A DNA stretch of 64,000 bases from Rubrivivax sp. (GTDB lineage Bacteria; Pseudomonadota; Gammaproteobacteria; Burkholderiales; Burkholderiaceae_C), in contig JAUXVE010000075.1 of NCBI GenBank assembly GCA_030680415.1, positions 1-64,000 on the forward strand. Reading direction: 5' to 3'. Position numbers and translations under genes: made by a program. Below the pieces are notes generated by a model. That model was not told where the DNA came from and ran no database searches. It was given only the letters and a program-made list of their open reading frames with translations. Below are positions 1 through 64,000 of this stretch, piece after piece. Each line of letters begins with the position of its first letter. Position 1 is the first letter of the stretch.

Positions 1-46
1 GCCCCGGCGCCCGCGCCGCTGAGCCCGGCCGGCCCGGCGCCGCCTT

Positions 47-529
47 TCAGGCGGCCAGGGCCTCGCGCTCGCGCAGGCGCGCCAGCATGGCCGCCAGGTC
101 CAGCCGCTCGTGCAGCACCGCAGTCAGCTTGCGCGTGCACAGCTGCGGCACCTGCGTGAAGGGGAACCAGCCGAAGCCGTCCATCTCGGGCAAACGCGCG
201 CCGGTGGTGCCGTCGGTGAAGCGGCTTTCGCAGTGCAGCGTTCCTGTGTCCACTCGCGGCAGCCGGGCGCCGAACAGGTGCAGGTCCTTGCGCGCACGGT
301 AGGGCAGGCGGCCCAGCTCCAGCAGCGCCGAGGGCTCCAGCGCCAGGCTGCATTCCTCGCGCGTTTCGCGCAGCGCCGCCTGCAGCGGCGTCTCGCCGGC
401 CATCGCGCCGCCCTTGGGCAGGTCCCAGTGGTCGTGCCCGGTGACATGGCACAGCAGCAGTTCGTGCGCGTCGTTGACGATCACGATGCCGCAGCTCAGC
501 CGCCGCGGCGGCTGGAAGAACTCGATCAT
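47..529 (-). CDS. NUDIX hydrolase
   Basis: This 160-residue protein is a NUDIX-family pyrophosphohydrolase. The Nudix box is clear at residues 40-62: G40, five residues, E46, seven residues, then RETREE at 54-59, which carries the Mg2+-binding glutamates. The family hydrolyses a nucleoside diphosphate linked to another group; the substrate cannot be read from the sequence. The ATG at 529 is preferred because a GGAGG sits 8 bases upstream, although the frame stays open to 655. It is the last leftward gene before the window edge, about 130 bases beyond the CsoR-type repressor gene. It may be co-transcribed with it, but there is no sign of functional linkage. Confidence 0.88.
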   Translation of the reverse strand: MIEFFQPPRRLSCGIVIVNDAHELLLCHVTGHDHWDLPKGGAMAGETPLQAALRETREECSLALEPSALLELGRLPYRARKDLHLFGARLPRVDTGTLHCESRFTDGTTGARLPEMDGFGWFPFTQVPQLCTRKLTAVLHERLDLAAMLARLREREALAA

Positions 530-659
530 CGGACGGCCTCCACGCCGCGAGCATGGCAGACCGATGTGAAAGCGAAGTGACGAAAAGCGCGGTAGATGCC
601 GCGCGATCGTGGTCAGCACCGGCCCGGGACCGGCCGGCGCAGAGGCAAAGCGCACGCCT

Positions 660-956
660 TCACCGCAGCTTGCCCAGCAGTTCCTGCACGTCCGACAGCA
701 CGCCGCCGATGCGTTCGCTGGCCGCGCCGTCGGCGTCGCCGCCCAGGCAGGCTTCCAGCTCCTGCTGCATGAAGCACACCGTCATGTGCACATAGGCGCT
801 GTCCAGCGCCTTGCGCACGGCCGCCATCTGGGTGGCGATGTCGCGGCAGCCCTGCCCTTCCTCGATCATGCGCTGGATGCCACGCAACTGACCCTCGGCA
901 CGCTTGAGGCGGTTCAGCAGGTCGGCGCGGGTCTTGGCGTCGGTGAGTTCGGACAT
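660..956 (-). CDS. CsoR/RcnR/CstR-family (DUF156) transcriptional repressor
   Basis: This 98-residue all-helical protein carries the DUF156 signature NRLKRAEGQLRGIQRM at residues 15-30, so it belongs to the family of tetrameric repressors that sense Cu(I), Ni/Co, formaldehyde or persulfide. Cysteines are at 37, 61 and 70 and a histidine at 57. The C37-C61 spacing of 24 is one or more residues off the classical pattern (Cys, His 25 later, Cys 29 later), so the ligand cannot be assigned by homology. It is the last gene of a leftward run with a DUF2892 protein and an RND pump. Two ATACC-N6-GGTAT repeats in front of that run are its likely operators. The ATG at 956 matches the family length; an upstream in-frame ATG exists. 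Confidence 0.88.
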   Translation of the reverse strand: MSELTDAKTRADLLNRLKRAEGQLRGIQRMIEEGQGCRDIATQMAAVRKALDSAYVHMTVCFMQQELEACLGGDADGAASERIGGVLSDVQELLGKLR

Positions 957-1036
957 GGCGCAAGGCCCCCGTTCTTGGATCGGCAGGGTGGCCATTTTCA
1001 ACGCCTTTTCGATATGGTCGTCGCCAGGGGTGGTGA

Positions 1037-1261
1037 TCAGCGTGCGCAGCTCGCCCCGCCCTCCGGCACGCCCAGCTTCTTCAGCAGGAAACTCGGCGGG
1101 CAGAAGTTGGTGATGCCGGACTGAAACAGGTTGAAGCCGACGAAGGCGGTGACGGCCAGCCACCAGGGGCTGTGGAAGGTCGGGCTGGCCTCGACGCCCA
1201 GCGCCAGCGACAGCAGGATGAAGAAACCGGCCATGAGGCGGATAACGCGTTCGACTGTCAT
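1037..1261 (-). CDS. DUF2892 / YgaP-like small inner-membrane protein
   Basis: This 74-residue protein has two hydrophobic segments (about residues 8-25 and 33-52) separated by a short loop, and an NFCPPSFLLKKLGV motif. It matches the membrane module that forms the C-terminal half of E. coli YgaP and also occurs alone as DUF2892. YgaP-type proteins are tied to sulfane-sulfur (rhodanese) chemistry, but no rhodanese domain is present here. It lies 45 bases after the RND pump gene and 80 bases before the CsoR-type gene, all on the same strand. An AGGA precedes the ATG by about 9 bases. The molecular function is not known; a role in the same stress response as the pump is inference from context. 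Confidence 0.85.
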   Translation of the reverse strand: MTVERVIRLMAGFFILLSLALGVEASPTFHSPWWLAVTAFVGFNLFQSGITNFCPPSFLLKKLGVPEGGASCAR

Positions 1262-1306
1262 GGGAAATGTCCTAGGGTTGCAGGTTTGGGGAAATGGGAA
1301 AACGGA

Positions 1307-4300
1307 TCAGGCGGCCGCCGCGTCGACCGGGGCCGCGTGCTGGCGTCGATTGAAGGCGTAGTACAGGACCGGGATCACGACCAGCGTCAGCAGCGTCGAG
1401 ACGAGGATGCCGAACAGGAGCGAGATCGCCAGCCCGTTGAAGATGGGGTCGTCGAGGATGAACAGCGCGCCCGTCATCGCCGCCAGCGCGGTCAGCGCGA
1501 TCGGCTGTGCGCGCACGGCGGCCGAGTTCACCACGGCGTCCCTGAAGGCCACGCCCTGGCTCACCTGCAGCTCGATGAAGTCGACGAGCAGGATCGAGTT
1601 GCGCACGATGATGCCGGCCAGCGCGATCATGCCGATCATCGAGGTGGCGGTGAAGTTGGCGCCGAACAGGGCATGGCCCGGCATCACGCCGATGATGGTC
1701 AGCGGGATCGGCGCCATGATGATCAGCGGCGTCTTGTAGCTCTTGAATTGCGCCACCACCAGCAGGTAGATCAGGATCAGCCCGACGCCGTAGGCCGCGC
1801 CCATGTCGCGGAAGGTCTCGTAGGTGATCTGTGATTCGCCGTCCCACTTGATGGCGTATTCGCGGTACGGGTCGGCCGGCTGGTTGATCCAGTATTCGCC
1901 CAGCGCGCCGGTGCCCGGCAGGGCCGCTGCGGCCAGCTTGCCGCGAATGCCGAACAGGCCGTACAGCGGCGAGTCGGGCGTTTCGCCGCCGGCGCCGACG
2001 TCGGCGTAGACATAGCTCACGCCCATCAGATCCTTGGTGAACAGCGGCTTGTCGGCCACGCCGCGCTCCACGCGCACCAGTTCCGACAGCGGCACGAGCT
2101 GCCCGTTGGCCGCACGCAGCGGCAGCGCCAGCAGTGCGTCGAGCCCCACTTGCGCCTCGCGCGGCAGTTGCAGCCGCACCGGCACCGGGTACTTGCTCTG
2201 GCCGTCGTGCAGCCAGGCCGCGTCGGTGCCCGACAGCGCGCCTTGCACCGTGGCGGCCACCGCACTCACCGGGATGCCCAGCGATTCGGCACGCTGGCGC
2301 TGCACACGCAGGAAGGCGCGCGGCGCGTCGTCGTGCAGCGAGGTGTCGATGGCGGTGATGTCGGGCGTGGCCGCAAAGGCCTGTGCCACCCTTGCCGCGA
2401 GCTGCTGGCGGCCGGCTTCGCTGGGGCCGTAGACCTCGGCCACCAACGGGCTCATCACCGGCGGACCGGGGGGCACCTCCACCACCTTCAGCCGCGCACC
2501 GTGGCGCTCGGCGATCACCTCCAGCGCGGGCCGCAGGCGTTGCGCGATGGCGTGGCTCTGCTCGTCGCGGTGCGCCTTGTCGACCAGGTTGATCTGCAGG
2601 TCGCCCTGCTCGGCGTCGGCGCGCATGTAGTACTGGCGCACCAGGCCGTTGAAGGTGATGGGGCTGGCCGTGCCGGCGTAGCCCTGCATGTCCAGCACCT
2701 CGGGCTGCTGGGCCAGGAAGCCGGCCATCTCGTGCAGCGCCGCCGCCGTGTCCTCCAGCGGCGTGCCGGCCGGCATGTCGACGACGAGCTGGAATTCGCT
2801 CTTGTTGTCGAAGGGCAGCATCTTCAGCACCACCCACTGCACGGCGGCCAGGCCCACGGACAGCATCAGCGCCACCAGAATGCCGGCCAGCAGCAGCCAG
2901 CGCTTGCGCGCGCTCTCCAGGAAGGGCGTCAGCAGGCCCGCGAAGGCACGCGACATCGCCCTGCTGACCTTGCTCGGCGCATGCTGGCCGTGCGGGTGCT
3001 CGCCCAGCGTGTCGTGCGGCTTCATCAGCTTCAGCGCCAGCCAGGGCGTGACGGTGAAGGCGATGGCCAGCGACAGCGCCATGCCCAGGCTCGAATTGAT
3101 CGGGATCGGGCTCATGTACGGCCCCATCAGGCCGCTCACGAAGGCCATCGGCAGCAGCGCCGCGATAACGGTCAGCGTGGCCAGGATGGTGGGCCCGCCG
3201 ACCTCGTCCACCGCGACGGGGATGATGTCCTTGAGCGCGCGCGTCGGGTCCAGCAACTGGTGGCGGTGGATGTTCTCGACCACCACGATGGCGTCGTCGA
3301 CCAGGATGCCGATGGAGAAGATCAGCGCGAACAGGCTCACGCGGTTGAGCGTGAAGCCCCAGGCCCAGCTCGCGAACAGCGTCGCGGTGAGCGTGAGGAT
3401 GACCGCCGCGCCGACGATCACCGCCTCGCGCCGGCCCAGCGCCAGGCCGACCAGCAGGATCACCGAGGCGGTGGCGAAACCCAGCTTCTGGATCAGCTTG
3501 TTGGCCTTTTCGGCCGCGGTGGCGCCGTAGTCGCGCGTGATCGTGGCTTCGACGTTGGCCGGGATCACGGTGTTGCGCAGGTCGTCCACGCGCTGGCGCG
3601 CGGCGCGCGCCACGTCGACGGCGTTCTGGCCCGGCTTCTTGGTCACGGTCAGCGTCACGGCGGGATAGCCGCCGGCGCCGGCGGCCTGCTGGGCATCGGC
3701 GCCGGCCGCGTTGGCGCCCGGTGTGAACCACACGTAACGGGCCGGCTGGGCCGCGCCGGCCTCGACCTGCGCGACCTCGCGCAGGAACACCGGCTTGCCC
3801 TGGTGCACGCCGACGACGAGGTTCTCCACGTCTTCTGCCGAACGCAGGAATTCGCCCGTTTCCACCGCCAGCGAACGGCCGGCGCCGGTGTCGTCGATCA
3901 CGGTGCCGGCGGGCATGGCCTGGTTGGCGGCGGCCAGCGTCTGCTTCAGGCGCAGCAGGTCGACGCCGCGTTCGCGCAGCCGCTCGGGTTGCAGCGTCAC
4001 CTGCAGCGTGCGGCCGGGGCCGCCGATGGTCTGCACCTCGCGCGTGCCTGGCACGCGCTTGAGCTCGGACTCCATCGCGTGGGCCACACGCTCCAGCTCG
4101 ACGCCGCTGGTCCTGTCGCGGCTCCACAGCGTGACCGCCAGCACCGGCACGTCGTCGATGCCCTTGGGCCTGACGATCGGCGGCAGCGTGCCTAGGCCGG
4201 CGGGCAGCCAGTCCTGGTTGGCGTTGAGCACGTCGTACAGGCGTACCAGCGCCTCGGTGCGCGGTACACCGACGTTGAACTGCACCGTCAACACCGCCAT

Positions 4301-4615
4301 GCCCGGGCGCGACACCGAATAGGTGTGCTCGATGCCGGCGATCTGGCTCAGCACGTGTTCGGCCGGCCGCGCCACCATGTTCTGCACGTCGGTGCTGCTG
4401 GCGCCGGGGAAGGCGATCAGCACGTTGGCCATCGTGACGTTGATCTGCGGCTCTTCCTCGCGCGGCGTCACCAGCACGGCAAAGACGCCGAGCAGCAGCG
4501 CCACCAGTGCCAGCAGCGGTGTCAGCGCGTTGGACTGGAAGGCGCGCGCCAGGCGGCCGGACACGCCCAGGTCGGGGGGCGCCGAGGCGCCGGCCGGTGT
4601 CGGGTGCGGGGTCAT
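1307..4615 (-). CDS. RND efflux transporter permease (AcrB/HAE-like)
   Basis: This 1102-residue inner-membrane protein is an RND-superfamily pump. It has an N-terminal transmembrane helix, a large periplasmic loop, a mid-protein block of membrane segments, a second periplasmic loop and a C-terminal membrane block. The proton-relay pair D440-D441 is present in the TM4 motif GILVDDAIVVVEN. It should exchange protons for export of a hydrophobic or toxic compound together with the adjacent adaptor and an outer-membrane channel that is not encoded here. The ATG at 4615 lies 11 bases after the adaptor stop, so the two are surely co-transcribed. The lack of heavy-metal (CusA-type) methionine clusters argues for an HAE-type drug/solvent pump, though the CsoR-type regulator leaves metal or sulfur stress open. 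Confidence 0.93.
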   Translation of the reverse strand: MTPHPTPAGASAPPDLGVSGRLARAFQSNALTPLLALVALLLGVFAVLVTPREEEPQINVTMANVLIAFPGASSTDVQNMVARPAEHVLSQIAGIEHTYSVSRPGMAVLTVQFNVGVPRTEALVRLYDVLNANQDWLPAGLGTLPPIVRPKGIDDVPVLAVTLWSRDRTSGVELERVAHAMESELKRVPGTREVQTIGGPGRTLQVTLQPERLRERGVDLLRLKQTLAAANQAMPAGTVIDDTGAGRSLAVETGEFLRSAEDVENLVVGVHQGKPVFLREVAQVEAGAAQPARYVWFTPGANAAGADAQQAAGAGGYPAVTLTVTKKPGQNAVDVARAARQRVDDLRNTVIPANVEATITRDYGATAAEKANKLIQKLGFATASVILLVGLALGRREAVIVGAAVILTLTATLFASWAWGFTLNRVSLFALIFSIGILVDDAIVVVENIHRHQLLDPTRALKDIIPVAVDEVGGPTILATLTVIAALLPMAFVSGLMGPYMSPIPINSSLGMALSLAIAFTVTPWLALKLMKPHDTLGEHPHGQHAPSKVSRAMSRAFAGLLTPFLESARKRWLLLAGILVALMLSVGLAAVQWVVLKMLPFDNKSEFQLVVDMPAGTPLEDTAAALHEMAGFLAQQPEVLDMQGYAGTASPITFNGLVRQYYMRADAEQGDLQINLVDKAHRDEQSHAIAQRLRPALEVIAERHGARLKVVEVPPGPPVMSPLVAEVYGPSEAGRQQLAARVAQAFAATPDITAIDTSLHDDAPRAFLRVQRQRAESLGIPVSAVAATVQGALSGTDAAWLHDGQSKYPVPVRLQLPREAQVGLDALLALPLRAANGQLVPLSELVRVERGVADKPLFTKDLMGVSYVYADVGAGGETPDSPLYGLFGIRGKLAAAALPGTGALGEYWINQPADPYREYAIKWDGESQITYETFRDMGAAYGVGLILIYLLVVAQFKSYKTPLIIMAPIPLTIIGVMPGHALFGANFTATSMIGMIALAGIIVRNSILLVDFIELQVSQGVAFRDAVVNSAAVRAQPIALTALAAMTGALFILDDPIFNGLAISLLFGILVSTLLTLVVIPVLYYAFNRRQHAAPVDAAAA

Positions 4616-4626
4616 CGGCGCCCCGC

Positions 4627-5742
4627 TCACTGTGCGGCCGGCACGGCGCCGGCGAGCCCGGCGCGCACCGGGTCGAGCGCGATGCGCTCGCCGGGCTGCA
4701 GGCCGGCCAGCACTTCGACGCCGGCGCCCTGCGCCGCACCCAGACGCACGGCCTTGAGCACGAAGCGCGTGTCCTGCACGGCGTAGACCGCCGTCAGTTC
4801 GCCGCGGCGCAGCACGGCGGCGGCAGGCACCGTCAGGCGGCCCGGCGTGGCGGCGCCAACGGTGGCCGCGGCGCCGGTGAAGCGCACGCGAACGTTCTGG
4901 CCGGGCTGCAGGCCGGCGCTGTCGGCCGCGGACAGGTCCAGCCGCCATTCGATGGTCTGCGATACCGGGTCGGTGCCCGGCAACTCGGTGCGGGCGGCCG
5001 GCGTGACCCAGCGGCCGTCGTCGCCGCCCGGCAGCTGCACCTGGACCGCCGCGGCGCCGCGCGCCGCCGCCGAACGCGAGGCCGGCAACTGCACCACGGC
5101 GCGCATGCGGCCGGGGGCATAAAGGGTGACTAGCGGCCGGCCGGGGCTGGCCAGTTCACCGGTTTCGACGTGGGTGGCCAGCACGACGGCGTCGAACGGC
5201 GCCGTCACGGCGGCAAAACCACGCGCCAGCGCGGCCTGGGTACGGCCCGACTGCGCCTGCTGCACACCCGCCTGCACGGCCCTGAGCTGGGTCTCGGCGA
5301 CGTCCAGCGCCGCCTGGCTGATGAAGCCCTGCGCGCGCAACTCGCGCGAGCGTTCGGCGTTCAGCCTGGCGTTGCGCAGTTCGGCATCGGCCTGCGCCAC
5401 CGCGGCCTCGCTGCGCGCCAGTCCGGCCTGCGCGTCGCGCGCGTCGATGCGCGCCAGCAACTGCCCGGCCTTGACGCGGTCGCCGGCCTTCACGGCCAGC
5501 TGCAACACGTTGCCGCCCAGCTGCGCCGCCACCGTGCTTTGCTGCAGTGCCTGCAGGCTGCCGTCGATCTCGAAGCCGGCGCCGGATGTGCTGGCGCCGA
5601 CCAGAACCGTGGGCACCGCGGGTGGCGCGGCGAGCGCCGTGCTGTTGCCGAGCAGGGCCCCGAGGAGGGCCGCCAGAGCGGCGGTCAGGGCACGCCGACG
5701 GCTACCGGACAGGGGGTTGCGGGGGCTCGTTTTGTATACCAT
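4627..5742 (-). CDS. RND efflux periplasmic adaptor (membrane fusion protein)
   Basis: This 371-residue adaptor has an arginine-led signal peptide (RRRALTAALAALLG, cleavage near residue 38). It is followed by a lipoyl/barrel-sandwich segment (about 60-95), a helical hairpin rich in Ala, Gln and Arg (about 100-165), a return lipoyl strand, a beta-barrel and a membrane-proximal domain. It bridges the RND pump to an outer-membrane channel. The only plausible start is the ATG at 5742, because the signal peptide leaves no later candidate. That codon lies within the first of two ATACC-N6-GGTAT inverted repeats. AGGA lies 8 bases before the ATG, but the same bases can be read as a -10 box, in which case the mRNA would be leaderless. 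Confidence 0.9.
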   Translation of the reverse strand: MVYKTSPRNPLSGSRRRALTAALAALLGALLGNSTALAAPPAVPTVLVGASTSGAGFEIDGSLQALQQSTVAAQLGGNVLQLAVKAGDRVKAGQLLARIDARDAQAGLARSEAAVAQADAELRNARLNAERSRELRAQGFISQAALDVAETQLRAVQAGVQQAQSGRTQAALARGFAAVTAPFDAVVLATHVETGELASPGRPLVTLYAPGRMRAVVQLPASRSAAARGAAAVQVQLPGGDDGRWVTPAARTELPGTDPVSQTIEWRLDLSAADSAGLQPGQNVRVRFTGAAATVGAATPGRLTVPAAAVLRRGELTAVYAVQDTRFVLKAVRLGAAQGAGVEVLAGLQPGERIALDPVRAGLAGAVPAAQ

Positions 5743-5775
5743 GGCGGGTATCCTACCATATACCCTTCATGGTAT
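5736..5775 (-). promoter_or_regulatory. Tandem ATACC-N6-GGTAT operators and promoter of the RND operon
   Basis: Two identical inverted repeats, ATACC-N6-GGTAT, occupy 5736-5751 and 5760-5775, with centres 24 bases apart. The half-site GGTAT/ATACC with a GC-rich centre resembles operators described for the CsoR/CstR family. On the leftward strand a TTGATA (5778-5773) and a TAGGAT (5755-5750) are separated by 17 bases and fit a sigma-70 promoter, so the repeats cover both hexamers. The first repeat also overlaps the adaptor start codon. The CsoR-family gene that ends this operon is the obvious candidate ligand; that pairing is inference. Confidence 0.7.
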
Positions 5776-5842
5776 CAAGTCCGGACCGCTCGCGGTGTCA
5801 AGCGCGGGGCCGCGGCGCGGTCCCCGGCTTGGCAGGCCAGCG

Positions 5843-6334
5843 TCAGAACGGGATGTCGTCGTCCATGTCGTCGAAGCCGGTCGACGACTTGGCGGCCGGT
5901 TTGGGCGCCGGCGTTGCGGCCGGGGCGCTACGCGCCGGCGGCGCGCCGCGCGGCGCGGGCGCGGCACCCATCTCGTCACCACCGCCGCCACCGCCGCCTT
6001 CGCGGCCGCCGAGAAGCTGCATCTCGTTGGCGACGATGTCCACCGTGTTGCGCTCGACGCCGTCCTTGTCGGTGTATTTCCCGTACTTCAAACGACCTTC
6101 CACGTACACCGGGCGACCCTTCTTCAGGTATTCGCCGGCGATCTCGGCCAAACGGTCGTAGAAGGTGACGCGGTGCCACTGGGTGTCCTCGATGCTTTCG
6201 CCCGAGGTCTTGTCCTTGCGCCGACTGGAGGTGGCGATGCTGATGTTGCAGATGGCTGCGCCGCTGGGCGTGTAGCGCACTTCGGGGTCGCGGCCACAGT
6301 TGCCGACGAGGATGACTTTGTTGACTGAGGCCAT
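5843..6334 (-). CDS. ssb: Single-stranded DNA-binding protein
   Basis: This 163-residue SSB binds single-stranded DNA as a tetramer during replication, recombination and repair. It has an OB fold at residues 1-110 ([20 protein letters not shown], then TQWHRV and the EGRL/KYTDKDG strands), a Gly-, Ala- and Pro-rich linker, and the acidic DDDIPF tail that recruits partner proteins. The ATG at 6334 has GGAG 8 bases upstream and gives the canonical N-terminus; an in-frame TTG four codons earlier is ignored. It diverges from recQ, and RecQ is a known binder of the SSB tail in E. coli, so the arrangement makes sense. Confidence 0.97.
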
Positions 6335-6435
6335 GGGCTGCTCCAAGGGGCGGTGAGGGGTGCGGGGCGGTTCGGGTCATTATCGCGCCGCCCTCCTGCC
6401 TGGCCATCACCCACGAGGGCCACCCCCGATGCAGG

Positions 6436-6451
6436 CCCCCGCCGGCGGGGG
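6436..6451. repeat. GC palindrome in the ssb-recQ divergent intergenic region
   Basis: A perfect 16-base palindrome (five C, GCCGGC, five G) lies 40 bases before recQ and 100 bases before ssb. It could form a small hairpin in the recQ leader. There is no T-run and no function can be assigned. Confidence 0.4.
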
Positions 6452-6491
6452 GCCGGGTCACCGGGCCCTCGCGTACCATCCCTGCCCAGCC

Positions 6492-8555
6492 ATGTCTGCC
6501 GTGCTGTCCGATCTCGACACCTCCCCTGCGCCCGTGCCGCGGCAGGTGCTGCACGAGGTCTTCGGCTACACCGGCTTCCGCGGCGCCCAGCAGGAGATCG
6601 TCGACCACGTGGTGGCCGGCGGCGACGCGCTGGTGCTGATGCCCACCGGCGGCGGCAAGAGCCTGTGCTACCAGGTGCCGGCGATCGTGCGCCACCGCGC
6701 CGGCCTGGGCGTGACGGTGGTGGTGTCGCCGCTGATCGCACTCATGCACGACCAGGTCGGCGCGCTGCACGAAGTGGGCGTGGCGGCGGCCTTCCTGAAC
6801 TCGACCCTCGACGCCGACGAGGCACGCCGCATCGAGCGCGAACTGCTCGCCGGCCGCCTGACGCTGCTGTACGCGGCGCCCGAGCGCATCCTCACGCCGC
6901 GCTTCATGGCCATGCTGGAGTCGCTGCACGAACGTCGGCTGCTGAGCCTGTTCGCGATCGACGAAGCGCACTGCGTCAGCCAGTGGGGGCACGACTTCCG
7001 CGAGGAATACCTGGGCCTGTCGGCGCTGCACGAACATTTTGCCGGGGTGCCACGGCTGGCGCTCACCGCCACCGCCGACGACCACACCCGCGCCGACATC
7101 GTCGAGCGGCTGCAACTGCAGGCTGCGCGCCTGTTCGTCGCCAGCTTCGACCGCCCGAACATCCGCTACACCATCGTCGAGAAGGACGAGCCGAAGAAGC
7201 AATTGCTGCGCTTCCTGCGTGACGAGCATGAAGGCCTGGACGGCATGGACAGCGGCATCGTCTACTGCCAGAGCCGCAAACGCGTCGAGGAGACGGCGGC
7301 CTGGCTGAACGGCGAAGGCATCGCCGCGCTGCCCTACCACGCCGGCCTGGACGCCGACGTGCGCCGCCGCCACCAGGACCGCTTCCTGCGCGAAGACGGC
7401 ATCGTCATGGTGGCGACGATTGCCTTCGGCATGGGCATCGACAAGCCCGACGTGCGCTTCGTGGCCCACCTCGACCTGCCCAAGAACATCGAAAGCTACT
7501 ACCAGGAAACCGGCCGCGGCGGCCGCGACGGGCTGCCCGCCGACGCCTGGATGACCTACGGCCTGGCCGACGTCGTCAACCAGCGCCGCATGATCGACGA
7601 GAGCGAGGCCGGCGAGGATTTCAAGCGCCTGCAGCGCGGCAAGCTCGACGCGCTGCTGGCGCTGGCCGAGGCGCACGACTGCCGGCGCGTGCGGCTGCTG
7701 GCCTATTTCGGCCAGGACTATTGCGGGCCCGACGCGGATCCGGGTTCCCCGGTCCGCGGCGAGCCCCCTCGGGGGGCTGAGGCCCGCGGCTCCCGGTCCG
7801 CCTGCGCGGACCGGGACGGGCCGAAGGACGGCGGCCTCCGGCCGCCCGCGGCGAGCGAAGCGAGCCTGGGGGCCCGTTGTGGAAACTGCGACAACTGCCT
7901 GCACGCGCCCGCCACCTGGGACGCCACCGACGCTGCGCGCAAGGCGCTGTCGTGCATCTATCGTTTTCGCCAGCACGGCGGGCAGCGCGCGCCGCGCAGC
8001 TTCGGCGCCGGCCACCTGATCGACGTGCTGCGCGGCAAGCGCAGCGACAAGGTGGCCCAGTACGGTCACGACGAGCTGTCGACCTTCGGCATCGGCGCCG
8101 ACGTGAGCGAGGCGCAGTGGCGCCTGGTGCTGCGCCAGCTGATCGCGCTGGGCCACGTGCGCGCCGAGGGTGAATACAACACGCTGGCGCTCACCGACAG
8201 TGCGCGCGAAGTGCTGCGCGGCGACGTCACGCTGCACCTGCGCGTGCCGGCCGACCCCAAGCCGCGCGGCAAGGCCGCCAAGGCGCCGCGCGCGCGCAGC
8301 GGCGCGGCGCGGCCGCCCGTGCCGCTGGACGACGCGGGGAGCGAGCGCTTCGCCGCGCTCAAGGCCTGGCGCGCCGAGGTCGCGCGCGAGCACAACCTGC
8401 CGGCCTACATCGTCTTCCACGACGCCACGCTGGCCGAGATGGCGCGCGCCATGCCTTCCACGCTGGACGACCTGGCCGGCATCAACGGCGTCGGCACGAC
8501 CAAGCTCGACCGCTACGGAGCGGAGATCCTGCGCGTGCTGTCGGCGCCGGCGTAG
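6492..8555 (+). CDS. recQ: ATP-dependent DNA helicase RecQ with an inserted repeat segment
   Basis: This 687-residue 3'-5' DNA helicase has Walker A MPTGGGKS at about residues 50-57, DEAH at 157-160, a RecA-like domain 2 with the arginine-finger motif ETGRGGRDG, a zinc-binding RQC domain and a C-terminal HRDC domain (about 610-687). The zinc cysteines are C397, C463, C466 and C469. Normally only about 15-17 residues separate the first two; here 65 do, because about 45 residues rich in Gly, Pro, Arg and Ala are inserted between YFGQDYC and CGNC. The inserted DNA (7731-7875) resembles an intergenic repeat at 31022-31101. The reading frame is kept, so the protein is probably made. The ATG at 6492 fits the family length. 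Confidence 0.95.
7731..7875 (+). repeat. Dispersed GC-rich repeat inserted in recQ
   Basis: This segment begins GCGGATCCGG and includes GAGCCCCCTCGGGGGG, ending near GCGAAGCGAGCCTGGGGGC. The same landmarks in the same order occur at 31022-31101 between two other genes, so this is a dispersed element rather than native recQ sequence. The recQ copy has about 60 extra bases in the middle. Its length keeps the recQ frame open. It encodes a low-complexity stretch inside the zinc-binding domain. Confidence 0.75.
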
Positions 8556-8584
8556 CTTCGCTGCACGCTGGCCGTACGGTCTTT

Positions 8585-8612
8585 CTCCCTCTCCCGCTGG
8601 CGGGAGAGGGAG
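8585..8612. repeat. CCCTCTCCCGC-type palindrome (REP-like)
   Basis: Perfect 13-base arms (8585-8597 and 8600-8612) with a two-base loop form a strong hairpin 30 bases after the recQ stop. It is the same palindromic core as at 18266-18289, 46597-46620 and 46673-46697. It may serve as a terminator for recQ, though no T-run follows. Confidence 0.75.
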
Positions 8613-8662
8613 CCAGGCACGACCCGCGTCGTTATGATGCTTGGTTGCCCTTGAACGCCCCG

Positions 8663-11596
8663 ATGCCCCCCGAAAACCATCCTCCGTCCCTGCTGGAGTT
8701 GCGCACCCTCAGGGTCCGCGGTGCGCGCACCCACAACCTGAAGAACATCGATCTCGACATCCCCAAGCACGCGCTGGTGGTGATCACGGGTCTGTCGGGT
8801 TCCGGCAAGTCGAGCCTGGCCTTCGACACCCTGTACGCCGAAGGACAGCGCCGCTACGTCGAGAGCCTGAGCGCCTACGCGCGGCAGTTCCTGCAGTTGA
8901 TGGACAAGCCCGACGTCGATGTCATCGAAGGGCTGTCGCCGGCCATCAGCATCGAGCAGAAGGCCACCAGCCACAACCCGCGCAGCACCGTCGGCACCAT
9001 CACCGAGATCCACGACTACCTGCGCCTGCTGTTCGCGCGCGCCGGCACGCCCTACTGCCCCGACCACGACCTGCCGCTGCAGACGCAAAGCGTGAGCCAG
9101 ATGGTCGACGCCGTGCTGGCGCTGCCCGAAGAGACGCGGCTGATGGTGCTGGCGCCCGTGGTGCGCAACCGCAAGGGCGAGTTCGCCGACCTGCTGCAGG
9201 ACATGCAGGCACGCGGTTACGTGCGCTTTCGCATCGGCAGCGACGGCAAGGCGGGCGAGATCTTCGAATCCGAGTCGCTGCCGCAACTCAAGAAGACCGA
9301 GAAACACGACATCGACGTCGTCGTCGACCGCCTGCGCAGCAAACCCGACGTCAAGCAGCGCCTGGCCGAGAGCTTCGAAGCGTCGCTGCGCATCGCCGAC
9401 GGCCGCGCCATCGTGCTCGAGCTCGACACCGGCCGCGAACACCTCTTCAGCAGCAAGTTCGGCTGCCCGGTGTGCAGCTATTCGCTGCAGGAACTGGAGC
9501 CGCGGCTGTTCTCGTTCAACTCGCCGGTCGGCGCCTGCCCGGCCTGCGACGGCCTGGGCCAGGTCACGGCGATGGACGCCGACCGCGTCGTCGCCTTCCC
9601 CAGCCTGAGCCTGGCCGCCGGCGCGGTGAAGGGCTGGGACCGCCGCAACGCCTACACGCACACGCTGCTGGAAAGCGTGGCGCGGCACTACGGCTTCGAC
9701 CTCGAGACGCCGTTCGAGCAGCTGTCGCCGCAGGCCCGGCAGGTGCTGCTGCACGGCTCGGGCAGCGAAGAGGTCGAGTTCGTCTACGAGGCCGAAGGCG
9801 TGGGCAAGGGCAAGGGGCGCACACGCCAGGTCAAGCGTTGCCACCCGTTCGAAGGCATCCTGCCCAACTTCGAACGCCGCTGGCGCGAGACCGATTCGGT
9901 GGCGGTGCGCGAGGAACTGGCGCGCTACCAGGCCGCCAAGCCCTGCCCCGACTGCGGCGGCGCGCGGCTGCGGCGCGAGGCGCGGCATGTCTTCCTGCAG
10001 CATCACACGGGCGACAAGGGCCAGCCGATCTACGAGGTCGAGCACGCCACGCTGGCCGAGAGCCTGGCCTACTTCCAGGACCTCAGGCTCATCGGCGCAA
10101 AAGCCGAGATCGCCGACAAGATCGCGCGCGAGATCCGCAGCCGCCTGAAGTTCCTCAACGACGTCGGCCTGACCTACCTCAGCCTGGACCGCGGCGCCGA
10201 CACGCTGAGCGGCGGCGAGGCGCAGCGCATCCGGCTGGCGAGCCAGATCGGCAGCGGCCTGTCGGGCGTGATGTACGTGCTGGACGAGCCCAGCATCGGC
10301 CTGCACCAGCGCGACAACGAAAGGCTGATCGGCACCCTCAAGCACCTGCGTGACCTCGGCAACAGCGTGCTCGTCGTCGAACACGACGAAGACATGATCC
10401 GCGCCGCCGACCACGTCGTCGACATGGGCCCCGGCGCCGGCGTGCACGGCGGTCGCGTCATGGCGCAGGGCACGCCCGACGAGGTGGCGGCAAACCCGGA
10501 ATCGCTCACCGGCCGCTACCTGGCGCACACGCTGCGCATCCCGGTGCCGGCGCGGCGGCGCGCCGCCACCGGCTTCGGCGCCGCACCGTTCCGGCTGGGC
10601 ATCGTCGGCGCGCGCGGCAACAACCTGAAGGATGTCAACGTCGAGATCCCGGTCGGCCTGTTCACCTGCGTCACCGGCGTCAGCGGCTCGGGCAAGAGCA
10701 CGCTCATCAACGACACGCTGTACACCGCGGTGGCGCGCAAGCTCTACCAGAGCCACGCCGAGCCGGCGCCGCACGACCGCATCGAAGGCCTGGACGCGCT
10801 GGACAAGGTCATCAACGTCGACCAGAGCCCCATCGGCCGCACGCCGCGCAGCAACCCGGCCACCTACACCGGCCTGTTCACGCCCATCCGCGAGCTCTTC
10901 GCCGAGGTGCCGACGGCGCGCGAACGCGGCTACGGCGCCGGGCGCTTCAGCTTCAACGTCAGCTCGAGCAGCGGCGGTGGCCGCTGCGAGGCCTGCGAAG
11001 GCGACGGCGTGATCAAGGTCGAGATGCACTTCCTGCCCGACATGTACGTGCCCTGCGACGTCTGCCACGGCGCGCGCTACAACCGCGAGACGCTGGAGAT
11101 CCTCTACAAGGGCAAGAACATCACGCAGGTGCTGGAGCTGACGGTGGAGGATGCTTACGCCTACTTCAGCGCCGTGCCCAACATCGCGCGCAAGCTGCAG
11201 ACGCTGCTGGACGTGGGCCTGGGCTACGTGCGGCTGGGCCAGAGCGCGACCACGCTTTCCGGCGGCGAGGCCCAGCGCGTCAAGCTGGCGCTGGAACTGA
11301 GCAAACGCGACACCGGCCGCACGCTGTACATCCTGGACGAGCCGACCACCGGGCTGCACTTCCACGACATCGGCTTGCTGCTCAAAGTGCTGCACCAGCT
11401 GCGCGACGCCGGCAACACCATCGTCGTCATCGAGCACAACCTCGATGTCATCAAGACCGCCGACTGGATCATCGACATGGGGCCCGAAGGCGGCGCCGGC
11501 GGCGGGCGGGTGTTGATTGCCGGCACGCCGGAGGATGTGGCGGCGCAGGAGAGCAGCCACACGGGGCGGTTCCTGAAAGCCGTGCTGGCGGCCTGA
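8663..11596 (+). CDS. uvrA: Excinuclease ABC subunit A
   Basis: This 977-residue UvrA is the damage-sensing ATPase of nucleotide excision repair and works as a dimer with UvrB. It has two ABC-type ATPase modules: Walker [10 protein letters not shown] at about residue 42 and GVSGSGKST at about 672, each with its own LSGGEAQR signature (about 514 and 865). Zinc-binding CxxC pairs are visible (CPVCSY/CPACDG and [14 protein letters not shown]). The length is slightly above E. coli UvrA (940). The ATG at 8663 was chosen over an in-frame TTG at 8645; neither has a convincing Shine-Dalgarno. It follows recQ at about 100 bases, with a hairpin between them. Confidence 0.96.
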
Positions 11597-11653
11597 ACGA
11601 CGCTGGTGCCAGGCGCCCGCCGCACCGGGCGGCCGGGCGGGACTTGCCCGCGG

Positions 11654-11866
11654 CTACAGGTCGCCCAGTCGCTCCAGCACGGTCAGCGCCTTGTTCACGT
11701 CGCCGCGCACCGAACGCGCGACAAAGCGCAGCCGCGCATCGTGGTTGGCGATGGCGATGGTGGCCAGCTCGTCGATCAGCTTGTTGACGCTGATGTGCCG
11801 GTTCTCGGCCAGCGCCTTCAGGCGTTCATGCTTGTCATCCGGCAGGCGGATCGTCAGGGTGGACAC
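11654..11866 (-). CDS. Ribbon-helix-helix (CopG-type) antitoxin
   Basis: This 70-residue protein starts with the ribbon-helix-helix pattern STLTIRLPDDKHERLKALAE, typical of CopG/Arc-like DNA-binding antitoxins, followed by a C-terminal tail likely to bind the toxin. The start is GTG at 11866, where GGAGG lies 7 bases upstream; an upstream in-frame ATG lacks such a site. The gene overlaps the end of the PIN-domain gene by 13 bases, so the two are translationally linked. It would neutralise the PIN toxin and repress the operon through the palindrome upstream of the toxin gene. Antitoxin-second order is the reverse of most type II pairs. Confidence 0.85.
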   Translation of the reverse strand: MSTLTIRLPDDKHERLKALAENRHISVNKLIDELATIAIANHDARLRFVARSVRGDVNKALTVLERLGDL

Positions 11867-12288
11867 GGATAGGCCTCCAGACACTGTTCCGGCGTCAGAA
11901 CCCGCAGGTTCGGGAAGCGCAACTCACCGCGCGCCAGGTCGCGGATGTTGCGCGTAACGATGGCGGAGGCATTGCCCGCCACCGCCAACTCGACGAGATG
12001 GTTGTCAGCCTCGTCGGGCAGGTTGGGTCGCCAGGCAAAGAACACCTCGACCCAGCGACAACGGCTGATCAGGGCGTCAAGCACCGCCTCGCGTTCGTGC
12101 GGTGGCACCAAGGCGTCTTGCCACAGGGCTTCGCGAGACAGAACGTCTTCGTATTCGGTGAACAGTGCTGCGCCCATCAGCGGTTGGTAGGCGCCGCTCA
12201 GGCAGGCACGAAGAACGCGCCGCGAAGTGCCTCCCCCGCGAAGCAAAGCACCGACCAGCACGTTCGTGTCGACGATCAGCTCAACCAT
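11854..12288 (-). CDS. PIN-domain toxin (ribonuclease, COG1569-like)
   Basis: This 144-residue protein is a PIN-domain ribonuclease of the putative toxin type. The first metal-binding aspartate is D7 in IVDTNVL, a conserved glutamate is near 45, the acidic PDEADNHLVELAVAG motif spans about 91-105, and a late Asp is at 117 (VTRNIRDL). Such toxins cut RNA, in VapC usually tRNA, when not bound by antitoxin. The gene comes first in the operon and overlaps the ribbon-helix-helix gene by 13 bases. No Shine-Dalgarno precedes the ATG. A TATCAT hexamer lies 6 bases before it inside a perfect palindrome, compatible with a leaderless, autoregulated transcript. Confidence 0.87.
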   Translation of the reverse strand: MVELIVDTNVLVGALLRGGGTSRRVLRACLSGAYQPLMGAALFTEYEDVLSREALWQDALVPPHEREAVLDALISRCRWVEVFFAWRPNLPDEADNHLVELAVAGNASAIVTRNIRDLARGELRFPNLRVLTPEQCLEAYPCPP

Positions 12289-12293
12289 GGCCG

Positions 12294-12317
12294 AATGATA
12301 GCGCGGGCGCTATCATT
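12294..12317 (-). promoter_or_regulatory. Perfect 24-base palindrome, probable toxin-antitoxin operator
   Basis: Eleven-base arms (12294-12304 and 12307-12317) around a two-base centre form a perfect palindrome that ends 6 bases before the PIN-toxin start codon. It contains TATCAT as a possible leftward -10 box. Position and symmetry suit autorepression by the ribbon-helix-helix antitoxin; that link is inference. Confidence 0.65.
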
Positions 12318-12479
12318 TCGTCCGCCGCACCGGCGCGCACCCGTGCAGCGCCTGCTTGCTTGCAGGCCAGGGACGCCTCCATGAACAACGCTGTTGAAGG
12401 CAGGTGGATGGCCGGCTGGACTCCGCCGTGTCCGGGGAAGAAATTCGGCTCCATGCCGTGTGTGATGCTGTCCTTGGCG

Positions 12480-14325
12480 TCAGGCACCTATATCCCCGGC
12501 ACTTCTGCAGGCCGCTGCTTCACTCAGGCTGCATCGATGGCACCGCGCGAAAGCCGAACCCGGCGCTGCGCCCTGGGTGCAGAGCAGCAGTTCGGCCTTC
12601 TCGGCCTCGCTCAGCAGCAGGTGGCCGCCGTCGTTGGGTATGGAGCCGAACGAAATCGGCGGCACGCCGCCCACCAGCGGCTCCTTGCGCGAAGGCAGCA
12701 CCACGTCGGGCGCGTCGACCAGGTACGGGTTGAGATTGGCGGCCTTGATCTCCAGCGGCGGCTTGTCGATGTCGAGGTACTCGAAGAGCCGCCGCAGCCG
12801 GCGCGCATCGGCGCCGAAGCCGACGATCACGCAATGCACGGCGGCGCGGCCCGGCGCCTCGTTGGTCCACTTCACGGTGCGGTGCGCAAACTGGATGTGC
12901 AGGCCCTGGTCGAGCATCCAGCGCCAGAGCACGCCGACCTGTTCGCCCTGCGTGATGCTGTTGGTGGACACGAAGGCGCAGCGTACGGCGCGGCGCGCGG
13001 CGATCTCGGCTTCGTCGACGCTGGCGAAAAGGTCGCCCAGCCCACGCTCGGCGGCCGCGGCGCCGAAGCGCACGTCCTTGAACTTGCGCCGCCCGCCGGC
13101 CGCCTGGGTGACGATGGCGACGAAGCTCTGCGGCGTGTCGGTGACGTAGCGGGCCGCCTTGATGTACCAACCGGCGACGAAGTCGAGCACGCCGGCACCG
13201 GCGATGCCGTGGGTGACGGTTTCCAGATCCGACTTCTGCTCGGTGCTCTGGTGCTGCTTGCCGATGAACGGCGGAGTGCCGAGGATGAAGCTCAGCCGTT
13301 GCGGCGGCACGAATTCGGCCCAGTCGATGCGCAGGGCATTGCCGTGCCGCACGTGCGCGCTCTTGGTCAGCGGAATGCGCAGCATCGGTTCGCCGAACTC
13401 CTCGCCGGCTTCGACGTTCATCTGGTGGTCGGTGAGCCACATCGCCACCTGTGCGACCTGGGCCGGGAACTCCTCGATCTCGATGCCGTGGAACTGGTCC
13501 ACATCGACGCGCAGGAAGTCGAACACGTGGCCGATCTGCTGGCCAAACGCTCGTGCAGCACGCAGCACGTCCAGTTCCAGCCGGCGCAGTTCGCGGTAGG
13601 CGACGACCAGGAAATTGCCGCAGCCGCAGGCCGGGTCGAGGAAGCTCAGGGTCTGCAGCTTCTTGTGGAAGGCGAACAGCTTGCCGCGGTGATGCTTGAC
13701 CAGGTCGAACTCGGCGCGCAGATCGTCGAGGAACAGCGGGCCGATCAATCGCAAGATGTTGGACTCACTCGTGTAGTGGGCGCCGAGTTCGCGCCGCCGC
13801 GCCCTGGCGTCGAGCTCCATCACCTTCTGGAACATGGCACCGAAGATGGCCGGCGAGATGGTGCCCCAGTTCAGCCCACACAGGTGCAGCACCTGCTTGC
13901 GCATTGCCGCATCGAATGCGGGCGGCGACAGGGGCTGCTCGAACAGCCGCCCGTTCACGTAGGGAAAGGCGTCGTAGTGCTCCGCAAGCACCTTCTGCCG
14001 CAGCGCGGTCGGGCGGTTGAGCGTCGAAAAGAGCTGGTCGAGCACGGCGCGGACATTGATCGGGTCCTGCTCGCGCACGCGTTGGCGCGTATATCTTCTG
14101 CTCCACGAGCAGGGTTCCCTTCCAGAGCAGGTCGACATGGCCGTCGCGGCCGTCGAGCTTGTGCACGCGCCTCTCGAAGCTGGCCACCTTGCGACGCTGG
14201 ACGCCGAAGATCTGGAAGAAGGCGTCGAGGAAGCTCTTCGCATCGGCGTCTTCGCGCTCGGTTTGCCTCCACTCGGCGGTGAATGCAAGCGCGCGGTCGC
14301 GAATCCCGTTCCAGCTCAGTGGCAC
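12480..14325 (-). pseudogene. Decayed MmeI-like type IIL restriction-modification enzyme
   Basis: Read leftward from a GTG at 14325 (GGGGAG 6 bases upstream), the first part encodes the N-terminal nuclease of MmeI-like bifunctional enzymes, including the D-x9-E-x-K catalytic motif (DLLWKGTLLVEQK). Near 14085 the frame changes and the helical linker of roughly 130-150 residues seen in intact relatives is missing. The second frame resumes at LFSTLNRP and runs through FPYVNGRLF, WGTISPAIFGAMFQ, the SAM-binding LDPACGCGNF and the methyltransferase motif IV region. There the expected NPPF is TPPF (FILGTPPFIG), removing the catalytic Asn. Homology stops about 12580, before the target-recognition domain. 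Full enzymes are about 900 residues. The gene is therefore broken at least three ways. Confidence 0.85.
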
Positions 14326-14408
14326 GCAAGGCTCCCCGCGGCGATTTGAGTACAGGGCCTGCACCCGGCACTAGACTGCACCGACCCGAGAGCACCAGGA
14401 GACCCAGC

Positions 14409-15017
14409 ATGGCCGTGAACATCGACTACTACTTCGCCCCCCTGTCCCCCTGGACCTACCTCGGCCACGAGCGCATGCGCCGCATCGCGGCGGCCGCCGG
14501 CGCCACGGTGCGCGTGCTGCCGGTGGACCTGGGCGGCAAGGTGTTCCCGGTGTCCGGCGGCCTGCCCGTGGGCCAGCGGGCGCCGCAGCGGCAGGCCTAC
14601 CGGCTGGTCGAATTGCGGCGTTTCAGCGAGGGGCTGGGCCTGCCCTTGAACCTCGAGCCCAGGCACTTCCCGGTGCCGGGCGACGACGCGGCGCGGCTCA
14701 TCATCGCGGTGGACCAGGCCGATGGCGCCGACGCTGCGATGCAGCTGGCCGGCCGCGTGATGGCGGCGGTGTGGGTGCAGGAGCGCGACGTTTCCAGCGC
14801 CACCACGCTGGCCGAACTGCTGGCTGAATGCGGCCAGCCGGCCGAGCGCCTGACCGAATCGCATGCGCCGCAAGTGCAGGCGCGTTACGAGCAGTACACG
14901 CAGCAGGCGATTGCGGCCGGTGTCTTCGGCGCGCCGAGCTATGTCATCGACGGCGAGATCTTCTGGGGCCAGGACCGGCTCGACTTCGTCGAGCGGCGGC
15001 TGGCGCAGAAAGCCTGA
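14409..15017 (+). CDS. DsbA-family 2-hydroxychromene-2-carboxylate isomerase-like protein
   Basis: This 202-residue thioredoxin-fold protein belongs to the DsbA-like/HCCA isomerase family, glutathione-dependent isomerases in aromatic catabolism (naphthalene type). The N-terminal strand YYFAPLSPWTYLG carries the serine that replaces the redox cysteine in this family, and the C-terminal GVFGAPSYVIDGEIFWGQDRL is the hallmark cis-Pro region. GGAG precedes the ATG by 7 bases. No other aromatic-degradation genes are nearby, so the actual substrate is unknown. It faces the SWIB gene, with a terminator hairpin between them. Confidence 0.88.
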   Translation: MAVNIDYYFAPLSPWTYLGHERMRRIAAAAGATVRVLPVDLGGKVFPVSGGLPVGQRAPQRQAYRLVELRRFSEGLGLPLNLEPRHFPVPGDDAARLIIAVDQADGADAAMQLAGRVMAAVWVQERDVSSATTLAELLAECGQPAERLTESHAPQVQARYEQYTQQAIAAGVFGAPSYVIDGEIFWGQDRLDFVERRLAQKA

Positions 15018-15046
15018 CCGCAGGCGCTGCCGGCCGGAATTGAAAA

Positions 15047-15070
15047 CGGGGCCCGGTCGCCCGGGCCCCG
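15047..15070 (-). terminator. Intrinsic terminator for the SWIB gene
   Basis: A 10-base GC stem (15047-15056 with 15061-15070, loop of four) is followed on the leftward strand by TTTTCA. It lies 24 bases beyond the SWIB stop and 30 bases beyond the convergent isomerase stop, and could serve both. Confidence 0.75.
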
Positions 15071-15093
15071 CAAGACATCGAGGACTCAGCAAC

Positions 15094-15480
15094 TCACTTG
15101 AGATGCTTGCTGATTTCCTTGGTCATGCCGAACATGGAGATCGGGCTCACCCCGACGACGGCCTTGAGCTTGGCGTCGGCGTTGATCATGGTGCGCTTGA
15201 CCTTGTCCTGCAGGCTGTTCTTCTTGATGTACTCCCAGACCTTCTTGGTGACCTCGGTGCGCGGCATCGGCTTGTCGCCGATGATGGCGGCCAGCGCCGC
15301 ACTCGGGGTCATGGGCTTCATGAAGGCGGCGCTCGGGGCGCGCTTCTTGGCGGGCGCGGCCTTCTTGGTCGGTGCCGCCTTCTTCGCCGGTGCCGCCTTC
15401 TTGGCGGGGGCGGCCTTCTTCGCTGGTGCGGCCTTCTTCGCCGGGGCCTTTTTCGCTGGAGCTTTCTTCGCAGTTGCCAT
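15094..15480 (-). CDS. Histone H1-like tail fused to a SWIB/MDM2 domain
   Basis: This 128-residue protein has a 50-residue tail of KKAAPA-type repeats (about nine Lys-Lys pairs), as in bacterial histone H1-like proteins. It is followed by a SWIB/MDM2 domain (about 53-128: MTPSAALAAIIGD, TEVTKKVWEYIKKN, then ADAKLKAVVG and FGMTKEISKHL). The tail should bind DNA non-specifically and the SWIB fold a protein partner, as in chlamydial and betaproteobacterial relatives. The ATG at 15480 (GGAG about 9 bases upstream) is preferred to one six codons earlier. The repeats are prone to length change. Confidence 0.93.
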   Translation of the reverse strand: MATAKKAPAKKAPAKKAAPAKKAAPAKKAAPAKKAAPTKKAAPAKKRAPSAAFMKPMTPSAALAAIIGDKPMPRTEVTKKVWEYIKKNSLQDKVKRTMINADAKLKAVVGVSPISMFGMTKEISKHLK

Positions 15481-15650
15481 GTGTAGGTTCTCCGTCATTG
15501 GTTGAGAGAGTGCCGACCGTCGCGCAAACCTTGGTGTTCGGGCTTGTCTCTACGGGTATTCGGGCACTCGCGATCGTACTGCCTGCCTTCGGCGCTGAGA
15601 AGCGGTTTTCCTAGGTAAAAGACGCGTCCGCGCCACGGTATGCTGCCGAC

Positions 15651-16010
15651 ATGAAGATCATCGTGCGTTGGTTGCTGCTTGCCGCGGCCTTGCTGTTGGT
15701 GGCCAACCTGTATTCGGGCGTCTCGGTGGCCGGCTTCGGCACGGCGCTGATCGCGGCCTTCGTGCTCGGTTTGTTCAACACGCTGGTGCGTCCGCTGCTG
15801 GTGCTGTTGACGCTGCCGGTGACGTTGCTGACGCTGGGCCTGTTCCTGTTCGTCATCAATGCGTTGATGTTCTGGGCGGCGGCTTCGGTGCTCGACGGCT
15901 TCCACGTGCCGACCTTCACCGCGGCCCTCATCGGCTCGCTGCTCTACAGCCTGTGCGGCATGGTCATCGACGTGGCGGTGGAGCGGCTGTTCAACGAAAC
16001 GCCGGTTTAA
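15651..16010 (+). CDS. Phage-holin-family (YvlD/DUF360-like) membrane protein
   Basis: This 119-residue protein is almost all hydrophobic, with about four transmembrane helices (residues 4-22, 27-45, 50-75, 88-110) and the conserved NTLVRPLLVLLTLPVTLLTLGLF motif. This is the family annotated as phage holin superfamily IV/YvlD. Despite the name these are ordinary chromosomal proteins with no known lytic partner. It converges with pbpC, only 9 bases apart. Confidence 0.85.
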   Translation: MKIIVRWLLLAAALLLVANLYSGVSVAGFGTALIAAFVLGLFNTLVRPLLVLLTLPVTLLTLGLFLFVINALMFWAAASVLDGFHVPTFTAALIGSLLYSLCGMVIDVAVERLFNETPV

Positions 16011-16019
16011 GGCCGCGCC

Positions 16020-18173
16020 TCACGGGCGCCTGGCCGGCGGCGGCGCCGCGCGCACCTCGAAGGACGCGCGCTCGCTCACCTGCGCATCGCCGGCCGCGAC
16101 CGAGCGCCACTCCAGCACGAAACGCCCCGGCCGCGGCAGCCAGTGCACCACGCCACCACGGCCGACGACGCGACCATTGACGCTCCACCGCCCCGGCGCA
16201 CCGACGAAGCTCAGTCGCTGCGCGGCCATCGGGATGTCGGGGTCGAGCAGCACCACGCTGCCGTCGCGCGGGGCCTCGATGCCGAAGCCCCGGGCACGGC
16301 CGCTCTCCGCCGCGCTGCCCGGGCGGGCTTCGGTGCCGGCCAGGAACCACTCGCCACGCTGCGCCACCACGCCCGGCGGCCGTTCCGGCGAGCGCGAAGG
16401 TGCGCTGGCATGCAGGTGCGCCACCACCTCGCGCCACACCGGCGCCGCGCCGCTGACGCCGCTCACGCCGTGCATCGGCGCGCCACCGGCGTTGCCCACC
16501 CACACGCCGACCGTGAAGCGCGACGTGTAGCCGACACACCAGTTGTCGCGCATGTCCTTGCTGGTGCCGGTCTTCACCGCCGCCCAGCCGCGCGTGACCA
16601 GCGGGCTGTCGAGGCCGAAGGTGACGGCGCGTGCCGCCGGGTCGGCGAGGATGTCCGAGACGACGAAGGCCGCGCCGGCATCGAAGACACGTCGTGCCGG
16701 TGCCGCCGGCGCGCCGGCATGCCAGCGCACGGGGCTCCACAGGCCGCGCTGCGCCAGCACGCGGTAGGCGTTCGTGAGGTCGAGCAGCGAGACCTCGGCG
16801 CTGCCCAGCGCCAGGGCATGGCCGTGGTAGCCGGCGCTTTCGCGCGGCCTGAGACCGGCGTCGACGAGCTTGGCGAACACCGCGTCGGGCCCGAGCATCG
16901 CGCCCACGCGCACCGCCGGCACGTTGAGGCTGCTGGCCAGCGCCGTGCGCGCACTGACTTGGCCCTTGAAGCCGAGGTCGTAGTTCTGCGGCTGGTACAG
17001 CGCGGCCCCGGCGGCCAGCTGCAGCGGCGCGTCGTCGAGCCGGCTGGCGGCCGTGATCAGCCTTTGCTCCAGCGCCAGCGCATAGACGAAGGGCTTGATG
17101 GTGGAGCCGGGCTGGCGCCGCGCCAGCACGGCGTCGACCTCGGCCGCAGACGAGCCCGCGCCCGACGAGCCGACCCACGCCAGAACCTCGCCGCTGGCGT
17201 TGTCGAGCACGAGCACGGCGCCGTCTTCGACCTCGCGGCCGCGCAGTTCGGCCAGTTGGCGGCGCAGCGCCGACAGCGCCACGCGCTGCACCGAGGCGTC
17301 CAGCGTGCTGCGCCAGGGCCCCTTGCCGGGTGCGTGCATCCGGCGCGCGAAGTGCGGCGCCAGCGCCTCGCCCGACGCCGACAACAGCGGCCCCGGCCGC
17401 CGCGCCAGCGCTTGCGCCAGCGTGATGCCCAACGCGGTGCAGCCGAGCTGCTGCTGGCGCAGCACCTCGCAGGCGCGGCGCTCCAGCACCGCCGCGCCGG
17501 CGTTGGGGCCCCGCACCATGACGGCCAGCAGCGCGGCCTCCACAGCGTCCAGACCGCTGGCGTGTTTGCCGAAGAGCAGGTTGCTGGCCGCCGCCACGCC
17601 GACCCCCTCGCCGCGCAGCGGCACGCGGTTGAGGTAGGCCTCCAGGATCTGTGTCTTGGTCCAGCCGGCCTCCAGCTGCTGCGCGCGCCGCAGCTGCGTC
17701 AGCTTCTGGCCCATGCTGCGCCCGCCGCTGGGGCGTGCCAGATCGTCGTCCAGCAGGCCGGCCAGCTGCATCGTCAGCGTCGATGCGCCGCGCGTGCGCG
17801 AGTTCCACGCCGTGGCCCAGGCGCCGGCCGCCAGCGCGCGCCAGTCGACGCCGCCGTGGGCCCAGAAGCGGCGGTCCTCGCTGAGCACGATGGCCGCGCG
17901 CAGCGCCGGCGAGATGTCCGCCAGCGCGACCCAGGGCCCGCGGCGCACGCTGTCGTCGATGCGCACGGTCTGCAGCACGGCCCCATGGCGGTCGAGCAGC
18001 GGCACGTCCGACGGCGCATGCGCCGCACGCACGGCGTCGAAGGTCGGCACCGCAAAGGCCGGCGCAGCGGTCCAAAGCAGCAGCGACAGCAGCCCGCGGC
18101 CGCACCAGCGCCGCCATCCACTCCCTCTCCCTCCCAGGCAGAGGGCCGGGGTGAGGGTGGCAGGGGCACGCAT
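16020..18173 (-). CDS. pbpC: Penicillin-binding protein 1C
   Basis: This bifunctional peptidoglycan synthase (about 717 residues from the chosen start) polymerises glycan strands and cross-links peptides in the periplasm. After a membrane anchor (about 18-40) come the glycosyltransferase domain, with SEDRRFWAHGGVDW near residue 98, and the transpeptidase domain, with STIK near 356, SLN near 415 and KTGTS near 534. A C-terminal PBP1C-specific domain follows. It sits directly behind a very large alpha-2-macroglobulin gene, the usual pairing in Proteobacteria. The N-terminus is uncertain: the frame is open to 18350, but that upstream part is encoded by an inverted pair of REP-like repeats and looks non-native. 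Confidence 0.93.
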   Translation of the reverse strand: MRAPATLTPALCLGGRGSGWRRWCGRGLLSLLLWTAAPAFAVPTFDAVRAAHAPSDVPLLDRHGAVLQTVRIDDSVRRGPWVALADISPALRAAIVLSEDRRFWAHGGVDWRALAAGAWATAWNSRTRGASTLTMQLAGLLDDDLARPSGGRSMGQKLTQLRRAQQLEAGWTKTQILEAYLNRVPLRGEGVGVAAASNLLFGKHASGLDAVEAALLAVMVRGPNAGAAVLERRACEVLRQQQLGCTALGITLAQALARRPGPLLSASGEALAPHFARRMHAPGKGPWRSTLDASVQRVALSALRRQLAELRGREVEDGAVLVLDNASGEVLAWVGSSGAGSSAAEVDAVLARRQPGSTIKPFVYALALEQRLITAASRLDDAPLQLAAGAALYQPQNYDLGFKGQVSARTALASSLNVPAVRVGAMLGPDAVFAKLVDAGLRPRESAGYHGHALALGSAEVSLLDLTNAYRVLAQRGLWSPVRWHAGAPAAPARRVFDAGAAFVVSDILADPAARAVTFGLDSPLVTRGWAAVKTGTSKDMRDNWCVGYTSRFTVGVWVGNAGGAPMHGVSGVSGAAPVWREVVAHLHASAPSRSPERPPGVVAQRGEWFLAGTEARPGSAAESGRARGFGIEAPRDGSVVLLDPDIPMAAQRLSFVGAPGRWSVNGRVVGRGGVVHWLPRPGRFVLEWRSVAAGDAQVSERASFEVRAAPPPARRP

Positions 18174-18289
18174 GACCCTCACTTGCAGTGCGCGTCCCGG
18201 CCTGCATGCCGGGACCGCTCCGCGGGCTCGCCGCGCGCGGCTCGAAACCCCCGCCTCGCCCCCGACCCTCTCCCACAAGTGGGAGAGGG
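18121..18289. repeat. Inverted pair of CCCTCTCCC/GGGGTGAGGG repeat units
   Basis: One unit at 18121-18160 (CCCTC, TCCC, then GAGGGCCGGGGTGAGGG) and a second in opposite orientation at 18252-18289 (GCCCCCGACCCTCTCCCAC, loop AA, GTGGGAGAGGG) flank about 90 bases. They match the pair at 46597-46697. They overlap the start of pbpC and the gap to the macroglobulin gene, so they blur the pbpC start. Confidence 0.7.
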
Positions 18290-18346
18290 GGCAATGGCCG
18301 CGGTTCGCGGTCTCAAGCCGGCGCCTCCACGCGGCGCATGGGTCTC

Positions 18347-21300
18347 TCACGGCAAGACCTCCAGCATCGCGTTGGGCACTTCACCGAAGGTCTCGGGCGC
18401 ATACATCGCCTCCACCCGCGTCGGCGGCAGGCCGAAGCGCCCGCTGGCATTCAGCCGCAGCGTGTACTCGACCACGTGCCGCCCGCGCGGCAGCCATTCG
18501 TAATAACTGCGCCAGGCGTCGGGCGCGCGTTCCACATGCGCCGGCCAGGCCAGGCCCTCGCGCCGTTCGCCCTGCGTCGCGATCGCCGAATCACGCGCGA
18601 GGCCACTGCCCAGCAGCGTGGCGCCGGCGGGCACGGGGTCGCTGACGACGACCCAGGCCATGTCGCCCACGGCTTCGATCTCCAGCCGTATGCGCAGGAT
18701 GTCGCCGCGGCTCCAGGCGTCGGGGGTCTTGCGTTGCACGGCGCCAACGCTGCGCGTGATGCGGTAGCCGGCGGCCAGCGGCGCGCGCAGCGGCACCGCG
18801 GCCAGCGTCTGCAGTGTCAGCCAGGGACGGCCTGTGCCGTCGTGGCGGGCCACCAGTGACGCCGGCGCGTCCGGCAGCGGCAGCGTCTGCGCACCGCCGT
18901 CGGGGGCGGCCTGCCAGTCCAGCGTGCTGGTGACGGCGCCCAGTCGCAGCACGCTGGCGCCGGCCACCGGCACGTTTTCGTAGACCGCGGCAAAGCGTTC
19001 CAACGCCAGCACGCCCCACAGGTTGGCCGTGGTTGTCGACCAGGCACCGCGCTGCTGCCGCGCCAGCGCGCCCAGCACGAGTTGCGGCAGCTCGTCCTTC
19101 CAGCCCGGCGCCTCGACGGCGGCCAGCACCAGACGCGCGGCGTTGGCGTCGGGGCCGTCCATCAGCCACCACCAGTCGTCGCTGGCTTCGGTGCTGAACT
19201 TCAGCGTCGTGCCGCCGGCGACGAGCCGTGAGCGCAGCAGCCGTTGCACCTCGGCGAGCCGAGCCGCGCCCTGCGGCGCGCCCTGCACGCGCCGCAGCAC
19301 GCTCCACAGGTCGAGCAGCGCCGAGGTCGGCCAGGCCGCGGGCGTGTAGGCGATCGATCCCAGCATGCCGGGCGTGGCGCGGCCATGCCGGGCCAGCGCT
19401 TCCAGCGCCGCCAGCTTGCGCACGTCGAGATCGGCCCGCGGCGCGACGAAGCGGCGTTCGATGCGCCCTTCCACGAACGCCGTCAGGCCGCGCAGCATGG
19501 CCTCGCGCGTGGCCTCGGGCCAGTCCCAACCGGCCTCGTGCGCGCTGCTCAGCAGGTGGGCGCTGAGGCGGTCGCTGCCGCGCGGCGCGTCGCCCGGCGC
19601 CGGCGGGAAGTAGCCGGCCAGGCCATCGGCGTCCAGGTAGCCAGCGACTTCATCGCGCAGCGTCGCCCAGGCGCTGGGGTCACGCAGCGCGATCGCCCGC
19701 GACACCTGCTGCTCCAGGCAGCTGTAGGGGTAGGTCTCGAAGTAGCGGCGCAGGCCGGGCAGGGCGCCGCCGAGCCGCGGTTGCAGCGCCGCGACGACGC
19801 TGGCCGACGCCGGCAGGGCGTCGGCAGGCGCCGCCACCGGCAGCGTGAGCGTGCCCTGCAGCCGCTGCAGCGAGGCCTGCCACACGCGCACCGGCAGCGC
19901 GCTCGCCACCGCCTGCACGACCTTGACGCGGTCGCGCGCGGGCGCGGCGCGGCCGGCCTCTGCGGCGAGCGCTTCCCAATCGATGCGCGTGGCGCCCGCG
20001 GGCACCGCCACGCTCCAGCGCACTTCGCTGGCCGCGCCGGCGGCCAGCGCCACGGTCTGCGGCGCGAAAGCCAGCGCGCCGTCGTCGCTGCGACCGGCCA
20101 GCGTGGCCTGCACCGTCATCGCGCGCGCAGTGGTGTTGCGCAGCGTGAAAGTGGCATCGAAACGGTCGCCCTGGCGCGCCAGCGGCGCGATGCCGGGCAG
20201 CAGCTGCAGGTCCTGCGTGACGCGAACGCTGGCACTGCCGCTGCCGAAACGCCCGGCGCCGTCATCGGCGATGGCCACCAGCCGGAAGCTCGTCAGCGAA
20301 TCGTTCAAGGGCACGTCGATGCGTGCTTGCCCCTGCGCGTCGAGCCGCACCGTGCCGCGCCACAGCAGCAGCGTGTCGAAGAGCTCGCGCGTCGGGTTGC
20401 GGCCACCGCCGCCGCCGGGCGGCAGCGCCTTGCGGCCATAGTGCCGGCGGCCGATGATCTCGCCCTGCGCGGTGGCGGTCTCGACGCCCCAGGGGCGCGG
20501 CGCCATCAGCGCACCGAGCAGGTCCCACGAGCGGTTGTCCTGCAGCGCCAGCAGGCCTTCGTCGACGGCGGCAAAGGCGATCTCGGCGCCGGCGGCCGGC
20601 TTGCCGCCGTGGCTCACGCGCACGGTGGTCTTCACGGTGTCGCGCACGCCGTACGACGCCTTCTCGGGCGTCACCTTGACGTCGAGCCGGTGCTCGGCCA
20701 GGCCCACCGACAGCTGAGCGACGCCGAACTTGAACGTCGGCCGGGCCAGGTCGGCCAGGGCGCCGGGCGCGCGCCAGTCGCGGCCCTCGTAGCGGAAGGC
20801 GCGCCACCACTCCGTCGGTTCGCGCCAGCCCCAGGTGAAGATCGACCACCAGGGGGCCTCGCGCAGCCGGCCGCGCAGCACCAGCACGCCGACCGTGACG
20901 TTGGGGGCCCAGGAGCGGCCGCCGGCCTTCGGGATGGGCAGCTCGATGACCGGCTCGCGGCCGCTCAGCGTCAGCACGCGGGCGTCGATCACGCCTTCGC
21001 GCTCCACCGTCACCAGTGCGGTGGCCTGGCGGAAGGGCATGCGCACCTGCAGGCGGGCGGTCTGGCCGGGCTCGACCTCGCGCTTTTCGGGCAGCACGTC
21101 GATGCGGTCGTCGTTGTCCTGCGCGAACCACCACTCGCCGCCACCGCTGACCCAGACCGTCGACGCGGCTTCGCTGACGCGGCCGGCGTCGTCGCGCGCT
21201 CGCGCCACCAGTTCGACCTCGCCCGAGACGTCGAGCTTCACGTCGCAGGGCAGCCGCCCCCGCGCATCGGTGTTGCCGCTGCACAGCGTGCCGAGCTCGC

Positions 21301-24061
21301 GCGTCTCGCGCCGGTTGTCGTAGGCGTAGAAGCCGCCGACGATGCGCTTGCGTGTGGTCAGTGTCTGCTGCAGCCGGCCCAGCACCTCCACTGCGCGGCC
21401 CGGCTGCGGCCGGCCGCCGGTGTCCAGCACCAGCGCCGTGAAGCGCGCTTCGCCGCGGGCCGCCGTCCAGCCCGCCACGCGCAGGCCCGCGACCACGCTG
21501 CTGGGCCACAGGCGCAGGCGCTGGCCGACGGTCTGCACCTCGCCGTTCGGGTCGCTGAAGCCGAGCTCGGCCAGCAGGTCCGACGGGCCGGCGAGCGCCG
21601 GCAGTCCCGGCACGACGACGGTCGCCGCGCCCTGCCTGTCGGTCGTCGCCGCCAGCTTGTCGGCCACCAGCCGGCTGGCGTCGCTGCCTTCTTCTTCACC
21701 GCGCCCGCGTCCTGCGGGGGCGAAGCTGAAGTCCTCGTGACCGGCGAAGGACGGCGTGGCAGCGCGCAGCAGCGCGGACAGCTGCAGCGGCGCCGCCGCC
21801 AGCGGTCCACCGGCGAGCAGGTTGAGCTGCGCCTGTAGCGTGATCTCGTGCGGCGCCACCAGCACGCCCGCCGGTGCCGACAGCCGTGCATCGACCAGCG
21901 GCACGCGAAAAGCCTCGACGCGGATGCTGCCGCTGGACCAGCGGCGCCGGCCCTGCTGCAACGACACGTCGTACAGGCCCAGCGCGGCCTGTTTCGGGAT
22001 CACCCAGCGGCTCTCCGCCGCGCGCGCGCCGGCCGGCCAGGCCAGGGGCAGCCTGAATTCGGCGTCGCTGCCCAGGTGCGTGAGCACGACCTCGTTGGGC
22101 AGGGTGCCGGCCTCCGGCAGCGCCAGGCCGCGCTCGGTGTCCTCGCGCACGAAGTGCTTCATCGACAGCGTTTCGCCGGCGCGCAGCAGCGTGCGGTCGA
22201 ACACGGTATGGGCGCGGCGGTCGGGCGTGGTGCCGCGCGCCAGCGGGATGTCGAAGCGCCAGGGCTCGATGCCTCGGCTCCAGGCGCCGAAGACGAAGGA
22301 CAGGTCGTCGCCCAGGCGCGCGGTCACGAAATGGCCCTCGCGGCTGAGGCAGGCCGGGTTGCCTTGGCCACCGTCGTCGTCGGCTTCGTCGAAGCCGCGT
22401 TCGATGCGCGCCACGCCTTGCGCGTCGGTGCTGCCGCTCCACAGCGCCTTGCCGCGGCAGTCGTTGACCGCCACGCGCGCGCCGGCCACCGGCCGGCCGC
22501 GGTCCAGCGTCGTCACCCAGACCAGGCTCGACGAGCGCCCGCGCTTGAAGTGCACGCCCAGGTTGGTGACCAGGGCGCCGCTGCGCACGTACATCGGCGC
22601 GCGCCGGGCCAGCAGCGACTGACCGAGAATGCGCGACTCGATCTCCACCACGTGATAACCGCGCTGCGGCAGCGGGATGCCGATGACCTCGGTGGCGCGC
22701 GGCGCGGCGGCCAGCGACTGAGGCAGCTCGGCGCGGCGGACATCGGTCTCCTGCGCCAGCAGCGCGCGCTCGCGGGTCTTGAAGGGCTCGGCGTGGTCCT
22801 GGCGCAGGTGCACGATCCAGCGCAACAGCGTTTCGTCGCTGCTGTCGGCACCGAAGCGCTTGATCGCCACCCAGCCACCGGTGGTCGCGCCGTCGAGGTC
22901 GGCCTGCACATGGCGCAGCGTCACCGGCAGCATGGCGTCGGGCGCGGCCTCGACGATGCCGAAGGCCCCGCCCGCAAACTTCGCCAGCGGCGGCAGGCCG
23001 CCGGTGGCCACGGCCAGCGGGAAGCTCGCCGCATTGGCCAGCGCGCGCCCGGTCTCGTCCTGCACGGCCGGCGGCAACGTGAGCTGGAAGGTGGCGTTCT
23101 CGGGCAAAGGCGCGGCAAAGCGCACTTCCTCGATCCACTCGCTGCGGCCTTCGGCGCGCGGCACCAGGGTTTTGCCCTGCGCTGGCTGCAGCCGCGCGGC
23201 CAGCGCCACGGCGCGCGCCACCGGGGCGCTGAAACGCAGCACCAGCGGCCTCAGCGGCAGGCACGGCGACTGCGCGTTTTCGCGCTCGCAGCTGAATTCC
23301 GCCAGCATGCGCGGCCGCACCTTCCATTCGAAACGCTGTGTGCCACGCGACACCAGTTGCGGCTGCCCGGCCGCCACCACGCCCGCGCCCCACACCAGGC
23401 GCACGCCGGCGTCGGCGGGGAAGGGCCGCTGGCAGGCCAGCAACAGGACGTGGCGCGGATCGGCGTCGCGCGCGCGCTGGCGCAGGATCTGATCGCGCGC
23501 CGCGCCTTCGACGATGTTCACCGGCAGCCGCTCGCCCAGGCCGTCGACCTCGCACCAGGCCGCGCGCTGCACGCTGGCGGCATCGGCCGCGCCGTTCAGG
23601 CGCAGCAGGAAGTGCTGGTCTTCTTCGATGCGCGAACCGGGGTAGGGCTGCACCGACAGCACCACCGGCGCGCCGGTGGCGAAGCTGAACTCGGTGGCGC
23701 CTTCGAGCATGCCACCCAGCGGCTGGAAGGTCGTGCTGGCGCGCAGTGTGCATCGGCTGCCGGCCGCCAGCACCTGGTGCAGGTCGTAGACCCAGACGCG
23801 GTCGCTGGTCCAGCGCGCGTCGCCGGGGGGCGTGGCGCCGTGGCACGACAAGGTGAACGGCGACGGCAGGCGTGCTTCGCCGGCCGGCACCACGGCCTCG
23901 CTGAAGCGCACCACCACCTGGCGCACCTCGGCCACTTCGCCCTCCGGCGAGACGCTGGCCACCCGTGCCGCCTGGGCCGGGCCGGACCCACCGGCCAGAC
24001 CCAGCCAGGCCCAGAGCATGGCCCCTGCCGTCGCCCGCATCCACCGCCGTCTGCACTGCAT
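18347..24061 (-). CDS. yfhM: Alpha-2-macroglobulin family protein (YfhM-like)
   Basis: This 1904-residue periplasmic protein is a bacterial alpha-2-macroglobulin, thought to trap attacking proteases during wall damage. It has a Sec signal peptide (cleavage near GPAQA-ARVAS, about residue 32), tandem beta-sandwich MG domains, a bait-like region, and the thioester motif CLEQ near residue 1448 (YPYSCLEQQ) in the alpha/alpha-toroid domain. No lipobox cysteine is seen, so it is likely soluble, unlike E. coli YfhM. An AGGAGG lies 8 bases before the ATG at 24061. It is followed by pbpC, the standard partner that repairs peptidoglycan. Confidence 0.94.
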   Translation of the reverse strand: MQCRRRWMRATAGAMLWAWLGLAGGSGPAQAARVASVSPEGEVAEVRQVVVRFSEAVVPAGEARLPSPFTLSCHGATPPGDARWTSDRVWVYDLHQVLAAGSRCTLRASTTFQPLGGMLEGATEFSFATGAPVVLSVQPYPGSRIEEDQHFLLRLNGAADAASVQRAAWCEVDGLGERLPVNIVEGAARDQILRQRARDADPRHVLLLACQRPFPADAGVRLVWGAGVVAAGQPQLVSRGTQRFEWKVRPRMLAEFSCERENAQSPCLPLRPLVLRFSAPVARAVALAARLQPAQGKTLVPRAEGRSEWIEEVRFAAPLPENATFQLTLPPAVQDETGRALANAASFPLAVATGGLPPLAKFAGGAFGIVEAAPDAMLPVTLRHVQADLDGATTGGWVAIKRFGADSSDETLLRWIVHLRQDHAEPFKTRERALLAQETDVRRAELPQSLAAAPRATEVIGIPLPQRGYHVVEIESRILGQSLLARRAPMYVRSGALVTNLGVHFKRGRSSSLVWVTTLDRGRPVAGARVAVNDCRGKALWSGSTDAQGVARIERGFDEADDDGGQGNPACLSREGHFVTARLGDDLSFVFGAWSRGIEPWRFDIPLARGTTPDRRAHTVFDRTLLRAGETLSMKHFVREDTERGLALPEAGTLPNEVVLTHLGSDAEFRLPLAWPAGARAAESRWVIPKQAALGLYDVSLQQGRRRWSSGSIRVEAFRVPLVDARLSAPAGVLVAPHEITLQAQLNLLAGGPLAAAPLQLSALLRAATPSFAGHEDFSFAPAGRGRGEEEGSDASRLVADKLAATTDRQGAATVVVPGLPALAGPSDLLAELGFSDPNGEVQTVGQRLRLWPSSVVAGLRVAGWTAARGEARFTALVLDTGGRPQPGRAVEVLGRLQQTLTTRKRIVGGFYAYDNRRETRELGTLCSGNTDARGRLPCDVKLDVSGEVELVARARDDAGRVSEAASTVWVSGGGEWWFAQDNDDRIDVLPEKREVEPGQTARLQVRMPFRQATALVTVEREGVIDARVLTLSGREPVIELPIPKAGGRSWAPNVTVGVLVLRGRLREAPWWSIFTWGWREPTEWWRAFRYEGRDWRAPGALADLARPTFKFGVAQLSVGLAEHRLDVKVTPEKASYGVRDTVKTTVRVSHGGKPAAGAEIAFAAVDEGLLALQDNRSWDLLGALMAPRPWGVETATAQGEIIGRRHYGRKALPPGGGGGRNPTRELFDTLLLWRGTVRLDAQGQARIDVPLNDSLTSFRLVAIADDGAGRFGSGSASVRVTQDLQLLPGIAPLARQGDRFDATFTLRNTTARAMTVQATLAGRSDDGALAFAPQTVALAAGAASEVRWSVAVPAGATRIDWEALAAEAGRAAPARDRVKVVQAVASALPVRVWQASLQRLQGTLTLPVAAPADALPASASVVAALQPRLGGALPGLRRYFETYPYSCLEQQVSRAIALRDPSAWATLRDEVAGYLDADGLAGYFPPAPGDAPRGSDRLSAHLLSSAHEAGWDWPEATREAMLRGLTAFVEGRIERRFVAPRADLDVRKLAALEALARHGRATPGMLGSIAYTPAAWPTSALLDLWSVLRRVQGAPQGAARLAEVQRLLRSRLVAGGTTLKFSTEASDDWWWLMDGPDANAARLVLAAVEAPGWKDELPQLVLGALARQQRGAWSTTTANLWGVLALERFAAVYENVPVAGASVLRLGAVTSTLDWQAAPDGGAQTLPLPDAPASLVARHDGTGRPWLTLQTLAAVPLRAPLAAGYRITRSVGAVQRKTPDAWSRGDILRIRLEIEAVGDMAWVVVSDPVPAGATLLGSGLARDSAIATQGERREGLAWPAHVERAPDAWRSYYEWLPRGRHVVEYTLRLNASGRFGLPPTRVEAMYAPETFGEVPNAMLEVLP

Positions 24062-24125
24062 GCCGGGTGCCTCCTGGGCCGCATTCTGGCCGGCCGGGGC
24101 GGCCCTGGATACCGAGCGCGCGGGC

Positions 24126-25748
24126 CTACTGCGGCAAAGGCTCGTCGGGGAATTCCGTGCCGGGCGGCCCGGCGCGGCCGCCGCGCGCTTCCAGCGCCAC
24201 CTGGCGCCGCTGCGCCATCAGCTGGCGCAACCGGGCGTCGACGACCGAGGCTTCGATGAAGTCATGCGCTGCCGGCATGCGCGCCGCCGATTGCGCCGCC
24301 CGCAGGCGGTCGATGGCACCCGTGAGGTCGCCGACCACGGCGCGCGCCTCGGCACCGGCGCGCATCGAGCGCAGCGTCAGGCCCAGCGCCTCGCTGGTGC
24401 CGGCGAGCAATTGCCAGGCCGCGGCGTCCAGCGGTTGCTCGACGAGCCAGGTCTGCAAGGCCTCGGTGCTGCGGCGCAGGTCGGCAGCGGCGGCGCCGGT
24501 GGCGCTGCCGCCACTCTGGCGATGCCAGTCCAGCGCTGCCTGCGCGCGCTGCAGCAGCGGCGCACGGGCGCCGGTGCCGGCGGGCAAGGCATCCAGCGCG
24601 GCCAGCGCGCCTTGGGCGTCGCCGCGCGCCAGCCGCACCTGGGCCTGCAGCAGGTGCAGCGCGCGTTCGGCGGCCGGCTCGCGCGGCGTGGCCCGCGCGG
24701 CCAGCTGCAGCGCCTGGCCAGCCTGCGTTTCGGCGCGCGCGTGGTCTCTCAGCAGTGCAGCGGCCAGGGCGCCGCCGTACAGCGCCGCCAGCCGGTCGCC
24801 GAGTTCGGGCGATGAGGTCTCGCCGCCCAGCCGCTGCAGCGCCTGCACGCTGTCGTCCATCAGCACGCGGGCGCGCATCTGCATCAGCGCGTGCTCCAGC
24901 GGCGGTGCCGATGGCGTGGCCGGGCCCAGCAGCGTGCGGTTGCGCGCTTCGCTGATGCGGTCCACGGTGAGCGGGTGGCTGCGCAGGTAGGGGAAGCCGC
25001 CGCTGTCGTTCATGCGCGTGGCGACGTCGAGCTTCTCGAACATGGCCGCCATGCCGGCGCTGGAGAAGCCCGCCGTGGCCAGCACGCCATAGCCGATGCG
25101 GTCGGCCTCGCGTTCCATGTCGCGCGAGAAGTTGAGCTGGCCCTGGATGGCCGCCGCCTGGCCGCCCATGATGGCGGCGTTGGCCATGTCGGCGTTGTTG
25201 GTGCGGCTGGCGGCGATGATGCCCAGCAGCAGCGTCGCCAGCGCCACCAGCGACGCGCGCTGCTGTGGCGCGATGCTGCGCGCGATGTGCCGCTGCGTGA
25301 CGTGCGACAACTCGTGCGCCAGCACCGAAGCGAGCTGGTCGCGCGACGTGGTCAGCGCGATCAGCCCCAGGTGCACGCCGACATAGCCGCCGGGCAGCGC
25401 GAAGGCGTTCACGCTGCGCTCGCGCATGAGGAAGATCTCCCAGGCGAAGGCGCGGTCGGTGTCGGCGCCGATCTCGCCGCGCTGCCGCGCCGCGGCCACC
25501 AGCGGATCCCACAGCGACTGCACGTAGGCCAGCAGCACCGGGTCGTCGTAGTAGCTCGGGTCGCGCCGACCCTCGGCCATGATCTGGTCGCCGACGCGGC
25601 GCTCGGCGCCCACCGACAGGTCGTCCGACGCCGATTCACCCAGCGCCGGCAGGCGCACCTGGGCCTGTGCCACACCCGAAAACGCCATCAGCGCGGCAAG
25701 CGTGGCCGCCAGCAGGCGCCGCCAACGGGGGATGGAAGAAGGTTTCAA
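24126..25748 (-). CDS. M48-family metalloprotease with TPR-like region (BepA/YfgC-like)
   Basis: This 540-residue periplasmic protease resembles BepA, which maintains outer-membrane protein assembly. A signal peptide (about 1-30) precedes the M48 zinc-protease domain with HELSH near residues 145-149 and the third ligand in DMEREADRIG near 212. A long alanine-rich helical C-terminal half (about 300-520) is consistent with TPR repeats. The start is a TTG at 25748; no ATG or GTG would keep the signal peptide. It diverges from moaC. Confidence 0.9.
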   Translation of the reverse strand: MKPSSIPRWRRLLAATLAALMAFSGVAQAQVRLPALGESASDDLSVGAERRVGDQIMAEGRRDPSYYDDPVLLAYVQSLWDPLVAAARQRGEIGADTDRAFAWEIFLMRERSVNAFALPGGYVGVHLGLIALTTSRDQLASVLAHELSHVTQRHIARSIAPQQRASLVALATLLLGIIAASRTNNADMANAAIMGGQAAAIQGQLNFSRDMEREADRIGYGVLATAGFSSAGMAAMFEKLDVATRMNDSGGFPYLRSHPLTVDRISEARNRTLLGPATPSAPPLEHALMQMRARVLMDDSVQALQRLGGETSSPELGDRLAALYGGALAAALLRDHARAETQAGQALQLAARATPREPAAERALHLLQAQVRLARGDAQGALAALDALPAGTGARAPLLQRAQAALDWHRQSGGSATGAAAADLRRSTEALQTWLVEQPLDAAAWQLLAGTSEALGLTLRSMRAGAEARAVVGDLTGAIDRLRAAQSAARMPAAHDFIEASVVDARLRQLMAQRRQVALEARGGRAGPPGTEFPDEPLPQ

Positions 25749-25850
25749 GGGCGTTCTCGGCTGGCAGCGTTGTGGCTTGGAGCCCGGATGCGGCCCGGGC
25801 GTTCCACCTGGCTATCATGACACTGCCATGTTGCTGGATGTTGCTCGACC

Positions 25851-26345
25851 ATGACCCCCGTGCCTGCCTCTCCGCTGACGCACTTCGACGCCCAGGGCCA
25901 GGCGCACATGGTCGATGTCGCGGCCAAGGCCGAGACGCACCGCGTGGCGCGCGCCAGCGGCTGCATCCGCATGTTGCCGGCCACCTTCGAGCTCATCGCG
26001 CAGGGCCAAGCCAAGAAGGGTGACGTCATCGGCGTCGCGCGCATCGCCGCCATCCAGGGCGCCAAGCGCACCGCCGACCTGGTGCCGCTGTGCCACCCGC
26101 TGCCCATCACCCGCGTCGCGGTGGAATTCGAGCTGAACCGCGAACGCAGCGAGGTGCGCTGCACGGCACAGGTGGAAACGCTGGGCCGCACCGGCGTGGA
26201 GATGGAAGCGCTGACCGCCGTGCAGGTGGGGCTGCTGACGGTGTACGACATGTGCAAGGCCGCCGACCGTGGCATGGTCATGGGCGACATCCGGGTGCTG
26301 GAAAAGCGCGGCGGGAAGTCGGGGGACTGGGTGGCGGCGGGCTGA
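25851..26345 (+). CDS. moaC: Cyclic pyranopterin monophosphate synthase
   Basis: This 164-residue protein matches MoaC over its whole length. It converts 3',8-cyclo-GTP to cyclic pyranopterin monophosphate in molybdenum cofactor synthesis. Conserved stretches are [45 protein letters not shown] and [14 protein letters not shown], the last carrying the catalytic Asp and Lys. No other moa genes are in the window, and it stands alone between a divergent protease and a convergent toxin-antitoxin pair. Confidence 0.97.
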
Positions 26346-26394
26346 CGCAACCGCCGGCCGCACCGTTATTGGGGCGCCAGGCCTGCACGCGCTT

Positions 26395-26736
26395 TCAGAC
26401 CGTGCCCAGAGTGAAAGTCAAGTGTTGCCTGACGACCGCGAGTTGACTTGCCGAGACGCGCCCGAGTCGTTGCGCGTCACCGGCCTCGATGGTGGCGATC
26501 TTTGCGCTGCGCACCACCGAAGCCGCGGGCAGGCCCGCCTGGGCCAGACTGCGCACCGCCACGTCACCGGGCCAACCGCGGTTCTCCGCGCTGGTGATCA
26601 TCACCACCCAGAGCAGGCCGTGGCGGTCCTGCAGCGTCGGCGCGGACACCACGAGAGCCGGGCGCGACTGGCGCGCCGGCCGGTCGGTGCAGGGAAAGGG
26701 CACCTTGATCACGTCGCCGGGTTCAAAGCTGGCCAT
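26395..26736 (-). CDS. MazF/PemK-family toxin (endoribonuclease)
   Basis: This 113-residue protein has the MazF/PemK fold: GDVIKVPFPCTDRPARQSRPALVVSA at the N-terminus, VVMITSAENRGWPGDV mid-protein and VVRSAKIATIEAG with the conserved Arg/Ser region. The family cuts mRNA at short sequences. It begins inside the upstream antitoxin gene (14-base overlap), so toxin translation is coupled to antitoxin translation. Confidence 0.9.
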   Translation of the reverse strand: MASFEPGDVIKVPFPCTDRPARQSRPALVVSAPTLQDRHGLLWVVMITSAENRGWPGDVAVRSLAQAGLPAASVVRSAKIATIEAGDAQRLGRVSASQLAVVRQHLTFTLGTV

Positions 26737-26941
26737 AGGCTTTCTCGTCGGCCGCCGTGTGCCACTCGTCGAAAGTGCCGAAGGGGTCGTCGCGGACCGG
26801 TGCGGCGGGTGACTTGCGCAGGATGACCTGGTCCTGCACCACCTCGTACAACAGCAGATCGCCAGCCTTCAGGCCGAGCGCAGCGCGCACCGGCTGCGGC
26901 ACGGTGGTTTGTGCCTTGCTGGTGAGTTTGCTGGTGATCAT
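26723..26941 (-). CDS. AbrB/MazE-type antitoxin
   Basis: This 72-residue protein has an N-terminal AbrB swapped-hairpin DNA-binding motif (SKLTSKAQTTVPQPVRAALGLKAGDLLLYEV) and an acidic C-terminal tail (DDPFGTFDEWHTAADE) that should wrap the toxin. The ATG at 26941 has AAGGAG 6 bases upstream. It precedes the MazF-like gene and overlaps it by 14 bases. It probably autoregulates through the palindrome upstream. Confidence 0.9.
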   Translation of the reverse strand: MITSKLTSKAQTTVPQPVRAALGLKAGDLLLYEVVQDQVILRKSPAAPVRDDPFGTFDEWHTAADEKAYGQL

Positions 26942-26978
26942 TGCGGTCTCCTTGCGGCGCTGTCCCGGTTGGGTGCCG

Positions 26979-26996
26979 ATTGTAAGGAAATTCCTT
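26979..26996 (-). promoter_or_regulatory. Probable promoter/operator of the MazEF-like pair
   Basis: The palindrome AAGGAA-A-TTCCTT (26984-26996) abuts a leftward TACAAT -10-like hexamer (26979-26984), about 38 bases before the antitoxin start. This is the layout expected of an autorepressed toxin-antitoxin promoter. No convincing -35 was seen. Confidence 0.5.
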
Positions 26997-27057
26997 TCCT
27001 GCGGCCAGTCCACGCGCCCTGCTCCACCGCTGGCGCCGTTGCCTGCAACTCGCGACC

Positions 27058-28872
27058 TCAGCGCCCGCCGCCGGGCAGGAATTCCTGCCACCCGGGCGGC
27101 CGCGCCGGCAGTTCACACTGGAACGGTGCGCTCGCCGCGGCCCCGGCTGCGGCCGGGCCGGCCGCCCGCGGGCAGGCTTCGAAGAATGCCGCCGCATCGG
27201 GCTTCCTGAACTCGCGCAGGCGCTCGGCCAGGTGGCGCGCCTCGTCCACGCGACCCTGGGCCGCGAGTGCCTGCGCCCAGGCCATCATCAGCCGCGTGTC
27301 GAGCAGGTAATGCGAGGCGCGGTCGAAGGCCGCTTCGGCGTCGTGCAAGGCCACACCCGAGGTCACTGCCGCGTAGTCGGCGTGGTGGCCGAAGAGGATG
27401 CTGCGGCGGCCGTCGGCGATGCGCTGCTCCAGCGGCGGCGCACCGGGGCGGGCGCTGAAGATGGTGGCCACACGGGCGTAGTCGACGACCGACCCGAGGG
27501 CACCGACCACCAGCGCCGCACCGGCCAGCGTCAGCCCCGGCGCCGCCCGGGCCGCGGCGGGCACCGCCATCGCAGAGCGCCCCCGCGGTGCAGACCGCAG
27601 CGCAAAGCCCCCGGCCCAGGCCGCCGGCAGCAGGAAGTAGCTGTACCACAGCGGGTACTCCAGTTGGCTGTGCAGGCCGATCATCAGCACCATCAGCATC
27701 GCTGCGCGCTGCGCCGTGCCCATGCCACCCTCGGCTGCCCAGGCCTGGCGCACGCCGCGCGCCAGCGCCCACAACAGCAGCGCCATCACCGCCGCGGCCA
27801 GCGGCAGGCCCAGTTCCACCGCCAGTTGCAACGGCAGGTTGTGCGTATGGTCGAAGAAGGCCACCGGACGGCCGGGGAACGGCGTCAGCGTCCAGGCCAG
27901 GTTGAATTCGCCGAAGCCCACGCCCGCCCACGGGTGGCGGCTGATCAGCTCCAGCGTGTTGGCCCAGATCGCGAAGCGCGAGCCCGAGATGTCGCTTTCG
28001 GCCAGCCGCGCGGCGCCACCGAAGGTGTGCTGCAGGGCCGCGGCCCACTGCGCCATGCCCAGCCAGCAGACGGCGTAGACCAGCGGCATGGCCAGCAGCA
28101 GCCAGCGCGTGGGGCGCGCCAGGCGCCGGTCCGCCGCGCCCCACAGTGCCAGCAGCAGCACGCTCACGAGGCCGGTGCGCGACGCCGTCAGCACCACCGC
28201 GAATACCAATGCCGCCAGCGCCAGGGCGCCGGCCCGGCGGCCGAGGCGGCCCAATTCCACCAGCGCCACCGCCGCGATGGCGGCCCACAGCAGCAGGCTG
28301 CTCAGGTGGTTGGGCTGGCGCAGGTTGCCCACCGCGCGGCCGGCGATGCCCGAGCGCGCGATCCAGTCACCCTCGGGCAGCTCGGGCAGGAAGACCTGGA
28401 TGACGGCGATGCCGACATTGAACAAGCCGGCCACCAGCCAGGCCCAGCAGAAGGCGGCGAAGAGGTCCGTCGCGTCGCCGCGTGCGGCGGCGCCGGCACC
28501 GCCGGCCGCCACCACCGCTGTCGCCAGCAGCATGCCGATGGCCGACAGCGCCAGCGTCGACGGCAGGGCGCCCGGGCCCCAGGACCAGCCCACCGCCGCG
28601 CCGACCAGCGCCAGCGCCGCCAGCAGCGGGCCCGGCCCGCGCCCCGGCGCTGCCGGCGCCGACGCGACCACGAAGGCACCCCACAAGGCCAGCGCCAGCG
28701 CCTGGTTCAGGAAGGTCGGCGAAGGCGAGACGTTGTAGGCCAGCAGCGACGGCAGTGTGGCCGCCGCGGTGGCGATCCAGACGCGGAGGTCGGTGGCGGG
28801 CAAGGCGGGTGCGGGCTGTGAGGGCGGGCGAGTATGCCAGCGCGTGGAACCGGGCGCGCCGGCCCCTGTCAT
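27058..28872 (-). CDS. O-antigen ligase / PglL-like oligosaccharyltransferase
   Basis: This polytopic inner-membrane protein of about 604 residues has some 12 hydrophobic helices. The Wzy_C/O-antigen-ligase signature is present (SRFAIWANTLELISRHPWAGVGFGEFNL, then a loop with FDHTHNLPLQLAVELGLP), and IGLHSQLEYPLWYSYFLLPAAW is typical of the PglL/PilO branch that glycosylates pilins and other proteins. It would transfer a lipid-linked glycan in the periplasm. A cytoplasmic or periplasmic helical tail of about 130 residues follows. The chosen ATG (28872) nearly touches the start of the divergent SIS gene, so a later start is possible. Pilus ATPase genes lie 3 kb away. Confidence 0.88.
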   Translation of the reverse strand: MTGAGAPGSTRWHTRPPSQPAPALPATDLRVWIATAAATLPSLLAYNVSPSPTFLNQALALALWGAFVVASAPAAPGRGPGPLLAALALVGAAVGWSWGPGALPSTLALSAIGMLLATAVVAAGGAGAAARGDATDLFAAFCWAWLVAGLFNVGIAVIQVFLPELPEGDWIARSGIAGRAVGNLRQPNHLSSLLLWAAIAAVALVELGRLGRRAGALALAALVFAVVLTASRTGLVSVLLLALWGAADRRLARPTRWLLLAMPLVYAVCWLGMAQWAAALQHTFGGAARLAESDISGSRFAIWANTLELISRHPWAGVGFGEFNLAWTLTPFPGRPVAFFDHTHNLPLQLAVELGLPLAAAVMALLLWALARGVRQAWAAEGGMGTAQRAAMLMVLMIGLHSQLEYPLWYSYFLLPAAWAGGFALRSAPRGRSAMAVPAAARAAPGLTLAGAALVVGALGSVVDYARVATIFSARPGAPPLEQRIADGRRSILFGHHADYAAVTSGVALHDAEAAFDRASHYLLDTRLMMAWAQALAAQGRVDEARHLAERLREFRKPDAAAFFEACPRAAGPAAAGAAASAPFQCELPARPPGWQEFLPGGGR

Positions 28873-28885
28873 ATGATGCATGTTC

Positions 28886-29434
28886 ATGCTCGAACAGCGT
28901 ATCCAGCAGCACTTCTTCGACGGCGCCGACCTCAAGTACCAGTCTGCGGAGACACTGGCGCGCCCGATCGCCGAGGCTGCAGCGGCGCTGTTGTCGGCCA
29001 TCACCGGCGGCGGCAAGGTCATGGCCTGCGGCAGCGGTGCCGGCAGCTTGCTGGCGCAGCAGCTGGCGCGGCTGTTCAGCGGCCGTTTCGAACGCGAGCG
29101 CCCGCCGCTGGCGGCCCTGGCACTGGCCGGCGAGCCGGCGTTGCAGGCCCAGCAGGTGCGTGCCCTGGGTCTGCCGGGCGACGTGCTGCTGTACGTCGAC
29201 GACGGCGAAGGCCACAGCGCCGCAGTGATCTCGGCCGCGCAGGGCAAGGACATGACCATCGTCGTGCTGGCCGGCCGCGGCGCGGCCGCCTTCGCCGAGT
29301 TGCTGGCCGAGACCGACGTGCTCGTGGCCGTGCCGCACGAGCGAGCGGCACGTGTCGCGGAGCTGCAGCTCCTGGTGCTGCACTGCCTGTGCGATGCGGT
29401 CGATTTTCAATTGATGGGGGAACAAGAGCCATGA
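28886..29434 (+). CDS. SIS-domain protein, DiaA/GmhA-like
   Basis: This 182-residue protein has a sugar-isomerase (SIS) fold with the N-terminal helix FFDGADLKYQSAETLARPI typical of DiaA, the DnaA-binding replication initiator factor, and of phosphoheptose isomerase. The phosphate-binding loop reads VMACGSGAGSLLAQQ instead of the usual CGNGGSA-DAQH, so the isomerase active site is not intact. A DiaA-like, non-catalytic role is more likely. Its stop overlaps the next start (ATGA), and the neighbour is a dolP-like lipoprotein as in the E. coli diaA-yraP order. In-frame ATGs occur at 28880 and 28886. Neither has a Shine-Dalgarno, and a TATGAT lies 8 bases before the second. Confidence 0.85.
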   Translation: MLEQRIQQHFFDGADLKYQSAETLARPIAEAAAALLSAITGGGKVMACGSGAGSLLAQQLARLFSGRFERERPPLAALALAGEPALQAQQVRALGLPGDVLLYVDDGEGHSAAVISAAQGKDMTIVVLAGRGAAAFAELLAETDVLVAVPHERAARVAELQLLVLHCLCDAVDFQLMGEQEP

Positions 29435-30081
29435 TCCATTCCAGTCTGACCCGGCTCGGCCGCTGCACGGCGGCGCTGCTTGCCGCAGGCGTGCTGGCGG
29501 GCTGCGCGCCGCTGCTGCTGGGCGGTGCCGTGATCGGAGGCAGCCTCGTTGCCAGCGACCGGCGCACCACGGGCACCCAGCTCGAAGACCAGTCGATCGA
29601 GTTCAAGGCCGCGGCGCGCGTGCGCGAGCTGGCCACGCTCGGCAACGTCAACGTCGTCAGCTACAACCGCACCGTGCTCATCACTGGCGAGGTGCCGGGC
29701 GCAGAAGAAAAGGCGCGCGTCGAACGTGCGGTGGCCGCGGTGGAGAACGTGCGTGCGGTGGTCAACGAGCTGGGCATCGGCAACAGCAGCACCTTCGGCT
29801 CGCGCTCCACGGATGCCGTGCTGGGCGCCAAGGTCAAGGCCACCCTCATCGACGCCAAGGACGTGCATGCCAACGCCTACAAGGTGGTACTCGAACGCGG
29901 CATCGTCTACCTGATGGGCCGCGTCACCGAGCGTGAAGCCAACCGCGGCACCGAACTCGCGCGTTCTGTGTCGGGGGTGCAGAAGGTGGTGCGCGTGTTC
30001 GAGATCCTCAGCGAAAACGAACTCGCCAACCTCGGCCGTGCCACGGCGGGCCCGGCCGCAGGGGCCTCGGCACCGCGCTGA
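29431..30081 (+). CDS. dolP: BON-domain outer-membrane lipoprotein (DolP/YraP-like)
   Basis: This 216-residue lipoprotein has a lipobox LAGC (C25) after a typical signal peptide and two BON domains (about 55-115 and 130-195), each with the GNVNVVSYN/VLITGEVPG-type pattern. DolP supports outer-membrane integrity and the BAM complex. The start overlaps the SIS-gene stop (ATGA), a translational coupling. A Pro/Ala-rich tail follows the second BON domain. Confidence 0.93.
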   Translation: MIHSSLTRLGRCTAALLAAGVLAGCAPLLLGGAVIGGSLVASDRRTTGTQLEDQSIEFKAAARVRELATLGNVNVVSYNRTVLITGEVPGAEEKARVERAVAAVENVRAVVNELGIGNSSTFGSRSTDAVLGAKVKATLIDAKDVHANAYKVVLERGIVYLMGRVTEREANRGTELARSVSGVQKVVRVFEILSENELANLGRATAGPAAGASAPR

Positions 30082-30087
30082 CGAGCC

Positions 30088-30984
30088 TCAGGCGCGCAGC
30101 CGGCGCAGCAGGCTGGAGGTGTCCCAGCGCTGCCCGCCCTGGGCCTGGATCTCGGCGTAGAACTGGTCCACCAGCGCCGTCACCGGCAGTTGCGCGCCAT
30201 TGCGGCGCGCTTCGTCGAGCACCAGGCCGAGATCCTTGCGCATCCAGTCGACGGCAAAGCCGAAGTCGAAACGGTCCTCGAGCATGGTCCTGCCGCGGTT
30301 GTCCATCTGCCAGCTCTGCGCTGCGCCCTTGCCGATGACGTCCAGCACCAGCGGCATGTCCAGCCCGGCGCGACGACCGAACGCCAGCGCCTCGGCCAAA
30401 GCCTGGACCAGCCCGGCGATGGCCACCTGGTTGACCATCTTGGCCAACTGCCCGGCGCCGCTGGGGCCCACGCGCGTGACGGCCTTGGCAAAGCACAGCG
30501 CCACCGGCTTGACGCTGTCGAAGGGCGCGGCGTCGCCGCCGCACATCACCGTGAGGGCGCCGTTCACCGCGCCCGCCTGGCCGCCGGAGACCGGCGCGTC
30601 GACGAAGTGCAGCCCGCGCGCGAGCGCTTCCTGATAGAGCTGGCGCGCCACCTCGGCCGACGCCGTGGTGTGGTCGACGAACACCGCGCCCGGCTGCATG
30701 CCGGCGAAGGCGCCGTCGGCACCCAGTGCGACGGCGCGCAGGTCGTCGTCGTTGCCGACGCAGGCAAAGACGACATCGGCACCGGCCGCGGCCTGGCGCG
30801 GCGTCGGCGCGGCGGCGCCGCCGTATTCGGCGACCCAGGCGGCGGCCTTGGCGGCGCTGCGGTTGTAGACGGTGGCGGCGTGCCCGGCTCGCGCCAGGTG
30901 GCCGGCCATCGGGTGGCCCATCACGCCCAGGCCCAGGAAGGCCACGCGGCGAGCGCTCGTCGGTTCGTAGGTGCGGGTGTTCAT
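30088..30984 (-). CDS. NAD(P)-dependent beta-hydroxyacid dehydrogenase (3-hydroxyisobutyrate dehydrogenase-like)
   Basis: This 298-residue oxidoreductase has an N-terminal Rossmann fold (VAFLGLGVMGHPMAGHLARAG), the substrate motif DAPVSGGQAGA and the catalytic-lysine helix GAGQLAKMVNQVAIAG of the 3-hydroxyisobutyrate/tartronate-semialdehyde/glyoxylate reductase family. The exact substrate is not decidable from sequence. The ATG at 30984 gives the usual family start; upstream frame extension runs into a dispersed repeat. It converges with dolP. Confidence 0.92.
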   Translation of the reverse strand: MNTRTYEPTSARRVAFLGLGVMGHPMAGHLARAGHAATVYNRSAAKAAAWVAEYGGAAAPTPRQAAAGADVVFACVGNDDDLRAVALGADGAFAGMQPGAVFVDHTTASAEVARQLYQEALARGLHFVDAPVSGGQAGAVNGALTVMCGGDAAPFDSVKPVALCFAKAVTRVGPSGAGQLAKMVNQVAIAGLVQALAEALAFGRRAGLDMPLVLDVIGKGAAQSWQMDNRGRTMLEDRFDFGFAVDWMRKDLGLVLDEARRNGAQLPVTALVDQFYAEIQAQGGQRWDTSSLLRRLRA

Positions 30985-31021
30985 GCCCGCGATGGTAAAG
31001 GCCAACGCGACCAGGGGCTTG

Positions 31022-31101
31022 CGCGGATCCGGCTTCGCCGGGCCGCAGCAAGAGCCCCCTCGGGGGGTGGCGAAGGCGCGTAGCGACAAGCCTGGGGGCT
31101 C
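31022..31101. repeat. Dispersed GC-rich repeat (second copy of the recQ element)
   Basis: This segment carries GCGGATCCGG near its start, AGAGCCCCCTCGGGGGG in the middle and GCGACAAGCCTGGGGGCTCG at the end, matching the element inside recQ at 7731-7875. It fills the gap between the dehydrogenase start and the pilU stop, and its end abuts the pilU stop codon. The inverted GAGCCCCC and GGGGGCTC ends could form a stem and terminate pilU. Confidence 0.75.
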
Positions 31102-31102
31102 G

Positions 31103-32239
31103 TCACATCACCTTCATGTGTTCGGTGCCCGCCGACAGGTCGCTGCTGCGTGCGCGATCGCTGTTCAGCTTGATCTGCAGCCGCAGGTCGTTCACCGAGT
31201 CGGCGTTGCGCAGCGCGTCTTCGTAGCTGATCTGCCGGCCCTCGTAGAGGTCGAACAGGCTCTGGTCGAAGGTCTGCATGCCGAGCTCGCGGCTGCGCTT
31301 CATGAGTTCCTTGATCTCGTTGACCTCGCCCTTGAAGATCATGTCGCCGACCAACGGCGTGTTGAGCAGGATCTCCACCGCGGCCACGCGCCCGCGCCCC
31401 TGCTCGCGCGGCATCAGGCGCTGGCTGACCAGCGCCTTGAGGTTGAGCGAAAGGTCCATCAGCAGCTGCTGGCGCCGTTCTTCGGGGAAGAAGTTGATGA
31501 TGCGGTCCAGCGCCTGGTTGGAACTGTTGGCGTGCAGCGTGGCCAGGCACAGGTGGCCGGTTTCGGCAAAGGCCACGGCGTGTTCCATGGTCTCGCGGTC
31601 GCGCAACTCGCCCATCAGGATGACGTCGGGCGCCTGGCGCAGCGTGTTCTTCAGCGCCACCTCCCAGCTGTCGGTGTCGATGCCGAGTTCGCGCTGCGTG
31701 ACGATGCAGTTCTTGTGCGGGTGCACGAACTCCACCGGGTCTTCCACCGTGATGATGTGGCCGAACGAGTTCTCGTTGCGCCAGTCGACGATGGCCGCCA
31801 GCGAGGTGCTCTTGCCCGAGCCGGTGGCGCCGACGAAGATGACCAGGCCGCGCTTGGTCATCGCCACCTCCTTCAGCACCTGCGGCAGGCCCAGCGTGTC
31901 GATCGTGGGCAGCGTCTGCGGGATGGTCCGGAACACCAGCCCCACGTGCCCCTGCTGGATGAAGGCGTTGACGCGGAAGCGCCCCACGCCATGCGGCGAG
32001 ATCGCGAAGTTGCACTCCTTGGTGCGCTCGAACTCGGCACCCTGCTTGTCGTTCATGACCGCGCGCGCCAGCGCCAGCGTGTGCTGGCCGGTGAGCGGCT
32101 GCGGGCTGACCTTGGTGACCTTGCCGTCGACCTTGATGGCCGGCGGGAAGTCGGCGGTGAGGAAGAGGTCCGAGCCGTTGCGGGTGACCATCAACCGCAG
32201 CAGGTCGTTGACGAACTTGGAGGCCTGGTCGCGTTCCAT
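31103..32239 (-). CDS. pilU: Type IV pilus retraction ATPase PilU
   Basis: This 378-residue hexameric AAA-like ATPase powers pilus retraction together with PilT. Walker A GATGSGKSTS, the Asp box (TVEDPVEFVH), Walker B (DVILMGELRDRETMEHA) and the His box (LATLHANSSNQALDRI) are all intact. The ATG at 32239, with AGGA about 8 bases upstream, is preferred to a TTG two codons earlier. It lies 16 bases after pilT on the same strand. Confidence 0.96.
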   Translation of the reverse strand: MERDQASKFVNDLLRLMVTRNGSDLFLTADFPPAIKVDGKVTKVSPQPLTGQHTLALARAVMNDKQGAEFERTKECNFAISPHGVGRFRVNAFIQQGHVGLVFRTIPQTLPTIDTLGLPQVLKEVAMTKRGLVIFVGATGSGKSTSLAAIVDWRNENSFGHIITVEDPVEFVHPHKNCIVTQRELGIDTDSWEVALKNTLRQAPDVILMGELRDRETMEHAVAFAETGHLCLATLHANSSNQALDRIINFFPEERRQQLLMDLSLNLKALVSQRLMPREQGRGRVAAVEILLNTPLVGDMIFKGEVNEIKELMKRSRELGMQTFDQSLFDLYEGRQISYEDALRNADSVNDLRLQIKLNSDRARSSDLSAGTEHMKVM

Positions 32240-32255
32240 ACGCAAGTTCCTGGTT

Positions 32256-33299
32256 CTAGCCGGGGAAGTTTTCCGGGATCTTGGCCTTGGAGCGCGCCTC
32301 GGCCGGCGAGATGACGTTGCGGCGCACGAGGTCGGTGAGGTTCTGGTCCAGCGTCTGCATGCCCATGCTCTGGCCGGTCTGGATGCTGGAGTACATCTGC
32401 GCGATCTTGTTCTCGCGGATCAGGTTGCGGATGGCGCTGGTGCCCAGCATGATCTCGTGCGCGGCGACGCGGCCCGAGCCGTCCTTCAGCTTGCACAGGC
32501 TCTGCGAGACCACGGCCACCAGGCTTTCGGAAAGCATCGCGCGCACCATCTCCTTCTCGGCCGCCGGGAAGACGTCGACGATGCGGTCCACGGTCTTGGC
32601 CGCCGAACTGGTGTGCAGGGTACCGAACACCAGGTGGCCGGTCTCGGCCGCGGTCAGCGCCAGGCGGATGGTCTCCAGGTCGCGCATCTCGCCCACCAGG
32701 ATGGCGTCGGGGTCTTCGCGCAGCGCCGAGCGCAGCGCGTTGGCGAAGCTCAGCGTGTGCGGACCCACTTCGCGCTGGTTGATCAGGCACTTCTTGCTCT
32801 CGTGCACGAACTCGATCGGGTCCTCCACCGTCAGCACGTGGCCGTATTCGTGTTCGTTGAGGTGGTTGACCATGGCCGCCAGCGTCGTGCTCTTGCCCGA
32901 GCCGGTGGGGCCGGTGCACAGCACCATGCCGCGCGGCTTGAGCGCGAGTTCGGCAAAGACCTTGGGCGTGCCGAGCTGTTCCAGCGTCAGGATCTTGCTC
33001 GGGATGGTGCGGAACACCGCGCCGGCGCCGCGGTTCTGGTTGAAGGCGTTGACGCGAAAGCGGGCCAGGCCCTGGATCTCGAAGCTGAAGTCGCATTCCA
33101 GCGTGTCTTCGTAGTGCTTGCGCTGGGCGTCGTTCATGATGTCGTACACCATGTCGTGGACCGCCTTGTGGTCCAGCGCCTCGATATTGATGCGCCGCAC
33201 GTCGCCGTGGACCCGGATCATCGGCGGCAGGCCGGCTGACAGGTGCAGGTCGGAGGCCTTGTTCTTGACCGAAAAGGCCAGCAGCTGGGTGATGTCCAT
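32256..33299 (-). CDS. pilT: Type IV pilus retraction ATPase PilT
   Basis: This 347-residue PilT matches the family over its length. It has the N-terminal PAS-like domain (MDITQLLAFSVKNKASDLHL), Walker A GPTGSGKSTT, Asp box VEDPIEFVHE, Walker B DAILVGEMRDLETIRLA, His box GTLHTSSAAKTVDRI, and a C-terminal AIRNLIRENK helix. It drives pilus disassembly and twitching. Two ATGs are close (33305 and 33299); the second gives the family-consensus start. It diverges from the YggS-type gene with under 50 bases between them. Confidence 0.97.
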   Translation of the reverse strand: MDITQLLAFSVKNKASDLHLSAGLPPMIRVHGDVRRINIEALDHKAVHDMVYDIMNDAQRKHYEDTLECDFSFEIQGLARFRVNAFNQNRGAGAVFRTIPSKILTLEQLGTPKVFAELALKPRGMVLCTGPTGSGKSTTLAAMVNHLNEHEYGHVLTVEDPIEFVHESKKCLINQREVGPHTLSFANALRSALREDPDAILVGEMRDLETIRLALTAAETGHLVFGTLHTSSAAKTVDRIVDVFPAAEKEMVRAMLSESLVAVVSQSLCKLKDGSGRVAAHEIMLGTSAIRNLIRENKIAQMYSSIQTGQSMGMQTLDQNLTDLVRRNVISPAEARSKAKIPENFPG

Positions 33300-33342
33300 A
33301 GCCATGGGAAAGGGCGCGCGAACGCGTAAGCTCCGGGGGATT

Positions 33343-34089
33343 ATGGGCAGCATCGGAAGCAAGCTGCAAGAAGTGAAGCGGCGCATCGCTGCGGCCTGTG
33401 CCATGGCCGGGCGTGTTGCCAACATCCGCACGCAGGCGGCGGATTTCGGTGCCGCAGACGGCGTCACGCTGCTGGCGGTGAGCAAGACCTTCGGCGACGC
33501 TGCCGTGCGCGAGGCGCACGCCGCCGGCCAGCGCGCTTTCGGCGAGAACCACGTGCAGGAGGCGCTGGCCAAGATCGCGGCGCTGTCCGATCTGCGGCCC
33601 GGCATCGAATGGCACCTCATCGGGCCGCTGCAGAGCAACAAGACGAAAGCGGTGGCCGAGGCCTTCGACTGGGTGCACTCGGTGGACCGGCTCAAGATTG
33701 CCGAGCGCCTGGCCGAGCAACGGCCGGCATGGCTGCCGCCGCTGCAACTGTGTCTGCAGGTCAACATCAGCGCCGAGGCCAGCAAGAGCGGCGTGCAGCC
33801 GCGCGACGCCGCCGCGCTGGCGCACGCCGTGGCCGCGCTGCCACCCGAGCGCGTGCGGCTGCGCGGGCTGATGGCCATCCCGGAGCCGGCGGCCGACTTC
33901 GACGCGCAGCGGCTGCCGCACCGGCAGCTGCGTGAACTGCTGGCAGCGCTGCAGCGCGAGGGCCTGGCACTGGACACGCTGTCGATGGGCATGAGCGCCG
34001 ACCTCGAGGCGGCCATCGCCGAAGGCGCCACGATCGTTCGCGTGGGAACGGCCTTGTTCGGCGGCCGGCCGGCGCAGGCCGCTGCGTAG
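33343..34089 (+). CDS. yggS: YggS-family pyridoxal-phosphate homeostasis protein
   Basis: This 248-residue protein binds PLP through K48 (TLLAVSKTF) and has the family motifs FGENHVQEA, WHLIGPLQSNK, HSVDRLKIAERL, CLQVNISAEASKSG and LSMGMSADLEAAI. YggS/PLPBP has no known reaction and buffers PLP levels. The gene is next to pilT, a very common arrangement in Proteobacteria. The ATG at 33343 follows a GGGGGA. Confidence 0.96.
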   Translation: MGSIGSKLQEVKRRIAAACAMAGRVANIRTQAADFGAADGVTLLAVSKTFGDAAVREAHAAGQRAFGENHVQEALAKIAALSDLRPGIEWHLIGPLQSNKTKAVAEAFDWVHSVDRLKIAERLAEQRPAWLPPLQLCLQVNISAEASKSGVQPRDAAALAHAVAALPPERVRLRGLMAIPEPAADFDAQRLPHRQLRELLAALQREGLALDTLSMGMSADLEAAIAEGATIVRVGTALFGGRPAQAAA

Positions 34090-34361
34090 CGGCCCGGGAT
34101 GCTCCAAGCGTCCGCGCGCTGGCGCGGCGCCGACGTAGGACAGGAACTACACCAGGCAGCGGCGCCGTCCGATGTCGGCGGACAGGGCGCTTGCCGACAC
34201 TCGGGGCTGGCGACATCAGACGCACCGCCTCCAACCGCAAACTCGACCATGACCACCACCTCCCGCTGCCGGACCGCCATCGGCACGGCGGCGGCCATGG
34301 CCCTGTCCCCCGAGCCAGGCTCAGTCGGCTGGCCAATTCACACCCATCGCACGGAGTTCCC
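34090..34361. other. Non-coding stretch, nothing recognised
   Basis: This 272-base gap before the collagen-like lipoprotein gene shows no convincing open frame, tRNA or terminator. It probably holds the lipoprotein promoter; GGAG lies just before its start. Confidence 0.4.
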
Positions 34362-34667
34362 ATGAAACATTCCATTCCCCTGCTGGCCGCCGCGTTGCTG
34401 ACCACGTTGACGCTGGCCGCCTGTGACCGCCCCGCCACCGTCGTCGTGCCCTCCGTCGTGACGACTCCGGTGCCAGGGCCGGCTGGCCCGGCTGGCGAGG
34501 TTGGTGCCCAGGGCAGCCAGGGCGCCACCGGCATGCCGGGCAGCACAGGCATGCCGGGCAGTACAGGCATGCAAGGCAGCACCGGCACCCAGGGTGCCAC
34601 CGGCAGGCCCGGCGATGGCACCACCGTGATCGTCGTCCCGCCGGCTGCGTCGGCGCCGACGAACTGA
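34362..34667 (+). CDS. Small collagen-like lipoprotein
   Basis: This 101-residue secreted protein has a lipoprotein signal peptide ending in LAAC (C21). After a short Val/Thr/Pro spacer, residues 39-86 form 16 uninterrupted Gly-X-Y triplets (GPAGPAGEV to GRPGDG), enough for a short collagen triple helix. The tail is TTVIVVPPAASAPTN. A GST-GMP/GMQ submotif is repeated. A GGAG lies 6 bases before the ATG. No function is known; a trimeric stalk on the outer membrane is inference. The next gene is also a small exported protein on the same strand. Confidence 0.82.
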   Translation: MKHSIPLLAAALLTTLTLAACDRPATVVVPSVVTTPVPGPAGPAGEVGAQGSQGATGMPGSTGMPGSTGMQGSTGTQGATGRPGDGTTVIVVPPAASAPTN

Positions 34668-34676
34668 ACTCTCGAC

Positions 34677-34704
34677 CCTTCAAGCCCCTTCAAGCCCCTT
34701 CAAG
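34677..34704 (+). repeat. Short direct repeat before the exported-protein gene
   Basis: The ten-base unit CTTCAAGCCC occurs twice and a third time in part (CTTCAAGGAG), the last copy providing the ribosome-binding site for the gene at 34714. This looks like a slippage-prone tract that creates or displaces a Shine-Dalgarno. Confidence 0.6.
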
Positions 34705-34713
34705 GAGCCCCGA

Positions 34714-35172
34714 ATGAAGAGCACGGTTCTGCGCCTGTCCTCGATGACGTGTGCCCTGCTGCTGTGCGGCGCGGCCCAGGCAGCGCCGCCCGCACCGGCG
34801 GTCAGCGCAGCAGAGTTGAGCGCCGCGCGTGCGCGCCATGCACAGGAGGTCGCCGTGTGCAAGAGCGGCCGCTCGAACCAGGACCGCGCGACCTGCCTGC
34901 GTGAGGCCGGCGCTGCGCTGATGGAGGCGCAACGGGGCGGCCTGGGCGACGGCGCGGCACCGCCTGCGGCCAACCAGTTCCTGCGTTGCGATCCGCTACC
35001 CGCCGACCAGCGCAAGGACTGCATCGCACGCATGCAGGGCCAGGGCACGACGAGCGGCAGCGTCGCCGGCGGTGGCATCTATCGCGAACTCGTGACGCGC
35101 GAAGGGGGTGCTGCTTCCGCCGCGACACCGGCCGTGGGCACGGCGCAGCCCGACAAACCCAAGCCGCGGTGA
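34714..35172 (+). CDS. Hypothetical exported protein with conserved-looking cysteine pairs
   Basis: This 152-residue protein has a clear signal peptide (cleavage near GAAQA-APP, residue 23). The mature part carries four cysteines (VAVCKSGR, RATCLREAG, LRCDPLP, KDCIARM), which suggest two disulfides, and a low-complexity Ala/Gly/Pro tail. I do not recognise a family. AAGGAG lies 7 bases before the ATG. It may share a transcript with the collagen-like lipoprotein 46 bases upstream. Confidence 0.75.
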   Translation: MKSTVLRLSSMTCALLLCGAAQAAPPAPAVSAAELSAARARHAQEVAVCKSGRSNQDRATCLREAGAALMEAQRGGLGDGAAPPAANQFLRCDPLPADQRKDCIARMQGQGTTSGSVAGGGIYRELVTREGGAASAATPAVGTAQPDKPKPR

Positions 35173-35531
35173 TGCGCGACGACGGCTTCACCATCGAGCT
35201 GAGCGTGTCCAACGGGCGCGGCGCCGGCGCTTGCCGGGTCGCCGCGATCGGGGCTGGCGTCGCCAGCCTGATCCAGCCCGTCTTCGGACCGGCGCGCAGC
35301 CTGCGGCGGCGTATCAGCCGCGGCCACCGCCGCCACACCGGCAGCGGCGAGTTGTTGTTGGTCTACTCGATCACCGCGTAGGAGCGCGCCTCGCGCACGC
35401 CGCGCAGCGTCCGGATCACGCGCTGCCGATGAATTCGAGGTCGGCCGCCCTCGGCCAGCGCGGCTGAATTTCAAGTCGGGTGCGGCCCGCAGGCGCATAA
35501 GCTGCGACTCCTGCACACCGAGGGCATCGCC
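35173..35531. other. Gap before putA with a possible Lrp-family remnant
   Basis: No intact gene is seen in these 359 bases. On the leftward strand, about 35376-35450, two adjacent frames read DLEFIGSA and then VIRTLRGVREARSYAVIE before a stop. This resembles the C-terminal end of Lrp/AsnC regulators, a family that often lies divergent from putA. If real, it is a frameshifted fragment of a lost proline-responsive regulator. The evidence is short and weak. Confidence 0.3.
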
Positions 35532-38500
35532 ATGACCACCGCCGCGCCGTCGACCCCGCAACCGGCCCGGGCCCGCCTGCCTTTCCCATACCGTCCCGAG
35601 ACCGAGGCCGTGGCGGCGGCGCTGGCCGCCCTGCAAGGGCGCCTGGACTGGCCGGCCGTGGTGGTGGCGGCGCGCCCCTGGGTGCAGGGCGCGCGCGACA
35701 AGCCGGCGCCGTTCTGGGCCATGGAGTCGCTGCTGCGCGAATACCCGATCTCCAGCGCCGAGGGCCTGGCGCTGATGCGGCTGGCCGAAGCGCTGCTGCG
35801 TGTGCCCGACGCCGAGACTGCGATCGCCCTCACCGCCGACCAGCTCGGCCGTGCCGACTTCGATGGCCACGCCGCCGAGGGACCGTACCGCATGCTGGCC
35901 GGCCTGTCGGCGAGCGCCATCGCGCTGTCCAAGCGCTTCCTGCCCGCGGGTGAACGGCCCGGCGGCCTGATGCAGCGGCTGGGCGCGCAGACCGTGGTGG
36001 CGGCCACCGTGCGCGCGATCCAGCTGCTGGGCCGCCAGTTCGTCTATGCACGAACGATCACCGACGCCATGGCCGAGGCCACCGCGCAGCGCCGGCAACT
36101 GCCCGCGCTGCGCTTCAGCTTCGACATGCTCGGCGAGGGTGCGCGCACCGAGGCCGCTGCACAAACCCACCTGGCCGCATATGGGCACGCCATCGAGACA
36201 CTTGCGGACGCGCGCGCCGCGACCACGGCCGCGGCCGTCTCCACCCACCCCGGGCCGCAGGCCTGCGACGAGATCTCGGTCAAGCTGAGCGCCCTGTTCT
36301 CGCGCTACGAGGAAGCCCAACGCGAGCGCGTCTTCGCCGAGCTGCTGCCGCGGCTGTGGAGCCTGGCCGATCTGGCCGCGCGCGCGCACATCAACCTGGC
36401 CATCGACGCCGAGGAAAGCGACCGCCTCGAACTCTCGCTGGACCTGCTCGACGCGCTGGCCGGGCGCGTGGCGGCGCAGCATCCGCGGTGGCGCGGGCTC
36501 GGCCTGGCCGTGCAGGCCTACCAGACGCGCGGGCTCGACGCCGTCGACGAGGTGGCCGCCATCGCGCGCCGGCACGGCGTGAAGTTCATCGTCCGCCTCG
36601 TCAAGGGCGCCTACTGGGACGGCGAGATCAAGCGCGCGCAGGAAGCCGGCCTGCCGGGCTATCCGGTGTTCACCCGCAAGCACCACACCGACATTGCGTA
36701 CCTCGCCTGCGCGGCACGGCTGATCGGCCACCATGACGTGCTCTATCCGCAGTTCGCGACGCACAACGCCGGCACCATCGCCGCCATCGTGCAGATGGCG
36801 CGCGCGGCCGGCGCGGCAGCGCGCGCCGGGTCGGCCCCGGGGGCGGCCTTCGAGCTGCAGCGACTGCACGGCATGGGCGAGGGCATCCACCGCGAGGTGC
36901 TGAAGGACGGCACCATCGCCTGCCGTGTCTACGCCCCGGTAGGCGAGCACCGCGACCTGCTGGCCTACCTGGTGCGGCGGCTGCTGGAGAACGGCGCCAA
37001 CTCGTCGTTCGTGCACCAGCTGGCCGACGAGGCGGTGAGCGTCGAGGCGCTGCTCGTGTCGCCGCTGCGCGCCGCCGATGGGCCGTCGTTGCCGCTGCCC
37101 GCGGCACTGTTCGGGCCGGCGCGCGTCAATTCAACCGGTGTCGACCTGGCGTGCCTGGCGATGCGCCAGCCGCTGCAGGAGGCGCTGGGCCGCGTGCAGT
37201 TCGAGGCCGTGGCCGAGACGTCGCGCGATGAGGCCGCCGCGGCGATGGCGCGCCTGCACGCCGGCTTCGAGGCCTGGAGCGCACGCCCGGTGGCCGAGCG
37301 CGCCGCGCTGCTGCGGCGCGCGACCGACGAACTCGACGCCCGCCGGCCCGAGTTCTGCGCCCTGCTGGTCAAGGAGGCGCACAAGACCCTGGGCGACTGC
37401 GTGGCCGAGGTGCGCGAGGCGGTGGACTTCTGCCGCTATTACGCCGAGCAGGCCGAGGCGCGGCTGGCCGAACAGGCGCTGCCCGGCCCCACCGGCGAGA
37501 CCAACGTGCTGCGCCTGCGCGGCCGCGGCGTCTTCGTCTGCATCAGCCCGTGGAACTTTCCGCTGGCGATCTTTGCCGGCCAGGTGGCGGCCGCGCTGGT
37601 GGCCGGCAACACCGTGGCCGCCAAGCCCGCCGAGCAGACACCGGTAGTGGCGCGCCGCTTCGTGGCCCTGCTGCACGAGGCCGGCGTGCCGGCCGACGCC
37701 CTGGCCTGGCTGCACGGGCCCGGCGAGACCCTGGGCGCGGCGCTGGTGGCGCACCCGCTCACCGCCGGCGTGTGCTTCACCGGCAGCACGCCGGTGGCGC
37801 GCCTCATCAACCGCGCGCTGGCGGCCAAGGACGGGCCCATCGTGCCGCTGATCGCCGAAACCGGCGGCCTCAACGCCATGGTCGTCGATAGCACCGCCTT
37901 GCCCGAGCAGGTGGTCGACGCCGTCGTGCAGAGCGCCTTCCGCAGCGCCGGCCAGCGCTGCTCCGCGCTGCGGCTGCTGTGTCTGCACGAGAGCATCGCC
38001 GACGGGCTGATCGAAATGATCCACGGCGCGCTGGCGGAACTGCAGGTGGGCGACCCCGCGCTGCTGGCCACCGACGTCGGCCCGGTCATCGACGACGAAG
38101 CCTTTGCTGCCCTGCAACGCCACGTGCAGGTCCTGCGCGGCACGGCGCGGCTGCTCGGCGAGTCGCCACTGCAGTCGGACCTCCCGCGCCTGGTGGCACC
38201 GGTGGCCTTCGAGATCGACCGCATCGCCGACCTGCGCGAGGAGATCTTCGGCCCCGTGCTGCACGTCGTGCGCTGGGGGCCGGGGCAAGGCGGCGCAGGA
38301 GCTGCGCGCGACATCGGCGAGGTCGTGCAGCAGGTCAACGCGCTGGGTTACGGGCTGACGCTCGGTGTGCAGACACGCATCGACAGCCGCGCGCTGCGCA
38401 TCGCCGACGCCGCGCGCGTGGGCAATGTCTACGTCAACCGCAACATCATCGGCGCCGTGGTCGGCGTGCAGCCCTTCGGCGGTGAGGGCCTCAGCGGCAC

Positions 38501-38609
38501 CGGCCCCAAGGCCGGCGGGCCGCACTATCTCTACCGCTTCTGCGCCGAGCAGACGCTGACCATCAACACCACTGCCGCCGGTGGCAACGCGGAGCTGCTG
38601 GCCCGCTGA
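35532..38609 (+). CDS. putA: Bifunctional proline dehydrogenase / L-glutamate gamma-semialdehyde dehydrogenase
   Basis: This 1025-residue PutA oxidises proline to glutamate in two steps. The FAD-dependent proline dehydrogenase barrel (about 150-480) shows DEISVKLSALFSRYE, IDAEESDRLELS, VRLVKGAYWD and FATHNAGTIAAI. The NAD-dependent aldehyde dehydrogenase domain (about 560-1010) has PWNFPLAIF, FTGSTPVA, ETGG and the catalytic cysteine in FRSAGQRCSALR. There is no N-terminal ribbon-helix-helix domain, so this PutA is not an autorepressor. GAGGG lies 6 bases before the ATG. Confidence 0.96.
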   Translation: MTTAAPSTPQPARARLPFPYRPETEAVAAALAALQGRLDWPAVVVAARPWVQGARDKPAPFWAMESLLREYPISSAEGLALMRLAEALLRVPDAETAIALTADQLGRADFDGHAAEGPYRMLAGLSASAIALSKRFLPAGERPGGLMQRLGAQTVVAATVRAIQLLGRQFVYARTITDAMAEATAQRRQLPALRFSFDMLGEGARTEAAAQTHLAAYGHAIETLADARAATTAAAVSTHPGPQACDEISVKLSALFSRYEEAQRERVFAELLPRLWSLADLAARAHINLAIDAEESDRLELSLDLLDALAGRVAAQHPRWRGLGLAVQAYQTRGLDAVDEVAAIARRHGVKFIVRLVKGAYWDGEIKRAQEAGLPGYPVFTRKHHTDIAYLACAARLIGHHDVLYPQFATHNAGTIAAIVQMARAAGAAARAGSAPGAAFELQRLHGMGEGIHREVLKDGTIACRVYAPVGEHRDLLAYLVRRLLENGANSSFVHQLADEAVSVEALLVSPLRAADGPSLPLPAALFGPARVNSTGVDLACLAMRQPLQEALGRVQFEAVAETSRDEAAAAMARLHAGFEAWSARPVAERAALLRRATDELDARRPEFCALLVKEAHKTLGDCVAEVREAVDFCRYYAEQAEARLAEQALPGPTGETNVLRLRGRGVFVCISPWNFPLAIFAGQVAAALVAGNTVAAKPAEQTPVVARRFVALLHEAGVPADALAWLHGPGETLGAALVAHPLTAGVCFTGSTPVARLINRALAAKDGPIVPLIAETGGLNAMVVDSTALPEQVVDAVVQSAFRSAGQRCSALRLLCLHESIADGLIEMIHGALAELQVGDPALLATDVGPVIDDEAFAALQRHVQVLRGTARLLGESPLQSDLPRLVAPVAFEIDRIADLREEIFGPVLHVVRWGPGQGGAGAARDIGEVVQQVNALGYGLTLGVQTRIDSRALRIADAARVGNVYVNRNIIGAVVGVQPFGGEGLSGTGPKAGGPHYLYRFCAEQTLTINTTAAGGNAELLAR

Positions 38610-38661
38610 CGCGCCATGCCCATGCTCGACAATCGGCTCTGGCCACCCGACGCGTTTTGAC

Positions 38662-40065
38662 ATGCCCACCCACGGCCACCCTCCTCTGGACCATGTCCTG
38701 GACCTGCTGCTCGACGCCGTCTGCGTCGTCGACGCGCAGGGGCGATTCCTCTACGTCGGCTCGGCCGGCGAACGCATCTTCGGTTACACCGCCCAGGAAA
38801 TGGTCGGCCGGCCGATGATCGATCTGGTGTTTCCCGGCGATCGCGCACGCACCCTGAACGCCGTCGACGAGATCATGGCCAGCGGCCACAAGCCGCACTT
38901 CGAGAACCGCTATGTGCGCAAGGACGGGCACATCGTCGACATCATGTGGACGGCCCGCTGGTCGGAGGCGGACGGCGTTCGGGTGGCCGTGGCCCGCGAC
39001 GTCACCGAGCTCAAGCGTGCGCAGTCGATGCAGGCGGCGCTGTACGCCATCTCCAAAGCGGCACACGCCGCCGAGGACCTGCCCACGCTGTTCCAGCACA
39101 TCCACCGCATCGTCGGCGGCCTGCTGCCGGCGGTCAACTTCTTCGTCGCGCTGTACGACGCGGCCGAGGATCGCCTGACCTTCCCCTACCACGTCGACGA
39201 ACTCGACGCGGCGCCCGCGGCGGGATCCCTCGCGTCGGGCACCTTGAGCGCCGAGGTGATCCGCAGCGGGCAAACGCTGCACCTGAGCCGCGACGGTGCG
39301 CGCCTGCCGTCGGCGGCAGCGCATGCGGACGTCGGCAGCGCTGCCGTCGATTGGCTGGGCGTGCCGCTGCAGTCGCAGGGGCGCGTCATCGGCGCGCTGG
39401 TGGTGAAGAGCCATACCGGCGCGACGCAATACACCGCGGCCGACGCAGAGTTGCTGAAGTTCGTCTCCACGCAGGTGGCCACGGCGATCGAGCGCAAGCA
39501 GACGCAGACCCGGCTGCAGCACATGGCGCGACACGACCCGCTCACCGATCTGCCGAACCGCAGCCTGGTCCAGGACCGCATGGCAACGGCGTTGGCGCGG
39601 GCGCGGCGGGACCGCACGGGGCTGTCGCTGCTGTACCTCGACCTGGACATGTTCAAGCAGGTGAACGACCGCTTCGGACATGCCGCCGGCGACAGCCTGT
39701 TGCAGGACGTGGCGCGCCGCCTCGATCACTGCGTGCGTGAATCCGACACCGTCGGGCGCATGGGAGGCGACGAGTTCGTCGTGCTGCTCGCCAGCATCCA
39801 GTCGACCGCGCATGCGCCGCAGGTCGCCGAAAAGATCCGGCTCGCCCTGTGCCGGCCGTTCGACCTGGCCGGCCAGGCGCTGTCGATCTCGCCGAGCATC
39901 GGCATCGCCCACTACCCCGAACACGGCGACGACGCCGAGCAACTGATACACCGCGCCGACGAGGCGATGTACGCCGCCAAGCAGGACGGCGGCAACCGTA
40001 TCAGGATCGCCGGCCAGGCCGGCAACGCGGGCCCCGGGGCCATGGGCGCGAACAGGGTGCCGTGA
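38662..40065 (+). CDS. Diguanylate cyclase with PAS and GAF sensor domains
   Basis: This 467-residue cytoplasmic signalling protein has an N-terminal PAS domain (about 8-125, with NRYVRKDGHIVDIMWT), a GAF domain (about 130-290) and a GGDEF domain (about 305-450). The catalytic GGDEF is intact and an RxxD inhibitory site (RESD) lies five residues before it. It should therefore make c-di-GMP and be product-inhibited. No membrane segment or EAL domain is present. It follows putA by 52 bases and could be co-transcribed, but no functional link is evident. Confidence 0.94.
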   Translation: MPTHGHPPLDHVLDLLLDAVCVVDAQGRFLYVGSAGERIFGYTAQEMVGRPMIDLVFPGDRARTLNAVDEIMASGHKPHFENRYVRKDGHIVDIMWTARWSEADGVRVAVARDVTELKRAQSMQAALYAISKAAHAAEDLPTLFQHIHRIVGGLLPAVNFFVALYDAAEDRLTFPYHVDELDAAPAAGSLASGTLSAEVIRSGQTLHLSRDGARLPSAAAHADVGSAAVDWLGVPLQSQGRVIGALVVKSHTGATQYTAADAELLKFVSTQVATAIERKQTQTRLQHMARHDPLTDLPNRSLVQDRMATALARARRDRTGLSLLYLDLDMFKQVNDRFGHAAGDSLLQDVARRLDHCVRESDTVGRMGGDEFVVLLASIQSTAHAPQVAEKIRLALCRPFDLAGQALSISPSIGIAHYPEHGDDAEQLIHRADEAMYAAKQDGGNRIRIAGQAGNAGPGAMGANRVP

Positions 40066-40109
40066 CATGTGGGTGGCACCAGTCCCCGGCCATCGAACGG
40101 CGACAGCCG

Positions 40110-41321
40110 TCATTTCGACCACGCCGCTGCCGCCCTGCGGCCCCGGAGTCCCAACCACAACAGCATCACGCCCACGGCACCGATCGGCAGCAGCGACCCC
40201 AGGTTGAGCCAGGTCCAGCCTTGCGTGGTGATCAGCGCGCCGGAGGCGAACGAGCTCACCGCCATGGTCGAGAACACGCACAGGTCCATCGCGCCCTGGG
40301 CCTTGTTCTTTTCTTCGGGCCGGTAGGCCTGCGTGAGCAGCGTGGTGCCGCCGGTGTAAAGGAAGTTCCAGCCCACGCCGAGCGCGAACAACGCGACCAG
40401 GAACTGCATCAGTTCCACCCCCGACAGGGCCACCGCCACGCAGACGAGGTTCAGCACCACGCCCACGCCCATCACTGGCAGCGCGCCGAAGCGCCTGATG
40501 AGGTGGCCGGTGAAGAAGCTCGGCACGAACATGCCCAGCACATGCCACTCCAGCACCAGCGCCGCACTGTCGAAGGGGTGCTTGCACTGCTGCATGGCAA
40601 TGGGCGTGGCCGCCATCAGCAGGTTCATCACGCCGTAGCCCAGCGCCGCCGCGGCCACCGCCACGATGAACACCGGCTGCCGCGCCAGTTCGGCCAGCGT
40701 CCGCCCGCCCGCCAGGCCGCCGGGCGGCGGCACATGCGCCGGAAAGCGGATCAGCGACAACACCGCCAGCGACAGCAGCGCCACGGCCACCAGCGCCAGG
40801 TAGGCGCCGGCAAAGGGCGCCGCCAGCCAGCCGCGCGCGGCGCTGGCCAGGTTGGGGCCGATGAAGGCACCCGCGATGCCACCGGCCAGCACCAGCGAGA
40901 TCGCGCGCTCCTTGAACTGCGGCGCCACGAGCTCGGGGCCGGCAAAGCGGTACAGCGCGCCGTTGGCGCTGTAGAAACCGGCCACCAGCGTGGCCGTCAC
41001 CAGCAGCCAGAAGCTGCCGATGGTGACGGCGAACGCGCACAGCGCCGACGACAGCGCCGCCACCACCAGCCCGACCTGGAAAGCGCGTTTGCGCCCGACC
41101 CGCGCCTGCAGCCGCGCCACCGGCATCGCCGACAGCGCCGCGCCGACGACGTAGCCGGTGACCGGCAGCGTGGCCATCCAGCCCAGCGGCGCCAGCGACA
41201 GCCCGACCAGGCCGTTGATGGCGATGAAGGTGACGTTGTTGGTGAGGAAGAGGCCCTGGCAGACGGCCAGCAGCAGCAGATGTCGGTTCACGGGCCGGAT
41301 GATCTCATCCCGGCCTGACAC
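40110..41321 (-). CDS. MFS transporter
   Basis: This 403-residue integral membrane protein has about 12 hydrophobic helices, the MFS motif A region between TM2 and TM3 (ARLQARVGRKRAFQVG), and a second-half counterpart (GHLIRRFGALPVMG). The substrate is unknown. The start could be the GTG at 41321 or a GTG at 41291, which gives MNRHLLLLAVCQGLFLTNN, a common start for this group. It converges with the cyclase gene. Confidence 0.88.
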   Translation of the reverse strand: MSGRDEIIRPVNRHLLLLAVCQGLFLTNNVTFIAINGLVGLSLAPLGWMATLPVTGYVVGAALSAMPVARLQARVGRKRAFQVGLVVAALSSALCAFAVTIGSFWLLVTATLVAGFYSANGALYRFAGPELVAPQFKERAISLVLAGGIAGAFIGPNLASAARGWLAAPFAGAYLALVAVALLSLAVLSLIRFPAHVPPPGGLAGGRTLAELARQPVFIVAVAAAALGYGVMNLLMAATPIAMQQCKHPFDSAALVLEWHVLGMFVPSFFTGHLIRRFGALPVMGVGVVLNLVCVAVALSGVELMQFLVALFALGVGWNFLYTGGTTLLTQAYRPEEKNKAQGAMDLCVFSTMAVSSFASGALITTQGWTWLNLGSLLPIGAVGVMLLWLGLRGRRAAAAWSK

Positions 41322-41357
41322 GCCCCCACTGGCCTGGCCGCTGCTCGCGCCCGGAAA

Positions 41358-42271
41358 TCAGCGCGCGGCCGCGCGCTGCAGTTGCACCGGCAGCACCGGC
41401 GCACCGCCGTCCTTGGACTGCCCGGCGTACACCGTCAGGTGCGGATACGGGATCTCGATGCCGCGCTCGTCGAAGGCGTTCTTCAACCGGCGCAGGTACT
41501 CGCGCTTGACGGCCCATTGCTGCATCGCCACCACCTTGAAGCGGCACTTGATGACCACCGCCGAGTCGCCCCACTGGTCGACGCCGGCCATCTCCAGGTC
41601 TTCCAGGATGCGTGGGGCGAAGGCCTCATCCTGGCGCATGCCGAGGGCCACCTCCTGCATCACGGCCATCACCTCGTCGACGTTTTCGCGGTAGGCCACG
41701 CCGACGTCGAGCACGGCAAAGGAAAATCCCCGCGTCATGTTGATGACGCTGCTGATCTGGCTGTTCGGCACGTAGTGCACACGGCCGTCGTAATCGCGCA
41801 GGCGCACGTAGCGCAGCGTCACTTCCTCGACGAAACCGGCGTGCTCGCCACTGAGCTTGACGATGTCGCCGGTGCTGATCTGGTTTTCCAGCAGCAGGAA
41901 GAAGCCGGTGAAGTAGTCCTTCACCAGGCTCTGGGCACCGAAGCCAACGGCCAGGCCAACGACGCCGGCGGCGCCCAGGATGGGGGCCACCGAGATGCCT
42001 ATCTCACCGAGCACCAGCATGCCGGCCACGAGCGTGATCACCACCGCTACCAGGTAGCGGAAGACGCGGCCCAGGGTCTCGGCTCGCTTGGCCGACTCGC
42101 GGTCTCCCATGCGGGCGGCCACGCGGATGCGGAAGGCGCGGATCGCCCGTTGCAGCGCCGCCGTGGCGACCCAGGCCACGACCACGATCACGGCGATGCG
42201 CAGCACCGTGGTCGTGGCGCTGCCCATGCCCGCCCACAAGCGGTCGAAGATGTCGAAGAAGTTCTCTTGGT

Positions 42272-42275
<4 letters not shown>
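41358..42275 (-). CDS. Small-conductance mechanosensitive channel (MscS family)
   Basis: This 305-residue protein has three transmembrane helices, the glycine- and alanine-rich pore helix (LGAAGVVGLAVGFGAQSLVKDYFTG), and the cytoplasmic beta/alpha-beta vestibule (DIVKLSG, FVEEVTLRYVRLRDYDG, VPNSQI). It should release solutes on hypo-osmotic shock. The start overlaps the otsA stop (ATGA), so it is translationally coupled to trehalose synthesis, a sensible osmotic partnership. Confidence 0.93.
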
Positions 42276-43651
<1,376 letters not shown>

Positions 43652-43688
43652 CAGTGCCGGCCGCGCGGGGCGCGTGGGTTGCAGGGCC

Positions 43689-44195
43689 TCATGTTCGGGT
43701 CCCCCTGTTGCACGGCGCCGGGCAGGTTCTTCGCTGCGCGACCTTCGTCGCCCGGGCGGCGCCCAGCGACTGCACGGCGCGCTGCAGCCAATCGTGCAGC
43801 GCGGCCGGGTCGGCCAGGCGGTAGGGTGCCAGCGATTCGCCCGCCCCCACCTTCACCGCCACGCCGCCCAGGCCGAGCACGGTCTCGAAGGCGACCTCGT
43901 CGGTGACGTCGTCGCCGAAGACCCAGGGGCGCCGCGAACGGAAGGGCCGCTCGTCGAGGAAGGCGCGCACCGCCTGCCCCTTGCTGGCGCGGCGGGGCTT
44001 GAGTTCGACTTCGGCCACCGCGCGGCCGCTGATCACGGCCACGGCACCGCCGAGCGCGCGCACCAGCAGCGACAGTCGCTGCGGCACGACGGCTGGCACA
44101 CGCACGGCGCCGGGCTGCGCGGCGATGTCGGTGAGTGTGCCGTCAAAACCGAAGAAGAGAGCACAACCGCAGTCGGGCAGCGGCGGTTCTTGCAT
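43689..44195 (-). pseudogene. otsB: Degenerate trehalose-6-phosphate phosphatase
   Basis: The reading frame is open for 168 residues, against about 250 in working OtsB. The first HAD motif reads FFGFDGTLTD: the nucleophilic Asp of the DFDGT box is Gly (codon GGT, one transition from GAT). After VISGR the sequence jumps directly to VELKPRRASKGQAVRAFL, so the whole cap domain (about 80 residues) is missing. The last motif, FGDDVTDEVAF, is intact. Loss of both nucleophile and cap should abolish activity. The in-frame deletion may be recent, since the frame remains open. Confidence 0.8.
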
Positions 44196-44654
44196 CGCCG
44201 AAGCTTAACGCCCGCGCCGCAGCCTTGCAGCGCTGGTGTCGAATGTCGCACACGGCGGGTGCGAAATGGCGTTGCGGCACCCAGGGCGGCTCGGATATCT
44301 TTGCACCGGGCAGTGAGCGGGTCATTCACTGCAGCCGGCGGACGCGAGGAACCTTCACTGGGCGTGGTGCTCCATGGTGGTGCAGGGGGTGTGTCGGCGC
44401 AATCGGGAAGTCGAACGTTGTCACTGCACCGCGCTCGAAGACTGCAAACTGTCGGGAGAAGGGGGGCTTCATTGCGGCCTTGCCCCGCCGCAGCATGAAC
44501 CATGCTAAACACGGGGTGTTGCTGATCGCGCTTCGCCAGTGACCGGAAAGCTCTGATGGAGCCCGGGCCCGTACAGCCGGGACTCCATCAGAACTTCCCA
44601 GGCTCGGGAGGGGGACCGTCCCCCACCGCGTCCGCCTGGACACCGGAGGCCCGC
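44196..44654. other. Long leader/intergenic region before prkA
   Basis: These 459 bases hold no convincing gene. They separate otsB and prkA, which diverge. Near the prkA end are two hairpins (44552-44592 and 44610-44624), so a structured 5' leader is likely. I looked for a sigma-54 promoter (GG-N10-GC), known for E. coli yeaGH, and found no good match. Confidence 0.45.
44552..44592 (+). promoter_or_regulatory. Long hairpin in the prkA leader
   Basis: TCTGATGGAG (44552-44561) pairs perfectly with CTCCATCAGA (44583-44592), and the inner CCCGG/CCGGG (44562-44566 with 44577-44581) extends it to about 15 pairs with one bulged base. A second small hairpin (GGGGGA-CCG-TCCCCC, 44610-44624) follows. 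No T-run follows either, so a regulatory or mRNA-stability role is more likely than termination. Confidence 0.55.
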
Positions 44655-46577
44655 ATGGATGTGATCAGCCACTTTGCCGCCCGCTACGAGCGCACGCGCG
44701 AGGAGGAAATGTCCCTCGAGGACTACCTCGCCGAGTGCAAGCGCAACCCGCTGACGTACGCCACCGCCGCCGAGCGCATGCTCAAGGCCATCGGCGAGCC
44801 GCAGACCGTGGACACGCGCAACGAGCCGCGCCTGTCGAGGCTGTTCGCCAACAAGCTCATCAAGGTCTACCCGGCCTTCGCCGAGTTCTACGGCATGGAA
44901 GACGCCATCGAGCAGGTGGTGAGCTACTTCCGCCACGCCGCGCAGGGGCTGGAAGAAAGGAAGCAGATCCTCTACCTGCTGGGCCCGGTGGGCGGCGGCA
45001 AGAGCTCGATCGCCGAGCGGCTGAAGCAGCTCATGCAGGAAGTGCCCTTCTACGCCATCAAGGGCAGCCCGGTGAACGAGAGCCCGCTCGGGCTGTTCGA
45101 CATCAATGAGGACGGCCCCATCCTGGAAAGCGAATACGGCGTACCGCACCGCTACCTCAACCGCATCCTCAGCCCCTGGGCGGTGAAGCGGCTGGAAGAG
45201 TACGGCGGCGACATCCGCAGGTTCACGGTCGTCAGGCGCTACCCGTCGATCCTCAAGCAAATCGGCATCAGCAAGACCGAGCCCGGCGACGAGAACAACC
45301 AGGACATCAGCAGCCTGGTCGGCAAGGTCGACATCCGCAAGCTCGAGACCTACGCCCAGGACGACCCCGACGCCTACAGCTACAGCGGCGGCCTGTGCCT
45401 GGCCAACCAGGGCCTGCTCGAATTCGTGGAAATGTTCAAGGCGCCGATCAAGGTGCTGCACCCGCTGCTGACCGCCACCCAGGAAGGCAACTTCAAGGGC
45501 ACCGAAGGTTTCGGCGCCATCCCCTTCGACGGCATCGTTCTCGCGCACAGCAACGAGAGCGAGTGGAAGGCCTTCCTCAACAACAAGAACAACGAAGCCT
45601 TCCTCGACCGCATCTACATCGTCAAGGTGCCGTACTGCCTGCGCGTCAGCGAAGAGGTCAAGATCTACGAGAAGCTGCTCAGGAACTCGTCGCTGGCCCA
45701 GGCCACCTGCGCGCCGGGCACGCTGAAGATGATGAGCCAGTTCGCCATCCTGACAAGGCTCAAGGAACCCGAGAACTCGTCGCTGTATTCCAAGATGCTC
45801 GTCTACGACGGCGAAAATCTCAAGGACACCGACCCGCGCGCCAAGAGCTACCAGGAGTACCGCGACTACGCCGGCGTCGACGAGGGCATGAGCGGCGTCA
45901 GCACGCGCTTCGCCTACAAGATCATCAGCAAGGTCTTCAACTTCGACAGCACCGAGGTCGCCGCCAACCCGGTGCACCTGATGTACGTGCTGGAGCAGCA
46001 GATCGAGCGCGAGCAGTTCGCCAAGGAGACCGAGGACAAGTACATCGGTTTCATCAAGGAACTGCTGGCGCCGCGTTATGCCGAATTCATCGGCAAGGAG
46101 ATCCAGACCGCCTACCTGGAAAGCTACAGCGAGTACGGCCAGAACATCTTCGACCGCTACGTCACCTACGCCGACTACTGGATCCAGGACCACGAGTACC
46201 GCGACACCGACACCGGCGAGGTCTTCGACCGCGGTGCGCTGAATGGTGAGCTGGAGAAGATCGAGAAGCCCGCCGGCATCGCCAACCCCAAGGACTTCCG
46301 CAACGAGATCGTCAACTTCGTGCTGCGCGCACGCGCCAACAACCAGGGCAACAACCCGGTGTGGACGAGCTACGAGAAGCTGCGCACGGTGATCGAGAAG
46401 AAGATGTTCTCCAACACCGAGGAACTGCTGCCGGTGATCAGCTTCAACGCCAAGGCCAGCGCCGACGAGGCCAAGAAGCACGAGGACTTCGTCACCCGCA
46501 TGGTGGCCAAGGGCTACACGCCCAAGCAGGTGCGGCTCCTGTGCGAGTGGTACCTGCGTGTCCGAAAGAGCTCATGA
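44655..46577 (+). CDS. prkA: PrkA-type serine protein kinase (YeaG)
   Basis: This 640-residue protein has an N-terminal AAA+ domain with Walker A GPVGGGKSS (about 110-118) and a C-terminal PrkA kinase-like domain (TSYEKLRTVIEKKMFSNTEELLPVISF). PrkA/YeaG is induced in nitrogen starvation and stationary phase and phosphorylates unknown targets; relatives were also reported as AAA+ proteases. The ATG at 44655 has GGAGG 6 bases upstream. It heads the conserved prkA-yeaH-spoVR operon, but here 133 bases with paired REP-like repeats separate it from yeaH. Confidence 0.96.
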   Translation: MDVISHFAARYERTREEEMSLEDYLAECKRNPLTYATAAERMLKAIGEPQTVDTRNEPRLSRLFANKLIKVYPAFAEFYGMEDAIEQVVSYFRHAAQGLEERKQILYLLGPVGGGKSSIAERLKQLMQEVPFYAIKGSPVNESPLGLFDINEDGPILESEYGVPHRYLNRILSPWAVKRLEEYGGDIRRFTVVRRYPSILKQIGISKTEPGDENNQDISSLVGKVDIRKLETYAQDDPDAYSYSGGLCLANQGLLEFVEMFKAPIKVLHPLLTATQEGNFKGTEGFGAIPFDGIVLAHSNESEWKAFLNNKNNEAFLDRIYIVKVPYCLRVSEEVKIYEKLLRNSSLAQATCAPGTLKMMSQFAILTRLKEPENSSLYSKMLVYDGENLKDTDPRAKSYQEYRDYAGVDEGMSGVSTRFAYKIISKVFNFDSTEVAANPVHLMYVLEQQIEREQFAKETEDKYIGFIKELLAPRYAEFIGKEIQTAYLESYSEYGQNIFDRYVTYADYWIQDHEYRDTDTGEVFDRGALNGELEKIEKPAGIANPKDFRNEIVNFVLRARANNQGNNPVWTSYEKLRTVIEKKMFSNTEELLPVISFNAKASADEAKKHEDFVTRMVAKGYTPKQVRLLCEWYLRVRKSS

Positions 46578-46596
46578 AGCCGCTTTCGGTCTTCCT

Positions 46597-46697
46597 CCCT
46601 CTCCCGCTTGCGGGAGAGGGCTGGGGTGAGGGCGCTACTTTGTTGCACACCACCACCCCACCCTCACCCCCACCCTCTCCCGCCCTGCGGGAGAGGG
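46597..46697. repeat. Inverted pair of CCCTCTCCCGC/GGGGTGAGGG repeat units
   Basis: Unit one (46597-46632) is a perfect 11-base-arm hairpin followed by CTGGGGTGAGGG. Unit two (46661-46697) is its reverse complement apart from small changes. They flank about 28 bases. Together they fill the gap between prkA and yeaH and could fold as two hairpins or one long cruciform. The same pair occurs at 18121-18289. Confidence 0.8.
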
Positions 46698-46710
46698 AGT
46701 AAGGGCACCC

Positions 46711-47997
46711 ATGCAACACATCGTCGACCGGCGGCTGGCGGGCAAGAACAAATCCATCGGCAACCGCGAGCGCTTCCTGCGCCGCCACAAGGAGCAGATC
46801 CGCGAGGCGGTCAAGCGCGCCATCGACGGCCGCGGCATCCGCGACATCGAACGCGGCGAGGACATCCACATCCCCAGGCGCGACATCTCCGAGCCGGTGT
46901 TCGGCCACGGGCAAGGTGGCGTGCGCGAGATCGTGCACCCGGGCAACAAGGAATACGTCAGCGGCGACCGCATCGCGCGGCCCAAGGGCGGCGGCGGTCA
47001 GGGCGGCGGCCAGGGCCAGGCCAGCGACCAGGGCGAAGGCGAGGACGACTTCGTCTTTGCACTGTCGAAGGAAGAGTTCATGCAGGTCTTCTTCGAGGAC
47101 CTGGCGCTGCCGCACCTGTTGCGCACGCAACTGGCCGAAGTGCCGGAATGGAAGAGCCAGCGCGCCGGCTTCAGCAGCGACGGCACGCCCAACAACCTGC
47201 ACGTGGTGAGGTCGATGCGCGGCGCCTTGAGCCGGCGCATCGCGCTGGGCGCCGCGTCGCGGCGCGAGCTGGTCGAAGTCGAAGATCGCCTGGCTGAATG
47301 CCGCCGGATGCTGCAGCCCGGCGACGCGGTGATGGAAGCCGAGATCAAGGCTCTGGTGGCGTGCATCGAGGCGCTGCGCCACCGCGTCGGCCGCATCCCC
47401 TACCTCGACCCCATCGACCTGCGCTACCGCAGCCGCATCCGCGTGCCGGTGCCCACCAGCAAGGCGGTCATGTTCTGCCTGATGGACGTGTCGGGGTCGA
47501 TGGACGAAGGCCGCAAGGAACTGAGCAAGCGCTTCTTCATCCTGCTGTACCTGTTCCTGACGCGACACTACGAGAAGATCGAACTCGTCTTCATCCGCCA
47601 CCACACGCAAGCCGCCGAGGTCGACGAAGAGAACTTCTTCCACGCCCGCGAAACCGGCGGCACCGTGGTCAGCAGCGCGCTGGTGCTGATGGAGGAGATC
47701 GTCAAGGCACGCTATGCGCCGGGTGAGTGGAACATCTACGGTGCCCAGGCCAGCGACGGCGACAACTGGCACCACGATAGCGGCCGCTGCCGCGAGTTGC
47801 TGAACGACAAGCTGCTGCCCCTGTGCCGCTACTTCGCCTACGTGCAGGTGGCCGAGGAAGAGCAGAACCTGTGGGACGAATACACCCAGCTGCTCGACGC
47901 CAACCGCCACTTCGCGATGCGCAAGGCCACCGAACCGTCGATGATCTACCCGGTGTTCCGCGACCTGTTCAAGAAGGAAGGGGCGAAGGCGGCATGA
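46711..47997 (+). CDS. yeaH: DUF444 protein with von Willebrand A-like domain (YeaH)
   Basis: This 428-residue protein has the DUF444 N-terminus (HIVDRRLAGKNKSIGNRERFLRRHKEQIREAVKRA), a Gly/Gln-rich linker (about 92-105) and a VWA-type metal site DVSGSMD near residues 259-265. YeaH works with YeaG in starvation survival, though its biochemistry is unknown. Its stop overlaps the spoVR start (ATGA), so those two are translationally coupled. Confidence 0.95.
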   Translation: MQHIVDRRLAGKNKSIGNRERFLRRHKEQIREAVKRAIDGRGIRDIERGEDIHIPRRDISEPVFGHGQGGVREIVHPGNKEYVSGDRIARPKGGGGQGGGQGQASDQGEGEDDFVFALSKEEFMQVFFEDLALPHLLRTQLAEVPEWKSQRAGFSSDGTPNNLHVVRSMRGALSRRIALGAASRRELVEVEDRLAECRRMLQPGDAVMEAEIKALVACIEALRHRVGRIPYLDPIDLRYRSRIRVPVPTSKAVMFCLMDVSGSMDEGRKELSKRFFILLYLFLTRHYEKIELVFIRHHTQAAEVDEENFFHARETGGTVVSSALVLMEEIVKARYAPGEWNIYGAQASDGDNWHHDSGRCRELLNDKLLPLCRYFAYVQVAEEEQNLWDEYTQLLDANRHFAMRKATEPSMIYPVFRDLFKKEGAKAA

Positions 47998-50771
47998 AGA
48001 TCAAGGCCATCGCTCTGGAACAGCCGCTGCCGCTGGCAAGCCGCCCCGGCGAACCGCTGCCGGCGCCCAGCGACTGGTCCTTCGAGCTCATCGAGCAGTA
48101 CCACCGCGTGATCCGTGCCACCGCGGCGCGCTTCGGCCTCGACACCTACCCCAACCAGCTCGAGATCATCACCGCCGAGCAGATGATGGACGCCTACGCC
48201 AGCGTGGGCATGCCGGTGAACTACCGCCACTGGAGCTACGGCAAGGAGTTCATCGCCACCGAGAAGAACTACAAGCGCGGCCACATGGGCCTGGCCTACG
48301 AGATCGTCATCAACGCCAACCCCTGCATCAGCTACCTGATGGAGGAGAACACGATGGCCATGCAGGCGCTGGTGATCGCGCACGCCGCCTACGGCCACAA
48401 CAGCTTCTTCAAGGGCAATTACCTGTTCCGCATGTGGACCGACGCGGCGTCGATCATCGACTACCTCGTCTACGCCAGGAACTACGTCACCGCGTGCGAG
48501 GAAAAACACGGGCTCGACGCGGTGGAGACCTTCCTGGACAGCTGCCACGCGCTGGCCAACCACGGCGTCGACCGCTACCGGCGCCCGGCACGCAAGAGCC
48601 TGGCGCAGGAACTCAGCGAGCGGCTGGACCGCGAGGCCTACGCGCAGCGCCAGGTCAACGAGCTCTGGCGCACGTTGCCGCGCCAGGCCGCCAAGGAGAC
48701 CGGCGCCGCCGAGAGCCGGCGTTTCCCCGAAGAGCCGCAGGAAAACCTGCTCTATTTCATCGAGAAGAACGCGCCGCTGCTCGAACCCTGGCAGCGCGAG
48801 GTCGTGCGCATCGTGCGCAAGGTAGCGCAGTACTTCTACCCGCAGCGGCAGACGCAGGTGATGAATGAAGGCTGGGCCTGCGTTACCGGCGACACGTTGA
48901 TCGTCACCGACAGTGGCCTGATGCCGGCATTGGAACTCGTCGACACCCAGTTCGACGGTGCGGTGGAAGACGGCAACCGCGTCGTCGACTGGTTCAAGCA
49001 TGCTCACCGCAAGCGCGTGCGCCTGGTGACGCGGCATGGCTACGTCCTGCACGGCGGCGCCGACCACAAGATCCTGGTCGGGGACGACTGGGTCGAGTTG
49101 CAGTCGCTGAAGGTCGGCGACCGCGTGGAGATCCGTCGCGGCCGCTCGGTCTTCGCGGCGAACGAGGCGCCGATCGACTACGACACCGGCTCGCGCCCGC
49201 GCCTGGCTGAAATCTGCGCCCGCCATGGGGTATCGCCGAACACGTTCGCGAAGTGGCAGTCCGGTGCCAAGGGCTTGCGCGTGGGCGCCGAGTGCCAGCA
49301 GCGGCTGCAGGCCTGCGGCCGCGAGTGGCTCGCTGCCAAGCACGATCCTGCGCAGCCGCTCACACTGGTCGACGCCGGCGATCTGTCACGCCGGCCAGGG
49401 ACCCTCGGCCCCGATCTCGCCGAGGTGCTGGGGCAGCTTACCGGTGACGGCTTCGTCGAGACTTCGCATTCCGGCCGCATCAACCTGACATCACAGGACG
49501 AGACGCTGCTGGACTTCTTCGAGCGCACCATGGACCAGCAGTTCGGGCTGCAGGCTCGTCGCCGACCCGATCGCAATCACTTCAACAGCACGGTGCACAG
49601 CGCTGCGCTGGCGCGTGTGCTCGTCTGCAACTTCCAGTTTGCCCAGGGCCTGGGCGCCGCCGAGCGCAAGCAGGTGCCCGACATCGTGCTTCGCTCTCCC
49701 CGGCCCGTGGTCACGGCCTTCCTGCGCGGCCACTTCGACACCGACGGCTGCGTCTCGGTGCGCGACCGGCAGGTGATCCTGGTCAGCAAGAGCCTGGAAT
49801 TGCTGCGCACGGAACAACTGCTGCTGCTCAACCTGGGCATCGTGTGCTCGGTGCGGCCGCAGAAGGACGGTACGTACCGGCTCGTGATCACCGGGTCCGA
49901 CCTGCAGACCTACGCTTCTTCAATCGGCTTTCGGCTGCCGTCGAAGCAGGCGGCGCTGCAGGCGGTGCTCGAGCAGACGCGGTGGTTCCTGAAGAAGGAC
50001 AACACCACCACGATCGAAGCCCTCACCCTCGACGAAGGGCCGGTGGTCGACTTCAGCGTCGAGAACTCGCACGCCTACAAGGCGTCGTGCTTCATCAACC
50101 ACAACTGCTTCTGGCACCACAAGCTGCTGAACACGATGTACGACGACGGCTTCCTGACCGACGGCGTGATGATCGAGTGGCTGAAGTCGCACACCAACGT
50201 CATCTACCAGCCGCCGGCGGGGCACCCGGCGTACAGCGGCATCAACCCCTACACGCTGGGTTTCGCGATGTATACCGACATCGTGCGCATCTGCGAGCAG
50301 CCCACCCCCGAGGACCGCGACTGGTTCCCCAGCCTCGCCGGCACGCCCTGGTTGCCGGCGCTGGGCCAGGCCATGCGCAACTTCAAGGACGAGAGCTTCA
50401 TCGGCCAGTACCTGAGTCCCAAGCTGATGCGCGAGCTGCGCCTGTTCGCCATCACCGACGACGAGAAGCAGAACGAGCTCGAGGTCAGCGCCATCCACGA
50501 CGAAAGCGGCTACCGCCGCGTGCGCGAGTCGCTCAGCCATCAGTACGACCTGGGCTCGCGCGAGCCCAACATCCAGGTCTGGAACGTCAACCTGCGCGGC
50601 GACCGTTCACTGACGCTGCGCCACTTCCAGCACAACGAGCGCCCGCTGCACGAAAGTGCCACCGAGGTGCTCAAACACGTGGCGCGGCTGTGGGGATTCG
50701 GCGTGCAGCTGGAAAGTGTCGACGCCAAGGGCGACGTGACCAAGCGCTGGCAGTTGCCGGCGCCGGCGTGA
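47994..50771 (+). CDS. spoVR: SpoVR-family protein interrupted by an intein
   Basis: The 925-residue precursor comprises SpoVR residues 1-295, an intein at 296-704, and the rest of SpoVR (705-925). Removing the intein leaves 516 residues, the normal SpoVR length, and restores the conserved motif MNEGWA-CFWHHKLLN. SpoVR-type proteins (YcgB in E. coli) accompany YeaG/YeaH in stress and stationary phase; their biochemical role is unclear. Family features in the exteins include PNQLEIITAEQMMDAYAS, the HWSYGK motif and HAAYGHNSFFKGN. The start overlaps yeaH (ATGA). Unless the intein splices, the protein is split in a highly conserved block. Confidence 0.96.
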   Translation: MKIKAIALEQPLPLASRPGEPLPAPSDWSFELIEQYHRVIRATAARFGLDTYPNQLEIITAEQMMDAYASVGMPVNYRHWSYGKEFIATEKNYKRGHMGLAYEIVINANPCISYLMEENTMAMQALVIAHAAYGHNSFFKGNYLFRMWTDAASIIDYLVYARNYVTACEEKHGLDAVETFLDSCHALANHGVDRYRRPARKSLAQELSERLDREAYAQRQVNELWRTLPRQAAKETGAAESRRFPEEPQENLLYFIEKNAPLLEPWQREVVRIVRKVAQYFYPQRQTQVMNEGWACVTGDTLIVTDSGLMPALELVDTQFDGAVEDGNRVVDWFKHAHRKRVRLVTRHGYVLHGGADHKILVGDDWVELQSLKVGDRVEIRRGRSVFAANEAPIDYDTGSRPRLAEICARHGVSPNTFAKWQSGAKGLRVGAECQQRLQACGREWLAAKHDPAQPLTLVDAGDLSRRPGTLGPDLAEVLGQLTGDGFVETSHSGRINLTSQDETLLDFFERTMDQQFGLQARRRPDRNHFNSTVHSAALARVLVCNFQFAQGLGAAERKQVPDIVLRSPRPVVTAFLRGHFDTDGCVSVRDRQVILVSKSLELLRTEQLLLLNLGIVCSVRPQKDGTYRLVITGSDLQTYASSIGFRLPSKQAALQAVLEQTRWFLKKDNTTTIEALTLDEGPVVDFSVENSHAYKASCFINHNCFWHHKLLNTMYDDGFLTDGVMIEWLKSHTNVIYQPPAGHPAYSGINPYTLGFAMYTDIVRICEQPTPEDRDWFPSLAGTPWLPALGQAMRNFKDESFIGQYLSPKLMRELRLFAITDDEKQNELEVSAIHDESGYRRVRESLSHQYDLGSREPNIQVWNVNLRGDRSLTLRHFQHNERPLHESATEVLKHVARLWGFGVQLESVDAKGDVTKRWQLPAPA
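48879..50105 (+). mobile_element. Intein with LAGLIDADG homing endonuclease in SpoVR
   Basis: This 409-residue intein starts at Cys1 (CVTGDTLI, block A) and ends FINHN, with the extein resuming at Cys+1. Block B is GYVLHGGADHKILV (H63), with Gly in place of the usual Thr of TxxH. Two LAGLIDADG motifs are present, VLGQLTGDGFVE (183-194) and FLRGHFDTDGCVS (281-293), both keeping the acidic residue. Block F is VVDFSVENSHAY and block G CFINHN, with the penultimate His and terminal Asn needed for cyclisation. Residues 107-130 look like a helix-turn-helix. The element should splice out of the protein and may be able to home into empty spoVR alleles. Confidence 0.95.
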
Positions 50772-50884
50772 GGCGAGACGGGCGTGGCGCCCATCGCCTC
50801 AACTGTGCTTCAATGAGTCGCATCGCACCCGCCTTGGCTGCCGCCGGCACCGAGGTTCGGGCGTGACGTTTCGGAGGCACACCC

Positions 50885-51106
50885 GTGAACCCCATCAAGC
50901 TCGTCGGAATCGCTCTCATCGTCGCCGGTGCTCTTGGCCTGGCCTACGGCAGCTTCAGCTACACCAAGGACACCAGCGCGGTCAAACTCGGCCCGATCGA
51001 ACTCTCGGTGAAGGAGAAGGAAACGGTCAACGTGCCGATGTGGGCGGGTATCGCAGCCATCGTCGTGGGCGGCCTCCTGCTCGTCGGCGGCGGCAGGAAG
51101 GGCTGA
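50885..51106 (+). CDS. Small two-helix membrane protein, function unknown
   Basis: This 73-residue protein has two transmembrane segments (about 5-24 and 52-68) separated by a charged loop with KLGPIELSVKEKETVNVP. The start is GTG with GGAGG 8 bases upstream. Similar small proteins occur widely in Proteobacteria without assigned function. It stands alone between spoVR and yraN. Confidence 0.8.
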   Translation: MNPIKLVGIALIVAGALGLAYGSFSYTKDTSAVKLGPIELSVKEKETVNVPMWAGIAAIVVGGLLLVGGGRKG

Positions 51107-51180
51107 AGGCAGGCCGCCCCGGCCACTCGCTCGACCGAAGAAGCCGGGACCTGGCGCTGCACACTGCGGCGCCAGCCCCT

Positions 51181-51564
51181 TCAGAGTCCGAACGCCCCTT
51201 GCAGCCACTCGACACGGTCGCCATCGATGGCGACGACGTCGAAGCGGCAAGGCGGCAAGGCATCGAAGCGCATCAGGTAGTGGCGGGCAGCAAAGACCAG
51301 CGCCCGCTGCTTGGCAGCACCCACGCTGGCCGCGGCCCCGCCCTGAGCCGCGCTGCGCCGCGCGCGGACTTCGGCAAAGACCAGCGTGCCGTCGCGGTCG
51401 CGCAGGATGAGGTCGATCTCGCCGCCGCGTGCGCGGGGGCCGCGCGCGACCCGATAATTGCGCTGCACCAGCACCAGCCCGCGCGCCTGCAGCCAGGCCA
51501 GGGCCAGCGACTCGGCATCGTCGCCGACCGCCTTGGTGCTGCCACCGGCCCCCGCCTTGAACAT
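51181..51564 (-). CDS. yraN: UPF0102/YraN-family endonuclease-like protein
   Basis: This 127-residue protein has the YraN restriction-endonuclease-like fold: GDDAESLALAWLQARGLVLVQRNYR, then the metal-site strand GGEIDLILRDRDGTLVFAEVRARR, where D and E-x-R replace D-ExK. The function is unknown. It lies head-to-head with rsmI as in many Proteobacteria, and the two start codons overlap or nearly so. GGAGG lies 5 bases before the ATG. Confidence 0.92.
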   Translation of the reverse strand: MFKAGAGGSTKAVGDDAESLALAWLQARGLVLVQRNYRVARGPRARGGEIDLILRDRDGTLVFAEVRARRSAAQGGAAASVGAAKQRALVFAARHYLMRFDALPPCRFDVVAIDGDRVEWLQGAFGL

Positions 51565-52495
51565 CGACCCCTCCCTGCTCCTGCAGGCCGCCGCCGCGGC
51601 CGCCGGGCACCAGCAATACCCGCCCGGCACACTGTACGTGGTGGCCACGCCCATCGGCAACCTGGCCGACCTGACGCTGCGCGCGGTGCACGTGCTCGGG
51701 CGCGTGGACGCCGTGGCCTGCGAGGACACGCGGATGGCCGCGCAGCTGCTGCGTCACCTCGGACTGCAGCGACCGCTGCTGGCGCTGCACGAGCACAACG
51801 AACGCGCGGCGGCGGCGGCCGTGCTGGCGCGGCTGGCACAAGGCGAGTCGGTGGCCTATGTGAGCGACGCCGGCACGCCGGCGGTCAGCGACCCCGGCGC
51901 CGTGCTGGTGGCGCAGGCCGTCGCCGCCGGGCACAAGGTGGTGCCGATCCCCGGCCCCAGCAGCGCGCTGGCAGCGCTGTCGGTGGCCGGCGACACGGCA
52001 GGCGCGGGCTTTCGCTTCGTCGGCTTCCTGCCGCCCAAGGGCGGCGAGCGGCGCGCGGCCCTGGTGGTGGCGCTGGCCGATGCGGCGACGCAGGTGCTGT
52101 TCGAGGCCCCGCATCGCATCACCGCGCTGGTGGCCGAACTGGCGGCGGCGGCGCCCGAGCGACGCGTGACGCTGGCGCGCGAGTTGACCAAGCAGTTCGA
52201 GACCATCGTCACCTTGCCCGCCGCCGACCTGCCGCGCTGGCTGGCCGAAGACGACAACCGCCAGCGCGGCGAGTTCGTGCTCGTGCTGCACGCGCTGCCG
52301 GCCGTGCCGGCTGCCGCCGAAGCGCTGAGCCCGGCCACGCTGCATACCCTGCGTGTACTGTTGCGTGAACTGCCGCTGAAGCAGGCGGTGGCGCTGGCGG
52401 CCGAGATCACCGGCGCACCGCGCAACGCGCTGTACCAGCGTGCGCTGGCTGAGCGCGGCGGCTCAGAACCCGCAAGCACCGAGGCCCCCGCTTGA
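51557..52495 (+). CDS. rsmI: 16S rRNA (cytidine(1402)-2'-O)-methyltransferase
   Basis: This tetrapyrrole-methylase-fold enzyme 2'-O-methylates C1402 of 16S rRNA with SAM. It shows LYVVATPIGNLADLTLRAVHVLG, CEDTRMAAQLL, YVSDAGTPAVSDPG, IPGPSSALAALSVAG and FLPPKGGERR. The start is uncertain: the TTG at 51557 gives a plausible short N-terminus and overlaps the divergent yraN start; a GTG at 51536 or the ATG at 51458 would extend it into yraN. Its stop overlaps the next start (TTGA). Confidence 0.93.
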   Translation: MNIDPSLLLQAAAAAAGHQQYPPGTLYVVATPIGNLADLTLRAVHVLGRVDAVACEDTRMAAQLLRHLGLQRPLLALHEHNERAAAAAVLARLAQGESVAYVSDAGTPAVSDPGAVLVAQAVAAGHKVVPIPGPSSALAALSVAGDTAGAGFRFVGFLPPKGGERRAALVVALADAATQVLFEAPHRITALVAELAAAAPERRVTLARELTKQFETIVTLPAADLPRWLAEDDNRQRGEFVLVLHALPAVPAAAEALSPATLHTLRVLLRELPLKQAVALAAEITGAPRNALYQRALAERGGSEPASTEAPA

Positions 52496-53451
52496 CGCCG
52501 CGCCGCCTGCAGCGCGCCGGCGGTGGCTTCAACCGTTGGGCGCACGGCCGCACGGCGCATTGGTCACCCACCGTGCGCGGGCTGCTGTGGTCGGCCGCCA
52601 GCGGCGCGCTGTTCGTCGTGCTCAACGCCACCATGCGCGGCCTGGCGCTGCAGCTCGACCCCATGCAGGCGCAGTTCCTGCGCTACCTGTTCGGCCTGCT
52701 GGTGATGCTGCCGTTGTTGCTGCACGGCCCGCTGGCGAATTGGTGGCCACGCAACCTGGGCGGCCAGTTCACGCGCGGCGCGGTGCATACCGTCGGGCTG
52801 GTGTTGTGGTTCCTGGCGTTGCCGCACATCCCGCTGGCCGACACCACGGCCATCGGCTTCACGGGGCCGCTGTTCATCATGATCGGCGCCTGGCTGTTCC
52901 TGCGCGAACCCATGCGCTGGGAGCGCTGGCTGGCCACCGCCATCGGCTTTGCCGGCGTGCTGATCGTCGTCGGGCCCAAGCTGGGGCTGGGAGCCGACGG
53001 CAGCGGCGGCGGCTATCACCTGCTGATGCTGGCCTCGGCGCCGGTGTTCGCGGCGTCCTTCCTCATCACCAAGGTGCTCACGCGCACCGAGACGGCGGGC
53101 GTCATCGTGGTCTGGCAGGCGCTCACGGTGACGTTGTTCAGCCTGCCGATGGCGCTGCTGACCTGGCAGGCACCCAGCGCGCTGCAGTGGCTGGGCTTTG
53201 CGCTGTGCGGCCTGCTGGGCAGTGCCGGCCACTACTGCCTGACACGCTCGTTCCACGCCGCCGACATTTCGGCCACGCAGTCGGTCAAGTTCCTCGAGCT
53301 GCTGTGGGCTGCGCTGCTGGGCTGGCTGATGTTTGCCGACCTGCCGACGCAGACCACGCTGCTGGGCGGCGCGGTGATCGTCGCCGCCACGCTGTGGGTG
53401 GCGCGGCGCGAGCACCTGCGGCCTGCGCTGCCGGCCGCGTCCGGCCCGTGA
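52492..53451 (+). CDS. DMT-superfamily (EamA) transporter
   Basis: This 319-residue protein has about ten hydrophobic helices arranged as two EamA repeats (about 30-160 and 175-305), typical of small-molecule exporters. The substrate is unknown. The TTG start overlaps the rsmI stop, suggesting coupling. Motifs include FTGPLFIMIGAWLFLREPM and the second-repeat SVKFLELLWAALLGWLMF. Confidence 0.88.
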   Translation: MTPRRLQRAGGGFNRWAHGRTAHWSPTVRGLLWSAASGALFVVLNATMRGLALQLDPMQAQFLRYLFGLLVMLPLLLHGPLANWWPRNLGGQFTRGAVHTVGLVLWFLALPHIPLADTTAIGFTGPLFIMIGAWLFLREPMRWERWLATAIGFAGVLIVVGPKLGLGADGSGGGYHLLMLASAPVFAASFLITKVLTRTETAGVIVVWQALTVTLFSLPMALLTWQAPSALQWLGFALCGLLGSAGHYCLTRSFHAADISATQSVKFLELLWAALLGWLMFADLPTQTTLLGGAVIVAATLWVARREHLRPALPAASGP

Positions 53452-53581
53452 CATGACGGCCCGGCGGCCGTGGCTGCCCATGGCCCTGCCGGCCCCTGCG
53501 CCACAGGGGCCACTCCTACAATCCGCACTCGCTTCGCCCGCTGGCGATGCCCGCTTGCCTTGCCTACCGGAAGACCACCCC

Positions 53582-55057
53582 ATGATCACCCGCGAACCGA
53601 CCCTAGCGCGCCTGGCCATCGCGCAGGGCCTGATGCTGGAGCCCTTCGGCATCACCGAGGCGACGCTGGGGCGCGCGCTGGCCACCATCGCCGAGCACCG
53701 CGTCGACGACGCCGACCTCTACTTCCAGACCACGCGCCACGAGGGCTGGAGCCTGGAAGAAGGCATCGTCAAGAGCGGTAGCTTCAGCATCGACCAGGGT
53801 GTCGGCGTGCGCGCCGTGGCCGGCGAGAAGACCGCCTTCGCGTATTCCGACGACCTCAGCGAAGCCTCGCTGCTGGACGCCGCGCGCACGGTGCGCACGA
53901 TCGCCGCGGCGGGCCAGAACAGGCGCGTCAAGGTCGCGCGGCCGGTGCGCGTGGCCGGCAGCCGCGTCCTCTACGCGCCGACCGACCCCATCGCCACGCT
54001 CGACAGCACGCAGAAGGTGGCGCTGCTGGAAAAGGTGGAGAAACTCGCCCGCGCCAAGGACCCGCGCGTGGTGCAGGTGATGGCCAGCCTGGGCGCCGAA
54101 TACGACGTCGTGCTGGTGGCCCGCGCCGACGGCACGCGCGCTGCCGACGTGCGGCCGCTGGTGCGCCTGAACGTGACCGTGATCGCCGAGCAGACAGTGG
54201 CGGGCAGCGTGCGCCGCGAGGTCGGCTCGGGCGGCGGCGGCGGGCGTTTCGGCCTCGGGTACTTCCAGGACGACGTCATCGAGAGCTACGTGCAGCATGC
54301 GGTGAACGCCGCGCTCACCAACCTGGAGAGCCGCGCTGTCGCCGCCGGCGAAATGACCGTGGTGCTGGGCCCGGGCTGGCCCGGCGTGCTGCTGCACGAG
54401 GCGGTGGGGCACGGCCTGGAAGGCGATTTCAACCGCAAGGGCAGCAGCACCTTCGCCGGCCGCATCGGCCAGCGCGTGGCGGCCAAGGGCGTGACGGTGC
54501 TCGACGACGGCACGCTGGCCGACCGCCGCGGCTCGCTGAACATCGACGACGAGGGCCACGCCACGCAGCGCAACGTGCTCATCGAGGACGGCATCCTGAA
54601 GGGCTACATGCAGGACAGCCTGAACGCGCGCCTGATGGGCGTCAAACCCACCGGCAACGGCCGCCGCGAAAGCTACGCCCACCTGCCGATGCCGCGCATG
54701 ACCAACACCTACATGCTGGCCGGCAAGCGCCCCAGGGAAGAGATCATTGCCAGCATCAAGAAGGGTCTGTACGCCACCAACTTCGGCGGCGGGCAGGTCG
54801 ACATCACGAGCGGCAAGTTCGTGTTCTCGGCCAGCGAGGCGTTCTGGGTCGAGAACGGTCAGGTGATGTACCCGGTGAAGGGCGCCACCATCATCGGCAA
54901 CGGTCCCGAGGCGATGACGCGCGTCAGCATGATCGGCGACGACCTGCAACTGGACACCGGCGTCGGCGTGTGCGGCAAGGAAGGCCAGAGCGTGCCGGTG
55001 GGCGTCGGGCAGCCGACGCTGCGCATCGAGCGGCTGACCGTGGGCGGAACGGCATGA
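53582..55057 (+). CDS. tldD: Metalloprotease TldD
   Basis: This 491-residue protein is TldD, the zinc-bearing partner of PmbA/TldE, which digests unfolded peptides and processes modified peptides and the CcdA antitoxin. The catalytic HEAVGHGLEGD (HExxxH) is near residues 272-282, and GGGQVDITSGKFVFSASEAFWVENG and the C-terminal CGKEGQSVPVGVGQPTLRI are intact. The partner is not in this window. ilvA starts 4 bases after its stop. Confidence 0.96.
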   Translation: MITREPTLARLAIAQGLMLEPFGITEATLGRALATIAEHRVDDADLYFQTTRHEGWSLEEGIVKSGSFSIDQGVGVRAVAGEKTAFAYSDDLSEASLLDAARTVRTIAAAGQNRRVKVARPVRVAGSRVLYAPTDPIATLDSTQKVALLEKVEKLARAKDPRVVQVMASLGAEYDVVLVARADGTRAADVRPLVRLNVTVIAEQTVAGSVRREVGSGGGGGRFGLGYFQDDVIESYVQHAVNAALTNLESRAVAAGEMTVVLGPGWPGVLLHEAVGHGLEGDFNRKGSSTFAGRIGQRVAAKGVTVLDDGTLADRRGSLNIDDEGHATQRNVLIEDGILKGYMQDSLNARLMGVKPTGNGRRESYAHLPMPRMTNTYMLAGKRPREEIIASIKKGLYATNFGGGQVDITSGKFVFSASEAFWVENGQVMYPVKGATIIGNGPEAMTRVSMIGDDLQLDTGVGVCGKEGQSVPVGVGQPTLRIERLTVGGTA

Positions 55058-55061
55058 CGCC

Positions 55062-56276
55062 GTGACCGACGACGTCAGCTTCGCGGACATCGAAGCGGCC
55101 GCGCAGCGGCTGGCCGGGCAGGTGCTGGAGACGCCCTGCGTCGAGTCGAAGACGCTGAGCGAGATTGTCGGCGCGCAGGTCTTCCTGAAGTTCGAGAACC
55201 TGCAGTTCACGGCTTCGTTCAAGGAACGTGGCGCGCTCAACAAGCTCGCTTCGCTCGTCGAGTCAGGAGGCACACCGCTGCGCGGCGTGGTGGCCGCCTC
55301 GGCCGGCAATCACGCGCAGGGCGTGGCCCACCACGCACAACGCCTGGGGCTGCGTGCGGTGATCGTGATGCCGCAGCACACGCCCACCGTGAAGGTGGAA
55401 CGTACACGCGGCTTCGGCGCCGAGGTGGTGCTGCATGGCGAGTCCTTCGACGAGGCCCGCGGCCACGCGCTGGCGCTGGCCGCCGCGCAGGGCCTGAGTT
55501 TCGTGCACCCTTTCGACGACCCGCTGGTGATCGCCGGCCAGGGCACCATCGGCATCGAGATGCTGCGCGCGCAGCCGACGCTGGACACGCTGGTCGTCGC
55601 GGTCGGCGGCGGCGGCCTCATCAGCGGCATCGCCACCGCGGTGCGTGCGCTCAAGCCGGAGTTGGAAATCATCGGCGTGCAGACCAGCCGCTTCCCGGCC
55701 ATGTTCAACGCCATCAAGGGCACGGCCTGGCCGCAGGGCAGCAGCACCATCGCCGAGGGCATCGCGGTGGGGCAGCCGGGCCGCATCACGCAGGCCATCG
55801 TGCGTGAGCGTGTCGACGACCTCGTGCTGGTCGACGAAGGCGACATCGAGCAGGCGGTGCTGATGCTGCTGGAGATCGAGAAGACCGTCGTCGAAGGCGC
55901 CGGTGCCGCCGGGCTGGCGGCGCTGCTCAAGGACCCGGCGCGCTACGCCGGTCGCAAGGTGGGCCTGGTGCTGTGCGGCGGCAACATCGAGCCGCTGCTG
56001 CTGGCCGCCATCATCGAGCGCGGCATGGTGCGCGCCGGCCGGCTGGCGCGCATCCGTGTCGCCGCGCGCGACACGCCGGGGGTGCTGGCACGCATCACCA
56101 CGGTGGTCGCCGAAGCGGGCGCCAACATCGACGAGGTGCACCACCAGCGCGCGTTTTCCACGCTGTCGGCGCAGAGCGTGGAGGTCGAGCTGGTGGTGCA
56201 GACGCGCAACCCGACGCATGTGCGCGAGGTCGTGGCTCGGCTGCTGCAAGCGGGCTTCGACGCCGGCCCGTATTGA
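55062..56276 (+). CDS. ilvA: Threonine ammonia-lyase (TdcB-like with ACT domain)
   Basis: This 404-residue PLP enzyme deaminates threonine to 2-oxobutanoate, the entry to isoleucine synthesis. PLP binds K54 (FTASFKERGALN), the phosphate loop is VGGGGLISG, and a single ACT domain at about 330-404 suggests the shorter TIGR01127-type enzyme rather than the two-ACT biosynthetic form. The GTG start at 55062 is just after tldD, so they are probably co-transcribed. Confidence 0.93.
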   Translation: MTDDVSFADIEAAAQRLAGQVLETPCVESKTLSEIVGAQVFLKFENLQFTASFKERGALNKLASLVESGGTPLRGVVAASAGNHAQGVAHHAQRLGLRAVIVMPQHTPTVKVERTRGFGAEVVLHGESFDEARGHALALAAAQGLSFVHPFDDPLVIAGQGTIGIEMLRAQPTLDTLVVAVGGGGLISGIATAVRALKPELEIIGVQTSRFPAMFNAIKGTAWPQGSSTIAEGIAVGQPGRITQAIVRERVDDLVLVDEGDIEQAVLMLLEIEKTVVEGAGAAGLAALLKDPARYAGRKVGLVLCGGNIEPLLLAAIIERGMVRAGRLARIRVAARDTPGVLARITTVVAEAGANIDEVHHQRAFSTLSAQSVEVELVVQTRNPTHVREVVARLLQAGFDAGPY

Positions 56277-56332
56277 TGGTGCCGGTGGGCACGTCCGCCT
56301 GGCAGCGGCAGCGCCGTGCTACATTCGCGGCC

Positions 56333-56407
56333 ATGCGTCCCGCATCGATCTTCTTTGCGCACTTTTGGTTCTCGCACCGCTCGGCGGCTGGAGAGGCAAA
56401 CGCGTAA
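56333..56407 (+). CDS. Phe-rich leader peptide of the DAHP synthase gene
   Basis: A 24-codon frame starts at the ATG at 56333. Its centre reads IFFAHFWF: four Phe and one Trp within eight codons. The TAA at 56405-56407 lies 23 bases before an intrinsic terminator. This is the architecture of amino-acid attenuators such as E. coli pheL. No Shine-Dalgarno is visible; TACATT lies 7 bases before the ATG, which would suit a leaderless transcript. Confidence 0.78.
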   Translation: MRPASIFFAHFWFSHRSAAGEANA

Positions 56408-56430
56408 CAGAACGCAGCGCATCCTAGACA

Positions 56431-56456
56431 ACCGCCGGCAGCCCCGGCGGTTTTTT
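56431..56456 (+). terminator. Attenuator terminator before DAHP synthase
   Basis: An eight-base stem (ACCGCCGG, 56431-56438, with CCGGCGGT, 56444-56451) and a five-base loop are followed by six T. CGGCGG at 56382-56387, inside the leader-peptide frame, is complementary to the 5' arm and can form the competing antiterminator. It lies 33 bases before the DAHP synthase start. Confidence 0.82.
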
Positions 56457-56489
56457 GTTGCCGGCGCGCCGCACTCCCAGGAAACCACC

Positions 56490-57623
56490 ATGAGCCCGAA
56501 GTCCGCCAGCCCCGCCATCGACAGCCGCCTGGCGCTGAGCGAGCGCACCAGCGAAACCGACGACCAGCGCATCCGCGACGTCACGCCGCTGCCGCCGCCG
56601 GAGCACCTGATCCGCTTCTTCCCGATCGCCGGCACGGCGGTCGAGTCACTGGTCTCGGGCACGCGCCGCGCCATCCGCCGCGTCATGGGCGGCGACGACG
56701 ACCGCCTGCTGGTGATCATCGGCCCGTGCTCGATCCACGACCCGATGGCGGCGCTGGAATACGCGCGCAAGCTCAAAACCCTGCGCGACCAGCACGCCGG
56801 CGAGCTGGAAGTGGTGATGCGCGTGTACTTCGAAAAGCCGCGCACCACCGTGGGCTGGAAGGGCCTCATCAACGACCCCTACCTGGACGAGAGCTACCGC
56901 ATCCACGAGGGACTGCGCATCGCGCGCCAGTTGCTGGTGGACATCAGCCGCGTCGGCGTGCCGGCGGGCAGCGAGTTCCTGGACGTCATCAGCCCGCAGT
57001 ACATCGGCGACCTCATCGCCTGGGGCGCCATCGGCGCACGCACGACGGAGTCGCAGGTGCACCGCGAACTGGCCTCGGGCCTGAGCGCGCCGGTGGGCTT
57101 CAAGAACGGCACCGACGGCAACATCCGCATCGCCATCGACGCCATCCAGGCCGCAGCGCGCCCGCACCACTTCCTGAGCGTGCACAAGAACGGCCAGGTG
57201 GCCATCGTCGAGACGCGCGGCAACAAGGACTGCCACGTCATCCTGAGGGGGGGCAAGGCACCGAACTACGATGCCGCCAGCGTCGCCGCCGCCTGCGCAG
57301 AGGTCGAGGCCGCCAGGCTGCCGTGCCGCCTGATGGTCGACGCCAGCCATGCCAACAGCAGCAAGCAGCACCTGCGGCAGGTCGAAGTGATGCGCGACGT
57401 GGGTGCGCAACTCGCCACCGGCACGCGCTGCATCTTCGGTGTCATGGTCGAGAGCCATCTGCACGCCGGCGCCCAGAAGTTCTCCGCCGGCAAGGACGAC
57501 CCCGCGCAGCTGGAGTACGGCAAGAGCATCACCGACGCCTGCATCGGCTGGGACGACACGGTGGCCGTGCTCGACCTTCTTGCGGCCGCAGTGAAGGCGC
57601 GGCGCCGGCACAAGAGCGTGTGA
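56490..57623 (+). CDS. aroG: 3-deoxy-7-phosphoheptulonate (DAHP) synthase, class I
   Basis: This 377-residue enzyme condenses phosphoenolpyruvate and erythrose-4-phosphate, the first step of aromatic amino acid synthesis. Class I (AroFGH) motifs are complete: IGPCSIHDP, MRVYFEKPRTTVGWKGLINDP, GARTTESQVHREL, GFKNGTDG, VDASHANS and GVMVESHL. AGGAA lies 7 bases before the ATG. The upstream Phe-rich leader and terminator imply control by charged tRNA-Phe. Whether it is the Phe-, Tyr- or Trp-sensitive isozyme cannot be told from sequence alone, so the symbol is tentative. Confidence 0.93.
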   Translation: MSPKSASPAIDSRLALSERTSETDDQRIRDVTPLPPPEHLIRFFPIAGTAVESLVSGTRRAIRRVMGGDDDRLLVIIGPCSIHDPMAALEYARKLKTLRDQHAGELEVVMRVYFEKPRTTVGWKGLINDPYLDESYRIHEGLRIARQLLVDISRVGVPAGSEFLDVISPQYIGDLIAWGAIGARTTESQVHRELASGLSAPVGFKNGTDGNIRIAIDAIQAAARPHHFLSVHKNGQVAIVETRGNKDCHVILRGGKAPNYDAASVAAACAEVEAARLPCRLMVDASHANSSKQHLRQVEVMRDVGAQLATGTRCIFGVMVESHLHAGAQKFSAGKDDPAQLEYGKSITDACIGWDDTVAVLDLLAAAVKARRRHKSV

Positions 57624-57766
57624 AGATTCGGTGCGCGCCTGCGTGCGATGGCCCGGGGCCGCGCCGCACCGGATCCGCTTGTCGCCGAGGGCAACGGATC
57701 GTGCCTGCGACCTCTCGAACGTCTTGCCCCGAAGCGTAGACTTCGGCTCAGCAAGGAGGCATGACG

Positions 57767-58084
57767 ATGCGACACGAATTGACGGTGGCCTTCGGCCCGG
57801 ACGGCGCGGTGACGGCGGCATTGCCGGCCGGGGCCGCGCCATGGCCGGCCGACGAGGCCAGACGCTGGCTCGACGATCAGTTCATGGCCAACGACTGCGA
57901 GCCACTGCGCGCCAGCGGCAAGGTGCTCACGGCCGACAAGGTGCTGGCCGTGGCATCGGCCCTGGGCCTGCAGCGGCTGGAGACGGAAGACCAGTTGCGC
58001 AGTGATTTCGCCCATGCCACCTTGGGCGCGCTCGGCCGGCCGCTGGTGCGCGTCGACGTCGAGGCCGGCGCGATCACGTTCTGA
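57767..58084 (+). CDS. Conserved-looking hypothetical protein
   Basis: This 105-residue protein is soluble, with a short beta-strand-rich start (HELTVAFGPDGAVTAAL) and helical segments (ADEARRWLDDQFM, TADKVLAVASALG). I do not recognise a family. AGGAGG stands 7 bases before the ATG at 57767, which decides the start against the ATG two codons earlier. Codon use is like the neighbours. Confidence 0.7.
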   Translation: MRHELTVAFGPDGAVTAALPAGAAPWPADEARRWLDDQFMANDCEPLRASGKVLTADKVLAVASALGLQRLETEDQLRSDFAHATLGALGRPLVRVDVEAGAITF

Positions 58085-58156
58085 ACCCGGGCCGTCCGGC
58101 GCCCTTCGTGCTGCAGCCCGGGCTTCGGTCGGCCGGGCGGGCCAGCCGCCCGCGCA

Positions 58157-58732
58157 TCAGTCGGCCGAGCGGGCCAGCCGCTCGGATTGCCAGTACACGT
58201 CGTCGCCGCCCAGCCCGTCGAGGTTGGCGCGGTTGAGCACGCGGGACAGCACGAACATCAGGTCGCTCAGGCGGTTGAGGTACTGGCGCGGCGCGTCGTT
58301 GACCGGCTCGGCCGCGGCCAGCGCCACCAGGGCACGCTCGGCGCGGCGCGCCACGGTGCGGCTGACATGCGCCAGCGCGGCGCTGCGCGTGCCGGCCGGC
58401 AGGATGAACTCCTTGAGCCGCGGCAGCTGCGCGTTGTAGAGCGCCAGTGCCTGGTCCAACCGCAGCACGGCCTCTGGCTTGAGCAGTGCGAAACCGGGGA
58501 TCGAGAGCTCGCCGCCCAGGTTGAAGAGCTCGTGCTGGATCACCACCAACAGTTCACGAACATCGGCGGGAAGGGGCTCGGCCAGCAGCACGCCGAGCCC
58601 GGAGTTGAGCTCGTCGACGTCACCCATGGCGGCCACGCGCAGGTGGCTCTTGGGCACGCGGCTGCCATCGCCCAGGCCGGTGCTGCCGTCGTCTCCGGTG
58701 CGGGTGGCAATCTGGGTCAGGCGGTTGGACAT
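58157..58732 (-). CDS. Cob(I)yrinic acid a,c-diamide adenosyltransferase (PduO/MMAB type)
   Basis: This 191-residue helical protein makes adenosylcobalamin from ATP and reduced corrinoid. The ATP-binding N-terminal motif TRTGDDGSTGLGDGSRVPK and the SRTVARRAERALVAL and LNRLSDLMFVLSRVLN helices are conserved with PduO-type enzymes. No cobalamin riboswitch or other cob genes were seen nearby. The ATG at 58732 gives the family start. Confidence 0.94.
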   Translation of the reverse strand: MSNRLTQIATRTGDDGSTGLGDGSRVPKSHLRVAAMGDVDELNSGLGVLLAEPLPADVRELLVVIQHELFNLGGELSIPGFALLKPEAVLRLDQALALYNAQLPRLKEFILPAGTRSAALAHVSRTVARRAERALVALAAAEPVNDAPRQYLNRLSDLMFVLSRVLNRANLDGLGGDDVYWQSERLARSAD

Positions 58733-58801
58733 GGCTGTGCGCGGGTGGGGGCGGGGCCACCATTGGACCACCGGCGGCGCGGCCTGGCCGGCCGCCGGAC
58801 T

Positions 58802-59113
58802 TCAACCCGTCAGCCGCACCGCCAGCCGCCGCAGCAGCGGCTGCCGGCGCCAAGTGGCGAAGGCGCGGTCGGCGAACTCGCGGCCGCGCGGATTCAAGCG
58901 GTAGTAGTGGACGTTGGGGCAACCGTCGGGGTTGGGGAACTCGTCGATGAGGCCGTAGCGCGCCAGCGGCCGGTAGGCCGAGTAGACGAAGCTGCCGTCG
59001 AGCAGGCAGCGGTCGTCGGTGTCGGCGGCGCGCACCAGCACGCGGCCGCGGCGCAATTGCCGCAGTGCGTCGACAAACTCACCACGGTCGGGGATGATCA
59101 CGTCGGCAGCCAT
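58802..59113 (-). CDS. Hypothetical winged-helix-like protein
   Basis: This 103-residue protein is basic, with a pattern (LRQLRRGRVLVR, CLLDGSFVYSAYRPLARYGLIDEF, HYYRLNPRGREFADRAFATW) that resembles small winged-helix proteins ending in a basic helix. I do not recognise a named family. It may share a leftward transcript with the adenosyltransferase, 69 bases downstream. Confidence 0.65.
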   Translation of the reverse strand: MAADVIIPDRGEFVDALRQLRRGRVLVRAADTDDRCLLDGSFVYSAYRPLARYGLIDEFPNPDGCPNVHYYRLNPRGREFADRAFATWRRQPLLRRLAVRLTG

Positions 59114-59310
59114 GGTCGGTGCTCCTGGACGGGGACGGCAGTGGCCGCATCTTGCCTCGCCCAAGCCGTGAGCGGTGGCTGCAAATGCGCCCCACGGCGA
59201 CACATTTTGCGCCCCGGCGTTTGCCCGTGCTGCGCGCGGGCGTAGTGGCGCCAGCGGCGCCAGGGCGGCTCCTAGAATCGACCTCCCCTCGCACGCCCCG
59301 AAAGCCCACC

Positions 59311-60726
59311 ATGAACGCCCCCCACGAGCTGCAGTCGCGCCTGGTTTCGCGGCCCCTGCCCGGCGCCATGCTGCAAGCGCTGCGCGAGCGTTTCGGCGCG
59401 CGCTGCTCCAGCGCCGCCGCGGTGCGCGAACAGCACGGCCGCGACGAGTCGCCGTTCCCGACCACGCCGCCCGAGGTCGTCGTCTACTGCGAGAGCACCG
59501 ACGACGTCGTTGCCGTGCTGCGGCTGGCCGACGCGAACGCGGTGCCGGTGATCCCCTACGGCGTCGGCACCTCGCTCGAAGGCCACCTGCTCGCGGTGCA
59601 GGGCGGCGTCAGCCTGGACCTGTCGCGCATGAGCGCCGTCGTGCAGCTCAACCCCGAGGACCTCACCGTCACCGTGCAGGCCGGCGTGACGCGCGAGCAG
59701 CTCAACCAGGAGATCCGCGACCAGGGCCTGTTCTTCCCCATCGACCCCGGCGCCAACGCCACGCTCGGCGGCATGGCCGCCACCCGCGCCAGCGGCACCA
59801 ACGCCGTGCGCTACGGCACGATGCGCGAGAACGTGCTCGGTCTGACCGTCGTCACCGCCGCGGGCGAGCTCATCCGCACCGGCACGCGGGCCAGGAAGAG
59901 CAGCGCCGGCTACGACCTCACGCGCCTGTTCGTCGGCAGTGAAGGCACCCTGGGCGTGATGACCGAGGTCACGCTCAAGCTCTACCCGCTGCCCGAAGCG
60001 GTGAGTGCGGCGATCTGCCACTTTGCCGACATCGACGCCGCCGTGCGCGCCACCATCCAGGTCATCCAGATGGGCGTGCCGATCGCGCGCTGCGAACTGC
60101 TGGACGTGAACGCGGTGCGCGCGGTGAACGCCCAGAGCCGGCTCGGCCTGCGCGAAGCGCCGATGCTGCTGATGGAATTCCACGGCAGCGATGCCAGCGT
60201 CAAGGAACAGGCCGAAACCGTGCAGGCCATCACCAGCGAGGCCGGCGGTGAGGACTTCCAGTGGGCCAGCACGCCCGAAGAGCGCACGCGGCTGTGGACC
60301 GCCCGCCACAAGGCTTACTTCGCCGGCATGCAGTTGAACCCCGGCTGCCGCACCGTCACCACCGACACCTGCGTGCCGATCTCGCGGCTGGCCGAGATCA
60401 TCAAGCTGTCGGTGGCCGACGCCGACGCGTCGGGGCTGCCGTATTACATCGTCGGCCATGTCGGCGACGGCAACTTCCACCTCGCCTACCTGGTGCAGGA
60501 AGGCGACGCCGAACAACGCGCGCTGGCCGAGGCGATGAGCCTGCAGATGGTGCAGCGCGCCATCGCGCTGGAAGGCACCTGCAGCGGTGAACATGGCATC
60601 GGCCTGCACAAGATGGGCTTCCTGGTCGACGAGGCCGGCGCCGGCACCGTGGCCTTGATGCGCAGCATCAAGCACGCGCTGGATCCGAAGAACATCATGA
60701 ACCCGGGCAAGATCTTCGACTGGTAG
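59311..60726 (+). CDS. FAD-binding oxidase, D-lactate dehydrogenase/GlcD-like
   Basis: This 471-residue flavoprotein has a PCMH-type FAD domain (PYGVGTSLEGHLLAVQGGVSLDLSRM, then GTNAVRYGTMRENVLGL) and the FAD-oxidase C-terminal domain with HVGDGNFHL and GEHGIGLHKM. It resembles the single-subunit D-lactate dehydrogenase (cytochrome) of the LDHD group and glycolate oxidase subunit D. A GlcE/GlcF partner is not adjacent, which favours the stand-alone D-2-hydroxyacid dehydrogenase reading. Confidence 0.92.
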   Translation: MNAPHELQSRLVSRPLPGAMLQALRERFGARCSSAAAVREQHGRDESPFPTTPPEVVVYCESTDDVVAVLRLADANAVPVIPYGVGTSLEGHLLAVQGGVSLDLSRMSAVVQLNPEDLTVTVQAGVTREQLNQEIRDQGLFFPIDPGANATLGGMAATRASGTNAVRYGTMRENVLGLTVVTAAGELIRTGTRARKSSAGYDLTRLFVGSEGTLGVMTEVTLKLYPLPEAVSAAICHFADIDAAVRATIQVIQMGVPIARCELLDVNAVRAVNAQSRLGLREAPMLLMEFHGSDASVKEQAETVQAITSEAGGEDFQWASTPEERTRLWTARHKAYFAGMQLNPGCRTVTTDTCVPISRLAEIIKLSVADADASGLPYYIVGHVGDGNFHLAYLVQEGDAEQRALAEAMSLQMVQRAIALEGTCSGEHGIGLHKMGFLVDEAGAGTVALMRSIKHALDPKNIMNPGKIFDW

Positions 60727-60788
60727 GGAATCGGGCCGGCTTCAGGCGTGCCATTCCGGCAGCGGGGTGACTGCCGACCTTGGTTTCC

Positions 60789-60909
60789 GAGGTCGTGAAG
60801 ATTCCGTCGCGAGCAGGCTGAGCCTGGGTTGAGGAGCGCAGCCGTACACCCGTACGGCGAGCACCGCAGACCCTGGATCTGCCTGCGCAGCAGGAAGATT
60901 CACGGCCTC
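60789..60909. repeat. 121-base imperfect palindrome between convergent genes
   Basis: GAGGTCGTGAAGATTCC at the left end matches the reverse complement of GGAAGATTCACGGCCTC at the right, and the arms pair imperfectly to a perfect core (GCCGTAC / GTACGGC, 60841-60858). It lies between two convergent genes and overlaps the stop codon of the right-hand one. It may act as a bidirectional terminator; its size suggests a mobile or REP-type element. Confidence 0.75.
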
Positions 60910-61699
60910 AGTCGGCCAGCACCATGACCTGCCCCGACGCGAGCGCGCTGATGCGATGCCGGCCGCCGAGCTGGGCGGCGATCTCCGTCATCACCGCGTC
61001 CACTTCACCGGGCTTGATGTGGGTGATGTAGACGTCGGTGGGCGTGGCCAGGCAGGCCAGTTCGCGCTGCAGTTGCGCCGGGCACAAGTGCTGGCTGATC
61101 GTGGCCAGCGCACCTTCGTCGTCGCCGAAGGCGGTTTCGATGACGAGCGCGGCCATCGGCAGCGAGGCCAGGCGCTGCCACAACGCCGGGTTGGGGCCGG
61201 TGTCGCCGGTGTAGACCCAGGCGCCGCTGCCCGCCTGTCGGCCCAGCACCGCGTAGCCCACCGCCGGCACGGTGTGGCTGGCCGGCAGCACCTCGATGCG
61301 GCGCTTGCCCAGGTCCAGCACCTGGCCGACATCGATGGCGCTGAACTGCAGCACCGGGTGGGCGAGATCGGGCAGGCGCGTGAAGTCGGGCCAGATGACG
61401 CCGTTGAAGACGTGCAGGCGCAGCGCGGCAATGGTGGCGGCCAGCGCGTGCACCCGCACCGGTGGCCGCCTGGCGGCATGACGGCGGCGGGTCACGCTGT
61501 CGGCCAGCAGGCCGATGGCCAGCACGTGGTCGAGGTGCGAATGGCTGACCATGATGTGGTCGATGCGCGCCATTTCGTCGAGCGTGAGGTCACCGACACC
61601 CGTGCCGGCGTCGATGAGGATGTTGTCGTCGAGGAGGAAAGACGTGGTTCGGCTGCCGGCGGCAATCGACCCCGAGCAACCAAGAACGCGGATCTGCAT
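60908..61699 (-). CDS. Metallo-beta-lactamase-fold hydrolase (class II cyclic-nucleotide phosphodiesterase-like)
   Basis: This 263-residue protein has the MBL metal motif HSHLDH (H53, H55, D57, H58), a later His in LPASHTVPAVGY, an Asp in YTGDTGPNP and a C-terminal His in THIKPGE. The overall pattern (MQIRVLGCSGSIAAGSRTTSFL) matches the class II 3',5'-cyclic-nucleotide phosphodiesterase/RNase Z-like group. The substrate is unproven. It starts at the ATG at 61699. Confidence 0.9.
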   Translation of the reverse strand: MQIRVLGCSGSIAAGSRTTSFLLDDNILIDAGTGVGDLTLDEMARIDHIMVSHSHLDHVLAIGLLADSVTRRRHAARRPPVRVHALAATIAALRLHVFNGVIWPDFTRLPDLAHPVLQFSAIDVGQVLDLGKRRIEVLPASHTVPAVGYAVLGRQAGSGAWVYTGDTGPNPALWQRLASLPMAALVIETAFGDDEGALATISQHLCPAQLQRELACLATPTDVYITHIKPGEVDAVMTEIAAQLGGRHRISALASGQVMVLAD

Positions 61700-61876
61700 G
61701 GGAGAAAACGGGTGGCGCGCCGCAGCGAATGAAGGCGGCTATGCTGAAGCGGCAAGGGCACGCACGCAAGCCATCAGGTCACATTCGCACCACTGTCCGC
61801 GGCCGGTCCGGGCAGGACCGTGACACCCGTCACGCCAAGCACTGCGCCCCTGCAGCGCGCGGCCCGCGCCGCAGGC

Positions 61877-62581
61877 TCACCTGGCGATGAACTGCATCTG
61901 GGTGCCGGCGAGTTCGATCACGTCGCCATTGCGCAGCGGCACCGACTCGCCCACCAGCGGCACACCGTTGACGCTGGGCCGTGCCGCGCCCTCGACGTGA
62001 GCGAAGGCGTAGCCGGTGGGCCGCCTGGTGATGGAGGCCACCTGCACCCCCGGCTTGCCCACCGTGGTGACGACCTTGGTCAGCGTGACCTCGCGCCCGG
62101 CCGCGGCGCCGTTGAGCACCTTGATCGACGCCGTGTGCGCTGGCGCCATCGGCTGCGTCACACCCCCCAGCCCGCCGAAGCCCGAAACGCTGGGCATGCC
62201 CGGGTGGGCCGATTGCACGGGGTGCTGCGGGCTCAGCGGCGGCGGCGCGTTGCCGCTGGGCCGCATGATCATGGTCTTCTCGTACTCGCTGCTCTCGTCG
62301 ACCAGGTACTTGATCTTGTACTTGCCCACCTCGACGGTGTCGTTGTGCGTGAGCAGTTGCTTCTTGATCGCCTTGCCGTTGATGTAGGTCCCGTTGGTGC
62401 TGTTGAGATCCTCGATGAAGACGTCGGAACCCACCATCTGCAGCACCGCGTGCTCGCCGCTGACGGCCAGGTTGTCGATCACGATGTCGTTGTACGGACG
62501 GCGCCCGAGGGTGGTCTTGTCCTTGGTGATCTGGACTTCCTTGATGACCACTCCGTCGAGCGAAACGACCAGCTTGCCCAT
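61877..62581 (-). CDS. Protein with two FHA phosphothreonine-binding domains
   Basis: This 234-residue cytoplasmic protein has an N-terminal FHA domain (about 22-90: TTLGRRPYNDIVIDNLAVSGEHAVL and NSTNGTYING), a Pro/Gly-rich linker (about 112-145) and a second FHA-like domain (about 152-230) in which the usual R/S/H/N set is weaker. FHA domains read phosphothreonine. With the adjacent PP2C phosphatase and Ser/Thr kinase it forms a reversible phosphorylation module. Confidence 0.92.
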   Translation of the reverse strand: MGKLVVSLDGVVIKEVQITKDKTTLGRRPYNDIVIDNLAVSGEHAVLQMVGSDVFIEDLNSTNGTYINGKAIKKQLLTHNDTVEVGKYKIKYLVDESSEYEKTMIMRPSGNAPPPLSPQHPVQSAHPGMPSVSGFGGLGGVTQPMAPAHTASIKVLNGAAAGREVTLTKVVTTVGKPGVQVASITRRPTGYAFAHVEGAARPSVNGVPLVGESVPLRNGDVIELAGTQMQFIAR

Positions 62582-62673
62582 GCCTGACCTCATTTCAACC
62601 CGCTGCCGGCGGCAACGGGTTCGACGCTCTTGCGGCGTCGGGACCGCGCCGCGTCAGCGGCGAATGCTGTTCT

Positions 62674-63459
62674 TCAACGGCGAAAAGACCACCACGATCG
62701 CGTCCGTGCGCTTGTGCCGCCGGAGGCACGCACCAGAATCACCGAGATATTATCCTTTCCGCCCGCGTCGTTGGCGGCATCGATGAGCGCGTGGCTGCTT
62801 GTTTCCAGCGAGTCGTGCGCCTGCAACACCTGCGCTATGCTGGCGTCGTCGAGCATGTCGGACAGGCCGTCGGAGCACATCACGTACAGGTCGCCGGGCA
62901 GGACGTCGTGCTGGTGGGTTTCCAGCAGCACAGTGTCTTCCACACCGACGGCGCGCGTGACGAGGTTCTTGTTGGCAGAGAACGCCGCCTGCTCGGGCGT
63001 GATCAGGCCGGCGTCGATCTGTTCCTGCAGCAAGGAGTGATCGCGCGTGATCTGCTGCAGCCGCCCGCCGCGCAGCCGGTAGCAGCGCGAGTCGCCCACG
63101 TGCCCCAGCAGCAGCCGGTTGTCGCGGAACACCGCCACCACCAGTGTCGTGCCCATGCCGGCGTACTGCGGGTTCGAGTTCGCGGCATTGAAGATCGCAC
63201 GGTTGGCGTTGTCGACACAGATGTCCATCGCGCGCCGCACTTCGGCGTCGCTGGCCTGGCTGCTGGCTTCGCGCAGCCAGCGGCCGAGTTCGGTGCTGAC
63301 GAAGGTGGTGACCATGCTGCTGGCCACCTCGCCGGCGTTGTAGCCGCCCATGCCGTCGGCGAGCACCGCCAGCGCGGCGCCCGCATCGGTGGCCACCGCG
63401 TCCTCGTTGTTGCTGCGCGCCCGGCCCGGGTCGACGGCAGCGTGGATCTCGATCGTCAT
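62674..63459 (-). CDS. PP2C-family serine/threonine phosphatase
   Basis: This 261-residue phosphatase has the PP2C metal motifs: RSNNEDA, VLADGMGGYNAGEVAS, GTTLVVAV, GHVGDSRCYRL, MCSDGLSDML and GGKDNISVILV. It should remove phosphate from Ser/Thr targets, including those of the neighbouring kinase. The gene lies between the FHA and kinase genes on the same strand. A short basic tail follows the catalytic domain. Confidence 0.95.
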   Translation of the reverse strand: MTIEIHAAVDPGRARSNNEDAVATDAGAALAVLADGMGGYNAGEVASSMVTTFVSTELGRWLREASSQASDAEVRRAMDICVDNANRAIFNAANSNPQYAGMGTTLVVAVFRDNRLLLGHVGDSRCYRLRGGRLQQITRDHSLLQEQIDAGLITPEQAAFSANKNLVTRAVGVEDTVLLETHQHDVLPGDLYVMCSDGLSDMLDDASIAQVLQAHDSLETSSHALIDAANDAGGKDNISVILVRASGGTSARTRSWWSFRR

Positions 63460-63523
63460 CGGCACGGGGGGAGGTGGCGGCACGGGTTCACGGGGACGAC
63501 GATTGTGCCTCGGTTCGACGCCG

Positions 63524-64000
63524 TCACTCCCGCGCGCGATGCCTTGGCCGGCGTGACTTCGCACCGCAGTCGGCCTGCGCAGCGCGCAGCGCCTGCACGA
63601 GCGCGTCGCCGTCGGCCGGGCGCTCCGACGGGTTCTTGGCGAGAAGCCGCGCCACCAGCGCGGCCAGCGGGGCGGGCACGCCCGGCTGCAAGGTGCGCAG
63701 ATCGGGCGCCGGCTCGCTGGCCACGCGGCGCAGCAGCTCGCCCAAGGCCTGGGCTTCGTGCGGCAGGCGCCCGGCGAGCAACTGGAACAGGGTCGCACCC
63801 AGTGCGTAGAAGTCGCTGGCCGGCGTCGGCACGCCGCCGGCCAGTTGCTCGGGCGCCATGTAGCCGGGCGAGCCGAGCACCAGGCCGGTGGCGGTCTGGG
63901 CGGCGTCGGCCACACGTGCGAGGCCGAAATCGGCCAGCTTGACGGTGTCGCTGGGCCAGTGCGCCAGGACATTGGCAGGCTTGATGTCGCGGTGCACCAC
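63524..64000 (-). CDS. Serine/threonine protein kinase, partial (N-terminus beyond window)
   Basis: The window holds the C-terminal 158 residues of a Hanks-type kinase. The catalytic loop HRDIKPANV, the DFG Mg2+ motif (LADFGLARV), the activation-segment GSPGYMAPEQL and the C-lobe DFYALGATLFQLL are intact. It ends soon after the kinase fold with a basic tail and no transmembrane or sensor domain. The start and glycine loop lie past position 64000. Confidence 0.93.
   Translation of the reverse strand: MVHRDIKPANVLAHWPSDTVKLADFGLARVADAAQTATGLVLGSPGYMAPEQLAGGVPTPASDFYALGATLFQLLAGRLPHEAQALGELLRRVASEPAPDLRTLQPGVPAPLAALVARLLAKNPSERPADGDALVQALRAAQADCGAKSRRPRHRARE

Follow-up and report, generated by a model that had tools for sequence, protein, structure and literature searches.

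An in-frame intein in the SpoVR gene of Rubrivivax, probably a homing element, and its relatives in bacteria and viral contigs

The SpoVR gene in a 64,000-nucleotide stretch of Rubrivivax sp. DNA (contig JAUXVE010000075.1 of assembly GCA_030680415.1; this whole stretch is hereafter the window) carries a 409-residue in-frame insert, which is confirmed on its sequence features as an intein of class 1 type. With a probability of roughly 90%, we regard this insert as a homing intein of full length whose speciality is SpoVR. The element in the window is best read as selfish and is favoured as such over a regulatory switch, because its distribution among genomes and the selection acting on it fit homing.

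The interrupted SpoVR gene and the anatomy of its intein

The insert lies in the third gene of a regular PrkA-DUF444-SpoVR cluster, and the features on which the analysis is based are listed below by their positions in the window.

44556..46577, + strand: prkA (YeaG-type AAA kinase), first gene of the PrkA-DUF444-SpoVR cluster; open frame, exact start approximate
46711..47997, + strand: DUF444 (YeaH-type) protein; Pfam PF04285, 1.2e-178
47994..50771, + strand: SpoVR precursor gene, 925 residues including the intein; open frame and Pfam
47994..48878, + strand: N-extein, SpoVR residues 1-295, ending in ...MNEGWA; PF04293 profile 1-276
48879..50105, + strand: intein of 409 residues, precursor residues 296-704; sequence, Pfam, NCBIfam and relatives
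48879..48917, + strand: block A with Cys1, CVTGDTLIVTDSG; sequence and alignments
49038..49079, + strand: block B, GYVLHGGADHKILV, with His63 and with Gly60 replacing the usual Thr; alignments
49203..49277, + strand: helix-turn-helix-like stretch between the splicing and endonuclease parts; weak Pfam matches under cut-off
49416..49451, + strand: LAGLIDADG motif 1, LAEVLGQLTGDG, with Asp190; PF14528
49710..49748, + strand: LAGLIDADG motif 2, VTAFLRGHFDTDG, with Asp289; PF14528
50037..50084, + strand: block F, GPVVDFSVENSHAYKA; alignments
50085..50105, + strand: block G, SCFINHN, with penultimate His and terminal Asn; alignments
50106..50108, + strand: Cys+1 codon TGC; Thr in 50/50 intein-free genus genes read
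50106..50771, + strand: C-extein from Cys+1 FWHH to the stop; PF04293 profile 269-406 and SpoVR_C

A preliminary description of this DNA had placed a 409-residue insert within the conserved SpoVR motif MNEGWA/CFWHH and predicted that its removal would leave a SpoVR of 516 residues, and each of these points was borne out by the open frame and by the Pfam analysis. The SpoVR profile PF04293 matched the 925-residue protein as a whole (E 5.7e-170) and was split in two around the insert (profile 1-276, E 4.3e-125; profile 269-406, E 4.7e-43), the pieces meeting at residue 295/296; conserved SpoVR is restored on removal of the insert, as in class 1 inteins. The family assignment was further supported by PRK11767 (870 bits against a cut-off of 679) and by the neighbouring genes, the PrkA frame matching AAA_PrkA (7.3e-178) and PrkA (1.9e-67) over 44652-46577, and the DUF444 stop sharing 4 bases with the SpoVR start. 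In comparison with the SpoVR/YcgB family (PF04293) of such clusters, both halves of the protein are high-scoring and gene order is retained, whereas the intein interruption and the junction Cys, where genus relatives have Thr, set it apart. Four residues of the motif at the insertion site (Asn, Glu, Ala, His) do not vary among 36 aligned sequences, and from this location it is plausible that SpoVR activity depends on splicing. A search with the N-part of one relative found no solved relative of SpoVR.

The stretches which we take to be blocks A, B, F and G of the intein scheme are all present, together with Cys1, the terminal His-Asn and Cys+1, much as first described. The departure is in block B, for which most inteins have the consensus TxxH: in the window's intein it reads GADH, with Gly60 at the Thr position. 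His63 and Gly60 are invariant in the 12 aligned bacterial inteins, and the Thr position is Gly or Ser in the viral relatives compared. The block F core VVDFSVENSHAYKA is followed by the FINHN end and Cys+1, as expected of class 1. Cys1, Gly60, His63, Asp190, Asp289, Asp391, His398, His408 and Asn409 are invariant in the five inteins of the window's genus, all of which possess the GDG and DTDG of the two LAGLIDADG motifs; such paired motifs with acidic residues are what a homing intein would be expected to have.

LAGLIDADG_3 (PF14528) matched the insert in two stretches (3.2e-22). The insert scored 23.6 bits (5.1e-5) against Intein_splicing and 21.0 bits against NCBIfam intein_Nterm, below curated cut-offs of 35.8 and 24.5 that are detection thresholds and not biochemical criteria. 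Its best NCBIfam matches were intein-bearing RNR, DnaB, IF-2 and GyrA, all under cut-off, and so were the matches of the helix-turn-helix-like stretch at intein residues 109-133 (HTH_Tnp_1, E 0.0033; HTH_23, E 0.033). Cys1, the block B His, block F, the His-Asn end, Cys+1 and a LAGLIDADG endonuclease are features of known class 1 inteins. The best relatives of solved structure by sequence were PI-PkoII (2.3e-8; PDB 2cw7), V-ATPase inteins and the Mtu RecA intein (2imz). The insert has the above features in common with PI-PkoII and the Mtu RecA intein, and differs from class 1 LAGLIDADG inteins in its SpoVR host, its Gly or Ser in block B and its helix-turn-helix-like stretch, the best match reaching only 36.6 bits.

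Bacterial carriers, mobility and the insertion site

The same insert, at the identical SpoVR codon, was found in 14 bacterial genomes from the window's genus, the Competibacteraceae and the family of Allochromatium, which rules out chance or a misread frame. Whole-genome searches for the SpoVR family gave five carriers in the genus (81 genomes, SpoVR being matched in 65 when fragments are counted), five in the Competibacteraceae (39 genomes, 29 with a match) and four in the family of Allochromatium (194 genomes, 93 with a match), where locus L058 of genome G474 was recovered; family assignments follow the named locus on which each search was centred. GTDB contigs scanned with the five genus inteins yielded 162 stretches fitting the pattern, which came to 11 loci, 11/11 of them in SpoVR at the identical codon. 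Besides the window's own intein, no carrier was found among 369 genomes sampled from the class, 103 of which have a SpoVR match, nor among 398 sampled from the phylum and searched with the exact DNA pattern; the SpoVR intein is rare outside a few groups. Beyond the window, SpoVR inteins are present in 13 more bacterial genomes and in many viral contigs.

Other inteins were seen in these genomes. The window's genome holds, outside the window (L013, on G000:C26), a second intein of 374 residues in a host that appears by eye to be ribonucleotide reductase-like, of which a near copy (L006) occurs in genome G034; the SpoVR read from G034 is intein-free. In A. palmeri (G472 C174, L065) there is a further intein-like insert, its host GyrB-like by eye.

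On a quick SpoVR tree that includes long rows (160 rows from 159 genomes, G508 entering twice; the +1 residue and fragment-only rows excluded), the 14 scattered carriers need 13 state changes. At least one intein transfer between bacterial families is demonstrated by tree placement, because the SpoVR and the intein of locus L137 (genome G622) group with different families: its SpoVR falls within the family of Allochromatium, and its intein groups with Competibacteraceae inteins at 98/96. Vertical descent with loss may account for much of the intein's history: across the 91 pairs of carriers, intein identity rises with SpoVR identity (r 0.79), and in only 31/91 does the intein exceed SpoVR in identity. 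Close relatives differ in whether they carry the intein at this one site, and this, along with horizontal spread, is as expected of a homing intein.

Such scatter, together with the selection and decay described next, is the usual life cycle of homing inteins. The endonuclease of the genus inteins is under purifying selection: mean dN/dS over the five (Nei-Gojobori, synonymous sites partly saturated) was 0.22 there, compared with 0.24 and 0.30 in the splicing parts, 0.21 in SpoVR and 0.51 in the helix-turn-helix stretch. The endonuclease of L058 is decayed: its helix-turn-helix stretch is shortened, Asp190 is replaced by Gly and Asp289 by Glu, and its dN against three relatives is 0.30 in the endonuclease and 0.16 in the splicing parts, compared with 0.10 and 0.08-0.11 among the three relatives themselves. 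In L136 the first LAGLIDADG Asp is Gly.

The residue that occupies the site in intein-free SpoVR is Thr in 50/50 genes of the genus (10 more SpoVR-positive genomes have SpoVR fragments and lie outside the 50), in 23/23 of the Competibacteraceae and in 60/73 rows of the family of Allochromatium, the other rows there being 12 Cys from 11 genomes and 1 Ser. In intein-free viral SpoVR the motif could be read in 83 distinct sequences, with Thr in 39, Ser in 38, Cys in 5 and Val in 1, and was unreadable in 11 more. The site thus nearly always offers a splicing nucleophile, the residue of intein-free SpoVR there being Thr, Ser or Cys with few exceptions. The idea that Cys+1 is a simple footprint of lost inteins was not upheld generally, and Cys at the site is no proof of past occupation, because 11/210 genomes of the family of Allochromatium have Cys without an intein. 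Nine of these (L211-L219) are long or separate, divergent SpoVR lineages; G607 is the sister of carrier G622 and G508 stands alone on the tree, and only the Cys sites of these two could be intein footprints.

The contrast between carriers and non-carriers of the genus is greatest over the eight codons that precede the site, where synonymous identity is 0.60 between the two groups, 0.79 within the carriers and 0.77 within the non-carriers. All 5/5 carriers have AAT at codon -5, as do 5/50 non-carriers (Fisher 7e-5, kinship ignored). GCA at codon -1 is present in four of the five intein-free AAT alleles and in none of the other intein-free genes among the 50 read; two of these four alleles, L017 and L020, lie away from the carriers on the SpoVR tree. 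The intein-free sister of the window's gene, in G034 (DNA identity 0.964 and 0.914 in the two SpoVR parts), has GCA ACT TTT across the insertion point, the one place among its 495 codons where three in a row end in A or T, an ending found in 6.9 percent of them. These unusual codons would suit a site that has become resistant to cutting by the homing enzyme, and may be read as recoding for immunity or as a trace of intein loss.

SpoVR inteins in viral contigs

The viral contigs described here are viral as classed by their collections. An initial viral scan with the five genus inteins gave nothing, and the viral link came from a phage collection and later scans. The phage collection, searched with the intein, returned 9 records, of which the lowest E-value belonged to a 636-kb uncultured phage (41 percent over residues 1-85). 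The gene concerned is SpoVR with a 129-residue intein lacking an endonuclease, inserted two residues upstream of the bacterial position (NEG/C...HN/CATF, compared with NEGWA/C...HN/CFWH in bacteria); Cys occupies that upstream position in 13/83 intein-free viral SpoVR.

SpoVR-seeded scans of IMG/VR gave at least 164 loci with 102 distinct SpoVR, of which 8 had at least one intein among the matches listed; two of the 8 were recognised by eye or match length and not by every filter, and in one scan the query included the intein, so that its ranking favours carriers. A scan with the intein clade as query gave 127 relatives, of which 79 loci were kept; among the best 23 of the 79, which were those read, the closest 22 are all in SpoVR and the next (L407) is not. 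These 22 comprise 21 full-length inteins and the mini-intein, many of them near-identical.

Six insertion positions were discerned in viral SpoVR: a, as in the window; a', two residues upstream; and b to e, directly after DAY, GHS, YPQ[MG]Q and YEMVIN respectively. Up to two inteins occur per viral SpoVR gene in one reading frame, as follows.

L304, 3334-4263 and 4735-5955: inteins at c and a'
L389 and L394, 2093-3412 and 4001-5209: inteins at e and a

All inteins at a and a' in the refined tree fall into a single clade of 26 rows (95/93); L342, L304 site c, L283, GyrB and Streptomyces were left out of this tree as long rows, and eight viral rows were added to it. The bacterial subclade has 100/100, and a single change between a and a' is needed. 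In an earlier tree of 33 rows, long rows included, the clade, taken without L342, had 90/79. Identity between its viral and bacterial members is about one third, and no recent transfer of the intein between virus and bacterium is apparent.

Viral L342, whose intein lies at exact site a, belongs to another intein lineage, so that site a has been hit at least twice. The L342 intein (3835-4701) and the L304 intein at c (3334-4263) are mutual nearest relatives on the 33-row tree (100/99, long branches), which would suit the move of an intein from one place in SpoVR to another. Viral inteins at the other positions were rejected as close relatives of the window's intein: trees place those at sites c, d and e apart from the clade, the one at b gave a local match only (probability 33 percent), and a viral scan with the site-b intein as query returned just two contigs already found. 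Large inteins of 517 and 522 residues are present at YPQ[MG]Q/T in L315 (3796-5346) and L333 (3802-5367), with no clear LAGLIDADG by eye.

A PrkA part and DUF444 lie ahead of viral SpoVR in L283 (44-2989, Pfam), and a DUF444-like frame was seen by eye beside viral SpoVR in L302 (1746-3041). The jumbo phage RsoM2USA is reported to encode SpoVR and PrkA, an intein being unmentioned in the text (PMC8504454); this phage was not one of the 4 records that a further search returned. The inteins of mycobacteriophages likewise sit in conserved motifs, at several sites in one protein (terminase) and sporadically, with phages proposed as carriers (PMC5050341). The present case differs in having a stress-cluster protein, SpoVR, as host and in that members of one clade, bacterial or viral, share a site or lie 2 residues apart.

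Mechanism, rival explanations and significance

Judging from its residues, Cys1 would attack the Ala-Cys bond, Cys+1 would then take over the thioester, Asn409 would cyclise and SpoVR would be ligated as MNEGWACFWHH. The LAGLIDADG part is predicted, from residues and distribution, to cut intein-free SpoVR alleles, and repair of the cut allele would copy the intein with a few flanking codons. Viruses with their own SpoVR could act as reservoir or shuttle. Only tentatively do we entertain the wider reading that SpoVR may be an intein arena shared by phages and bacteria, in which a single clade has its insertion shifted by two residues in the same motif of the same protein, and bacteria that have lost or escaped the intein carry a recoded target.

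It was suggested at the outset that the intein could act as a post-translational switch. On such a reading, splicing would be withheld until a stress signal, for example a redox change at Cys1, Cys404 or Cys+1, renders SpoVR active. E. coli ycgB, yeaG and yeaH are among the stress hubs listed in PMC9501238, conditional splicing is documented for other inteins (PMC8557812) and Cys404 is invariant in the 12 aligned bacterial inteins; on the other hand, the intein is absent from 50/55 genus genes read at the site, it comes and goes across the SpoVR tree, its endonuclease is retained although needless for a pure switch, and the Cys404 position is Cys in just 1/22 of the listed viral ends. A conserved target with a ready nucleophile would explain the stress-protein host equally well, and inteins in general favour conserved sites (PMC2814812); the switch is improbable.

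Still less likely is a Hint insertion that is splicing-dead or only cleaves, leaving two SpoVR fragments. The missing block B Thr and the splicing models under cut-off would be in keeping with it, but Cys1, the terminal His-Asn and Cys+1 are kept in 14/14 bacterial carriers, SpoVR and the splicing parts are under purifying selection, and L058 keeps its splicing ends intact despite the decayed endonuclease. An assembly or binning artefact is hardly credible: metagenome bins make up almost the whole set of named carriers (10 of the 11 GTDB-scan loci), and among the Competibacteraceae copies the C-part is broken by runs of N in L053 and L055 while L052 stops at a contig end, yet the intein is also present on a 143-kb contig of the named strain Allochromatium palmeri DSM 15591 and on a 3.2-Mb contig of G548, and the window's copy stands in a regular cluster. 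Unless the contig of A. palmeri is itself wrong, this strain refutes an artefact. A selfish homing intein continues to be our preferred reading.

Inteins have mostly been reported from replication and nucleotide-metabolism proteins. SpoVR had been put forward as an unusual host, and no earlier report of an intein in SpoVR, stage V sporulation protein or YcgB was found in the main texts of the open-access literature. SpoVR is unmentioned as an intein host in the passages found in two papers on huge-phage inteins (PMC12363816, PMC13282480), the inteins described in one paper on Allochromatium are in other proteins, and no open-access literature on inteins with homing endonuclease in uncultivated viral genomes was found. 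As far as could be seen, SpoVR is new as an intein host protein and the element itself is of known type.

For annotators, intein-interrupted SpoVR genes need not be broken ones, and A. palmeri DSM 15591 provides a named carrier strain open to bench work. Overall, an intein family specialised on SpoVR in bacteria and viral contigs would open three questions to testing: the reason for the presence of SpoVR in viruses, where one contig also has PrkA and DUF444; the way in which an intein can end up two residues from its earlier place inside a motif; and the possibility that hosts become immune by recoding a homing site.
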